Source: Methanomicrobiales archaeon
GTDB lineage: Archaea; Halobacteriota; Methanomicrobia; Methanomicrobiales; Methanospirillaceae
Length of the DNA stretch: 44,096 nt
Reading direction: 5' to 3'
Assembly (NCBI GenBank): GCA_026394715.1
Contig: JAPKXR010000103.1
Coordinates: 1 to 44,096, forward strand
The notes beneath the pieces were generated by a model. That model did no database searches and had not been told where the DNA came from. It worked only from the letters and a program-made list of their open reading frames with translations. Below, piece after piece: positions 1 through 44,096 of this stretch (its first letter is position 1; each line of letters opens with the position of its first letter). The position numbers were made by a program, and so were the translations under genes.

Positions 1-659
1 GACGTATCGCTTCATGACATGGTTAAAATTATCGTTATACTGTTACCACTGAAGGTCCAGACCTCCCTTACAGTAGCACGAAGAATACTGAAGAATATCC
101 GGAATAGAAGAGACTCAAGAATATCTAAAATGAAGCGGAAAAGAAAGTTTATGTCGAACCATTCGTAGGGAGCCGGTATGTGTGCTCAGCTGCAATTAGT
201 AGCTTCCGGCTTCCCATAAATACTGGTTTTTTATGCTGTTTAACATATATTTTAGAGATGAGTGGTCTTAAAAACAGAGTTTCTTAACGGAAACACCTGA
301 TGTTTGAACAGTCAGTCTAATTTCAGCGGGCCAGAGTGGTTATATTGGTAGCATAGTGCGAGTAATGTGACATTGTAGAGATAGAAGCCCATCGACAAAT
401 CCCGTAAACCTACGGGCGTGTGATCTGTTTGGAAATATTATTCCTTCAGAACATGATTTATCGGAATATGCGGGACTAAATATCCAGTCCGAATATTCCT
501 CCGATCCGGGCTGCAATCAGTAGTATTGAGACTCATGTTCCGCAATCTTTTAACCATAATACTACGTAGTTTATAGGACACAGCAGCATGCCGGTGTTGC
601 GAAGCAGCATATTATTCAAAGCTTTATGCCTGCCCGCGCTCAATGGTGTTCTTTCCTGT
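1..659. other. Long non-coding stretch upstream of tRNA-Thr
   Basis: No open reading frame of useful length or codon character is visible on either strand. The stretch has several short hairpins: a perfect 6-bp stem with a 4-nt loop at 401-416 and a longer two-part hairpin at 463-499 (GGAATAT pairing with ATATTCC, GGACT with AGTCC). These could belong to an untranslated RNA, but in AT-rich DNA such stems also arise by chance. A TATA-like CTTTATGC at 622-629 lies about 31-38 nt upstream of the tRNA and may be its promoter. Confidence 0.5.
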
Positions 660-733
660 GCCTGTGTGACACAGCCCGGTAGTGTGCCTCCTTGGTAAGG
701 AGGAAGTCGCGAGTTCGAATCTCGCCACAGGCT
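660..733 (+). tRNA. tRNA-Thr (anticodon GGT)
   Basis: The full cloverleaf can be drawn by hand. The acceptor stem is 660-666 paired with 726-732, followed by discriminator T733. The D-stem is ACAC/GTGT (669-672 with 682-685). The anticodon stem is CCTCC/GGAGG (687-691 with 699-703), with loop TTGGTAA giving anticodon GGT (694-696). The T-stem is GCGAG/CTCGC with loop TTCGAAT. The anticodon reads ACC/ACU, so the tRNA carries threonine; a U discriminator is usual for archaeal tRNA-Thr. CCA is not encoded and no intron is seen. A run of T from 733 to 739 directly follows and probably ends transcription. Confidence 0.95.
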
Positions 734-1086
734 TTTTTTATTCGGTCAACGATGTAATCTTTGTTTTTCGTGTTTTTTTGATAACATAATACCGTCTGTT
801 CATTCGTTCTAGATTGAATGAGAAGAATGATAGTCTTCCTTCCCGGATTTTAATTATTTTATGTTAAGATATATTAAGCAAGATATCCCACCTGAAGAGA
901 AAATAGGACGCTTGAAATAAAATCCCCCGTGTAATCATAAAACGCCGGATCATTAATTAAATAGAGCGTAAATAATCCTTCAATGTCGAGACCATGCCTG
1001 CTGGTCTCATTATCCACTATCAGGCGAATGAGGTGAACAGATTGGAATGGGTAGAAGCAAACGATCAGGACGATATCTGGCAGTAA
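734..1086. other. Intergenic region between tRNA-Thr and the CDF gene
   Basis: No gene is recognised. A hairpin at 988-1008 (GAGACC, 9-nt loop, GGTCTC) lies about 80 nt past the end of the minus-strand transporter gene, but no T-run follows it in that direction, so I do not call it a terminator. Confidence 0.4.
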
Positions 1087-2049
1087 TCACTTTTTTCCAT
1101 CGGGTAGATTTTTCTCATAGTACGTACAGAACGATCCGCATCTGGCACATCCTTCATTACACGGCTCTACATGAATAGTGATAGTTGACCTCGGGTACTC
1201 AAGTCTCAGGTCAGACTCCAGGTGGTCTTCGAAATCGTGTGATAACTCGACAGAAATATCTTTTGGCATCACAAGGTGGAAATCAATGAATATTTCCGGG
1301 CCTGCCCGACGTGTTTTCAATTCATGGAATCCGGCATAATCCCGTGCATGCTCGCAGATTATTTCCTTGATCCGCACCTCATCTGCTTCGGGGAGCCTCT
1401 GGTCCATCAGGTCAGAAAGTGACCTCTTCGTAAGGTCGTAGGCAGCCTTCATAATTACAATCGCAACGCCAATCGCAACGAGCGGGTCAAAAAGGGTAAT
1501 CCCAGTCAGCCGTATCAGGATAAGTCCGAAAAAAACGCCGAGAGAGGTGAAGACATCGGTCCTGAGGTGCCATGCATCGCTTTCAAGAGCAATTGAGTCC
1601 GTTTGTTTTGCCACCTTCATAAGCCGTGAAGACACATACCAGTTTACGAGCGCTGAAAACCCCATAACGGCAATACCCGCAATGAGCAATTCCGGAGTAA
1701 AATGTTCGGGGGCCTCCCCGAGCAATTTTTTAACTGATTCGTAAATGATCAGGACTGCAGCGATAAAAATTAGCAGCGCTTCTACGAGGCCAGAAATATC
1801 TTCGAATTTACCATGACCAAACTCATGTTCGGAATCAGGGGGTTCTGCTGATTTCCTGACAGCAATAAACGCAATCACCGCTGCAACCAGATCCATCGAA
1901 GAATGTATTGCTTCAGAGATGATACTCACGGAACCGATGGCAGTACCAACAACAAATTTTAACAGGACAAGCCCGGCATTTGATATAATAGAGAGCCTTG
2001 CGGTCTTTTCTTTCAGTCTGTCAAGAGTATTTTTATCCTGGTCCGGCAT
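1087..2049 (-). CDS. Cation diffusion facilitator (CDF) family metal transporter
   Basis: This integral membrane protein of 320 residues should export divalent metal ions (Zn, Mn, Fe or Co) in exchange for protons. The six hydrophobic segments and the cytosolic C-terminal ferredoxin-like domain (about 210-295) follow the family plan. The two intramembrane binding motifs are H49-x3-D53 in TM2 and H161-x3-D165 in TM5. The HxxxD/HxxxD pair is most like zinc-type CDFs, so zinc is a reasonable guess, not a proof. An acidic/His stretch (HEFGHGKFED, 75-84) sits between TM2 and TM3. Unusual for the family is a C-terminal tail with four cysteines (C297, C301, C304, C308; C-x3-C-x2-C-x3-C), which could bind an extra metal. 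The gene stands alone. Palindromes lie at its promoter (2077-2100). Confidence 0.9.
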   Translation of the reverse strand: MPDQDKNTLDRLKEKTARLSIISNAGLVLLKFVVGTAIGSVSIISEAIHSSMDLVAAVIAFIAVRKSAEPPDSEHEFGHGKFEDISGLVEALLIFIAAVLIIYESVKKLLGEAPEHFTPELLIAGIAVMGFSALVNWYVSSRLMKVAKQTDSIALESDAWHLRTDVFTSLGVFFGLILIRLTGITLFDPLVAIGVAIVIMKAAYDLTKRSLSDLMDQRLPEADEVRIKEIICEHARDYAGFHELKTRRAGPEIFIDFHLVMPKDISVELSHDFEDHLESDLRLEYPRSTITIHVEPCNEGCARCGSFCTYYEKNLPDGKK

Positions 2050-2076
2050 TGTGGTGGTGTCCTGATTAGATATGAA

Positions 2077-2100
2077 TTGAACAATATTTCAATATATTGA
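2077..2100 (-). promoter_or_regulatory. Palindromic promoter region of the CDF gene
   Basis: Two overlapping inverted repeats are seen: TTGAA-N6-TTCAA at 2077-2092, and the perfect 12-bp palindrome TCAATATATTGA at 2089-2100. The second contains a TATA-like core about 45-50 nt upstream of the ATG. A transcription start near 2070 would leave room for a weak AGGA ribosome site. A dyad covering the TATA box suggests repressor control, plausibly by metal, but no adjacent regulator gene is present. Confidence 0.35.
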
Positions 2101-2286
2101 GGAATTTGGGTTAACACAGGACTCCTAGTCATCTACGGCTAACAATCATTTTCATGCAGGTTAATATTCCGGAATAAATGGAAATCAGAATTACTATCAA
2201 AATTCATCTACAATTACCAGCAAGATATTAAAACAGGTAAGATTGAACTATTGTGAATATCATAGTTACATCTGAATAGGTGAAAA

Positions 2287-2901
2287 ATGGAGTTTACCCC
2301 GATACAGTTAGATGCTTTGCAGGAACTCGCAAACATCGGAGCTGCCCATTCAGCAACCACGCTATCAATGATGCTTAATTGTCATGTCAGCATGAATGTG
2401 CCTGAGATCGATATTGTCGATATCGGTAATATGGGTCAGTTACTTACTGATGATATTACCACGTTGGTTGTATTTGAACTCCAGGGAGAGATACCCCGGG
2501 GGGGCTTCCTGGTCCTGCATTTTCCAGGCGATTCCGCTGTGCGGACGGCAAATATTCTTATCGGGTCCGGAAATATCATCCGTCCTTCCGGGGAAATGGA
2601 CAAAAGTGCCATTCTCGAAGTAGGCAATATCATGATCTCATCGTTTCTCAGCGCGACATCAGACCTTCTTGGTATCATAATGCTCCCCTCGCCCCCGGTT
2701 CTGGTGATAGATATGACACATGCTGTCATCGAATCGCTGATCGCCGGCATGACGACAGAGGTCAATGAAGTAGTGGTATTCCGGATAAACCTGGCTTCAG
2801 ATGAACATGAAATCGCGGCTAACATCATGATTTTTCTCGAGGTCTCCACATTACAGATGGTAGCTGAAATGCTTGAAAAAATGATAAAACCAGAACCATG
2901 A
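2287..2901 (+). CDS. cheC: CheC-family phosphatase (CheY-P phosphatase)
   Basis: CheC proteins remove phosphate from CheY-like receivers in chemotaxis and related signalling. Both halves of this 204-residue protein carry the family's active-site pattern ExxN: E13-L-A-N16 followed by IGAAHSATTLS, and E111-V-G-N114 followed by IMISS. The length matches bacterial and archaeal CheC (about 200-210). AGGTGA at 2278-2283 is the likely ribosome site. No cheA, cheY, cheD, mcp or archaellum gene is nearby, so it is an orphan here. Its target could be a distant CheY or one of the receiver proteins further along the window; that is speculation. Two active sites rather than one fits CheC/FliY-type enzymes better than CheX. 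Confidence 0.88.
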   Translation: MEFTPIQLDALQELANIGAAHSATTLSMMLNCHVSMNVPEIDIVDIGNMGQLLTDDITTLVVFELQGEIPRGGFLVLHFPGDSAVRTANILIGSGNIIRPSGEMDKSAILEVGNIMISSFLSATSDLLGIIMLPSPPVLVIDMTHAVIESLIAGMTTEVNEVVVFRINLASDEHEIAANIMIFLEVSTLQMVAEMLEKMIKPEP

Positions 2902-3690
2902 CCGGACAACCGGAATATTTTCACCTGACAACCTTTTTTAGAGATTCTTTATCATTTAAAATCCCTTTAGGTTCATTGATTCCGATCCCATAACCCCGGT
3001 TTTCCTGATTGTAATTGTTCGTCTCCCTGCTCGTCCAGGTGGGAATTACGACATGTGATGAAATACGAGGCGAATCTTGGCTAAGTCCAGGTGACAAGAT
3101 TCATAAATTCCGAATATTATGTCCTTTATCGTATCACTGACATATTGATTGGACGCAGCGGTGATAACCTGACGATAATTACCACCCCCCCCTGATATCG
3201 ATAAAAAGAGCCAGATTATGGATATAGCAAGCAGGCTAATAATGTTGATAGCCGGCACTTCGCACTCCGTGTTAAACAACTATCAACCGGGGGATCCCGG
3301 CATTCAGAACCTGTTCCTACGGTTTCCCTTAATATTGTAACGCATTTTTTTAATTAAGTTCTATTGTCGATCATTTCCATTGATTTTTATATTCAACCGC
3401 ATTCATCGTATTCATAACCTGTATTCTGAATTTAAGATAACGTGACCGTTTGTTAATGTTTTTTAGATTGCCTTGCAATAAAAAGTCGTTGATTCAAACA
3501 AAATTGGAAGAAAATTCCCTTTGGATTAATAGGATAACAAAATATAGGCCATTGCTCTTTTATCGTCATCCCCCCGTTTCTCCCCGAAAGATCGGGCTTC
3601 CCGGTTATCGCCTATCAGTATTTTTTCTTTCCGAATCGTCATTCCACGGGTAATATAAATGAAGACTCTTATGACCCGTCCTGTCAAGAA
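2902..3690. other. Intergenic region, no secure gene
   Basis: About 790 bases separate cheC from the ribonuclease promoter. The only candidate is a minus-strand frame at 3046-3279 that would start with TTG and encode 77 residues with one hydrophobic segment (roughly residues 11-28). It has no ribosome site and contains a run of C/G that gives four glycines in a row. I do not count it as a gene, though a small membrane protein cannot be excluded. A T-rich stretch at 2934-2939 may end cheC transcription. Confidence 0.35.
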
Positions 3691-3700
3691 GTATATATAC
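3691..3700 (+). promoter_or_regulatory. TATA box of the RNB-domain gene
   Basis: TATATATA at 3692-3699 is centred about 32 nt before the ATG at 3728. In archaea transcription starts roughly 22-27 nt downstream of the TATA centre, so the mRNA should begin near 3718-3723 with almost no leader. This excludes the in-frame ATG at 3659, which lies upstream of the box. Confidence 0.65.
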
Positions 3701-3727
3701 TTTGAAACGAATTTCTCCAAAACTACC

Positions 3728-5209
3728 ATGAATAAACATACCATCGATATGAAAGCCATCGCACGGAGCGCAATGGACAAGTATGGTTTTGATGTTCGGT
3801 TTCCTGAGTCAGTACAGGAGGAGGTTAATGCCATACAGGAACGTATTTTTGCAGAAGGAGATCAGGACGGTCGAGACCTCCGGGATCTCCTCTGGTCATC
3901 CATTGACAACTGGGACTCAATGGACCTGGACCAGCTGGAATATTGCGAAGGCGGGACTGACGGAGAGATACATGTCAGGATAGCGATTGCCGATGTTGAC
4001 CTGTATGTACCGAAAGGTTCGCAGGCCGATTTGTACGGCGCCCATAACGGTACCTCGGTATACACGGGAATAGAGATCTTCCCACTGTTTCCGGATAAAC
4101 TGTCACGGGGTATCACGTCGTTGCTACCTGGCCAGGACAGGATGGCGGTAGTGATTGAATATTCAGTGCTGCGTGATGGGAATACCCGGCCAGGTGACAT
4201 TCACCGGGCACTTGTTCGGAATAAAGCAAAACTGGTCTATGAAGAGGCAGGGGACTGGTTTGTGGGGGCGGGGACTGTTCCACAGGAAGTACGGGACGTC
4301 CCCGGTCTGAAAGAACAACTCATGTTGCAGGTGGAAGTAATGCTCCGCCTGAAAAAACACAGGATAGATAATGGAGCACTTGATTTAGACACATTAGAAG
4401 CACATGCAGTCCTGGAAGAAGGTTCGGTCAGGGATCTTGTCGTTCAGGAGCAGAATATGGCCCGCAACCTGATAGAAGAGTTCATGGTTGCTGCAAATGG
4501 GGTCATGGTGTCATTCCTTGGAAATGCGAATCTTCCCATGATACAAAGAATCGTACGCATCCCTAAGAACTGGGAAGGGATCGTACAGTTGGCTGCACAG
4601 TACTATGATACCTTACCTGCCATTCCTGATTCGAAGGCTCTTTCTTTGTTCCTCGACAGGCGTAAGGCGGCAGACCCTGAACGGTTCCCGGACCTATCCC
4701 TGGCGGTCATTAAACTCCTCGGTCCCGGCGAATATATGACACTGGAACCGGACGAGCCGCCATACGGCCACTTTGCTCTTGCTGTAACAGATTATACCCA
4801 TGCGACCGCTCCTAATCGCCGGTATGTTGACCTTGTCAACCAGCGCCTTGTAAAATCAGTCATTAACAGGTCAGCCAATCCATATACCCTCAAAGAACTT
4901 GTCAGCCATTCTACCTGGCTTACAGACCGTGAGAAGGCATCCAAGAAAGTTGAAAGATTTATGCGAAAATCCGCCGCTGCAGTGCTGCTTGAGAACCGTA
5001 TCGGGGAGTCCTTTGAGGGGTTGGTTACGGGTGCGAAAGAGTCCGGCACCTATGTCCGGCTGATCACACCACCAGCGGAAGGCAGGATTATCCGAGGCGA
5101 ACGTGGCCTGTTCGTCGGACAGAAAGTCCGCGTCCGCCTGTTGAAGACAAACCCATACAAGGGATTTGTCGACTTCGAATGTAGTGGTACAATAACAAAT
5201 CACCCATGA
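3728..5209 (+). CDS. RNB-domain (RNase II/R-like) exoribonuclease
   Basis: This protein of about 493 residues should degrade single-stranded RNA 3'-to-5' with Mg2+. The RNB core begins around residue 50. The metal-binding region reads IDNWDSMDLDQ (D60, D63, D66, D68, Q69): the usual four-Asp array of RNase II/R is present except that the last Asp is Gln. I recall this DLDQ form from a subset of archaeal and bacterial RNB proteins, so it is probably a family trait. A second RNB signature, TAPNRRYVDLVNQR, comes later, and the last 65 or so residues resemble an S1-type RNA-binding fold. N-terminal cold-shock domains are missing, so it is shorter than RNase R. The start is fixed by the TATA box; ATG 3749 is a less likely alternative. 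Confidence 0.85.
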   Translation: MNKHTIDMKAIARSAMDKYGFDVRFPESVQEEVNAIQERIFAEGDQDGRDLRDLLWSSIDNWDSMDLDQLEYCEGGTDGEIHVRIAIADVDLYVPKGSQADLYGAHNGTSVYTGIEIFPLFPDKLSRGITSLLPGQDRMAVVIEYSVLRDGNTRPGDIHRALVRNKAKLVYEEAGDWFVGAGTVPQEVRDVPGLKEQLMLQVEVMLRLKKHRIDNGALDLDTLEAHAVLEEGSVRDLVVQEQNMARNLIEEFMVAANGVMVSFLGNANLPMIQRIVRIPKNWEGIVQLAAQYYDTLPAIPDSKALSLFLDRRKAADPERFPDLSLAVIKLLGPGEYMTLEPDEPPYGHFALAVTDYTHATAPNRRYVDLVNQRLVKSVINRSANPYTLKELVSHSTWLTDREKASKKVERFMRKSAAAVLLENRIGESFEGLVTGAKESGTYVRLITPPAEGRIIRGERGLFVGQKVRVRLLKTNPYKGFVDFECSGTITNHP

Positions 5210-5436
5210 GTCCAATACTGGATGCACCAGAACAGCTAAACATATGGATGGGCATTTATTTTTCCTGCATTGGGCGATTAATTGCTTAAATTTATCAATA
5301 AAGTAGTTAATCCCCGGTTTCTGGTATGAAGATATACCCGGGGATTATTCTTTGAATTACAGCGATATCACGCAGACCTGAAATTCATAGCCATTGGTCG
5401 GTGTGCCAGAATTCCTGGCAGAGTACCGGACAATGT

Positions 5437-5667
5437 CTATACGCTGGCAGCAGGTACAGATTTTCCCTGATATATCGTCTGGCGCGCATCTCTGAAGTTG
5501 AATTTCTCAATGATAAGATGTGCTTCTTTTAATTTTCTTATTGCGTACCTGACCGTTCTGGGAGAGATGTTTGTTATCTTCACGATGTCCTTGTGAGTCA
5601 TCGGGTCTCCCCTCTCAAGGAGAGACAGCACGGTGATTGATGATGGGGGCAGATGTATTTCTGGCAT
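5437..5667 (-). CDS. Small winged-helix DNA-binding regulator
   Basis: The 76-residue protein is little more than a winged helix-turn-helix domain. MTHKDIVKITNISPRTVRYA (about 23-42) forms the helix-turn-helix, followed by a basic recognition region and a wing (LIIEKFNFRDARQTIY). It resembles MarR/ArsR-type or archaeal one-domain wHTH regulators; no effector domain is present. A near-perfect palindrome (5676-5690) begins 9 nt upstream of its ATG, between a TATA-like ACTTTAATTG and the start, which strongly suggests that it represses itself. Neighbours on both sides are separated by 150-230 nt, so it forms its own unit. Confidence 0.75.
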   Translation of the reverse strand: MPEIHLPPSSITVLSLLERGDPMTHKDIVKITNISPRTVRYAIRKLKEAHLIIEKFNFRDARQTIYQGKSVPAASV

Positions 5668-5675
5668 CCATAGGT

Positions 5676-5690
5676 GTTAACGGCGTTAAC
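5676..5690. promoter_or_regulatory. Palindromic operator candidate of the wHTH gene
   Basis: GTTAACG-G-CGTTAAC: two perfect 7-bp arms around one central base, immediately upstream of the wHTH start codon. The position between the putative TATA element (about 5691-5700, minus strand) and the start codon would block transcription when occupied, as expected for autorepression. Confidence 0.5.
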
Positions 5691-5814
5691 AATTAAAGTT
5701 GTCGATTGTTCCGATCCACGATCATGGCCTCACGGTAATACAATTGTTACGGTTGTAAATGATTACGGACATTTGAGCCCAGTTTCCACGTAATAATCCA
5801 ATTTTATATGGACT

Positions 5815-6372
5815 TCATAATTTTGCGATGATACAGTAATGATATGGGCCGGCATCAGCTGCTGAAACTATCTGGAAACCCACAGATTCTATCAGGCCTA
5901 TTGCTTTCTCTTTTGAAAATCGTTTTTCGGGGGGCGGACCGAATTCCATGGGCTGATCTTTCCAGTCAAGGTCTACCAACACACCAGTAAGATTCAGCAT
6001 GGTCTTAGCATTTTTGAGAACTTTTCCCGGGTCTTCGAAGTCGTGGAGATCGATTCCAAAAAAAACCATGTCTGCACCACCTTCACATAAGACCGTATCT
6101 TCACCTGTACCAATCTCGGGAAATAGTTGGTCTAGTTGTTCCTCCTTTGACTGGATAGCCAGTTGGTGTATGGCTTCCTCATTAATATCAAAGGCATGCA
6201 CCTGTCCCCGGGGCCCAACAATATGAGCCGCGGGGATTGAAAAAAATCCTTCACCGCACCCTATATCAATAAATGTCATTCCTGACACAAGCCCGGCATC
6301 AGAAAGAATTGCTTCAGGATTCTGCCATTGCCGTCTTATGGGATCATTCGATAAAAACCTACGTTTACTCAT
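5815..6372 (-). CDS. Class I SAM-dependent methyltransferase
   Basis: The 185-residue protein has the Rossmann-like methyltransferase fold. Motif I, FIDIGCGEGFFS, lies at about 34-45 and binds S-adenosylmethionine; VHAFDINEEAI is the acidic loop after strand 2, and the later segment VLVDLDWKD fits strand 5. The substrate cannot be told from sequence; the size and the YHYCIIAK end resemble UbiE/Methyltransf_11-type enzymes acting on small molecules. An ATG four codons upstream (6384) is in frame, but its own first bases form the GGAGGT ribosome site (6377-6382) for the ATG at 6372, so I use the latter. It is transcribed alone. Confidence 0.82.
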   Translation of the reverse strand: MSKRRFLSNDPIRRQWQNPEAILSDAGLVSGMTFIDIGCGEGFFSIPAAHIVGPRGQVHAFDINEEAIHQLAIQSKEEQLDQLFPEIGTGEDTVLCEGGADMVFFGIDLHDFEDPGKVLKNAKTMLNLTGVLVDLDWKDQPMEFGPPPEKRFSKEKAIGLIESVGFQIVSAADAGPYHYCIIAKL

Positions 6373-6997
6373 TGATACCTCCATGGTTGCTGTGTACGGT
6401 TAGCTCCAGAATTTATCAAATTTTGCGAGGAGAACAATATCCCACCCAAATTCAATGATGCAGGCCTGGAGAAAAAATCCCGATTACCGGTTTTTGTAAC
6501 GGTAACGCCACCCAAAATATCATTAAGATACCAGAAAAATCCGTGGAGACCTGTAACGCAGATACCTTCATGCATCTTGAATACCTGATTGGTAACTATG
6601 TATGATATCGAGAACAGCAAAAAAAAGGGAAACTGGATTGTTGTTTTCTACAAGCAGAAAGGCGAAAAAAAAATTGAATCCTTCAATTACCAGGATACTA
6701 TTTAACCAAAAAATCAACGCTCCAGACCTTCTAAACCATCCGCATCGTTACAGCGTTGGTATCGAAGTACACAAGGTATTCCCAAAGGATGATTAAACAA
6801 CTATCGTCTCTTTCACCCACTCTCTTTTTCCCACAACTACCTGGTGTCGGATCCAGAGAGGGCCTTGATTTTTTCAACGGTCTGGGGAAAATCCTCTTTT
6901 TTATGTGTTTCGCTACCTGGACCGTCTTTCCTATATGATCATAGTACCACTCATAATTTTCGAATCCCGAATCCAGAAAAATACATTTGTTTCCTTC
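6373..6997. other. Intergenic region, nothing recognised
   Basis: About 620 bases. Short frames on both strands have no ribosome site, no family resemblance and low-complexity Lys/Arg-rich translations. No repeat or strong hairpin was noticed. Confidence 0.45.
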
Positions 6998-7741
6998 CTA
7001 TAATTCAATACTGAGGTCATCGCTGGCAACGATTAACCCCGGGAACGATGGTTCAAATTGTTTCTTTATCCTCGCCCGGTCATCGCAAGACTTGTAGACT
7101 TCCGCTCCGAAATGCATCAGTGCAAGCTTTTTGGCATCTGATTCTTTTGCTATCCTGATCGCGGTTTCTGGGTTGAGGTGTGGCCAACCAGGGCTTTGTT
7201 CTCCCGGTAACAACCCGCATTCAGTAATGAGCAGGTCCGCATTCTGAGCGAGAAGAACCGCGTTCTCACAGAACCCAGTGTCTGTGCAATACGTGATAAT
7301 CCTGTTATCCATAACGAGCCGGTACCCGAAACATGGCACGGGATGCAGAAGCAAGCGGCATTCTAATGGAAACGGGTCTTGATGCCGGCCTTCTGATAAT
7401 TCTATGAAATTTACAGGGTAGGGCAATTTTGCAAATGGTACCGTAAACGGCTCTCTGACAAGCGAGTTGAGTACTTCTTCTGTACCTGGCTGTCCGCAGA
7501 TATTCAGTCCTCCCCTGAAATTAAATTTGACCAGTGTGTGAAGCCCCGTGATATGGTCCAGGTGGAAGTGACTGATAAACAGGTAAACCGGTTTATCCTG
7601 TGTTATATAACGATCAACCTTGGCGATACCATTACCGGCATCAAGAATAATATCGAATTTTTCTGACTGAATAAGTACCGAACAGGTATTTCCTGTAACC
7701 GTATCATACCAGCCATTTGTCCCCAGGAAGGTCACTTTCAT
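6998..7741 (-). CDS. MBL-fold metallo-hydrolase
   Basis: The 247-residue protein belongs to the metallo-beta-lactamase superfamily. The zinc motif SHFHLDH (H58, H60, D62, H63) is intact; LDAGNG (about 33-38), a later TDTG with CG-ending strand, and a C-terminal MHFG supply the other metal ligands. The arrangement is like RNase Z/ElaC and phosphodiesterase-type members, but the long exosite arm of tRNase Z was not recognised, so I leave the substrate open. AGGT lies 5 nt or so ahead of the ATG. The gene stands alone on the minus strand between two wide gaps. Confidence 0.82.
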   Translation of the reverse strand: MKVTFLGTNGWYDTVTGNTCSVLIQSEKFDIILDAGNGIAKVDRYITQDKPVYLFISHFHLDHITGLHTLVKFNFRGGLNICGQPGTEEVLNSLVREPFTVPFAKLPYPVNFIELSEGRHQDPFPLECRLLLHPVPCFGYRLVMDNRIITYCTDTGFCENAVLLAQNADLLITECGLLPGEQSPGWPHLNPETAIRIAKESDAKKLALMHFGAEVYKSCDDRARIKKQFEPSFPGLIVASDDLSIEL

Positions 7742-7959
7742 GTAAACCTATCGTGTGGCGGGCAGGGCAAAAAAGATTGAGATACACCATAACCGATTCT
7801 CGTCCCAATTTGAAGACCCGACTGAAGGAGATAAACCGGGGCGGGAGAGTAATAAACCACGTGTGATGCAACTGAATTAAAAACCGATCAAGTCCCAAAA
7901 ATCAAAATGTCTCACTGCCGTTACATACGGGAAAAATAACCCTGTGTAAAATTATCGGT

Positions 7960-8796
7960 TCATCCGGCCCGCCGGGCAATAATGACGATTGCGAGAATCC
8001 CTGCGGAAAAGAGCGACCCGACTGGGAACGCAGCCTTGGTAGGCGAAGCCTGTATACCTTTTGCTGCACACAGGACCTCAGTTTTTTCGAGGTCTGCTGT
8101 CGCATTGGTCAATCCCGGCCACGGAAGGTCATACTCAGGGTTTATGTTAATTGAATGCCGGTATGCATCAATTGCCCCTGTACAATTACCCCTGTCGGCA
8201 AGGATTCCGCCTTGTATATGCAGGTAGTGTGGGTTTTTGGGATCTATCGTAATGGCTTTGTCAATTGTCTCCTCTGCTGCAGAGAGATTCCCCGTGTTTC
8301 GGAGGGCAAAAGCTTTCAGAGCATATGCCGTTGTGTATGCAGAGTTCAGCGCCAAAGCTGAGTCCGCATCATTTATGGCATCCTGATTCTTCCCCATCGC
8401 AAGCAGGGCATAACCACGGTTCGCATACCTGACCGCCTGGGTATCATTTGGTATCGCCAGGCTGACTAAATCTGCTGCCTCCTGGTAATGCCCCGTTTTC
8501 CTCATTGCATACGCCTGGAGGCAGAGTAATTCCGGGTTATATGGATAAGAAACGAGTCCTTCATTGGTAATAGTGATAACTCCACTCCAGTTTCGTTCTG
8601 CCATCAGGGCTTTTCCAAGGGTTTCATATTCTGTCACATTTATTATCGCAGGAACTTTGGTTGTAATATCCGTACCGCTGTTCATCAAACCGGTAACGGG
8701 AATACAGATGGCCATGACGAGGAGCAGGAGGAGGAGAATAAAATAAATTTTCGCTACGAGTGAAAAAACGTGATTATTTGGCCGTACGGGTGACAT
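7960..8796 (-). CDS. Membrane-anchored TPR-repeat protein
   Basis: The 278-residue protein has a hydrophobic N-terminal segment (about 12-37), a surface-exposed region of four to five tetratricopeptide repeats (about 52-230; alternating W/L/G/Y/A/A/P positions such as NPELLCLQAYAMRKTGHYQE), and a second hydrophobic stretch near the C-terminus (about 255-273) ending in RRAG. The last part looks like a tail anchor or a sorting signal followed by basic residues. TPRs mediate protein-protein contacts, so a scaffolding role at the cell surface is likely; no partner is evident nearby. A TATA-like CATATTAG at about 8821-8828 suggests a leaderless mRNA starting at the ATG. Confidence 0.78.
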   Translation of the reverse strand: MSPVRPNNHVFSLVAKIYFILLLLLLVMAICIPVTGLMNSGTDITTKVPAIINVTEYETLGKALMAERNWSGVITITNEGLVSYPYNPELLCLQAYAMRKTGHYQEAADLVSLAIPNDTQAVRYANRGYALLAMGKNQDAINDADSALALNSAYTTAYALKAFALRNTGNLSAAEETIDKAITIDPKNPHYLHIQGGILADRGNCTGAIDAYRHSININPEYDLPWPGLTNATADLEKTEVLCAAKGIQASPTKAAFPVGSLFSAGILAIVIIARRAG

Positions 8797-8990
8797 GGCA
8801 CAGTATTGGATAACCGGTTACTAATATGTTTTTTAATTCGGAGATTTCGGCAGGATATATGAATGATTTTTCACAAAAGCTCTTGACATTATCATCTTGA
8901 AGTGTTTGTTGCCCTTCGGCATTATGTCGGGTTTCATTTTAAGTTGATACAGGAATTACCGGAGGTTCGGCAATCCTTACAGGAGGAACT

Positions 8991-10418
8991 CTATTTTGCG
9001 AGGGTATACATCGCCCTGGCATAGATTTTGGCAAGTAGTACAAGTTCGTCACACCCTATTGATTCATCGGCGGCGTGAATAGCATTGGTCTTGCCTGGGA
9101 AATAGGGGCCGAATGCCACGATATTCGGTAGCCTTCGTGCGTAGGTGCCGCCCCCAATCGCGACAGGGGTCCCGGAATCACCGGTTGCATCATGGTAAAC
9201 GGTTGATAGCACACGGATGAGGTCCGATTCCGGTGGGTAATAGAGTGGCGGCTGATGTTTCCGAACAATAGTTTGGACACCCAGGTCTTTCAAAGTTTTT
9301 TGGATAATCTCTATAACGTGGTCAAAGGTTTCAGTCACCGGGTACCTGATATCAATAGACAGAGTGAAGGTCTGTCCCACGTAGCGTACCACACCAGCAT
9401 TCAGGGTGAGGTGCCCTGATGGGTTATCTGCAAGACCCAGGCCGAATAATTCACCCGTTGTTTCCATCCCGATTTTTTTCTGCATGAACCGGACCATGTT
9501 GTGAGCTTCCACCGGGTTAAACTGTATCGTCGATAGAAACGCAACAACCTGCATGATCGCATTTTTTCCATGTTGAGGTCTTGATGCATGGGATGAGACC
9601 CCTTCCGACCGGATGATTACAAGGTCCCCGTTCTGCTCTGCGGATATCGAAAACGCTTGACACATATGCGAAAATTCTTCACATTTGAGGATAAGCTCAA
9701 GGGGGTTCCGTGTCCTGATTTCTGCTGCGGCCTGGTCCGGTACCATATTTGCCGCTTCACCCCCATTGAATGACACGAGGACGTCATCACTGGAATTCCG
9801 ATAATTCAATAAAAAATTTCTGGAAAGATCGACCTGGAGGATCCCCTTTTCTGCAAATACTACCGGAAAATCTGAATCAGGGGTGAACCCGCAGACGGGT
9901 GGTTTTTCCTTTAACAGGTAATGCGTAACATCAAGGTCACCTGTCTCTTCATCTGTTCCAAAGATTATCCTGATACGCCGGGTGAGTTTCACCCCACTAT
10001 CCCGTATCGCCGTAAGGCCGTATAATGCTGACAGTATTGGACCTTTATCATCAAGGGCTCCTCTGCCGTATATCCTTCCATTGTGGATCCTGCCTTCAAA
10101 GGGGGGGAATGTCCAGTGAATCCCTTCGGGAACGGTATCAAGGTGCCCGAGTACTGCAATATATTCTTTTCCTTCGCCATACTCCACAAAACCTGCATAA
10201 TTATCTAAATTTTTAGTAAAAAATCCCATCCCTCCTGCAATATCAAGAACTGCCTGTAGGGCAGCAGCCGGCCCCTGTCCAGATGGCTTCCCAGGTTCTG
10301 GTTCTCCCGCCACGCTCCTTATTTGTACGATACTTCGGACAGAGTCTGTAAGTTTTAACCTGTCTTGTTCGATTAGCTGATCCAATAGGAAATATAATTT
10401 ATTAATTTTTGTAGGCAT
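8991..10418 (-). CDS. M20-family dipeptidase (PepV/Sapep-like)
   Basis: This cytosolic zinc peptidase of 475 residues should hydrolyse dipeptides or similar small amides. Metal motifs are in order: GHLDTVP (H92, D94), GRGALDDKGP (D123/D124), TDEETG (catalytic E157 and E158), and a later TPDSDFP segment fitting the D ligand of PepV-type enzymes; the distal GGGTYARRLPN matches the Sapep/PepV signature. The middle insert (about 190-330) is the lid/dimerisation domain. The frame is open up to an ATG at 10454, but GGAG spaced 6-7 nt before ATG 10418 marks the better start. Monocistronic by spacing. Confidence 0.9.
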   Translation of the reverse strand: MPTKINKLYFLLDQLIEQDRLKLTDSVRSIVQIRSVAGEPEPGKPSGQGPAAALQAVLDIAGGMGFFTKNLDNYAGFVEYGEGKEYIAVLGHLDTVPEGIHWTFPPFEGRIHNGRIYGRGALDDKGPILSALYGLTAIRDSGVKLTRRIRIIFGTDEETGDLDVTHYLLKEKPPVCGFTPDSDFPVVFAEKGILQVDLSRNFLLNYRNSSDDVLVSFNGGEAANMVPDQAAAEIRTRNPLELILKCEEFSHMCQAFSISAEQNGDLVIIRSEGVSSHASRPQHGKNAIMQVVAFLSTIQFNPVEAHNMVRFMQKKIGMETTGELFGLGLADNPSGHLTLNAGVVRYVGQTFTLSIDIRYPVTETFDHVIEIIQKTLKDLGVQTIVRKHQPPLYYPPESDLIRVLSTVYHDATGDSGTPVAIGGGTYARRLPNIVAFGPYFPGKTNAIHAADESIGCDELVLLAKIYARAMYTLAK

Positions 10419-10960
10419 TGTTAACTCCGGCAGGACTAACCCTGGAACCATCACAATAATGTTTGAAATACATTCATTTAGTCATACCACATCTTGAGTC
10501 CCTGCAGGTAACCAGATATCCAGTTACATTAACGATAAATAAAACAGAGCCAAAGGCTTTATTTTGATATCTGGGCAAATTTGAAGATATATTCCACCAG
10601 GATAAAATACAGACCTTGCCCTGATATCGTCCCCGGAAATCTATTCTGATTTTGTTTATTCGTTTAATTTCAAGATACCCTTCAATGAGCGCATGAAACG
10701 ATAGAAGGTCCCTGTAAAACATTTTAGAGTTACTATCCCGGGTGATGTGAGTTGTAAACGAATATTAATTTCATTGAATATTCGCCATATGGCATAATTA
10801 CGGCAGATATCAGGTTAATTTAAAAAGTTTATGAGATACAGCGGGCAATAACAACAGGTACGACCATAATGTATTTACCTCATGAAGTTACGGGTGAACG
10901 GGATTATTTATCACCCCAATCGCTGTTTGACCCCTTAAAATCGGATAAACCTAAGATACC
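10419..10960. other. Intergenic region between the dipeptidase and the histone promoter
   Basis: About 540 bases. A minus-strand frame at 10474-10722 (82 residues) lacks a ribosome site and resembles nothing I know. No repeat was seen. The region probably holds the divergent promoters of the two flanking genes. Confidence 0.4.
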
Positions 10961-10970
10961 TATATATACT
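10961..10970 (+). promoter_or_regulatory. TATA box of the histone gene
   Basis: TATATATACT, 33-42 nt before the ATG. A transcription start near 10987-10990 would give a short leader that carries the GAGGT ribosome site at 10991-10995. The strong match to the archaeal consensus fits a highly expressed gene. Confidence 0.65.
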
Positions 10971-11002
10971 TAATATTATATTTACTAATTGAGGTATTTA
11001 GA

Positions 11003-11209
11003 ATGGCAGATTTACCTATTGCGGCAGTTGTTAGAATTGCGAAGGCGAATGGAGCCGAAAGAGTCGGCAGTGATGCAGCGGCAGCACTTGTAAAGAAGAC
11101 TGAAAAATATATTGCACACCTTACCAAAGAGGCAAACAAGCTTGCGCTCCACGCAACTTATCCGGGTCGTTCCGGTCGTTTTTTTGCGCTCCATACCGTA
11201 GTAAAATAA
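11003..11209 (+). CDS. Archaeal histone (HMf-like)
   Basis: The 68-residue protein is a single histone fold. It begins MADLPIAAVVRIAKANGAER, and the second helix and loop KTEKYIAHLTKEANKLALHA match HMfA/HMfB. Such proteins dimerise, wrap DNA and extend into hypernucleosome fibres. The C-terminus is unusual: after the third-helix region it reads HATYPGRSGRFFALHTVVK instead of the usual AGRKTI(K/L)xEDI(x)LA. The expected R-K-T-[IV] loop and final helix are changed, yet the length is normal. Either this is a divergent paralogue or the last third has shifted frame (see finding). GAGGT spaced 7 nt precedes the ATG. Confidence 0.85.
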   Translation: MADLPIAAVVRIAKANGAERVGSDAAAALVKKTEKYIAHLTKEANKLALHATYPGRSGRFFALHTVVK

Positions 11210-11340
11210 GGTCGTGGTAACCAGCTGGGTTTATTGGAGTTATAACGCAGCATATCTGCCTGTTCCTTTGCAATGGTACCGGGACCTTGCGGTTATTACC
11301 AATTGCAGACCTGGCTTAACCTCTGAATAAATAGATGAAT

Positions 11341-12297
11341 TTAATTTTTGCGTACTGCGATGAGAGGCGTGTGACCCGATCCGGATACGATCGCATTAAC
11401 ATCAGTACAGACCTGGAATACAGTTTTTGAGATGTCTGAACATGCCAGTCCTTCAATTTTAGAAAATTTCCCAGTTGGACCTGAAAGGATCCTGCTCCCA
11501 TCATAGTGGAGGAAGGAATTTTTTCCTGCGGCAAACAAAAAATTAGCTGATAATTTGAGGTCAAATACCGCAGATTCCTGAAAAAGTGGGTCCATTCTCA
11601 TCCCTGAAAGACGGTACAATCCCCCAAAGTCCATAGAACGGTGACAGCAACCAGCCGAAACAACCAGGCCTCCATTCATGCAAGGATCAGGTACAATACC
11701 AGTAATGGGCTGACGTCCGTCAACGGTCACTACCCGGCCTGTATCACCAGCAATCATCTTCAGTCCTCCGGGGAGTTCTCCCCGGTTAAATCCAGTATAA
11801 ACTGAATGCCCGGGTCCGGCAGCCATCGAAATCTGCACCGCATCGAAAAGCCATTCGCTCAGTGGCGTGACTACCCATTCACCCGAATCAAGAGAATAAC
11901 GGTACAGGTTAACAGGCGACAGTACCACAATCTCGGCTCCGTGGATAATCAATCGATAAGTCCTTTCTGTTGAAGGAGCCATCCCGAATCCAGGCCTGTT
12001 CACACGGGGTGGCGGAGTCAGGGTAATACCCTTGGAGAGTCCGGCAAATGGTATATCGGTTAAAAATTCCCAGTCGCCAAAAGTATTGATCCATACATCA
12101 CCTTGCTCCATCGCTACGAGTATCCGTCCGTCGGGCAGGAGAAAAAAATCATCCACCGCACTCATAAATGGCGGACTTTCCTGTTGAAACTCCCTGCGGT
12201 CCAGGTCAAATGAAAACAGTGTGCGTTCGAAATAATGGAGCCAGAGTGTTGAGCCACTCATATCTATCCGCTGCAGGTGGTGCCCGGGTTTTTCCAT
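11341..12297 (-). CDS. Unknown protein, possibly a beta-propeller
   Basis: I do not recognise a family for this 318-residue protein. It has no signal peptide or membrane segment and is rich in short beta-strand patterns with recurring turn motifs (for example LPDGRILVAMEQGDVWI about 54-70, SLDSGEWVVTP, LHYDGSRILSG), which suggests a beta-propeller with six or so blades. Several cysteines (GLVVSAGCCHRSMDFGG) lie in one blade. GGAGG spaced 5 nt before the ATG supports translation. It stands alone, convergent with the histone gene. Confidence is high that it is a gene and low for the fold. Confidence 0.7.
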   Translation of the reverse strand: MEKPGHHLQRIDMSGSTLWLHYFERTLFSFDLDRREFQQESPPFMSAVDDFFLLPDGRILVAMEQGDVWINTFGDWEFLTDIPFAGLSKGITLTPPPRVNRPGFGMAPSTERTYRLIIHGAEIVVLSPVNLYRYSLDSGEWVVTPLSEWLFDAVQISMAAGPGHSVYTGFNRGELPGGLKMIAGDTGRVVTVDGRQPITGIVPDPCMNGGLVVSAGCCHRSMDFGGLYRLSGMRMDPLFQESAVFDLKLSANFLFAAGKNSFLHYDGSRILSGPTGKFSKIEGLACSDISKTVFQVCTDVNAIVSGSGHTPLIAVRKN

Positions 12298-12384
12298 GAA
12301 ATCCTCCTATTACTATGTTGTCCATGAATACAGGGAACAAAAAATAACCCCTGGATTATCATTTCCAATACGATCATTTGTATA

Positions 12385-12498
12385 CTACTGGAACTGTGGG
12401 AGATATCCCTTGCCCTTTCTTCCACCTGAATATTCCAGTACCTTTGCGAGGTGGACCTGCCCGCCCATAACCCGTTGCACTCCATGCCAGATAACCAC
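12385..12498 (-). CDS. Possible small protein, 37 residues
   Basis: A short frame starting at GTG 12498 and ending TAG 12385 gives a protein-like composition (GVQRVMGGQVHLAKVLEY, then a Gly/Lys-rich GGRKGKGYLPQ end). It lies 87 nt upstream of the GGAGG-led unknown gene and on the same strand. There is no strong ribosome site. I recognise no family; it may be a genuine small protein or a remnant. Confidence 0.25.
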   Translation of the reverse strand: MVIWHGVQRVMGGQVHLAKVLEYSGGRKGKGYLPQFQ

Positions 12499-12576
12499 AT
12501 AAATTCAACCATGCAGATTAGATACCAGGTCTTTCTTCTTCCTCTTATGTACCGTAGAGAGGCATGCACACTCCAC

Positions 12577-12702
12577 CTACTCACCTGAGTCAGTGACAAG
12601 ACCTGCGGAGTGGCCGGTTGAAAGAAACGCATCATCCAATTTCATCAGGCAATACCGGAAATCACCCATTTCGAGAACAATGTCTTCTCCACTCCGTTTC
12701 AA
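12577..12702 (-). CDS. Possible small acidic protein, 41 residues
   Basis: A frame from TTG 12702 to TAG 12577 is preceded by GAGGT about 7 nt upstream. The translation is rich in Asp, Glu and Gly (GEDIVLEMGDFRYCLMKLDD...) and looks like a real protein rather than random DNA. No family is recognised. It lies 78 nt upstream of the other small frame on the same strand. It could be a small regulatory protein, or a piece of an older gene. Confidence 0.3.
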   Translation of the reverse strand: MKRSGEDIVLEMGDFRYCLMKLDDAFLSTGHSAGLVTDSGE

Positions 12703-12942
12703 TGTTCCAACCTCTGTCTACGAACCAGAAATCATTGTCTTCATCATGCTCACCTTACGGGTATATGATCGCCATTGCAATTCAATATGGCGTCAGATAC
12801 GGATTTTACACAATTCTTAAGACAATACATAAGAATGTAAAAAATACGAGGGGGGCCCAGGCAGAGTGTGCGACCCTGGCTCGAAGGACTGGAAAAAATG
12901 CTCATACAGAATGTAAAACAATACAGACCGTTCATGAATAAT
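12703..12942. other. Intergenic region after the DUF2070 gene
   Basis: Together with the gaps around the two small frames, the 12298-12942 stretch has no secure gene. A plus-strand frame at 12618-12941 is Ser/Thr/His-rich without a ribosome site and I judge it to be a chance frame. Confidence 0.35.
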
Positions 12943-14679
12943 TCAGGTAATGACGAGATACGCAATAAGTGACAGGAGGAACGCAAGCAATAGCAGAGCG
13001 ATACTAACGGGTCCAATCAGGGAGAGCATGGCATTTACAGCTCCTGCAAGCTGTGCAATACGTTGCGATCCGAAGATGACAATTTTTTCACATTCAACCG
13101 TACTCCCAGCCACATCTGCTTCAGCCATATTGGCAAGTGCCTCACTCAGTGCCTTCCCGACAAGGGGGACAATAGATTCGACGGGAATGCGGAGGCCTAC
13201 GGGATTATTACCCGATATCGTGTTCACAACATGGGAGTCTGTCGTCATCACCTCCAGTTCGTCTACGATTCCAGAAAAACTATCCCTGATTACCTCCCGT
13301 ACCCCTTCCTGGATATTGTTGCCGTCAAATAATACATAGGCCGTAGTCTGGCCGTCGACCGATACAGTGAGCACCTGGATACCCTGGTCTCCGAACCCCT
13401 CCTCACGGTAGTAAGGGACTGCCGTATGTGCACCACCAATCATCAGTTTGTGGGATTCCATCTCCTTGTAACGCTTGAACGCAAGTTTACTGGCGTTCAT
13501 GTATTCCCTTGCAATCGCAGTTGCCGGGTGGACTGGGGTCATGTCCTTAGTACTGCAGTTATGGGCATCAACAAACAGGATATCCTGGCTCACACGATGC
13601 CCTTCTGCCATTATCGTCATCCCGATATTGAAGTCAAGATCTTCGGTCCTCAATGGTGAACGGGTACTGACCAAGAGGAGCGCATCGCCAAACCGCTGAA
13701 CCAGAAGAGAAACAGAACCTGACTGGATGCGTTCTGACCTGCTTGCTGTTGTATGGAAGGTAAGGTCATTCATCGGGCCCCTCATTGCATCGACAATTTT
13801 CTGTATCTCTTTCTCGGATACCAGGTTGAAATCGTGGGTGGCACACCCGTGTGGGACCATCACGATGCCTTCGAACGCTTCCTGCAGGCACCGTGGAATA
13901 TTACCCCCTCCAATATCCCCCATAGGACCGGGGTGAACATTCGGTACAGTGAAAATTATACTGGTTTTCCCGTTTTTCCGGAAGAAAAGGCTCACCTGCG
14001 GGACGTAAACCTCCTCCCCGATCTCGCGGAAAAAGTCTTCCATACCCTTCGACCCATCGGTGAGGTGGGCGATAAATGCATTCAGAAATGAGAGTACCCT
14101 GATATTAAAGGCTCGCTGAAGTGGCCGTTCGATCAGCCAGAGGATCAGGATAAAGATCAGGACAAAGACGATCACCAGTACAATCGCAAGAGTAAAGAAC
14201 GGGGACGGGAAGATCAGGGTCCCAAGAATTATCGCTGCAGCAGCCTGGAATAATGCAGGCGGGAGCATATGAGCTACCCGGTAATCGGAAATTGCGACCA
14301 GTACCATCAGCCGTATCCCTGATATGAAACCAAGTGAAATCGCAAAAAAAAGCGGCAGCAGGCTGACCGAAAAAACCATGGATGACAGGGTGATAATTAC
14401 CGAAAAAATTGTACATGCGAGTGCAAGTAATCCTGACCTGTTCCAGGTCATCTGTTTCCCTGATACGTCAATGTAGGGTTTCGTACAGAGAAATGCGACA
14501 ATTGCAGGGATGGTAAACCCAAGCGTCCCTAAGAAGATGAAACCCCCGTAAATCCTGATACTCGCACCATCAATAATCAGCCCGAGCACTACCAGTATCA
14601 GGAGTGATACCGGCCAGGAAGGAGCGTTGAAAAGATATCTGCTGAGCCGTTCAAGACGGACATCCGCTGCCACGGCCAT
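12943..14679 (-). CDS. DUF2070 family membrane protein
   Basis: This archaea-specific protein of 578 residues has an N-terminal membrane domain (about seven hydrophobic segments within residues 17-195), a large soluble domain and one C-terminal hydrophobic helix (about 550-576). The hallmark of the family, HPGPMGDIGGGNIPR (about 253-267), is intact, as are the later VDAHNC and IGGAHTAVPY motifs. His and Asp residues in these motifs suggest a metal-dependent enzyme, but the function is unknown. Its start codon overlaps the stop of the broken Dph6-like gene (TGATG arrangement), so it is the last gene of the operon that begins at 17541; GGGAGG lies 8 nt upstream. Confidence 0.88.
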   Translation of the reverse strand: MAVAADVRLERLSRYLFNAPSWPVSLLILVVLGLIIDGASIRIYGGFIFLGTLGFTIPAIVAFLCTKPYIDVSGKQMTWNRSGLLALACTIFSVIITLSSMVFSVSLLPLFFAISLGFISGIRLMVLVAISDYRVAHMLPPALFQAAAAIILGTLIFPSPFFTLAIVLVIVFVLIFILILWLIERPLQRAFNIRVLSFLNAFIAHLTDGSKGMEDFFREIGEEVYVPQVSLFFRKNGKTSIIFTVPNVHPGPMGDIGGGNIPRCLQEAFEGIVMVPHGCATHDFNLVSEKEIQKIVDAMRGPMNDLTFHTTASRSERIQSGSVSLLVQRFGDALLLVSTRSPLRTEDLDFNIGMTIMAEGHRVSQDILFVDAHNCSTKDMTPVHPATAIAREYMNASKLAFKRYKEMESHKLMIGGAHTAVPYYREEGFGDQGIQVLTVSVDGQTTAYVLFDGNNIQEGVREVIRDSFSGIVDELEVMTTDSHVVNTISGNNPVGLRIPVESIVPLVGKALSEALANMAEADVAGSTVECEKIVIFGSQRIAQLAGAVNAMLSLIGPVSIALLLLAFLLSLIAYLVIT

Positions 14680-15238
14680 CAGGAGAAACCTCCCAATAAA
14701 AGTTCGTTCCGGCCGGCACCATGACGGAGGACCTGTGTACTGGTATACCGGAGTGGTCGTGAATAGAATGGCGCATTCAGTGCCAGGCTCTCGTATTCCC
14801 CACCTTCACCGGCCAGGTGGATATGATGGCGGGCGGAGATTTGCGTGAGTTGCTCGATTAAGTCGTAATTGATATGGCTACCTAACAGGTCTTCGGATAA
14901 CCCATCTGCCGCAGTCACCACGATGATAGCATCCATTCTCTCCGCAACTTCACGGAGCAGCAGTCCGGGGTCCATCTGCCAGAGCGGCGCAAATACTTCG
15001 ATGCCAAGATCTTCTGCAATTGCCTGTACACGTTCATACTGGTAGGTTGAATTTACGGCACCGACGGTTATTCCGTCAATTTCAAGTTGTTCAAGGCCGT
15101 TGAGCTATGAAACATGAAAGAGTCGGGGTTTTCCGGCCGGACTGTGACGAGGTGGGTTACCTGGATCCCCTGGTCAATTGCTTTCTGGACTGAAAGGATC
15201 GAGTCCTTTCCACCAGATGTGAGCGCCGCATACCCCAT
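14679..15238 (-). pseudogene. dph6: Broken Dph6-like gene (diphthine-ammonia ligase / MJ0570 family)
   Basis: Intact homologues (about 220 residues) use ATP to amidate diphthine on elongation factor 2. The N-terminal piece, 15068-15238, starts MGYAALTSGGKDS with the PP-loop and runs to RPENPDSFMFH, then leaves the frame and stops. The C-terminal piece, 14679-15104, resumes in another frame with LNGLEQLEIDGITVG and continues through LWQMDPGLLLREVA and AGEGGEYESLAL to the normal end. Between the two pieces the 35-40 residues expected in this family (the helix-rich stretch after MFH) are missing, so the lesion is a deletion plus frameshift near 15105-15115, not a single-base error. Neighbours overlap or abut it, so transcription of the operon is probably kept. 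Confidence 0.75.
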
Positions 15239-15245
15239 GATACTA

Positions 15246-16142
15246 TTACTTCGATCTCGTGGGTTCTAAAAGGCTTCCAAAAAACTTCCCGTACCGGGCT
15301 TCCATCTGATCCCAGTCCGGCAGGTTTGTCTGGCACCCGATCGATTCGACTGCGAAGGATGCGGTAATGGTGCCTATTTTACAGGCGGTAAGGGGTCCGT
15401 ATCCCCGGTGATATGCCGTCAGAAAACCTGCGCGGTACGCGTCACCAGCTCCGGTCGGGTCGGCCATCGTCACCGGAAATACAGGTATCCGGGAAGAATT
15501 CCCCTTCTCATGAAGGACACTCCCCTCCTTTCCCAGGGTAATGACGACCATCGGTACACGGCTGATTATCTCCTCCCTGCTTGTACCAAGGATTATCTCC
15601 ATTCCTGTGATCTCATGCTGGTTTGCAAATAATACATTGATCGTGCCAAGGATTGCGTCAAGCTGCTCTTTTGTGTAGCGGTGGAGGTCCTGCCCCGGAT
15701 CGAAGGTGGCAAATTCACTCCTTTCGGCGACCTTCACATTAAAACCCGGGTCTGCCGTTGCCATGTGAACAAACGGGAGAAACGGTGCTTCCTCGCGCTC
15801 AAACGCTACCGATGCGCCCCATTCAAAAAATGTGATCTGGTCGCCTGCCTCGTCGGTAAACATGAATGCCGTGGCAGTATGGGCACCAGGGAGGGTATAG
15901 AATTTCCGGACAATCCCGAGTCGTTCCATCCATTGCTCGAAGTCACTCCCTGAAAAATCACCACCTACCGCACTGATAAGGGTACAGGGCTCATTGAGTC
16001 TTGCAATTCCGGCAGCGATATTAGCGGCCCCACCACCAAAATACACCTTTCGGTCAAGAATATTGATTGAACCATTCACTGGCGGGAACCGGGGGACACG
16101 GCTGATATGATCGATTGCCGTGTGCCCGACCACCGAGATCAT
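15246..16142 (-). CDS. PfkB-family sugar/nucleoside kinase
   Basis: This 298-residue kinase of the ribokinase superfamily transfers the gamma-phosphate of ATP to a sugar or nucleoside hydroxyl. The N-terminal glycine motif [14 protein letters not shown] (about 36-49) and the C-terminal signature [13 protein letters not shown] (about 225-237, catalytic Asp in GAGD) are both intact. Archaeal members of this size include nucleoside kinases and ribose-1-phosphate or ADP-ribose pathway kinases; the substrate cannot be chosen here. Its ATG overlaps the stop of the DUF555 gene by 4 nt, and it ends 7 nt before the broken Dph6-like gene, so the genes are co-transcribed. Confidence 0.85.
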
Positions 16143-16618
16143 AGCCCCTCTTCATCCATGTCCCGGTTTATCCTTTCCCTCTTGTTTTTCTCTCCCCTCA
16201 CATCTGTTTCCGGTAAATATGATTTCTTTTGTCCGGACCTTTCTTTTTTTGGTTTCTTTTGCTCTGTTGGCAGTGTTTCATTTAGTTCCTGCACGTCCTT
16301 CACCTGCAGGGGGATATCGCGGAGTGCTTTTCCTATCGTTGATTTTGCAATCCGCGATGCGTGTTCCGAAGATTCGGCACGGAACACTTTCATATCGAGA
16401 AGGAGGCCAACGAGAGCGGTGTCTGCTACCACGATCGCGCTGTTAAGTTCACCTTCACAAAACGGACAGGCAAGCATTCCTGCTTCCACTTCCACAAATT
16501 TGGCCTGGGGATTCAGACGTTTTCCTGCCTCGCTGATTGCAATCCCTATCGCATCATCAAGGGTCTTTACGTCTTTTATAATCCAGGCAGATTCAAGTGT
16601 GACATTATAATCAGGCAT
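16139..16618 (-). CDS. DUF555 (UPF0212) family protein
   Basis: The N-terminal 110 or so residues match the archaeal DUF555 family: the start [17 protein letters not shown], the amphipathic helix [17 protein letters not shown] and the two-cysteine knuckle CPFC (51-54). Function is unknown; the CxxC suggests zinc binding or redox chemistry. The C-terminal 45 residues are highly charged (Lys, Glu, Arg) and probably disordered, an extension beyond the usual length. It is the gene directly upstream of the kinase, with a 4-nt overlap, and follows the nitroreductase gene after 52 nt. Confidence 0.8.
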
Positions 16619-16670
16619 TATTGAATTTCATCTCCGAATAAATTGTTTTTGTATTCCATCATCGCCCCGG

Positions 16671-17198
16671 TTACCAGGCATCAAAATGCACATGCTCACC
16701 CACATCCATGCGTCCCGTCAGTGTACCCGGCGGCCTTCCTTTCCCCACCGTAAGAAGGGCAACTGCCCTGATATGTGGTGGAAGCCCGAGAATATCGCGC
16801 ACACCGTCTTCGTCAAATGCACCAACCCAGCAGGAATGGAACCGCCGTGAATGGGCTGCCAGCATCATGTAAGTACATGCAATGGTCGCATCCTGCACGG
16901 CATATAAAATGCCCCGTTCGCCATAACGGGACATTGAACGCACATAATTCGCACAGACAATAAAGAGGACCGGGGCGGCTGATATATGGGGTTGATCATA
17001 TGCAGCCCCCATAAGTGCCTCCTTCTGATCGGTTTCCCTGATAACGACCACATCCCATGCTTCGAGATTCCCGGCACTCGGGGCGGTGCTGGCACTGTCA
17101 AGGAGGAATACGATATCGTCCCCGGTCAGTTCCTCATCGGTATAATCCCGGACTGAGGTCCTGCTGATCAGGAAATCCAGAAATTCAGAGGAGTCCAT
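16671..17198 (-). CDS. Nitroreductase-family flavoprotein
   Basis: The 175-residue protein starts MDSSEFLDFLISRTSVRDY; the Arg-Ser/Thr-x-Arg FMN phosphate motif (SRTSVRDY) and APSAGNLEAWDVVVI are the family signatures. Members use FMN and NAD(P)H to reduce nitro compounds, quinones, flavins or, in some branches, to remodel cofactors. HSCWVGAFDED and the GLPPHIRAVALLTVGKGRP end are typical of archaeal members. The frame extends upstream to a TTG at 17231, but ATG 17198 gives the standard N-terminus. It overlaps the preceding gene by 14 nt, indicating translational coupling. Confidence 0.85.
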   Translation of the reverse strand: MDSSEFLDFLISRTSVRDYTDEELTGDDIVFLLDSASTAPSAGNLEAWDVVVIRETDQKEALMGAAYDQPHISAAPVLFIVCANYVRSMSRYGERGILYAVQDATIACTYMMLAAHSRRFHSCWVGAFDEDGVRDILGLPPHIRAVALLTVGKGRPPGTLTGRMDVGEHVHFDAW

Positions 17199-17541
17199 GT
17201 TCGTTGAGTACCTGCCAGGACGCCTGTGCAACCGTTGTTGAACCCGTCACTGCCTCACTGATACGTAAGGACGCCAGACCGTATTGTTCACTCTCAACAA
17301 GGCTGATTGCTGAAGACAGGAAGTCAATAGACTTTCTAAAGCCGGATTGTTCGCTTGAATGCAATGCCATCTGAAGTTCGGCACGTACCGCTTCCATGAT
17401 CATAATAAGCATCCGCTTGCCACCTGCCCGCTCCTTTTCGGGGAAACTTTCTAGCGCCATCACCAGTTGCGAACAGACAATCAGTTCACTTTTTGCCCGG
17501 TCTGCGAACTGGTAGTTCTTAATTGCCGCTGTAAGATCCAT
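17185..17541 (-). CDS. Unknown small helical protein
   Basis: This 118-residue protein is predicted to be almost all alpha-helix (for example FADRAKSELIVCSQLVMALE and GKRMLIMIMEAVRAELQMAL) without membrane segments. I recognise no family. The heptad-like spacing of Leu/Ile/Ala suggests a helical bundle or coiled coil. It heads the operon: its 3' end overlaps the nitroreductase by 14 nt. ATG 17541 is preferred over TTG 17547; CCCTCC-complement sequence upstream (GGAGGG on the opposite strand) is not a ribosome site for it, so the mRNA may be leaderless. Confidence 0.6.
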   Translation of the reverse strand: MDLTAAIKNYQFADRAKSELIVCSQLVMALESFPEKERAGGKRMLIMIMEAVRAELQMALHSSEQSGFRKSIDFLSSAISLVESEQYGLASLRISEAVTGSTTVAQASWQVLNEHGLL

Positions 17542-17655
17542 AATCAATAGAAACTTTGGAGGGATTAATAATAGGTATCAACGCACAAAAAATGAGCGAG
17601 GAATCAATGTTACCCCGCCATCCCGGGGTATATATATTCCTCAAGGTATTCCAGA

Positions 17656-17979
17656 TTATCGGGCAGACTTCTGCTTTGCGCCCATTATCGATATTTTTGC
17701 GCGGCGCATGGATTTCCGCACGATGGTGTCTGCGGGGTTACCCATGTCGCGTCCCCTGCCACCTCGACCGCCTCTGCCGCCCCCTCTTCCACCTTTCCGT
17801 CCGCCCGGCCTTCCGCCCTGGTCTCCGGATAACTGGTCAAGCTTTTTCAGCGTGGCTCCTGCCCTGAACCGCTGGTTAGGCCCTGGTCTCTTTACTTCAC
17901 CTTCTGATTTAGGGACTAGCCTGATCTGGCCTTTTACGCCTTTGACCTGTACCCATTGTGTTGTTCCTGTCTTTCCCAT
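17656..17979 (-). CDS. DUF5350-like protein with a Gly/Arg-rich tract
   Basis: The 107-residue basic protein opens MGKTGTTQWVQVKGVKGQIR, then KRPGPNQRFRAGATLKKLDQL, as in the DUF5350 proteins that I recall from methanogens. Residues 54-80 are a run of Arg-Gly-Gly-type repeats (GGRPGGRKGGRGGGRGG), and the end is Lys/Arg-rich. RGG tracts usually bind RNA or nucleic acid, so an RNA-associated function, perhaps with ribosomes or a small RNP, is the best inference. AGGAG spaced 4 nt ahead of the ATG is a clear ribosome site. The gene follows gatE by 102 nt on the same strand and may be in the same transcript. Confidence 0.65.
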   Translation of the reverse strand: MGKTGTTQWVQVKGVKGQIRLVPKSEGEVKRPGPNQRFRAGATLKKLDQLSGDQGGRPGGRKGGRGGGRGGRGGRGRDMGNPADTIVRKSMRRAKISIMGAKQKSAR

Positions 17980-18080
17980 GAAACTCCTTTATAATTAGAG
18001 CCGGGATTCTTCATAAAGTTTCGCCATTATCCCGGGCTGAACGGGGAGAAATTCAATAAAAAGTGATGGTAATGACCGGA

Positions 18081-19919
18081 CTACCGGGATGTACTGACTC
18101 GTGCGATCTCCTTTCGCAGGAGTTCGCTGACAACTTTACCATCCGATGAACCCCGTACTTCGGCCATCACGACACCCATGAGCGGTGCAAGTGCCGCATT
18201 CCCTTTTTCCCGCACGAAAACCGCACGTTCGTCGACGATTTTTGTAATAATCGCATGGAGCTGATCGCGGCTGACAGCCGGGGCACATTTCTTTATGGCT
18301 TCTCCGCTACCGGCCCCTTTTGCGATCATCTTTAATATTTCAGGGATGGCTTCTTTTGCTGCTTTCCCCAATTCAACTGCATGCAACACTTCAATGAACA
18401 GGTCATCGGAAATCATTGAGATATCTGCCCCGTCCCTTTGAATTTCTTTCAGGGTCATTAAGATAGTACTGGCGGCAAGTGTTGGGTTGATGGTTTCCGC
18501 GATCGATCTCTCGAAGAGTGGGAGGCGTTCAGAGAATGCGATCTGCCGTGCCAGCCCTTCATCAAGAGCGAGTTCCGTGCTGAACCGGTGTGCCCGTACC
18601 GTAAGGAGCTCGGGCAGGGCGATGCAGTCCCAGGTAGACGGTCCAACATTTACCGGTAGTACATCCGTTTCGGGATACATCCTTGCCGCCCCGGGTAATG
18701 GTCGCATGTAGGCGGAGTTTCCCTCGGGAAGCATCTTCCTCGTCTCTTCCGGGACCCCGTCCAGTGCAAAACGGGCCCGCTTTATCACCTGCATGGCCGC
18801 GCAATGTGCCTGCTTCGGAGTTGCTGCGACAAGGACAATGCAGTCATTTTCATCCGTTCCAAGTGTTCGATGAAGTGATTCCACTTCATTCTGGGTAATC
18901 CCGTATGCCGGTAACTCATCCGTATGGAATATACCCCCGACGCCGCAAATTTTAGCATAATCCGACATCTCGGTACCGAGACGTCGCCCGGGCTGGACCT
19001 CGGTACCGACAAGACCGGAAAACCCGTTAAGCCGAACTGCAAGTATCATTTTAGCTTTTTTGAGGATTGCAGACCCGGTCCCGGCAAACAGAGTGGTCAC
19101 ATCAACGGGCCCTGGTTGCACAGACGCCCCGCGTGAGATCAGCTGGTCACGGATCAAAATCAGGTTCTGCTGCCGTTGAGCCTCTCGTTTCACTACATCT
19201 GCGACAAGATCCAGTTCCTGGACACCTTTTACCTCGATCCGTGCACCTCCCTTAATGGATATATTGACATCCTGCCTGATCGTCCCGAGACCGCGTTTCA
19301 CTTTGCCAGTTGAACGGAGGACCATGCCGAGGTACCCTGCCATCTCCCGGACTTCTTCGGGTGTGTGCATGCAGGGGGAGGTGGTAATCTCCACCAGCGG
19401 AATCCCGAGACGGTCGACCGAGAAGGTCTCGCCCTCCACGCGTTGTGCGGCCTCCTCCTCAAGGCAGAGTGTCTCGATCCTCCCGCCGTTTGGGAGCGTA
19501 CCATGCACGGCAACCAATGCAGTCCGCTGGAAGCCGCTGGTATTAGAACCATCAATGACAAGTTTCCGCATCACATTGACCTGCTCGATTGGCGTCATGC
19601 CGAACATTTTTGCAATGGTAAGGCTGAGTAAAAGGGCTTCCTGGTTAAGCGGCGCCGGGGGCTCCTCGTCATTCTCCACAAGGCAGGTCGAATCATACGT
19701 GTAATAGGTGAATTTCCTCTCGCGTTTCATCTCTTCACGGGCTGCACCATCAATCTCCCCCATCTCGCTCTCGGTTGCACGGAGGTACCGGTGGTACTCA
19801 CCTGTGTGCTCCCCTGACTTCCGGAGCAGGGTCGGACACCTGCAGAAGAGTTTTTCTTTCGTATCGAGCTGCTGGTGGATCTCAATCCCTGCAAGGAGCC
19901 CGATCTTTTCATAGTCCAT
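18081..19919 (-). CDS. gatE: Glu-tRNA(Gln) amidotransferase subunit E
   Basis: GatE is the kinase/transamidase subunit of the archaeal GatDE enzyme, which turns Glu-tRNA(Gln) into Gln-tRNA(Gln) with ammonia from GatD. The 612-residue protein starts MDYEKIGLLAGIEIHQQLDT, with the GatB-type catalytic cradle in the first half (LFCRCPT at about 24-30). The middle carries the AspRS-like GAD insertion (about 280-400), which is specific to GatE; the last 150 or so residues form the helical YqeY-like tail that contacts tRNA. GGAGGT lies 7 nt ahead of the ATG. The start overlaps the end of gatD by 11 nt. The presence of GatDE implies no direct glutaminyl-tRNA synthetase. Confidence 0.96.
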   Translation of the reverse strand: MDYEKIGLLAGIEIHQQLDTKEKLFCRCPTLLRKSGEHTGEYHRYLRATESEMGEIDGAAREEMKRERKFTYYTYDSTCLVENDEEPPAPLNQEALLLSLTIAKMFGMTPIEQVNVMRKLVIDGSNTSGFQRTALVAVHGTLPNGGRIETLCLEEEAAQRVEGETFSVDRLGIPLVEITTSPCMHTPEEVREMAGYLGMVLRSTGKVKRGLGTIRQDVNISIKGGARIEVKGVQELDLVADVVKREAQRQQNLILIRDQLISRGASVQPGPVDVTTLFAGTGSAILKKAKMILAVRLNGFSGLVGTEVQPGRRLGTEMSDYAKICGVGGIFHTDELPAYGITQNEVESLHRTLGTDENDCIVLVAATPKQAHCAAMQVIKRARFALDGVPEETRKMLPEGNSAYMRPLPGAARMYPETDVLPVNVGPSTWDCIALPELLTVRAHRFSTELALDEGLARQIAFSERLPLFERSIAETINPTLAASTILMTLKEIQRDGADISMISDDLFIEVLHAVELGKAAKEAIPEILKMIAKGAGSGEAIKKCAPAVSRDQLHAIITKIVDERAVFVREKGNAALAPLMGVVMAEVRGSSDGKVVSELLRKEIARVSTSR

Positions 19920-21144
19920 GGCGTGACCTCCTCGTGCATTCCCCGATCAAAGAAGAGGAAAGAAGCAACCGCTGTTTGTCCGGATCTTTTTCATTGCCAA
20001 GCACCCACATCAACTTGACAAGTGCTACTTCCGGCAGGGTATCGGCACCTTCGATGACCCCGATTTTCAGGAGGTCACGGCCCGTGTCATACACCCGGTC
20101 ACAGACTCGTCCGTTCAGGCACTGGGACGTCATCATGATGACCGTCCCTTCGTCAGCCAGTGATTTTAGGAATGGTATCCATTCGGTGCTCACGTGGCCA
20201 AGTCCGGTACCGGCGAGGACAAGCCCGTGTAACGTCCCTGCGTCCGGGAGCGCGGATGGTGGCATGCCCGGGTAAAAGTACAGGAGCCTGCAGGACTCAT
20301 CGAGGGCCGGCCGGATGGCCGGTTCACAAGACCCCCGCTTCACCGCTTCAGGTGACAGGTTTACGTCTAGGGACGGATAGTCCACGTAACCCAATGGCGG
20401 TATGCCGATACTCTGGAATGCATCACGGCGTGATGTATGCATTTTCCTGACTCTCGTAGCCCGGTGGATTGCACAGCGGTCATCACTGGTCGATTCATGC
20501 ATCACAACGGCCACCTCCCCGAGCGGGCTGACGGCTGCAGTCGCACTGCATAACGCGTTCATCGTATTATCGCTGCTTGGCCGGTCAGCCGACCTCTGGG
20601 AGCCGACAAAAATGACGGGCACCGGGGTATCAACCATGAAGCTGACTGCCGCCGAACTAAATGTCATGGTATCCGTACCATGGGTTACCATCACACCCGT
20701 TGCCCCGTCGTTGATCTCTTTGTAAACCGCGGTTGCAAGTTCCTGCCATATTGCAGGGGTCATATTTTCAGAAAGGATCGTGTACAACTGTGTTGTCCGG
20801 TACCTGGCAATCCCTGAAAGACCGGGGATTGCCCTCAAAATATCCCCTGCATCAAACTGGCTGGTAACGGCACCGGTCCGGTAATCGATCCTGCTTGCGA
20901 TTGTCCCACCGGTGGAGATAATCGAAAGGCAGGGGAGTGAATCATCCTGCACAGCTGAAATTTCCGGTCGCCTGACCGGTACTGGTCGTTCCAGAAACCT
21001 GCAGGTCTCCCGGCCGACACCGATGTTATATCCGCTGTCAAGTTTGATTACCGCTTTTCCATCCCGATCTGTGATGTATGTCCCATTAAACAGGGTGCCA
21101 CCGTAGTTGCAGTTCACCCGATCACCCGTTTGAAGTTGTTCCAT
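19909..21144 (-). CDS. gatD: Glu-tRNA(Gln) amidotransferase subunit D
   Basis: GatD is the asparaginase-like subunit that frees ammonia from an amide donor for GatE. The 411-residue protein has an N-terminal Tudor-like domain (about 3-50; GDRVNCNYGGTLFNG) and an L-asparaginase type I domain. The two catalytic Thr motifs are ISTGGTIAS (T81) and VTHGTDTM (T157-D158); the catalytic Lys is expected in the VIFVGSQRS... region but I could not place it by eye. The start overlaps the argH stop by one base, and the end overlaps gatE, so the three genes argH-gatD-gatE are transcribed as one. Confidence 0.96.
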   Translation of the reverse strand: MEQLQTGDRVNCNYGGTLFNGTYITDRDGKAVIKLDSGYNIGVGRETCRFLERPVPVRRPEISAVQDDSLPCLSIISTGGTIASRIDYRTGAVTSQFDAGDILRAIPGLSGIARYRTTQLYTILSENMTPAIWQELATAVYKEINDGATGVMVTHGTDTMTFSSAAVSFMVDTPVPVIFVGSQRSADRPSSDNTMNALCSATAAVSPLGEVAVVMHESTSDDRCAIHRATRVRKMHTSRRDAFQSIGIPPLGYVDYPSLDVNLSPEAVKRGSCEPAIRPALDESCRLLYFYPGMPPSALPDAGTLHGLVLAGTGLGHVSTEWIPFLKSLADEGTVIMMTSQCLNGRVCDRVYDTGRDLLKIGVIEGADTLPEVALVKLMWVLGNEKDPDKQRLLLSSSLIGECTRRSRHGL

Positions 21145-22622
21145 TATTGTGCAAGCCTCCCTGCTTCTGCCAGCATTGTTTCAATGGCATGGCTGACGAG
21201 GAGTTTTTTCGATTCGGTACTGGAATGGTCCATGTTCAGTCTCTCTCTCGCAAGGGCGATTGCTTCTGCTGTTGCGGAAGGTGCAGGTCCGCCCGGGTGG
21301 TCACGGGAGGCCACACTAACCTCGACCGATAATGCAGTGATAACCTGCTCCTCTGTAAGACCCCTTTCTGACAGAGTCGTCCCCGTGATCTCTCTTGCGG
21401 CATCATCAAGAGTTGTTTTATCAAGGGTCCCGTTCTTTACGGCCCTGCCAACAATGCTGTGAGCGGTCCGGAATGGAAGGTTATATTCCCGGACGAGGAA
21501 GTCTGCAACGTCTGTCGCAGTCGCCATTCCTCTCCCTGCCTCGGATTTCATCCGGTTGGTATCGAACCGGGCGCCGGACAACATGCCGGACAGCAACTGC
21601 AGGCTCATGATTGCGTCCCTGGTTCCCCTCCAGAGGTGCGGGGTCAGCTCCTGGAGGTCCCGGTTATAACTCATGGGCAGGCCCTTGGTGATGATGAGTG
21701 CCGCCGTATATGCCCCTGCAACCGAGCCTGTCTTTGCCCTCATGATCTCGGCAGTGTCGGGGTTTTTCTTCTGGGGCATGATTGAACTTGTTGAACAGAA
21801 CGGGTCACTAAGGCTGATAAACCCGGTAAATGAAGAGCTCCAGAGGACCAGTTCTTCACAGAGCCGGCTTGTGGTTACCATCATTATTGAAAGGGCTGAT
21901 AGGACTTCGAGGGCAAAATCCCGGGTCGCGACTGCGTCCATTGTATTCATGATAATCCCATCGAACCCGAGCAGGGTAGCAGTATAGTCCCGGTCTATCC
22001 GGTACCCCGTGGAGGCAAATGCGGCTGCACCAAGGGGTGACCGGTTCACCCGTGCATATGCTCCATTCAACCGGTCAAAATCACGCGAAAATGCCTGCTC
22101 GTAGGCGAGGAGATGATGGGCCAGCGTGGTTGGCTGTGCATGCTGGAAGTGGGTAAACCCGGGCATGTATGATTCACGGTGTTGTTCTGCACATGCAAGC
22201 AGGACGGACCGAAGTTTCACGAGAGAATACAGCTGCTCAATGATTTCATCCCGCAGGTGAAGCCGGATACAGGCAGCAACCTCATCGTTTCTTGAGCGTC
22301 CGATATGGAGCCTTCCGCCAGCTTCTTCGCCGGCAGTTGCAATCAGGACTGACTCAATACCCGCATGGATATCCTCAAAATGATCAGAAAAGGCCTCTTC
22401 TGGCACCCCCGTCCCCTGCATACCGAGCAGTACTCTCATGATAGCCACGGCATTGTCATGGTCGATCACATCCTGCCGTTTCAGCATCAGGAGGTGTGCG
22501 ATATCCACGAGCAGATCTGCCCCTGCTATACTCCGGTCCGCATCCATTGAAGAAAGGAATTGTTTAATCCCCTGTGTCCTTTCACCCGACAGGCGACCGC
22601 GTCTGACTACATCTTCCTGCAT
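21144..22622 (-). CDS. argH: Argininosuccinate lyase
   Basis: ArgH cleaves argininosuccinate to arginine and fumarate, the last step of arginine synthesis. The 492-residue protein carries the fumarase/aspartase-superfamily signature SSIMPQKKNPD (about 280-290, with the catalytic Ser), an N-terminal GRSRNDEVA (the HxSRND site) and the TxFQHAQPTT region (histidine acid). Length is normal. In front of ATG 22622 sits AGGAG, 12 nt away, further than usual, and a TATA-like TTTATAAC at about 22643-22650 that would make the mRNA start close to the ATG. A second ATG at 22628 is out of frame. It is first in the operon with gatDE. Confidence 0.96.
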   Translation of the reverse strand: MQEDVVRRGRLSGERTQGIKQFLSSMDADRSIAGADLLVDIAHLLMLKRQDVIDHDNAVAIMRVLLGMQGTGVPEEAFSDHFEDIHAGIESVLIATAGEEAGGRLHIGRSRNDEVAACIRLHLRDEIIEQLYSLVKLRSVLLACAEQHRESYMPGFTHFQHAQPTTLAHHLLAYEQAFSRDFDRLNGAYARVNRSPLGAAAFASTGYRIDRDYTATLLGFDGIIMNTMDAVATRDFALEVLSALSIMMVTTSRLCEELVLWSSSFTGFISLSDPFCSTSSIMPQKKNPDTAEIMRAKTGSVAGAYTAALIITKGLPMSYNRDLQELTPHLWRGTRDAIMSLQLLSGMLSGARFDTNRMKSEAGRGMATATDVADFLVREYNLPFRTAHSIVGRAVKNGTLDKTTLDDAAREITGTTLSERGLTEEQVITALSVEVSVASRDHPGGPAPSATAEAIALARERLNMDHSSTESKKLLVSHAIETMLAEAGRLAQ

Positions 22623-22665
22623 TGGCCATAATCACTCCTGGTTATAAATTGGCCACCAGATGAGA

Positions 22666-23199
22666 TTAAAGCCACGCTTTTCTTGAGGCGAGCTCGATCG
22701 CACGCTGGACTGACTCCTTCGGAATTATTGTTGCGACAGGGATATGGACAAGTTGTTCAATAACGCTGCTGACAATTGGTGCACAAACGATGGCGATTGC
22801 ACCTTCCCGTTCAGCCCTGACAGCTGCAACGATCGCGTCCTCCATGGTATGCACGGGATATTCACGGATATTAATATGGTGACCTTCGACGTCAGCGGCC
22901 CGCTCGACTACCACATCGAGTACCGGGCGTGCGGCAATGAGACCAATAAATTCTTCCTCGTTATGCCGGTAATACCGCCGTAATGCACGGACTATTGCCC
23001 GCAACGTGGACAGGTTCGGGGAACGTTTGCCGTGAAGAATTTTATAGAGGGAACTCTGGGCGATGCCACTTTCAACTGATAATTCACGGATAGTAATTCT
23101 CAAATCCTTTCGGAGAATACCATTCAGTACCTCGACAAACTCTTCATCTGATAGCAGGGCTGCCCGCATAAGCCTATCAACAGGGTCCATCTGTACCAT
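22666..23199 (-). CDS. XRE-type transcriptional regulator with a C-terminal sensory domain
   Basis: The 177-residue protein has an N-terminal Cro/C1-type helix-turn-helix (about 30-72; TIRELSVESGIAQSSLYKIL and LSTLRAIVRAL) and a C-terminal domain of about 90 residues with VHTMEDAIVAAVRAEREGAI and a strand-rich end, which looks like an archaeal ligand- or metabolite-sensing module. It sits between argH and the divergent ABC importer genes. A TATA-like TTATTATAAC at about 23226-23236 suggests a nearly leaderless mRNA. Control of the importer, or of itself, is likely from position; control of argH-gatDE is possible because only 43 nt separate it from argH. Confidence 0.75.
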   Translation of the reverse strand: MVQMDPVDRLMRAALLSDEEFVEVLNGILRKDLRITIRELSVESGIAQSSLYKILHGKRSPNLSTLRAIVRALRRYYRHNEEEFIGLIAARPVLDVVVERAADVEGHHINIREYPVHTMEDAIVAAVRAEREGAIAIVCAPIVSSVIEQLVHIPVATIIPKESVQRAIELASRKAWL

Positions 23200-23364
23200 T
23201 GCATTGATACAATAAGGATAATTGGTTATAATAACATTCGTTTTGTGTCAGAACAATTCTTAAATTTTATCTTCTTATGGACATTTTAAATATTTTAGTT
23301 ATCCAATAGAAAGTCAAAACCTGAATAATTAGTACAATTGTATCATCTTATTGTCCTTAAAATG

Positions 23365-23378
23365 AATATTTAAATATT
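23365..23378 (+). promoter_or_regulatory. Palindromic TATA region of the ABC importer operon
   Basis: AATATTTAAATATT is a perfect 14-bp palindrome 22-35 nt before the ATG at 23400, so it should act as TATA box and could also be an operator for the divergent XRE regulator. A similar stretch (TTTTAAATATTTTAG, about 23284-23298) lies 80 nt upstream and may be a second site. Confidence 0.45.
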
Positions 23379-23399
23379 GACAGGTAGACATTTTCCGGT

Positions 23400-24665
23400 A
23401 TGAAGAAGATTGCATCTATCATCGTTGTCTGCATCACTCTTGCAATGGTCCTTTTCATGGCAGGATGCCTGCAGCCGACAACCACTCCTACGCCCGTTTC
23501 TCCCAATGGAACAACCCCGGTAACAACTTCCGCCGGCACCGGGGCCACAGAAGTTGATGTCATGTATGCAGGTGGTGTTGGACCAATGCCAGTCCTGCTT
23601 TCAACGAACCAGGTTGATGGCTATATCGCATGGGAGCCCTACGTATCCATTGCCACTGCATCAGGTATCGGACAACTTGTTACGTATACAAAAGATTTCC
23701 CACCTGTACCTGAATGGAACAACCACCCATGCTGTGTGCTCACTGCAAGAAATGACCTTGTGGCCGGCAACCCCGGCTTTGTGAATGCGATGGCCGCCCA
23801 GACTATCCTTGCGGACCAATGGATAACCGATCATCCCGACGAGGCTGCAGCTGACCTGTCAGAATGGGTCATCGGTAATGATACCATCAAGTTTGGTAAC
23901 CAGTCAGTGCCGGCGTTAATCGTGATGAAGAGTGCGATACCTTCCATTAACTATACGACCGACCCTACCCCGCAATGGTTAAACGGGACGAAAAATTTCG
24001 TCAGTGCCCAGATCAGTCTCGGGTATATTACCGGCAGTCTCAAGAACACAAGTGCCGGGAACATGGATGACACCCTCTTCGATTTCAAACCGTACCTGGC
24101 AGCAAAGAAAATGATTGCGGATAAGAAGATCATTACCCCGGCAAAGGTAAACAAGCAGGTCGGAATTGGCTACCTTAAAGGAGATATACACTGCGGGTCT
24201 CTTATCATCGCGATGAAGGAATGGCAATACTTCAATGATACCTATGGAATTGCAATCAAACCAAGGGACCTGACTGCAGCAAGGCCGGAGATCTGTGACC
24301 TGATCGTCAACGGAGTCCCGGTTGCAGAACTGAAACTTGTTACGGCTGATGCAGGGCCGCAACTGATGCAGATGGAAGCAACAGAGATTATCGGGATGGG
24401 CTATGCGGGCGTCCCACCTGCAATTGCTTCTATTGACAAAGGATCTCCGATAAAAGTCCTGATGCCGACACAAACGGAAGGCTCAGCACTTGTTGCGACG
24501 AACGGATCGCCTGCCCATGACTGGAACAGCTTCATCAGTTATGCCGCACAGCGTTCAGCCAGTGGAAAACCGTTGAAGATCGCAGCCCCCGCAAAAGGTT
24601 CAATCCAGGACATAATGCTGCAATATTCCCTGAAGTACAGTGGCGTGGCAATAAAATTTGTCTGA
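23400..24665 (+). CDS. ABC importer substrate-binding lipoprotein (NitT/TauT-like, circularly permuted)
   Basis: The 421-residue protein has a lipoprotein signal with lipobox LFMAGC (C23) and a Thr/Pro-rich linker. It belongs to the type-II binding proteins of the nitrate/sulfonate/taurine group, but the halves appear swapped. Residues about 50-245 match what is normally the C-terminal half (QVDGYIAWEPYVS, NNHPCCVLTARNDLV, ADQWITDHPDEAA). Residues about 253-421 match the normal N-terminal half (VGIGYLKGD, YAGVPPAIASIDKGSPIKVL, LKIAAPAKGSIQDIML) and then end where the usual chain would continue. The substrate is unknown: sulfonate, pyrimidine or a related anion are possibilities. Start and TATA distance indicate a leaderless mRNA. 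Confidence 0.85.
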   Translation: MKKIASIIVVCITLAMVLFMAGCLQPTTTPTPVSPNGTTPVTTSAGTGATEVDVMYAGGVGPMPVLLSTNQVDGYIAWEPYVSIATASGIGQLVTYTKDFPPVPEWNNHPCCVLTARNDLVAGNPGFVNAMAAQTILADQWITDHPDEAAADLSEWVIGNDTIKFGNQSVPALIVMKSAIPSINYTTDPTPQWLNGTKNFVSAQISLGYITGSLKNTSAGNMDDTLFDFKPYLAAKKMIADKKIITPAKVNKQVGIGYLKGDIHCGSLIIAMKEWQYFNDTYGIAIKPRDLTAARPEICDLIVNGVPVAELKLVTADAGPQLMQMEATEIIGMGYAGVPPAIASIDKGSPIKVLMPTQTEGSALVATNGSPAHDWNSFISYAAQRSASGKPLKIAAPAKGSIQDIMLQYSLKYSGVAIKFV

Positions 24666-24855
24666 CCTTCCCTTTTTTTCAACGAATTTCGCGTTATGAC
24701 ACGTCCTTTTCCTGCGATAACCCGGGTCCATGGCTTTCCCGGTATTATAGGGCAGAGCGATAACCGGGCACAAAACATGACGGTAACAATACACGGGCCC
24801 TACCCCAAGATCGACACAAAAGAAAGTTCATCTGGCTTTAGGGAGAAATAGCACT

Positions 24856-25665
24856 ATGCAAATGCCCCCCGGAAAACCACAATGGTGGCATCAGATCCTT
24901 CCAAAATCCGTCCTTATTAAAATTGCACTCCCCATCATCATAATTATCAGCTGGGAAGTGCTTTCGGTACTCATCGATAACCCATTCATCCTCCCTTCGA
25001 TCGAATCAGTCCTGCTTGTGCTTTCTGAACCATTTGCCGATATCCTCGGAAGTGGGAGCCTCGTCGGTAATGCATTGGTCAGTCTTAGCAGAGTTTTGAT
25101 TGGATTTATCATTGCTGCTGGGCTCGCAATTCCCCTTGGTATCGGTATGGCCCGGAATGGTAAAGTCCATGATTTTTTTGATGCCACATTACAGGTATTC
25201 CGACCAATTCCCCCACTTGCATGGGTTCCCCTTGCCCTGGCGTGGTTCCGGATCGGCCTTCTTTCCATGGTCTTTATCATCGCAATCGGCGCATTTTTCC
25301 CCATCCTGCTGAACACACTTGACGGTGTGAAAAGCATAAAAAAAACATGGACCGAAGCAGCTCACACACTTGGTGCAAAAGAACGGCAGGTCCTGGTCAA
25401 CGTGGTTCTCCCGGGTGCAGCACCCACTATCTGGACGGGTCTTCGTGTCGGGTTCGGTATTGCATGGATGTGCGTTGTCGCTGCCGAGATGATGCCGGGA
25501 ACCAACTCAGGAATAGGCTACCTGATTATTACCTCCTATAACTGGGGGCAGGTGCAGGTCATCATTGCAGGCATTATTATTATCGGGGTTATAGGGCTTG
25601 GAATAGATTATCTTTTCAAAATTGTGGAAAGAAAGAAGTTTATGTGGCGGGAGCTTGACCGATGA
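24856..25665 (+). CDS. ABC importer permease (NitT/TauT-like)
   Basis: The 269-residue inner-membrane protein has six hydrophobic helices (about 18-260) and the EAA loop that docks to the ATPase: EAAHTLGAKERQVLVNVVLP (about 168-187). It resembles SsuC/TauC/NrtB permeases. The substrate enters from the binding protein encoded 190 nt upstream. Its 3' end overlaps the ATPase gene by 4 nt (ATGA type), so the two are coupled. GGGAGA at 24841-24846 is the ribosome site, about 9 nt before the ATG. The 190-nt gap to the upstream gene has inverted repeats but no gene. Confidence 0.9.
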   Translation: MQMPPGKPQWWHQILPKSVLIKIALPIIIIISWEVLSVLIDNPFILPSIESVLLVLSEPFADILGSGSLVGNALVSLSRVLIGFIIAAGLAIPLGIGMARNGKVHDFFDATLQVFRPIPPLAWVPLALAWFRIGLLSMVFIIAIGAFFPILLNTLDGVKSIKKTWTEAAHTLGAKERQVLVNVVLPGAAPTIWTGLRVGFGIAWMCVVAAEMMPGTNSGIGYLIITSYNWGQVQVIIAGIIIIGVIGLGIDYLFKIVERKKFMWRELDR

Positions 25666-26417
25666 CGCTGATTCTAAAAAATATCGGCAAAGAATTTGAA
25701 CAACGGGATATCCGCTCACCTGCACTGGTATCCATAAATCTAGAGGTTGAAGAGAAGGAATTTACCTGCGTCCTTGGACCTTCGGGGTGCGGTAAGACCA
25801 CACTGCTCCGTATCATCGCCGGTCTTGAGAAACCAACCTCGGGAAAGGTCATCATAGGCGGAGAAATTGTTTCAGGACCGACATCGCGCATGGTGATGAT
25901 TTTCCAGGACTACTCACTGTTCCCCTGGCGTACGGTCATTGATAATATCGCGTTTGGTCTCGAGATGAAGGGGATCGGAAAAGAGGAACGTCAAAAGAAG
26001 GCAGTCCACTATCTCGACCTGGTAGGTCTGTCCGGGTTTGAAGAAAATTTTCCCTACGAGCTCTCAGGTGGCATGCGCCAGCGCGTTGCCGTCGCACGGG
26101 CGCTTGCGATTGATCCCTCGGTCCTTCTGATGGATGAGCCGTTTGGGGCCCTTGACGCCCAGACCCGGAACATGCTCCAGAGGCAATTACTTGAAATCTG
26201 GGATAAAACGAAAAAAACGGTCCTTTTTGTGACGCATAGCGTTGATGAAGCGGTATTCATGGCTGATCGTATAATCGTGCTTACCAGCAGGCCAGGAACT
26301 ATAAAAGAAGTCGTAACAATCGACCTCCCGCGGCCACGAGACAGGACAAGCCAGGACTTTGCAACGGTCCGTCGTTACGTGCTCAGCCTGATCGATGAAC
26401 CCCAGTCCATCCAGTAA
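25662..26417 (+). CDS. ABC importer ATPase (NitT/TauT-like)
   Basis: This 251-residue subunit hydrolyses ATP for the importer. Walker A is GPSGCGKTT (39-47), the Q-loop FQDYSLFPWRT, the ABC signature LSGGMRQRVAVARAL (about 134-148), Walker B VLLMDEPFGALD (about 154-165) and the H-loop VTHSVDEAVFMADR. It is close to SsuB/TauB/NrtD-type ATPases, without any fused domain. With the preceding lipoprotein and permease it completes one importer. Start overlaps the permease stop by 4 nt. Confidence 0.95.
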   Translation: MTLILKNIGKEFEQRDIRSPALVSINLEVEEKEFTCVLGPSGCGKTTLLRIIAGLEKPTSGKVIIGGEIVSGPTSRMVMIFQDYSLFPWRTVIDNIAFGLEMKGIGKEERQKKAVHYLDLVGLSGFEENFPYELSGGMRQRVAVARALAIDPSVLLMDEPFGALDAQTRNMLQRQLLEIWDKTKKTVLFVTHSVDEAVFMADRIIVLTSRPGTIKEVVTIDLPRPRDRTSQDFATVRRYVLSLIDEPQSIQ

Positions 26418-26440
26418 GATTTAATAGCAAATATCTCCTT

Positions 26441-26448
26441 TTTATAAA
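26441..26448 (+). promoter_or_regulatory. TATA box of rpl10e
   Basis: TTTATAAA, 30-37 nt before the ATG at 26478. Transcription should start near 26468, within reach of the AAGGAG ribosome site at about 26463. A separate promoter means the ribosomal gene is not tied to the importer. Confidence 0.55.
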
Positions 26449-26477
26449 GAACGAATAGATCGAAGGAGTTCTGAGCC

Positions 26478-27005
26478 ATGGTAAGAAAACCGGGAAAGAT
26501 GTATAGAAATATTTCAAAGAAGGCATATACACGCCGAAAATACATGGGCGGTGTGCCGGGAAGTAAAATTGTCCAGTTCGAGATGGGAAACCTTTCGTTA
26601 GATTTTCCGCTGGAGGCCCACCTCGTTGTCACCGAAAGTTGCCAGATAAGGCATACTGCGCTTGAAGCGGCCCGTATCGCAGTGAACAGGCGCCTGATGA
26701 AAGAAGTCGGAAGGAGCAACTTCCACTTTAAAATCCGGGTATATCCGCACCATGTGCTCCGCGAAAACAAGCAGGCAACCGGTGCAGGTGCAGACAGGGT
26801 ATCAGAGGGAATGCGGCTTTCCTTTGGAAAACCCGTAGGGACTGCTGCGCGCGTGGAGTCAAAGCAGAAAATATTCACGGTGTATACCACGCCCCAGTAT
26901 ATGGAAAAGGCGAAGGATGCACTCCGGCACGGAGGTCACAAGCTCCCTTCACCTTCGTATATCATCATCGACCAGGAATTGGTCATTAATGAACCAGCAG
27001 AATAA
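26478..27005 (+). CDS. rpl10e: Ribosomal protein L10e (uL16 family)
   Basis: This 175-residue protein of the 50S subunit is the archaeal/eukaryotic counterpart of bacterial L16 and sits near the peptidyl-transferase centre and the A site. It opens [20 protein letters not shown] and carries the family segments [27 protein letters not shown] and [23 protein letters not shown]; the end [16 protein letters not shown] is as expected. Length is normal. AAGGAG precedes the ATG. A run of eight T starts 4 nt after the stop. Confidence 0.97.
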
Positions 27006-27008
27006 TAA

Positions 27009-27016
27009 TTTTTTTT
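27009..27016 (+). terminator. Oligo-T terminator of rpl10e
   Basis: Eight consecutive T directly behind the rpl10e stop codon; archaeal RNA polymerase typically ends transcription at such tracts. A backup hairpin (GGGG, 6-nt loop, CCCC at 27188-27201) followed by TTATTTTTT lies 170 nt further on and would also stop readthrough into the convergent gene. Confidence 0.5.
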
Positions 27017-27252
27017 AACCCGATTTTATAGATCATCACGTATCGACGTTTCGTTTGATCATCGAATAGGTCCGGTGCGGGTCAATAGGACGTTTCAGGA
27101 ATTTTTATAATCCTCCCTACTTCAGACGCTATACATCTGTTGGCGGCAACAGGTCAGAAATAAATCGGTCCAATATAAGTTGGGCACGGGGAGGTTACCC
27201 CTTATTTTTTGTCACTGGAAATAATAACAGCTCTTTTTATGAATTGGGAAGG

Positions 27253-27813
27253 TCAATGCTGGGTGTCCTGGTCTGCATCGATTACATCATCCACAAATGT
27301 CGTTAACTGGCTGAGTACGTCGGGGTCTATCCCTTTTTCTACCATGAGGAAAATTCCGGATAAATTATGGATTCGCAGTTTATTCGTGACAAAGTGGATA
27401 AACTTGGTGATATTATTTGATGGGATGTAAATCAGCATCGAATTGATAGAATCAAGAAGGAGACAGGTTTTTTTCCCTTCAAGTTCTTTTATACACTCAG
27501 TGATTGCAATCCCCATATCGGTAAGGTTTCCGGGATTGCTGATATAGCGACAATTTTTCATAGGTGGTACATTTGATCCGGCCGCATATCTTGTTACGGC
27601 ATCGACAAAATAGATTTTTTCATCATTTATCCCGTATTTCAGGTAATTCTTTTTCAATATACTCGTCAATTGGTTTGTCGTCACCACGATGATATAATAG
27701 TCATGTTCAACGGCAGCTTTTACCACTTCAAGATTTTTATTTCTTATGCCGGTTGCGGATGCCAGGACGATGTACAGTTCATTTTCCGTTTTATCCATCA
27801 TGGAAAAAACCAT
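27253..27813 (-). CDS. RecA/KaiC-like protein lacking a P-loop (cassette 1)
   Basis: This protein of 186 residues has no recognised name. It shares with the two proteins at 31140-31694 and 34719-35309 a central block NPGNLTD[MI]GIAITE, a buried strand ending in Asp (CLLLDSIN, equivalent to the KaiC Walker B strand) and FIHF[VI]TNKLR...G[IV]FL-VEKG-DP. The order and spacing resemble a KaiC/RecA domain, but the N-terminal strand reads VLASATGIRNKN, with no GxxxxGK[ST], so ATP binding in the usual way is unlikely. The frame continues upstream to 27879, but GGAGG spaced 6 nt fixes ATG 27813. It follows the sensor gene after 10 nt. Confidence 0.8.
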   Translation of the reverse strand: MVFSMMDKTENELYIVLASATGIRNKNLEVVKAAVEHDYYIIVVTTNQLTSILKKNYLKYGINDEKIYFVDAVTRYAAGSNVPPMKNCRYISNPGNLTDMGIAITECIKELEGKKTCLLLDSINSMLIYIPSNNITKFIHFVTNKLRIHNLSGIFLMVEKGIDPDVLSQLTTFVDDVIDADQDTQH

Positions 27814-27823
27814 TGAAGTCCTC

Positions 27824-28819
27824 CTATTCCGTAAGGAACTTTTTGGACGCGGGTGATATCTCACCAAAGCCATCAACAATCGTCTTGTTCAGGTTGAGGA
27901 TATTCTGCTGGATCTGTTCCATATTCTTAACCTGAAGAGTCAACTGGGAAACAATCTCTTCCTGGCTGAAATCTCCCCTGATGATCCCCTCCTCAAGCAG
28001 GGCAATATTCTGCCCGACCACCTCTACCGGCGTCTTGAGTCGCATCGCTGCCTCCTTGATATAGCCAATATAACGCGTATTCGCATCTTTTAATTGTGCC
28101 TCAGCTTTCTTGCGTTCGGAGATATCCATAAAACTTTCAAGGAGATGTTTCCTGCCGTTAATATACACCGGGGTAACGGTTTTGATAATTGGAATCGCCT
28201 CACCCTTGCCATTCAGAAGGACCCGTTCTGCATTATCGACCTCATTACCAAGATCCGTAATGGGACATTTACCAATATCTGCGGGACATATGAAATGGTG
28301 ACACATAGTTCCAACAACGTTATCCTTTGGTACTCCGATCATCTGTATTGCCACAGGGTTGGCATCGACTATTGTATGTGTATCCGGGTCTACAATTACG
28401 ATGCCGGTTTGAATCGAATTGAAAATGACTGTTAATTTTCTCTCACTTTCGAGAAGGAATTCTTTTTCTGTGATCAACTGTGTACGTGACGCCTCCAGTT
28501 CCTCTGATAAAATGGCGACGAGTAGCGTGACGATCACAAACATTGCCCCCCTCAGGATCGGGGCCCAGATAGATTCTCCCCCGATGAAGTATCCAACTCC
28601 GATGTGCGTGATGGCAAGGATAACCGCAAGGATAACCGCTTTTTTCTGGTACCATATTGCCGCCAGTACAAGGAGAACATAAAAGAAATGGGTATACCCG
28701 ATAGAAACCCCGAGATAACTATGCATCAGGATTTCAATGACAATACAGATAACCGCAAGAATTGTTAGTGTCAGGATTTTCATCCTCTCATCCCTGAATG
28801 AAGTGGAAAAACGGGTCAT
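27824..28819 (-). CDS. Membrane PAS sensor with a kinase-dead dimerisation segment (cassette 1)
   Basis: The 331-residue protein has four or so hydrophobic helices (about 15-105), a linker coiled coil (about 106-130), one PAS domain (about 128-235) and a conserved helical C-terminus (about 243-331). The PAS holds C173-x4-C178-x6-C185 and ends in ESFMDISERKKAE, a standard PAS-to-coil junction. The C-terminus aligns with a histidine-kinase dimerisation helix (EAAMRLKTPVEVVG against H-E-L-R-x-P-L), but the phospho-His is Met and no HATPase domain follows. It therefore cannot act as a normal kinase. The next gene is 10 nt downstream. ATG 28783 is an alternative start. Confidence 0.82.
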   Translation of the reverse strand: MTRFSTSFRDERMKILTLTILAVICIVIEILMHSYLGVSIGYTHFFYVLLVLAAIWYQKKAVILAVILAITHIGVGYFIGGESIWAPILRGAMFVIVTLLVAILSEELEASRTQLITEKEFLLESERKLTVIFNSIQTGIVIVDPDTHTIVDANPVAIQMIGVPKDNVVGTMCHHFICPADIGKCPITDLGNEVDNAERVLLNGKGEAIPIIKTVTPVYINGRKHLLESFMDISERKKAEAQLKDANTRYIGYIKEAAMRLKTPVEVVGQNIALLEEGIIRGDFSQEEIVSQLTLQVKNMEQIQQNILNLNKTIVDGFGEISPASKKFLTE

Positions 28820-29280
28820 GGGACTCTCTCTATGCTCCTTTGTCTTTTTAGTCTTAACTTTTTTCCGTAGACACTAAAAAATACCCCGATATCATCTGCC
28901 TTTCTTATCCGACAAACGATTGAAAAATCTTGTACCATTTATCTAAAGCGTGATTGCCAGGACTAATTCACTGACGTAGATCCAATCTTATAAACATACC
29001 GGTCCTTACAGCAGACCCCCCCTCATTTTCAGTAAAGTCCTGGAGAAAAAAAAACCTCTGTTAATCGGTCAGCAGAACATCGATATCAGTCATGATTGGA
29101 CGAATCATTGATAAAATTTTCAAGACACAGAATAATGTTACTATCAGAAATTGTAGGAGAACTAAAAAACGTTTGAATGAATCAATCGATATTATTTCTC
29201 GATTATCCATCATTTACGCCACATTTAACGTCAGACCACCAGGTCTACCGGGTATTTTTTGCACCATGGATAGCAACCTG
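28820..29280. other. Divergent intergenic region between cassettes 1 and 2
   Basis: No gene is recognised in about 460 bases. It should hold the promoter of the minus-strand sensor; a run of A/T near 28840-28880 may include its TATA element. The conserved box found upstream of the plus-strand copies (29281-29333) was not found in front of the minus-strand copy. Confidence 0.4.
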
Positions 29281-29384
29281 ACTATCGGTTTGTTGCAGAA
29301 TTCATAAACTAGTTATTTGAGGATAGCAAATAAGCCTTATATTGTCTGGTACACGTTTAGTGTGTAATAAAAAGGGGAATTTCT
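29281..29384 (+). promoter_or_regulatory. Conserved upstream region of cassette 2
   Basis: Collinear with 32103-32206 in front of cassette 3. The best-kept part spans 29281-29333, about four-fifths identical by hand alignment, and centres on the palindrome AACTAGTT (29307-29314), 78 nt before the ATG in both. AAAAAGG near the start codon is also shared and acts as ribosome site. The palindrome is a candidate operator; the rest may just reflect recent duplication. Confidence 0.5.
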
Positions 29385-31133
29385 ATGTTATCTGTTTTAC
29401 TCGTTGATGATGATCCTGCCCTGTTAGAAATTACCCGTATCTATCTCACAAAGAACAAGGAGATGGGAATTGATACGGCGCAGTCTGCGGCAGAAGCGCT
29501 TGAAAAATTGAAGAACGGGACTTATGATGTGATTGTTTCTGATTATGATATGCCAGTCATGACGGGAATAGAATTTTTGAAAACTATCAGGACGTCCGGG
29601 GACCTCACCCCCTTCATCATCTTCACCGGAAAGGGGCAGGAACAGGTGGCGATGGAAGCCATCAATAATGGTGCAGATTTCTATCTTATACGTGCGGGAG
29701 ACCCTAAAAATGAGTTTATTTCCCTTGATCACAAGATAAGAAAGGCAATTGAGCAGCGGCAGGCGGATATTGCAATCAAGGAATCTGAAGAACGCCTGCG
29801 AAAACTCCTGGCCTCTCTCCCGTCCGGGGTCCTCGTAATCGATGCTGAGACTCACATGATACTGCAGGCAAACCCGGTAGCACTCCTCATGATGGGAGCA
29901 AAGGAAGAGGATATTCTGGGGAAAACCTGCTTTGGACTTGTCTGTCCGAACGAAGAAAGTCAATGCCCTATCACAGACCACGGGCATAAATTCGACAGCA
30001 TTGAGCGGCTGCTGTTACGGAACGATGGTACCGGGATACCGGTACTAAAAAGCCTGGCACGGATCACGCTCGGTAACCGGGAGGTTTTAGTGGAGAGTTT
30101 CATTGACCTCAGCGAGCAGAAGAAAATTGAACGTGAACTCCACGAAAGCAGGGAGAAATACCGGACCCTGGTCGAAGAGATCCATGATATGATCTGGCTT
30201 ATTGATGCGAAAGGCCATTTTAAATACGTAAGTCCCCGGAGTTTCACCCTTCTTGGGTATCATCCGGAAGAATTGATCGGACAGTTGCCCTCTTTATTCA
30301 TCTCATTCGAAGATGCCAACTATGTCAGCGATATTTTTGCAAAGAATTTCACGGAGCATAAAGAACTGCACCTGATCGAGACACATACCCGGAGGAAGGA
30401 CGGGAGAATCGTGGTCCTTGAATCAAGTGCAATCCCCTATTATGCCAAGAATGGTACCATGCTCGGGTACCGCTGTGTCAGCCGGGACATTACAGAAATA
30501 AAGAAAGGTGAGGAGGTCCAGGCTCTTCTTGCTGCAATTGTGACATCTTCTGACGATGCGGTTATCAGCGAGGACTTACACCACCAGATTACTACCTGGA
30601 ACCGTGGTGCCGAGCGGATATATGGATATACCAGGGAAGAGATGATCGGCATGGACGCACATAGAATTGTACCTGAAGAGGAAATGGGTGCATTAGATGA
30701 TATCGTCCCACAGGTCATCAAGGGAGAACATGTCGAACATTTCAATACATTTCGGATTAAAAAAGGAGGGGGTCTTGTTGAAATCTCGCTTTCACTCTCA
30801 CCGATCAGGGACAACAGGGGCCATATTGTAGGTATCGCAACCATTGCGAGGGACTTAACAAAACAGCGAGAGACCGAAAAAGCACTGTTAGCCTATATCA
30901 CCGAGACGGCTATACGGCTTAAGAACCCCGTTGAACTGATCGGAGATCGCCTTTCAGATATACGGGAACAGGTCATGGCGGGTGATGTGACTCCTGAAGA
31001 ACTCCAGCTCCAGCTCCAGCTCCAGATTAAAAATACAGAACAGATTGTTTCGAACCTGCGCGAACTGAATATGGCAATCTCCACGGGGTTTACAACAATA
31101 CCTGAAGCATATCAGAACTACCTTAAACGTTAG
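29385..31133 (+). CDS. Receiver - 3x PAS - kinase-dead protein (cassette 2)
   Basis: The 582-residue soluble protein starts with a receiver domain (1-122): acidic pair D8-D9-D10, phospho-Asp D53 (VSDYDMP), T81 (FTGKG), but the conserved Lys of the last loop is Arg (FYLIRAGDP, R103). Three PAS domains follow: a Cys-type PAS (about 138-245; C182-x4-C187-x6-C194), PAS 2 (about 258-375; DMIWLIDAKGHF...LLGYHPEEL) and PAS 3 (about 378-495; DDAVISEDLHHQITTWNRGA). The end (about 500-582) is the same dead dimerisation segment as in cassette 1, with Ile at the His position. No DNA-binding or enzymatic output domain exists. The pseudo-KaiC gene begins 6 nt after its stop. Confidence 0.85.
   Translation: MLSVLLVDDDPALLEITRIYLTKNKEMGIDTAQSAAEALEKLKNGTYDVIVSDYDMPVMTGIEFLKTIRTSGDLTPFIIFTGKGQEQVAMEAINNGADFYLIRAGDPKNEFISLDHKIRKAIEQRQADIAIKESEERLRKLLASLPSGVLVIDAETHMILQANPVALLMMGAKEEDILGKTCFGLVCPNEESQCPITDHGHKFDSIERLLLRNDGTGIPVLKSLARITLGNREVLVESFIDLSEQKKIERELHESREKYRTLVEEIHDMIWLIDAKGHFKYVSPRSFTLLGYHPEELIGQLPSLFISFEDANYVSDIFAKNFTEHKELHLIETHTRRKDGRIVVLESSAIPYYAKNGTMLGYRCVSRDITEIKKGEEVQALLAAIVTSSDDAVISEDLHHQITTWNRGAERIYGYTREEMIGMDAHRIVPEEEMGALDDIVPQVIKGEHVEHFNTFRIKKGGGLVEISLSLSPIRDNRGHIVGIATIARDLTKQRETEKALLAYITETAIRLKNPVELIGDRLSDIREQVMAGDVTPEELQLQLQLQIKNTEQIVSNLRELNMAISTGFTTIPEAYQNYLKR
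31002..31025 (+). repeat. CTCCAG hexamer repeated four times
   Basis: A perfect 24-nt tandem repeat within the sensor's C-terminal helix, coding for alternating Leu-Gln. The third cassette has the same residues with imperfect repeats, so the length is not variable between these two copies. Confidence 0.7.
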
Positions 31134-31139
31134 GTAACC

Positions 31140-31694
31140 ATGGGGTTTTCTGCCGAAACGCTGAAAGAGAACCGGATCCAACTGCTCCTGGCGGACTCAC
31201 GCAGGCTAAAGCAGACGAATACCGCGGTAATCAAGGAGCTGACGAGCAACGGCTACAGCGTAATGCTTATCTCGGTGACGTTCCCGAACATCGTGGTCCG
31301 GCGGACATATGAAACGGCAGGAATTGACATGTCCAAAATATATGTTGTCGATACGGTAACTAAATACTCAGGTGGCCTGGCTGTCCCCGGCGACCCAAAT
31401 TGTAAATATATCTCTAACCCGGGAAACCTCACAGATATCGGAATTGCCATTACCGAGTGGATTAAGCCCCTGCCGGGAGACAAAAAGTGCCTCTTCTTTG
31501 ATGATATCTCAACGATGCCCCTCTATTCTCCATCGATAACCATCTCGAAGTTTATCCATTTCATCACGAACAAGCTTCGGTTATTTGATGTAGCAGGCGT
31601 TTTCCTCGCAGTAGAGAAAGGTCTGGACCCCGCACTCCTCACGCAGATCTCGACATTTGTGGATGATGTTGAATCCACCTCATTTACTTTTTAA
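31140..31694 (+). CDS. RecA/KaiC-like protein lacking a P-loop (cassette 2)
   Basis: The 184-residue protein is a close paralogue of the one at 34719-35309 (most of the residues between 10 and 170 agree) and a more distant relative of the minus-strand copy. The N-terminal strand LLLADSRRLKQTN has no P-loop glycines or Lys, whereas the Walker B-like strand CLFFDDIS and the helix FIHFITNKLRLFDVAG are kept. This is a RecA-fold protein that most probably does not hydrolyse ATP by itself. It begins 7 nt after the sensor's stop codon and is surely co-translated. Expected role: partner or output of the sensor. Confidence 0.82.
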   Translation: MGFSAETLKENRIQLLLADSRRLKQTNTAVIKELTSNGYSVMLISVTFPNIVVRRTYETAGIDMSKIYVVDTVTKYSGGLAVPGDPNCKYISNPGNLTDIGIAITEWIKPLPGDKKCLFFDDISTMPLYSPSITISKFIHFITNKLRLFDVAGVFLAVEKGLDPALLTQISTFVDDVESTSFTF

Positions 31695-32102
31695 TGCGGT
31701 ACCCTCACTTGCAGAGAGTTCATTCTCCCCATTTGTAATCTTTAGGATTATAATCAGAAAACTGTATGAAAAGTACGGGTATAGTAGCAAACGAGGATCA
31801 ATTTGACAACCATGCAGTATTACTCAGGCCCATGAAAATTACATTTCTTTCCCGGAGATTTACTGCATCAATAGGTTCTATGACCCAAGGGACAAATTGC
31901 TTCCATTCATTTATCCACAAACAACAGACGCCACGATGGTTTATGGCAGTACTCAAACGACTGACCTGTACCGGATTTTATGACTATTAGGGGATATTTT
32001 GGCAGCCAGGGTTGCATATGAAAAATATTTCTGAAATATTTTCTTCATTCATCATTGCTACTCCACTGATATCAGAGAAACCCGGAATCTGTTATCAGGC
32101 AG
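31695..32102. other. Intergenic region between cassettes 2 and 3
   Basis: About 410 bases without a convincing gene. One plus-strand frame (31766-31990, 74 residues) has no ribosome site or family likeness. Cassette 2 must end here; no strong terminator hairpin was seen. Confidence 0.4.
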
Positions 32103-32206
32103 AGCATCTGTTTGTTTCCGAATTCAGAAACTAGTTATTTAAGAATAGCGAATATGCATTGGATAATCAGGTATATGTGGAAAGATGAATAAAAAGGATA
32201 ATTGTT
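32103..32206 (+). promoter_or_regulatory. Conserved upstream region of cassette 3
   Basis: The counterpart of 29281-29384: the palindrome AACTAGTT is at 32129-32136, again 78 nt before the ATG, inside a block about four-fifths identical to that of cassette 2. A TATA-like GGTATATG occurs at about 32170-32177, 30 nt ahead of the ATG, and AAGGATAATTGTT precedes it as ribosome site. Confidence 0.5.
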
Positions 32207-34711
32207 ATGCTGTCTGTTTTGCTCGTGGATGATGATCCTGCCCTGTTGGAAATTGCCCGTACTCATCTTGCAAAAAACAAGGAGATGGGGGTTGATACAG
32301 CACAGTCTGCGGCAGAAGCACTTGAAAAATTGAATGTCGTGACTTATGACGTGGTTGTTTCAGATTACGATATGCCCATAACAACGGGCATTGAATTTTT
32401 AAAAACGCTCCGGTCCTCCGGGAACCTCACCCCCTTCATCATCTTCACCGGAAAGGGACAGGAACAGGTGGCGATGGATGCTATCAACAATGGTGCGGAT
32501 TTCTATCTCATACGTGCCGGTGACCCTAAACATGAATTTATCGATCTCACCCACAAAATACGGAAGTCGGTTAAGCAGCGACGGGCAGAAATTGAGATAA
32601 GGGAATCAGAGGAACGGTTGCGAAAACTTCTCTATTCACTCCCATCCGGCGTTCTGGTAATCGATGCAGAGACCCATATTATCGTACAGGCGAACCCGGC
32701 AGCACTCCTCATGATGGGGGCGAATGAGCAGGACATTACAGGTAATTCCTGTTTCGAGCTTGTCTGTCCAGCCGAAGAAAGCCAATGCCCGATCACGGAT
32801 CTCGGGCAGAAATTCGAAAGTAGTGAACGGCTGCTGTTACGAAACGACGGTACCAGTATACCGGTACTAATAAGCGTGGCCCGGATCACGCTTGGTAACA
32901 GACAGGTACTCGTAGAGACATTTACTGACCTTTCCGCGCAGAAGGAGACCGAACACGAACTTCAAAAGAGCAGGGAAAAATACCGGCACTTAATTGAACA
33001 ATCGAATGAAGCAATTGTCGTGGCACAGGACGGGGTGTTGCGTCTTGCCAATAATAAGGCGGTCGAATTCACAGGGTATTCTGAACAAGAACTGCTATCC
33101 ATGCCATTTCCCGTTCTTATCCACCCGGATGACCGTGCCATGGTAGTGGATCATTACAATGAGCGGGTGAAGGGAGGGGAGGCACCATCCCGCTATATCT
33201 TTCGGCTTCAACCAAAGGACGGGAGCACCCGGTGGGTTGAACTCAGCGTCTCCGTCATAGACTGGGATAGGCAACCAGCTACACTGAATTTTTTAACAGA
33301 TATCACTGATCGTAAGCGAACGGAAGAGACGCTGCTTCAGCTTACCGACCGCCTGTCACTAGCAACGCGGGCAGGAGGCGTGGGTATCTGGGAACAGGAC
33401 CTCATAAAAAATACACTGACCTGGGATGACCAGATGTTTTCCCTCTATGGAATCACAAGGGAAGTGTTCGGCGGTGCATATGAAACATGGCAGGGAGCAA
33501 TCCACCCGGATGACCGGCAACGTTGTGACGCGGAACACCAAAGGGCATTACGGGGAGAGACAAATTACAACACCGAGTTCCGCATACTCAGACCTGATGG
33601 GAAAACCCGTAGTATCCGGGCGCTTGCCCTGGTACAACGTGATATCTCTGGCAAACCCCTGCGCATGGTTGGTACGAACTGGGACATCACCGGGCAGAAG
33701 AAGGTCGAACGCGAACTCCATGAGAGCAGGGAAAATTACCGGACAATGGTCGAAGAGATCCATGACATGATCTGGCTGAGTGACACGAAAGGCCTGCTCA
33801 AGTACGTAAGTCCCCGGAGCACCACCCTGCTTGGTTACCAACCGGAAGAGATGATTGGCCATTTATTCTCGGAATTCATCTCGCTCGAGGACACAAAGTC
33901 CGTCCACAATATTTTTGAGAAAAATTTCAATGAGCCTGAAGAACTGCACCTGATCGAGACCCATTCCCTCCGGAAGGATGGCAGAATTATTATCCTTGAA
34001 TCCAGTGCCGTTCCCTATTATGCTAAGAATGGCACCTTGGTCGGATACCGGGGTGTCAGCCGGGATATTACAGAAATAAAAAAGAGTGGGGAGTTGCAGT
34101 CCCTGCTGGCGGCTATTGTAACATCTTCGGATGATGCAATCGTCGGCGAGGACTCGCATCACATGGTAACCACCTGGAACCTGGGTGCTGAGCGGATCTA
34201 TGGATATTCACGTGAAGAAATGGTAGGTACTGACTCATACAGGATTGTACCAGAGGTGGAAAAGGATGCCCTTCACAACATTATCGATCGGGTCCTCCAG
34301 GGGGAACCGGTTGAACACTTTAACACATTCCGGGTCAAAAAAGATGGAAGTCTTGTTGAAATCTCAATGTCGCTTTCACCAATCCTGGATGACCATGGCC
34401 ATATTATAGGGATTGCGAAGATTGCACGGGACTTAACAAAACAACGTGAGACAGAAAAAGCTCTGCTGGCCTACATCAGCGAGACGGCCATGCGATTGAA
34501 GATCCCGGTAGAGTTGATCGGGGGCCGTCTTTCAGAAATACAGAAACAGGTCCTGGCAGGGGATGTCACTCCAGAGGAGCTCCACCTCCAGCTCCAGATC
34601 CAGGTAAGAAATACAGAACAGATTGTTTCGAACCTCCGTGAACTGAACATGGCTATCTCCACCGGCTTTTCTACGATACCTGAAGCATACCAGGACTATC
34701 TAAAACGATAG
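32207..34711 (+). CDS. Receiver - 5x PAS - kinase-dead protein (cassette 3)
   Basis: This 834-residue protein is an enlarged paralogue of the 582-residue protein. The receiver (D8-D10, D53, T81, R103) and Cys-type PAS (C182-x4-C187-x6-C194) occupy the same positions. Two additional PAS domains are then inserted: one at about 262-370 (FLTDITDRKRTEE at its end) and one at about 375-500 (WEQDLIKNTLTWDDQMFSLY, a PAS-3-like fold with PAC end GTNWDITGQKK). After them come the two PAS domains homologous to PAS 2 and PAS 3 of cassette 2 and the dead dimerisation segment (about 752-834; Met at the His position). No kinase ATPase or DNA-binding domain. The pseudo-KaiC gene starts 7 nt behind it. Confidence 0.85.
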   Translation: MLSVLLVDDDPALLEIARTHLAKNKEMGVDTAQSAAEALEKLNVVTYDVVVSDYDMPITTGIEFLKTLRSSGNLTPFIIFTGKGQEQVAMDAINNGADFYLIRAGDPKHEFIDLTHKIRKSVKQRRAEIEIRESEERLRKLLYSLPSGVLVIDAETHIIVQANPAALLMMGANEQDITGNSCFELVCPAEESQCPITDLGQKFESSERLLLRNDGTSIPVLISVARITLGNRQVLVETFTDLSAQKETEHELQKSREKYRHLIEQSNEAIVVAQDGVLRLANNKAVEFTGYSEQELLSMPFPVLIHPDDRAMVVDHYNERVKGGEAPSRYIFRLQPKDGSTRWVELSVSVIDWDRQPATLNFLTDITDRKRTEETLLQLTDRLSLATRAGGVGIWEQDLIKNTLTWDDQMFSLYGITREVFGGAYETWQGAIHPDDRQRCDAEHQRALRGETNYNTEFRILRPDGKTRSIRALALVQRDISGKPLRMVGTNWDITGQKKVERELHESRENYRTMVEEIHDMIWLSDTKGLLKYVSPRSTTLLGYQPEEMIGHLFSEFISLEDTKSVHNIFEKNFNEPEELHLIETHSLRKDGRIIILESSAVPYYAKNGTLVGYRGVSRDITEIKKSGELQSLLAAIVTSSDDAIVGEDSHHMVTTWNLGAERIYGYSREEMVGTDSYRIVPEVEKDALHNIIDRVLQGEPVEHFNTFRVKKDGSLVEISMSLSPILDDHGHIIGIAKIARDLTKQRETEKALLAYISETAMRLKIPVELIGGRLSEIQKQVLAGDVTPEELHLQLQIQVRNTEQIVSNLRELNMAISTGFSTIPEAYQDYLKR

Positions 34712-34718
34712 GATAATC

Positions 34719-35309
34719 ATGAGATTTTCTGCTGACACCCTGAACGATAACAGGATAGTACTGCTCCTTGCAGACTCACGCAAGCTGAAGCAGACGAATA
34801 CCGCGGTGATCAGTGAGCTGACGCGCAACGGCTATAACGTTTTGATCGTCTCGGTCACGCTCCCGAACATCGTGGTCCGGCGGACATACGAGGCGGCGGA
34901 AATTGACCTGGCAAAAATATACGTTGTTGATGCAGTAACCAGGTACTCGGATGGTCCGACGGTCCCTAACGACCCTCACTGCAAATATATCTCGAACCCA
35001 GGAAATCTCACTGATATTGGAATCGCCATAACTGAGTGGATTAAACCTCTGCCTGGTGAAAAAAAATGTCTATTCGTAGATGATATTTCAACAATGCTCC
35101 TCTATTCTCCATCAATAACCATATCAAAGTTTATCCATTTCATTACAAACAAGCTCCGGTTATTTGACGTGGCTGGCGTTTTCCTCGCAGTAGAAAAAGG
35201 ACTTGACCCTGCTCTATTCTCTCAGATTTCTACATTTACGGACCTGATACAAACAATTGAAGACGATGAAAAACAAAAAGCCCTCAAAGAAAACCTATCA
35301 GCTGACTAA
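34719..35309 (+). CDS. RecA/KaiC-like protein lacking a P-loop (cassette 3)
   Basis: A 196-residue protein nearly identical in pattern to that of cassette 2: LLLADSRKLKQTN at the place of the P-loop, NPGNLTDIGIAITEWIK, CLFVDDIS at the Walker B strand, and FIHFITNKLRLFDVAGVFL. It has an extra charged C-terminal tail (EDDEKQKALKENL) that the other two copies lack. It follows the sensor gene after 7 nt. The same pairing in all three cassettes is the main argument that this protein works directly with the sensors. Confidence 0.82.
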   Translation: MRFSADTLNDNRIVLLLADSRKLKQTNTAVISELTRNGYNVLIVSVTLPNIVVRRTYEAAEIDLAKIYVVDAVTRYSDGPTVPNDPHCKYISNPGNLTDIGIAITEWIKPLPGEKKCLFVDDISTMLLYSPSITISKFIHFITNKLRLFDVAGVFLAVEKGLDPALFSQISTFTDLIQTIEDDEKQKALKENLSAD

Positions 35310-36161
35310 CTGGTACCTCTCCGCCCGGCACAATCATGGCAATGGTAATGGACTCGTAACGAGGATTGAGGTATTATACTGGATGGAAAGCCCTGTTACG
35401 GCAGCGTGAACTCCTATTGAAATGAACAATCCCGGGCTACACATATCTTCGTTTTTGGACTATTCGCGATAATATATTCGAGACTTCCACCCCTCTGGAC
35501 TCTGTCGCCCATAGAAATGACCCATGGCAGGAGAGTTGTGGGTGGTCCATTGGCGTTGTTAACTTCTTAATACAATAACAAGGTCATCCATAAAAGATCT
35601 GGATGTGGTTCAAACGGGGAATGGCATTGTATTTTTCCTGGCACTATTCTCCTGGTGACGTACCTGGGGGAATATTGCAGGTCTTGTACCATGCCCGACT
35701 GATACCGGAGAACCGGAACGGGGACGATAACCCGACGACATCTTCATCCGGGATCAGCAAAAGAAGATCCGCCGCCCTGATGCAGGAGCTCTGCCTTTGC
35801 AGGCAGCTAGATAAAAGATCTTATGCACCTGATTTGTATGCCCTCCGCATATATTAACCCGCAAAGGCGGGGAGTCCCGTTTTTTACACCGGTATGGGGG
35901 GAAAAACAATCCACCTCCATTTTGGTCTAACGTGTATTAATAGACAGGTCATTCGTTTTTACCATGTGGCTGCTTGTATGCCATGATAACCCTGAAACCA
36001 ACGTACCTGATCGACAACTAACCATTTCCTCATCACTATTCAGGTGATGGGTTGTCCGACATGGTGTTACCAGATGGAGAATTCCGCGTGTAGAGGTATC
36101 AAATGAAACCCGGCCTCTCTTTTTTCGTGGGAAAAATTATAGGTACTCATCTTCTTTTAGA
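35310..36161. other. Long intergenic region after cassette 3
   Basis: About 850 bases without a firm gene. The only candidate is a plus-strand frame 35603-35857 (84 residues, start ATG, weak ribosome site); it ends 11 nt before the terminator-like hairpin at 35868-35885, yet its composition resembles nothing known. A 6-bp hairpin at 35791-35804 falls inside it. Confidence 0.35.
35868..35885 (+). terminator. Intrinsic-type terminator
   Basis: Stem CGGG-GAGT-CCCG (35868-35879) followed by six T (35880-35885). It would end any transcript that enters from cassette 3 or from the small frame at 35603-35857. Confidence 0.45.
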
Positions 36162-36224
36162 ATGAAAACCATTTGGCCCGACAACCCCAAACCGGCACGC
36201 TTTTTTTCTCCCGGAAGGACATAA
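36162..36224 (+). CDS. Possible 20-residue leader peptide
   Basis: ATG AAA ACC ATT ... TAA encodes MKTIWPDNPKPARFFSPGRT. A TATA-like AAATTATAG (36134-36142) is centred about 24 nt before this ATG, so the transcript could begin here leaderless and continue to the peptidase at 36277 after a 115-nt leader. Very short; offered as a possibility. Confidence 0.2.
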   Translation: MKTIWPDNPKPARFFSPGRT

Positions 36225-36276
36225 TATCATACCAGAGGTACCCAGTCCCCCGATCGCCCGCGGGCTGATTTAATAA

Positions 36277-37419
36277 ATGCCCATCCCACCCTACACCATT
36301 GAGCCTTTCGATCGCTGCCGGACCATGACTCTCATCGTCCACCCTGATGGCAGCATCAGCGTAAAGGTTCCCGCTGACTATGATAACGCGGCAGTCCGCC
36401 GGTTCGTCGAGCATAACACCGGATGGATCGAGAAACAACGCCGGCACTTTCAGGCACCAGCCCGCCCATCCGTACATACGTTGATAATCGGGGATAGGGA
36501 GGTCCCATGCGCCATCACCTACCAGGGAACACGGAAAAAGATGATGGTCCGGGTCTACATCGACGGTCGGGTCGAAGCATTGGTACCGAATGAGACAGGA
36601 CGGGAATCAGTCATTGCATTTCTTGAACAGAAACGGGATTGGATCAGGCAGGCGATTGATGGAGAACGGAAGGTGCAGGAGCCGGCTGGTGAACAGCGGT
36701 CAGTCGCATGGAACGGTACGGTCATCCCGTATTCGCTTCGCATCAGCCGGCGTGCCCGGAGACTCTCGATTAAGGTCCATTCAGACCGGTCTGTTGAGGT
36801 GGTCGCCCCGGTCGCCGCTACGGACGCAGAAATCGAACGGCTGGTCATGGAAAAGGCCGAATGGATTTACACGACGGTCATGTCTGACGCAAGGCCCGTT
36901 GCTGTTCGGCGGTCGTTCTGTGACGGGGAAATTTACCCGCTCCTCGGCGGGACCCTTACGGTCCAGGTTGCCAGGGGGAGGCCCGCTATTACCGTCGTTC
37001 GGGAAGGAGACTATCTCAAAATCGGGCTCCCGGACGGGGTACCGGGGGCCCTCGAACAGAAAGCTATTCGGAGGGCAGTAGAATATACGCTGAAGACTGA
37101 GACCCACAACGTGGCCATATCCCTGGTAACCCACTATGCGGCAATGTTCGAGGTTGCGGTTCCCCTGGTCGTCGTACGGGACGCCCGGCAGAAATGGGGC
37201 AGTTGTGTGGGGAGGAAAAAACTCCTCTTTTCTACTCATCTTTGTCTGCTGCCCCTCAGGCTCGTCCATTATGTCGTTGCCCATGAAGTCTGCCACATCC
37301 TGGTCATGGACCACTCCGACCGGTTCTGGGAGGCCTTTCTGGCGATCATGCCCGATTGCCGGGAACGGGCAATTGAACTCAGGCGGGACGCCCCACTCTA
37401 CCATTTCCTCCCTGCCTAA
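36277..37419 (+). CDS. YgjP-like (DUF45) metallopeptidase with triplicated N-domain
   Basis: The C-terminal third (about 265-380) is the YgjP/DUF45 domain: KWGSCVGRKKLLFSTHLCL, then the zinc motif HYVVAHEVCHILVMDHSDRFW, i.e. H-E-x2-H plus a downstream His. Standard family members are about 230 residues with one N-terminal beta module. Here the module, with its 'RR..SIKVH.D..V.V..P' pattern and a trailing W-I helix, seems to occur three times: about 6-58, 77-130 and 151-203. Target peptides are unknown. Two TAA codons directly upstream fix the start at 36277. It is followed by a 310-nt gap to the helicase gene. Confidence 0.82.
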   Translation: MPIPPYTIEPFDRCRTMTLIVHPDGSISVKVPADYDNAAVRRFVEHNTGWIEKQRRHFQAPARPSVHTLIIGDREVPCAITYQGTRKKMMVRVYIDGRVEALVPNETGRESVIAFLEQKRDWIRQAIDGERKVQEPAGEQRSVAWNGTVIPYSLRISRRARRLSIKVHSDRSVEVVAPVAATDAEIERLVMEKAEWIYTTVMSDARPVAVRRSFCDGEIYPLLGGTLTVQVARGRPAITVVREGDYLKIGLPDGVPGALEQKAIRRAVEYTLKTETHNVAISLVTHYAAMFEVAVPLVVVRDARQKWGSCVGRKKLLFSTHLCLLPLRLVHYVVAHEVCHILVMDHSDRFWEAFLAIMPDCRERAIELRRDAPLYHFLPA

Positions 37420-37729
37420 CCGGGAATGTCGCATATGGGGACCAGTGCGCGAGGAACGTCTTTCAGGATTGCCCCTGCATTCGTAGGTTGTATTCCCTAC
37501 CTGGTCAAGAAGATGGCCAGGAGTCGGAACAAAAAAAGAACTTATTTTTTGGATGATCTGGCCCTATACCGTAAAGGCCATTCCGGTTACAGAGAATCAT
37601 CTAATGCAGGGAATTTCATTTTTCTCCGTGAACCCATTTTTCTGTTGAAACCAGCAGAGTCCGGAACGAATAGGATCAAATATTCAGGGTTTATCTCTCA
37701 TGAAGATGTAAGTAAAGATCAAGGAATAC
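37420..37729. other. Intergenic region before the SNF2 gene
   Basis: 310 bases. A frame across 37426-37785 has no ribosome site and overlaps the helicase start; I reject it. AAGGA at 37721-37725 is the helicase ribosome site. Confidence 0.4.
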
Positions 37730-40700
37730 ATGACATATTCTTTGAATGGTCCAATACCGGCTCTCCATGGGGGTACGGTTGTTGACGAACCGTTACCGGT
37801 CATTCACGGCTCGATCAATAGGGATGGCAGTTTTTTCTTCTGGGGTGAAGGACCTTTTGTCCCTATTCAAAAAAAGCGAGGTCGAAAGCCCACACAACCA
37901 AAACCGCAACGCCACCCGTCTACCCTTTCACCTGCAACGCTGAAGACCATTGTGGTTAAGTTCCTCGGAAATCCTGCGTTATTTTCTGATGGTGAGATGA
38001 CCCTCTGGCTTCCTTCAACAGACCGGGGTCCTGACCCCTCACCAGAATTGGATAAAAATCGTAGTCCTGTGGAACATGGGGGCCGGGTGCTTGCACCCTG
38101 GAACGTAGCCACCCTGAACGTTCCCATTGCATCCGTTATCCCTGCCCTCCTCCGGGGTGTTGAAGGTACAGACGAGGTCCGGTACGGGGCCTCACTACAG
38201 GCATGGTCGGTTGTTTCCCTCTTTGCCGGCGAATTGGTGGTTAAAGGTTCTATCGTCCCGGGATTCCGGCCAGTAGGAAAGAACACGATTACCGGTATGT
38301 GGCGGGCGGAACTCAGGTATGAGGACACCCGGCGGTTGAACGAACTTGCCGCAGCGATGCCCCCCCTTGTACGTGCCCACCTCAATCATGACGGGGAGGA
38401 AGACTCACCCCGGTTACCGGTTTTACGATTCATTGACGCGGCAGTACAGGCTTTGGTAACCGGAGCTTACCTTGATAAAGGCCGAAAAAACAGGGCGAAA
38501 GAAAAGGAACGCGATAGCCCGGCAGAAGAGCAATGGTACCGCTCGCTGAAAGGCGAAGAGATCACGATTGCAGATAACTCACCGGTCATTTGGGAACTAA
38601 AGACCTGGCTTGCCGGTCCACCGCTCGCAAAAAAACAGGAACGCTGTACTACCTGCTTTACCGTGCAGGAACCTGCAGATGAGGCAGAGGTCTGGAGAGT
38701 CGGTTTTTTCCTGCAGTCAAAAGATGACCCCACTCTGCTGGTCCCTGCAAGCGAGGTCTGGTCCGGACGACCTGGGCCGGCTGCACACCAGGTCACCCCA
38801 GGACCGGGGTTCTCGCAGGAGCGGATGCTGTATGACCTGGGGGCCGCCGCTAAAATTTATCCGCCGATCAGGGACGCCCTGAAAAAGGCACGCCCGCAGG
38901 GGATCATTCTGCCCCCTGAAAAAGTATACAATTTTCTTGCCGAAACCGCCCCCATTCTCGGCGAAATTGGCTGTACAGTCCTATTACCCTCATGGTGGAA
39001 ACACGGGCGCCAGCACCCGTCAGTCCGCATGGAATTTAAGGAAAAACCAGTACCGAAAGGTGGTCGTAAAGGGTCATTTTCCCTGGACACAGTCCTGTCT
39101 TTTGACTGGAAGGTCGCGATTGGTGATGAAGAACTGTCCCCCCTGGAGTTTGAAGAGCTCTCAAAACGAAAGCTCCCGCTCATGAAGGTACGGGGGCGGT
39201 GGGTAATTTTTGACCCTGATGAAGTGCAGCGGGTCATTCACGCATTTAAGAAGGAGTACCCTGACCAGGAAATCACCCTCTCTGATGCACTGGCCCTTAC
39301 CCTCGGTGGCCAGGGGGATGAAAAACTCCCTCTTTCCGGTGTCACATCAGAAGGACCACTCAGGGAGTTCATGGACCGGCTTGTATCCGCAGAAGTGCCG
39401 GGGGCCATCACGCTCCCAAAAACTTTTACCGGTACATTGAGGCCCTACCAGGAAAAAGGAGTCGCATGGCTTTCGATGCTCGCAGGGTCCGGTATGGGGG
39501 CCTGTCTTGCCGACGACATGGGGCTTGGGAAGACGGTCCAGGTCATTGCACACCTGGCCATCGGAAAAAAGAACGGGAAAGGTAAGAAGAAGACGCTTCT
39601 TGTCTGCCCGATGTCGATTATCGGCAACTGGATGAGGGAACTCCGGCGTTTTGCACCTTCCATCAGGGTGCATGTCCACCATGGGAGCAAGCGGTGTTCC
39701 GGCGAAGAGTTTGACCGGCAACGGGAAGAAAGCGACCTGGTAATCACCTCGTACCAGATGGTGCAGCGGGATGAGGAACTTTTATCAGCCGGCCACTGGG
39801 ACTGTGTCGTCCTGGATGAGGCACAGAATATTAAAAATCATGCGACGAAACAAGCCCGTGCGGTAAGAAAACTCCAGTCTTCCAGCAGGATTGTGCTCAC
39901 CGGCACCCCCGTCGAAAACCGTCTTTTTGAGTTGTGGTCGATTATGGAGTTTTTAAACCCCGGTTACCTCGGGACTGCCGCTTCTTTTCAGAAACAATTC
40001 TCCATCCCGATCGAACGGCATCATGATACCGAAAGGGCCTTGACCCTAAAGAAGATCATCCGCCCCTTCCTCCTGCGGAGGGTAAAGACAGACCGGCAGA
40101 TCATCACCGACCTGCCTGATAAGATGATCTTCCGGGAGTTTTGTCCGCTCACAAAAGAACAGGTGACACTCTATGATGCCGCAGTGAAGGAGATGCTGGA
40201 GCGTCTGGATTCCCTCAAAGGTATCGCCCGGAGAGGGGCGGTTCTTGTCACCCTGATGCGGTTAAAGCAGATCTGCAACCACCCGGTCCTCTTCTTAAAC
40301 GACGGGAGCGACCTTTTAGCCCGGTCCGGAAAGGTGGAGAGGCTCTGCGAGATACTCGAAGAAGTGCTCACAAACGACGAGCGTTCCCTGGTATTCACCC
40401 AGTTTTCTTCATTTGGCGAGATGCTCAAACCGTACCTTGAAAGGATTTTTTCCACCGAGGTCCTGTTCTTACATGGCGGGACGAAACGGGAGGCACGGGA
40501 CGAGATGGTCACACGGTTCTCGCAGGATTCAGGACCTAAGATCTTCATCCTTTCGTTGAAAGCCGGCGGGACGGGCCTGAACCTCACCGCGGCAAACCAC
40601 GTATTCCACATCGACCGCTGGTGGAACCCGGCGGTAGAGGACCAGGCGACCGACCGGGCGTTCCGGATCGGGCAGTCCAGGAATGTGGAGGTCCACCTCA

Positions 40701-40873
40701 TGATGTCGGCCGGGACGCTTGAGGAAAAAATTGATGCAGCCCTGGAAGAGAAGCGGGCGCTGGCAGGAAGTATCATCGGGACCGGCGAGGACTGGATATC
40801 AGGCCTCTCCACCGGAGAACTCCGTGAACTCCTGGCGCTCCGGAAAGAGACACTGGAGGACGGACTACCATGA
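37730..40873 (+). CDS. SNF2/SWI2-family DNA-dependent ATPase
   Basis: The 1047-residue motor translocates on double-stranded DNA and should remodel protein-DNA complexes. The N-terminal 580 residues correspond to the 'bacterial SNF2 helicase-associated' region. The motor begins at GTLRPYQEKGVAWL (about 565); motif I DDMGLGKT (about 594-601), II DEAQ (about 694), III LTGTPVENR, V KAGGTGLNLTAANHV and VI DQATDRAFRIGQ (about 968-980) are complete. AAGGA spaced 4 nt precedes ATG. The stop overlaps the SWIM gene by 4 nt. This helicase-SWIM pairing recurs in bacteria and archaea, suggesting a complex working on DNA, perhaps in repair; in this genome histone chromatin is a possible substrate. Confidence 0.92.
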   Translation: MTYSLNGPIPALHGGTVVDEPLPVIHGSINRDGSFFFWGEGPFVPIQKKRGRKPTQPKPQRHPSTLSPATLKTIVVKFLGNPALFSDGEMTLWLPSTDRGPDPSPELDKNRSPVEHGGRVLAPWNVATLNVPIASVIPALLRGVEGTDEVRYGASLQAWSVVSLFAGELVVKGSIVPGFRPVGKNTITGMWRAELRYEDTRRLNELAAAMPPLVRAHLNHDGEEDSPRLPVLRFIDAAVQALVTGAYLDKGRKNRAKEKERDSPAEEQWYRSLKGEEITIADNSPVIWELKTWLAGPPLAKKQERCTTCFTVQEPADEAEVWRVGFFLQSKDDPTLLVPASEVWSGRPGPAAHQVTPGPGFSQERMLYDLGAAAKIYPPIRDALKKARPQGIILPPEKVYNFLAETAPILGEIGCTVLLPSWWKHGRQHPSVRMEFKEKPVPKGGRKGSFSLDTVLSFDWKVAIGDEELSPLEFEELSKRKLPLMKVRGRWVIFDPDEVQRVIHAFKKEYPDQEITLSDALALTLGGQGDEKLPLSGVTSEGPLREFMDRLVSAEVPGAITLPKTFTGTLRPYQEKGVAWLSMLAGSGMGACLADDMGLGKTVQVIAHLAIGKKNGKGKKKTLLVCPMSIIGNWMRELRRFAPSIRVHVHHGSKRCSGEEFDRQREESDLVITSYQMVQRDEELLSAGHWDCVVLDEAQNIKNHATKQARAVRKLQSSSRIVLTGTPVENRLFELWSIMEFLNPGYLGTAASFQKQFSIPIERHHDTERALTLKKIIRPFLLRRVKTDRQIITDLPDKMIFREFCPLTKEQVTLYDAAVKEMLERLDSLKGIARRGAVLVTLMRLKQICNHPVLFLNDGSDLLARSGKVERLCEILEEVLTNDERSLVFTQFSSFGEMLKPYLERIFSTEVLFLHGGTKREARDEMVTRFSQDSGPKIFILSLKAGGTGLNLTAANHVFHIDRWWNPAVEDQATDRAFRIGQSRNVEVHLMMSAGTLEEKIDAALEEKRALAGSIIGTGEDWISGLSTGELRELLALRKETLEDGLP

Positions 40874-41778
40874 CGTATTGGGGCAATTATTACCCGCCGG
40901 CAAAACCCCTGCAGGTGAAGAACGGGATGCAGGCAAGAAGTAAAAAGGGCGCCATTGGAGAGACCTGGTGGTCGAAACGGTTCATTGAAGCTCTTGAAAG
41001 AACCGGCATTGGTTCACGCATCGAACGTGGACGATCATACGCCCGTAAAGGTCAGGTTATCAGTATAACAATTGACGGGACCGGGGTAGAGGCACAGGTC
41101 CAGGGAACGCAGTCGAAACCTTATGTAATTACCATTTCCTATAACCATTTTTCTGCCGGCCAGTGGGAGCAGATCCTGGAGGCCCTCTCATCGCAGGCAC
41201 TTTTCACGGCGATGTTGTTAGGGGGGGAGATCCCACACGAAATAGAATCTGTCTTTTCCGGAGTGAACCTGTCACTCTTTCCGGCGTCCGCGAAAGAGAT
41301 CAAGACGCGTTGTAGTTGCCCTGATTCGGCTAACCCCTGTAAGCATATCGCAGCGGTGTATTACATTCTCGCAGAGAAATTAGACCGTGACCCGTTCCTC
41401 ATCTTCTCGCTACGGGGACAGGACCGTGAAACGGTCCTTGAAGGGCTTCGGAAACGGCGGAGCGTACCAGCCCCGGAGGAAGAGACCGGCCCGGGTACTC
41501 CGGAACTTGTCCCTGTCCGGGAGACCGGACAAATTATTGCACCAGCGCTCTCCGAATGCATGAGTAACTTCTGGGTGGCGGGAAAAACGCTTGAGACCTT
41601 CCCTATATACCTGCATGGGAAACCTGAACTTGATGCCGTGGTACTGAAACGGCTCGGACCGTCATTGTTCAAAATTGGAACCAAAGACCTCGCGGAATTA
41701 CTGGTGCCGGTATATCCAAAGGCCCGCGAGCATGTGCAGGACCAGATCAATCGATTGGAGGCAGGGGACACACGGTAA
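40870..41778 (+). CDS. SWIM zinc-finger protein
   Basis: The 302-residue partner of the SNF2 protein carries a SWIM finger C148-x-C150-x6-C157-x-H159, which binds zinc and usually nucleic acid or protein. The N-terminal part (WWSKRFIEALE, RGRSYARKGQV) matches proteins that are encoded behind SNF2 helicases. The C-terminal 100 residues (after an acidic Pro-rich linker at about 200-225) form a small helical domain of unknown role. Start overlaps the helicase stop by 4 nt. Confidence 0.9.
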   Translation: MTYWGNYYPPAKPLQVKNGMQARSKKGAIGETWWSKRFIEALERTGIGSRIERGRSYARKGQVISITIDGTGVEAQVQGTQSKPYVITISYNHFSAGQWEQILEALSSQALFTAMLLGGEIPHEIESVFSGVNLSLFPASAKEIKTRCSCPDSANPCKHIAAVYYILAEKLDRDPFLIFSLRGQDRETVLEGLRKRRSVPAPEEETGPGTPELVPVRETGQIIAPALSECMSNFWVAGKTLETFPIYLHGKPELDAVVLKRLGPSLFKIGTKDLAELLVPVYPKAREHVQDQINRLEAGDTR

Positions 41779-42111
41779 CGAATGTTAGAACCGCGTTCGG
41801 GGCCGGGATCTCTACCGATGTTGAGCACACCACTGGAACGGAAAAGATTTTGACAGACATGAAAAAATGGCAGGGCACTGGCGTCGATAATTTTTGCGTT
41901 GGACTCGGTTCCGGAGCAGTGTCAGTGGGGTGAACCGTTGGAAACCGGGAAGGTGTAATTCCTATCTTACCTGCGATGGGTGCCCGGGCATCCGGTACCT
42001 GATACAAAGGGCCCTTTCTGGCCTGGGCCACCGGGTTATTCAAAACGGGTGAGTCCACTGCCTGCAAGGGGAATGCCAGGACCAGGGAGAACTCATCACG
42101 CCTGGGTCCCC
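41779..42111. other. Convergent intergenic region
   Basis: 333 bases between the SWIM gene and the convergent unknown gene. A plus frame near 41779-41932 translates to a protein-like sequence (ending MKKWQGTGVDNFCVGLGSG) but has no start codon with a ribosome site, so it may be a remnant. No terminator hairpin was identified. Confidence 0.35.
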
Positions 42112-43326
42112 CTACTTTTTCAGGCCAGGTTTTTTTGCGGCCAGTCGGACGTTCTGATCGTTTCCCGTTAATATATCCCGTTTCCTCATCTCTGTTATCA
42201 CCATCGTGATGATTGCATGGTCAAGGAAGAATTCCAGGACTGGCTGACGTACCCCAGGACACCGCTCCTTTATTCGTCCTGCCAGGCTAGTCACCGGTAG
42301 CCCTCCTGCCTTTTCGAGCTCTTCCATAATGGCATTGATGATTAGATGTTTTCCCCGGAGATTTTCCACTACTGTTTCTAACACCTCATCGCTCATTTCC
42401 ATGTCCATCAGTATGTTGATCACCACCTCGGGTTCATACATGAAGTGAATTAAAGGATCTGCGGTGACCACGTAAACGGGATCAAGGCCTATCTGTGTCT
42501 TCCGCGTCATTCCGGGAGCATTTTTGAAGTCGACATCAGGCATGTAATCAAGAGAAATTTCAATGACGATATCCCCTGCGACCACCTCTCGCGCCAGGGA
42601 AAAACCTTCCGGTGTCCCGGTAACCACCCCGTTTTCCTCGAGTATCCAGTGGACCTTGAAGAGCGTGGAATCAAGTGGAGGACCCGCCCTGCCGGACTGG
42701 TCGGGCTTCACGGTATTATCGCCGATTTCACCGTCTTCGGCTCTTTCACCAGGCTGGGAAAGGACATCCGGAATTTTTTGAGAGAAGAATGCAGTCTTCG
42801 CTGACTCAACATCCTGGCGGGTGTAGAGAATATCCCCCGGTGTCCGGCCGGCAATGAGTCCCCTGATTTGTTCCAGGGATTCCATGTACTTCTGTTGGTG
42901 GGACTGGAACCAGGTGACCTGCTTCTCGCAAGAGCCAATTTCCTCGTACCTCACGGCTTCTTTTCCGAACAAGGTAATCATCTGGTCCAGGGTACCACTG
43001 ATTACCTCCTCCCGGAAAATTGTTCCGTGGATTACCTGCTGGCAGGGGCACCCTTTTTCCCGCAGGAATGCGACGAACTCAGTAGCATCCGTCTCTTCGT
43101 AGAAGGTTATTGTCTCCCCAAGGATCATGTACTTATCATGGTATGATGGTGGAAAAAGGATCCGATTTGATAAGGAGGTCCGGTCAGCCGGAACTTTTTT
43201 GAGTCCGTAACCATTGGTTTGAGAATACATCACAGGCGATGAAATCAGGTTGCCGGGCGAAGGGACCGTTAATATTTTGCAGTGGGGAATTTGTTTGGAA
43301 TATGGAACAGGAAGACAGGATTTCAT
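42112..43326 (-). CDS. Unknown protein, possible C-terminal helical or winged-helix domain
   Basis: I do not recognise this protein of up to 404 residues. The first 66 residues look non-coding-like (Pro/Ser/Lys-rich), and the core probably starts at ATG 43128 (MILGETITFYEETDATEFVA), giving 338 residues. The core has an alpha/beta N-terminal part with CPCQQ, an acidic Pro-rich linker (about 190-225) and a beta-rich middle. Its C-terminal 100 residues (LIINAIMEELEKAGGLPVTSLAGRI, then IITMVITEMRKRDIL) look like helix bundles with a winged-helix-like pattern. It converges on the SWIM gene; no partner is evident. Confidence 0.55.
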   Translation of the reverse strand: MKSCLPVPYSKQIPHCKILTVPSPGNLISSPVMYSQTNGYGLKKVPADRTSLSNRILFPPSYHDKYMILGETITFYEETDATEFVAFLREKGCPCQQVIHGTIFREEVISGTLDQMITLFGKEAVRYEEIGSCEKQVTWFQSHQQKYMESLEQIRGLIAGRTPGDILYTRQDVESAKTAFFSQKIPDVLSQPGERAEDGEIGDNTVKPDQSGRAGPPLDSTLFKVHWILEENGVVTGTPEGFSLAREVVAGDIVIEISLDYMPDVDFKNAPGMTRKTQIGLDPVYVVTADPLIHFMYEPEVVINILMDMEMSDEVLETVVENLRGKHLIINAIMEELEKAGGLPVTSLAGRIKERCPGVRQPVLEFFLDHAIITMVITEMRKRDILTGNDQNVRLAAKKPGLKK

Positions 43327-44096
43327 TTTTTATGTGGTGGTGAAGGGCGTGACCCTGGGGAAAACAACAGGCGGGAAAAGGGGACGGCAGACCATAGGTG
43401 AAGGTGTTACCCCATACATCTTTTCCTATCCCGGGAGGTTACCGGGAACTCATAAAAAATCTCATGAAATTGGTTTGAAGTGAAAAGCCGGAGTAGTTTC
43501 AGTGCAAATATATTATCCGGCCAGGGATAATTTTATTCTTCGTGTACCGGGAAAATGGGGATATCATGCTCCAAATTGCCATCCCCCTCAAAATACAAAA
43601 AACAGGGGTACATACCCGTGGATGGAGTAAAATCCGGAACGGATATCGTTTCTAATACGACCGATGAAACGTCGGATTAGGATGAACTCAACGTATGGCA
43701 GCAGGAAAGGCAGTTTGGTGAAAAGATGGCGGACCTGTATGTTGCGATGGGTCGTGGACAGATTATTTTCGGGGGGGCAGGTGTATACCTGTCTTGCCGG
43801 GTTTAGGATACATGAGCAGATTGAAGGGAAAAACTGTGGAAACCCGTCGGATTCAGATGACGGGATCCCGGGTGTTATCGGACATTTGGCATGCCGTTAC
43901 TCCTCACCCTAAAAAATTTACAACACATTGAACGGGTAGAAATCTGCCTGATATGGGAAAAGAGATCTGTTAAGGAGCCGATTCCGTGGCCACTTTGATA
44001 TACATATTGCTCCTTTGAAATAGTGTTTCTCCCTGCTCTAAAAAAATCATGGCGGTTGAATAATCTTCTGATTGGGCCGCAATTGCACTCTTTGAA
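43327..44096. other. Non-coding end of the window
   Basis: 770 bases. The frames at 43250-43483 and 43664-43912 have no ribosome site and look random. Near 44034-44047 a poly-A-rich stretch occurs. Nothing else is recognised. Confidence 0.4.

Follow-up and report, generated by a model that had tools for sequence, protein, structure and literature searches.

Three sensor and small-protein gene pairs

The window, which is the whole 44,096-nt stretch of DNA from a Methanomicrobiales archaeon that was analysed, carries three gene pairs, each composed of a sensor gene and the gene of a small protein (Table 1). The six open reading frames sit at the coordinates given for them in an earlier note on this DNA, and the close spacing described there was reproduced: on the minus strand the small gene (27253-27813) comes 10 nt after the sensor (27824-28819), while on the plus strand the gaps from sensor stop to small-protein start are 6 nt (31133/31140) and 7 nt (34711/34719). 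The three small proteins are 44-81% identical to one another. Cassettes 2 and 3 are alike over 148 nt (75% identity), a stretch that takes in the upstream region and start codon and includes ~115 nt of upstream DNA; as judged from the sequence, they are recent tandem duplicates. No small-protein copies beyond these three were found in the source genome (3.25 Mb, 98% complete). Elsewhere in the window, 36277-37419 encodes a YgjP-like metallopeptidase-family protein, for which the family match falls in three stretches over 380 aa, possibly reflecting an internal duplication.

Table 1. Features of the three sensor/small-protein cassettes, in window coordinates
Feature	Position	Strand	Description
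Sensor 1	27824..28819	-	331 aa; hydrophobic N-terminus (~4 TM, by eye), one PAS with CHHFICPADIGKCPITDLG motif, C-terminal dead-DHp tail
Sensor 1 tail domain	27827..28090	-	88 aa; Met at His position
Small protein 1	27253..27813	-	186 aa; P-loop-less, KaiC-type; DUF7504 E 1.2e-10
Sensor 2	29385..31133	+	582 aa; REC-PAS-PAS-PAS-tail
Sensor 2 REC	29394..29693	+	PF00072, 2e-23; phospho-acceptor Asp present; usual Lys is Arg (by eye)
Sensor 2 tail domain	30867..31130	+	Ile at His position
Small protein 2	31140..31694	+	184 aa; P-loop-less KaiC fold predicted (AlphaFold model); DUF7504 6.4e-5
Sensor 3	32207..34711	+	834 aa; REC, five PAS, tail
Sensor 3 REC	32216..32515	+	PF00072, 3.1e-20; usual receiver Lys is Arg (by eye)
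Sensor 3 tail domain	34445..34708	+	Met at His position
Small protein 3	34719..35309	+	196 aa; 81% identical to small protein 2; DUF7504 4.4e-7
Upstream region and start of cassette 2	29271..29418	+	75% identical to cassette 3 counterpart
Upstream region and start of cassette 3	32093..32240	+	duplicate of 29271-29418

The sensors end in a predicted HisKA-like hairpin without the phospho-acceptor histidine

A C-terminal segment of 88 residues, here called the tail, recurs in all of the upstream sensors. The three window tails align without gaps, which bears out the earlier observation that a related segment of ~85 residues closes all three sensors. The end of the tail lies 0-3 residues from the sensor C-terminus in 85 of 91 proteins, a placement expected of an output module. 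The AlphaFold model of the tail monomer (pLDDT 86) has helices at residues 2-38 and 43-74 and a short terminal helix, and predicts a long two-helix hairpin.

At the position of the phospho-acceptor His the window tails have Met, Ile and Met, the substitutions that had been noted from the sequence. No His was found at this position in any of 138 distinct tails, the residues listed there including L, M, N, S, V, I, R, K, Q and A. The next position, which is Glu or Asp in kinases and is the first of the E/DxxT/N phosphatase motif, was Arg or Lys in 137 of the 138. With the His gone and its acidic neighbour replaced by Arg or Lys, phospho-acceptor and phosphatase chemistry are both lost.

The tail profile was compared by HHalign with 23 genuine HisKA domains from related genomes. 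The alignment was full-length (P 0.001) and placed the H-box in register, with FLATMSHELRTPLNSI against YITETAIRLKNPVELI and with F/Y, P and L/V retained. When the columns of the tail profile were permuted, 200 times in full and 200 times with heptads preserved, none of the 400 trials matched its score. The Pfam and fold searches were less clear. Pfam HisKA (PF00512) weakly matched 9 of 65 tails, with a best E of 1.4e-3, and coiled-coil families matched about as often. Foldseek on the hairpin was not specific, placing CsoR/FrmR first, designed coiled coils among the top matches and HK853 at rank 33, and a sequence search of the PDB with the tail profile returned nothing meaningful. The profile comparison proposed in the earlier note gave the in-register alignment, but the Pfam matches are weak and the Foldseek result is ambiguous, owing to which HisKA ancestry is probable and not proven. 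The tail probably derives from the dimerisation (DHp/HisKA) domain of a histidine kinase, on evidence that is moderate.

The Pfam and Foldseek results would also fit a tail that is not kinase-derived at all and is instead a separate helical output domain, such as a CsoR/FrmR-like nucleic-acid binder or a plain coiled-coil dimeriser, which resembles an H-box by convergence and still pairs with the small protein. This appears unlikely, as the full-length alignment scored above every permutation, the heptad-preserving ones included, the tail follows PAS domains in the usual place of HisKA, and a separate DNA-binding domain is absent. The proposed resemblance to a HisKA hairpin that lacks both the His and a HATPase domain is supported by the register alignment and the predicted hairpin, the Pfam matches to HisKA being few and weak.

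MetOD2 (PF18548) is a domain of 80 aa and four helices that occurs as REC-MetOD2 in Methanomicrobiales. It was rejected as the identity of the tail, having no match in the window sensors or in one REC-tail protein and not figuring in the list of the 25 families that 65 tails matched most often. Separately, three proteins of ~210 aa (L194, L196 and L206) have a degenerate tail that lacks the terminal IPEAYR segment; L206, which was the one scanned, is a REC-tail response regulator in which a MetOD2 match is absent.

Sensor inputs

Pfam matches were collected for 65 sensors. PAS was found in most, REC in 12, GAF in ~5 and Cache in 2, and no HATPase family was matched in any of the 65, in agreement with the claimed absence of a kinase ATPase domain. 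The three window proteins had been described as PAS sensors; all three do contain PAS domains, but sensors 2 and 3 start with REC domains which that description overlooked. With these N-terminal REC domains, ordinary kinases could pass phosphoryl signals to the two sensors. A Cys-rich PAS motif (C-H/Y/F-x3-C/H ... CP) was present in 39 of 91 tail proteins and hints at redox, heme or metal sensing. In these proteins, among them the window sensors (27824-28819, 29385-31133 and 32207-34711), it reads GxxCHxFICPAExGKCPITDLG or C-x3-H ... CP variants.

The small protein is of a P-loop-less KaiC type

Among 62 small-protein relatives searched against Pfam (E <= 0.1), DUF7504 matched all 62 (best 2e-13), DUF835 matched 43 and the KaiC model matched 33. 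The DUF7504 matches of the window proteins were 1.2e-10, 4.4e-7 and 6.4e-5, the last of these below the curated cut-off. The AlphaFold model built on the 62 relatives (pLDDT 93) predicts a RecA/KaiC fold, and its best solved matches by Foldseek were the RecA-superfamily ATPase PH0284, KaiC and FlaH (E ~3e-6 to 1e-5, with 3e-6 for 2dr3); the RecA/KaiC-type pattern and the missing P-loop recognised earlier are thus both supported, since a Walker A GK[ST] was found in none of the 62. The position of the Walker B strand is kept (LLFDSIS). Between the small family and the KaiC ATPases found in the outgroup operons, HHalign gave a weak alignment (best E 0.05) that was in the expected register, and the RecA/KaiC assignment therefore relies on the predicted fold and Pfam. 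A PDB sequence search with the small-protein profile gave nothing meaningful.

No variation was seen at P94, T98, H140, P164 and D175 in the 62 proteins, and D121 and D163 are nearly invariant. The invariant residues indicate that some binding function is under selection. Conservation of this degree goes beyond the need of a pure scaffold, and the small protein may still be an enzyme or ligand sensor whose activity is regulated by its sensor, with these residues (D163-P164 among them) forming another ligand or nucleotide site. A known catalytic motif is absent, however, there was no sequence match to solved structures, and the literature covered reported no activity of the related inactivated KaiC (iKaiC) proteins; we consider an enzymatic or ligand-sensing role quite improbable.

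Pairing and co-divergence of the two genes

Across 61 genomes from the order to which the window belongs, each close homologue of the small protein has a tail protein directly upstream, mostly at 3-15 nt. Of 394 genomes sampled across the phylum, 45 contained tails, all of them from the window's order, and a tail lay directly upstream of 85 of the 89 strong small-protein matches; the four without one include a gene with an internal stop codon (G374). A small gene was found downstream of 84 of 110 tails (76%), the other 26 being solo. The GTDB species loci, which overlap the first genome set and are not independent of it, were paired in 54 of 59 cases; this search was queried with an 11-row alignment, and all of the loci are titled Methanomicrobiales or its members except two labelled only Euryarchaeota. 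Of the unpaired GTDB loci, L213 has the reversed order, L231 has a frameshifted small gene and the rest are truncated or degraded. At L213 (3495-5308, Methanoculleus sp. FWC-SCC1) the small gene precedes the tail sensor, and the genes overlap or abut. The neighbourhood survey that the earlier note had suggested thus recovered a conserved unit across Methanomicrobiales, and the two genes do not occur mostly apart, the small gene almost always having a tail as its neighbour.

Tail and small-protein distances were correlated (Mantel r 0.60), and none of 5000 partner swaps within genomes gave a correlation as high (mean 0.32); for within-genome pairs alone r was 0.80. As swaps did not match the observed co-divergence, the tail sensor and small genes evolve as a unit, and their joint inheritance suggests a pair that signals by touch and not by phosphate transfer. 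That the tail is instead a phosphatase or phospho-relay HisKA acting on response regulators, with the small protein unrelated or accessory, would suit the sensors with REC domains and the report of 'HisKA, no HATPase' proteins mainly from Archaeoglobi and Methanomicrobia (PMC5847659), but is very improbable, because every tail lacks the defining His, the loss of this and the acidic residue makes phosphatase activity on response regulators unlikely, and the co-divergence would be left unexplained.

No natural fusion of sensor and small protein was found. Among 634 clustered neighbour ORFs there was no recurring target gene beside the cassettes, the clusters comprising only PAS/sensor proteins, HEAT-repeat-like proteins and lineage-level synteny.

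Solo tails and the terminal segment

In the tail tree the 26 solo tails form several groups among the paired tails, with 8 changes of state, at least 6 of which are forced by supported branches, which suggests that the partner was lost or moved elsewhere more than once. These changes, together with the proportion of solo tails, show that adjacency is not obligatory. Small genes broken by a frameshift, split or stop were seen at L231, L042, L265 and G374:C28, the first two beside an intact tail sensor, and are consistent with ongoing partner loss. Five solo tail sensors (L102, L103, L105, L106 and L107) adjoin genes that, by eye, resemble the [NiFe]-hydrogenase maturation genes hypD, hypC or hypA/hypE.

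Three genomes (G049, G278 and G389) have tails but no small protein of the cassette type, and the terminal IPEAYRxFL segment was absent from the tail of each; it was also absent from two more solo tails in genomes that do have small proteins. The three tails represent two ortholog groups only, and for this reason a role of the segment in docking the small protein is put forward as a lead.

Distant relatives and KaiC-type ATPases

Relatives of the small protein from outside the order (E 1e-27 to 1e-37) adjoin P-loop KaiC-type ATPases at 10 of 10 loci of one group (L179-L188), and four other distant relatives (L175-L178) are not beside such genes. The conserved operon at L179-L188 combines a P-loop-less DUF7504/DUF835-like protein with KaiC-like ATPases, of which there are two or three (GRSGxGKT, GxYGTGKT). 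Two strong KaiC ATPase genes are present elsewhere in the source genome. On the simplest reading, the small protein would act in trans as an adaptor of KaiC-type ATPases.

A second P-loop-less DUF7504 protein (235-241 aa) was seen at L043-L050, in several cases directly upstream of a protein of 387-402 aa with a P-loop near residue 230, as in the minus-strand genes L044:5208-5915 and L044:4048-5211. The L044 P-loop protein gave a weak KaiC match in its N-terminal part and matches to Ras/Arf-like GTPases in its C-terminal part. An apparent diphthine-synthase gene, recognised by eye, is often nearby at these loci.

Discussion

We favour, as reasonably likely, a reading of each cassette as a phosphotransfer-independent sensor/adaptor pair. 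Signals would enter the sensor via PAS, GAF, Cache, membrane or REC domains and would be transmitted by the C-terminal two-helix hairpin, which would have descended from, or at least strongly resembles, DHp/HisKA; the His that accepts phosphate, its acidic neighbour and the ATPase domain have apparently all been lost. A dimer of such hairpins would change conformation, and the short C-terminal segment may present the state of the hairpin to the co-encoded KaiC-fold protein. The latter, having lost Walker A, would act as a binding adaptor and would probably relay the signal to targets encoded apart from it, KaiC-type ATPases or others. The parts and what they have lost, the pairing and co-divergence, the confinement of the tail to one order in this sample and the predicted folds come from the computation itself; HisKA ancestry, direct contact, dimerisation, the adaptor role, terminal docking and a downstream ATPase are the elements that we infer.

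Parts of such an arrangement have been described before. The iKaiC proteins have been proposed as archaeal signalling hubs (Makarova 2017, as cited in PMC5847659), and fusions of REC and PAS to the inactivated KaiC domains DUF835 and MEDS are known (Galperin et al. 2018, PMC5847659). The earlier statement that no described system has this pairing is therefore too broad where iKaiC hubs and REC/PAS-DUF835 fusions are concerned, but stands for the pair of tail sensor and DUF7504 protein, on which no paper was found in a search that left most subscription literature outside its coverage. The literature covered likewise held no paper mentioning DUF7504, and no function or pairing partner was found reported there for DUF7504 or DUF7090 proteins (PF24336, PF23365), the first of which is the family that matched all small proteins.

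The iKaiC/DUF835/MEDS hubs resemble the cassettes in linking a P-loop-less KaiC-type domain to REC and PAS inputs in Methanomicrobia. The cassettes differ from them in that the small protein is a separate gene, has DUF7504 and not DUF835 as its best match, and has a partner with a HisKA-like tail found only in this order; within the same limits of coverage, the order-wide pair itself was not found. The archaeal 'HisKA, no HATPase' proteins likewise join PAS/GAF to a C-terminal HisKA-like dimerisation domain and have no ATPase, but they keep the conserved His, whereas the sensors here have lost both this residue and the acidic one after it (Galperin et al. 2018, PMC5847659). From two-component histidine kinases the sensors are set apart by the lack of an H-box His (0 of 138) and of HATPase_c (0 of 65). 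KaiC/RecA-superfamily ATPases (PF06745; PDB 2dr3, KaiC, FlaH) share the predicted fold and Walker B strand position of the small protein, which at ~180 aa and without Walker A is not expected to hydrolyse nucleotide. Bacterial histidine pseudokinases, such as the one of Caulobacter (PMC5361649/PMC4211667), also reuse kinase architecture for signalling by protein contact; there it is the output domain that has taken on a sensor role, whereas the cassettes have no ATPase domain left and co-encode a pseudo-KaiC.

On a wider and more tentative view, which we hold as possible and short of probable, Methanomicrobiales evolved a phosphate-free counterpart of two-component signalling, present in up to seven copies per genome, in which degenerate kinase dimerisation domains directly contact dedicated, co-inherited pseudo-KaiC proteins that gate KaiC-type ATPase hubs. 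Archaea use two-component phosphorelays less than bacteria. KaiC-like proteins, in active as well as inactivated form, have been put forward as alternative hubs, with the path by which a sensor would reach them left undefined, and the pair offers a concrete, testable one, for which paralogous cassette copies with co-diverging partners can serve as specificity controls. The pair would also show how a kinase module loses catalysis yet keeps signalling.
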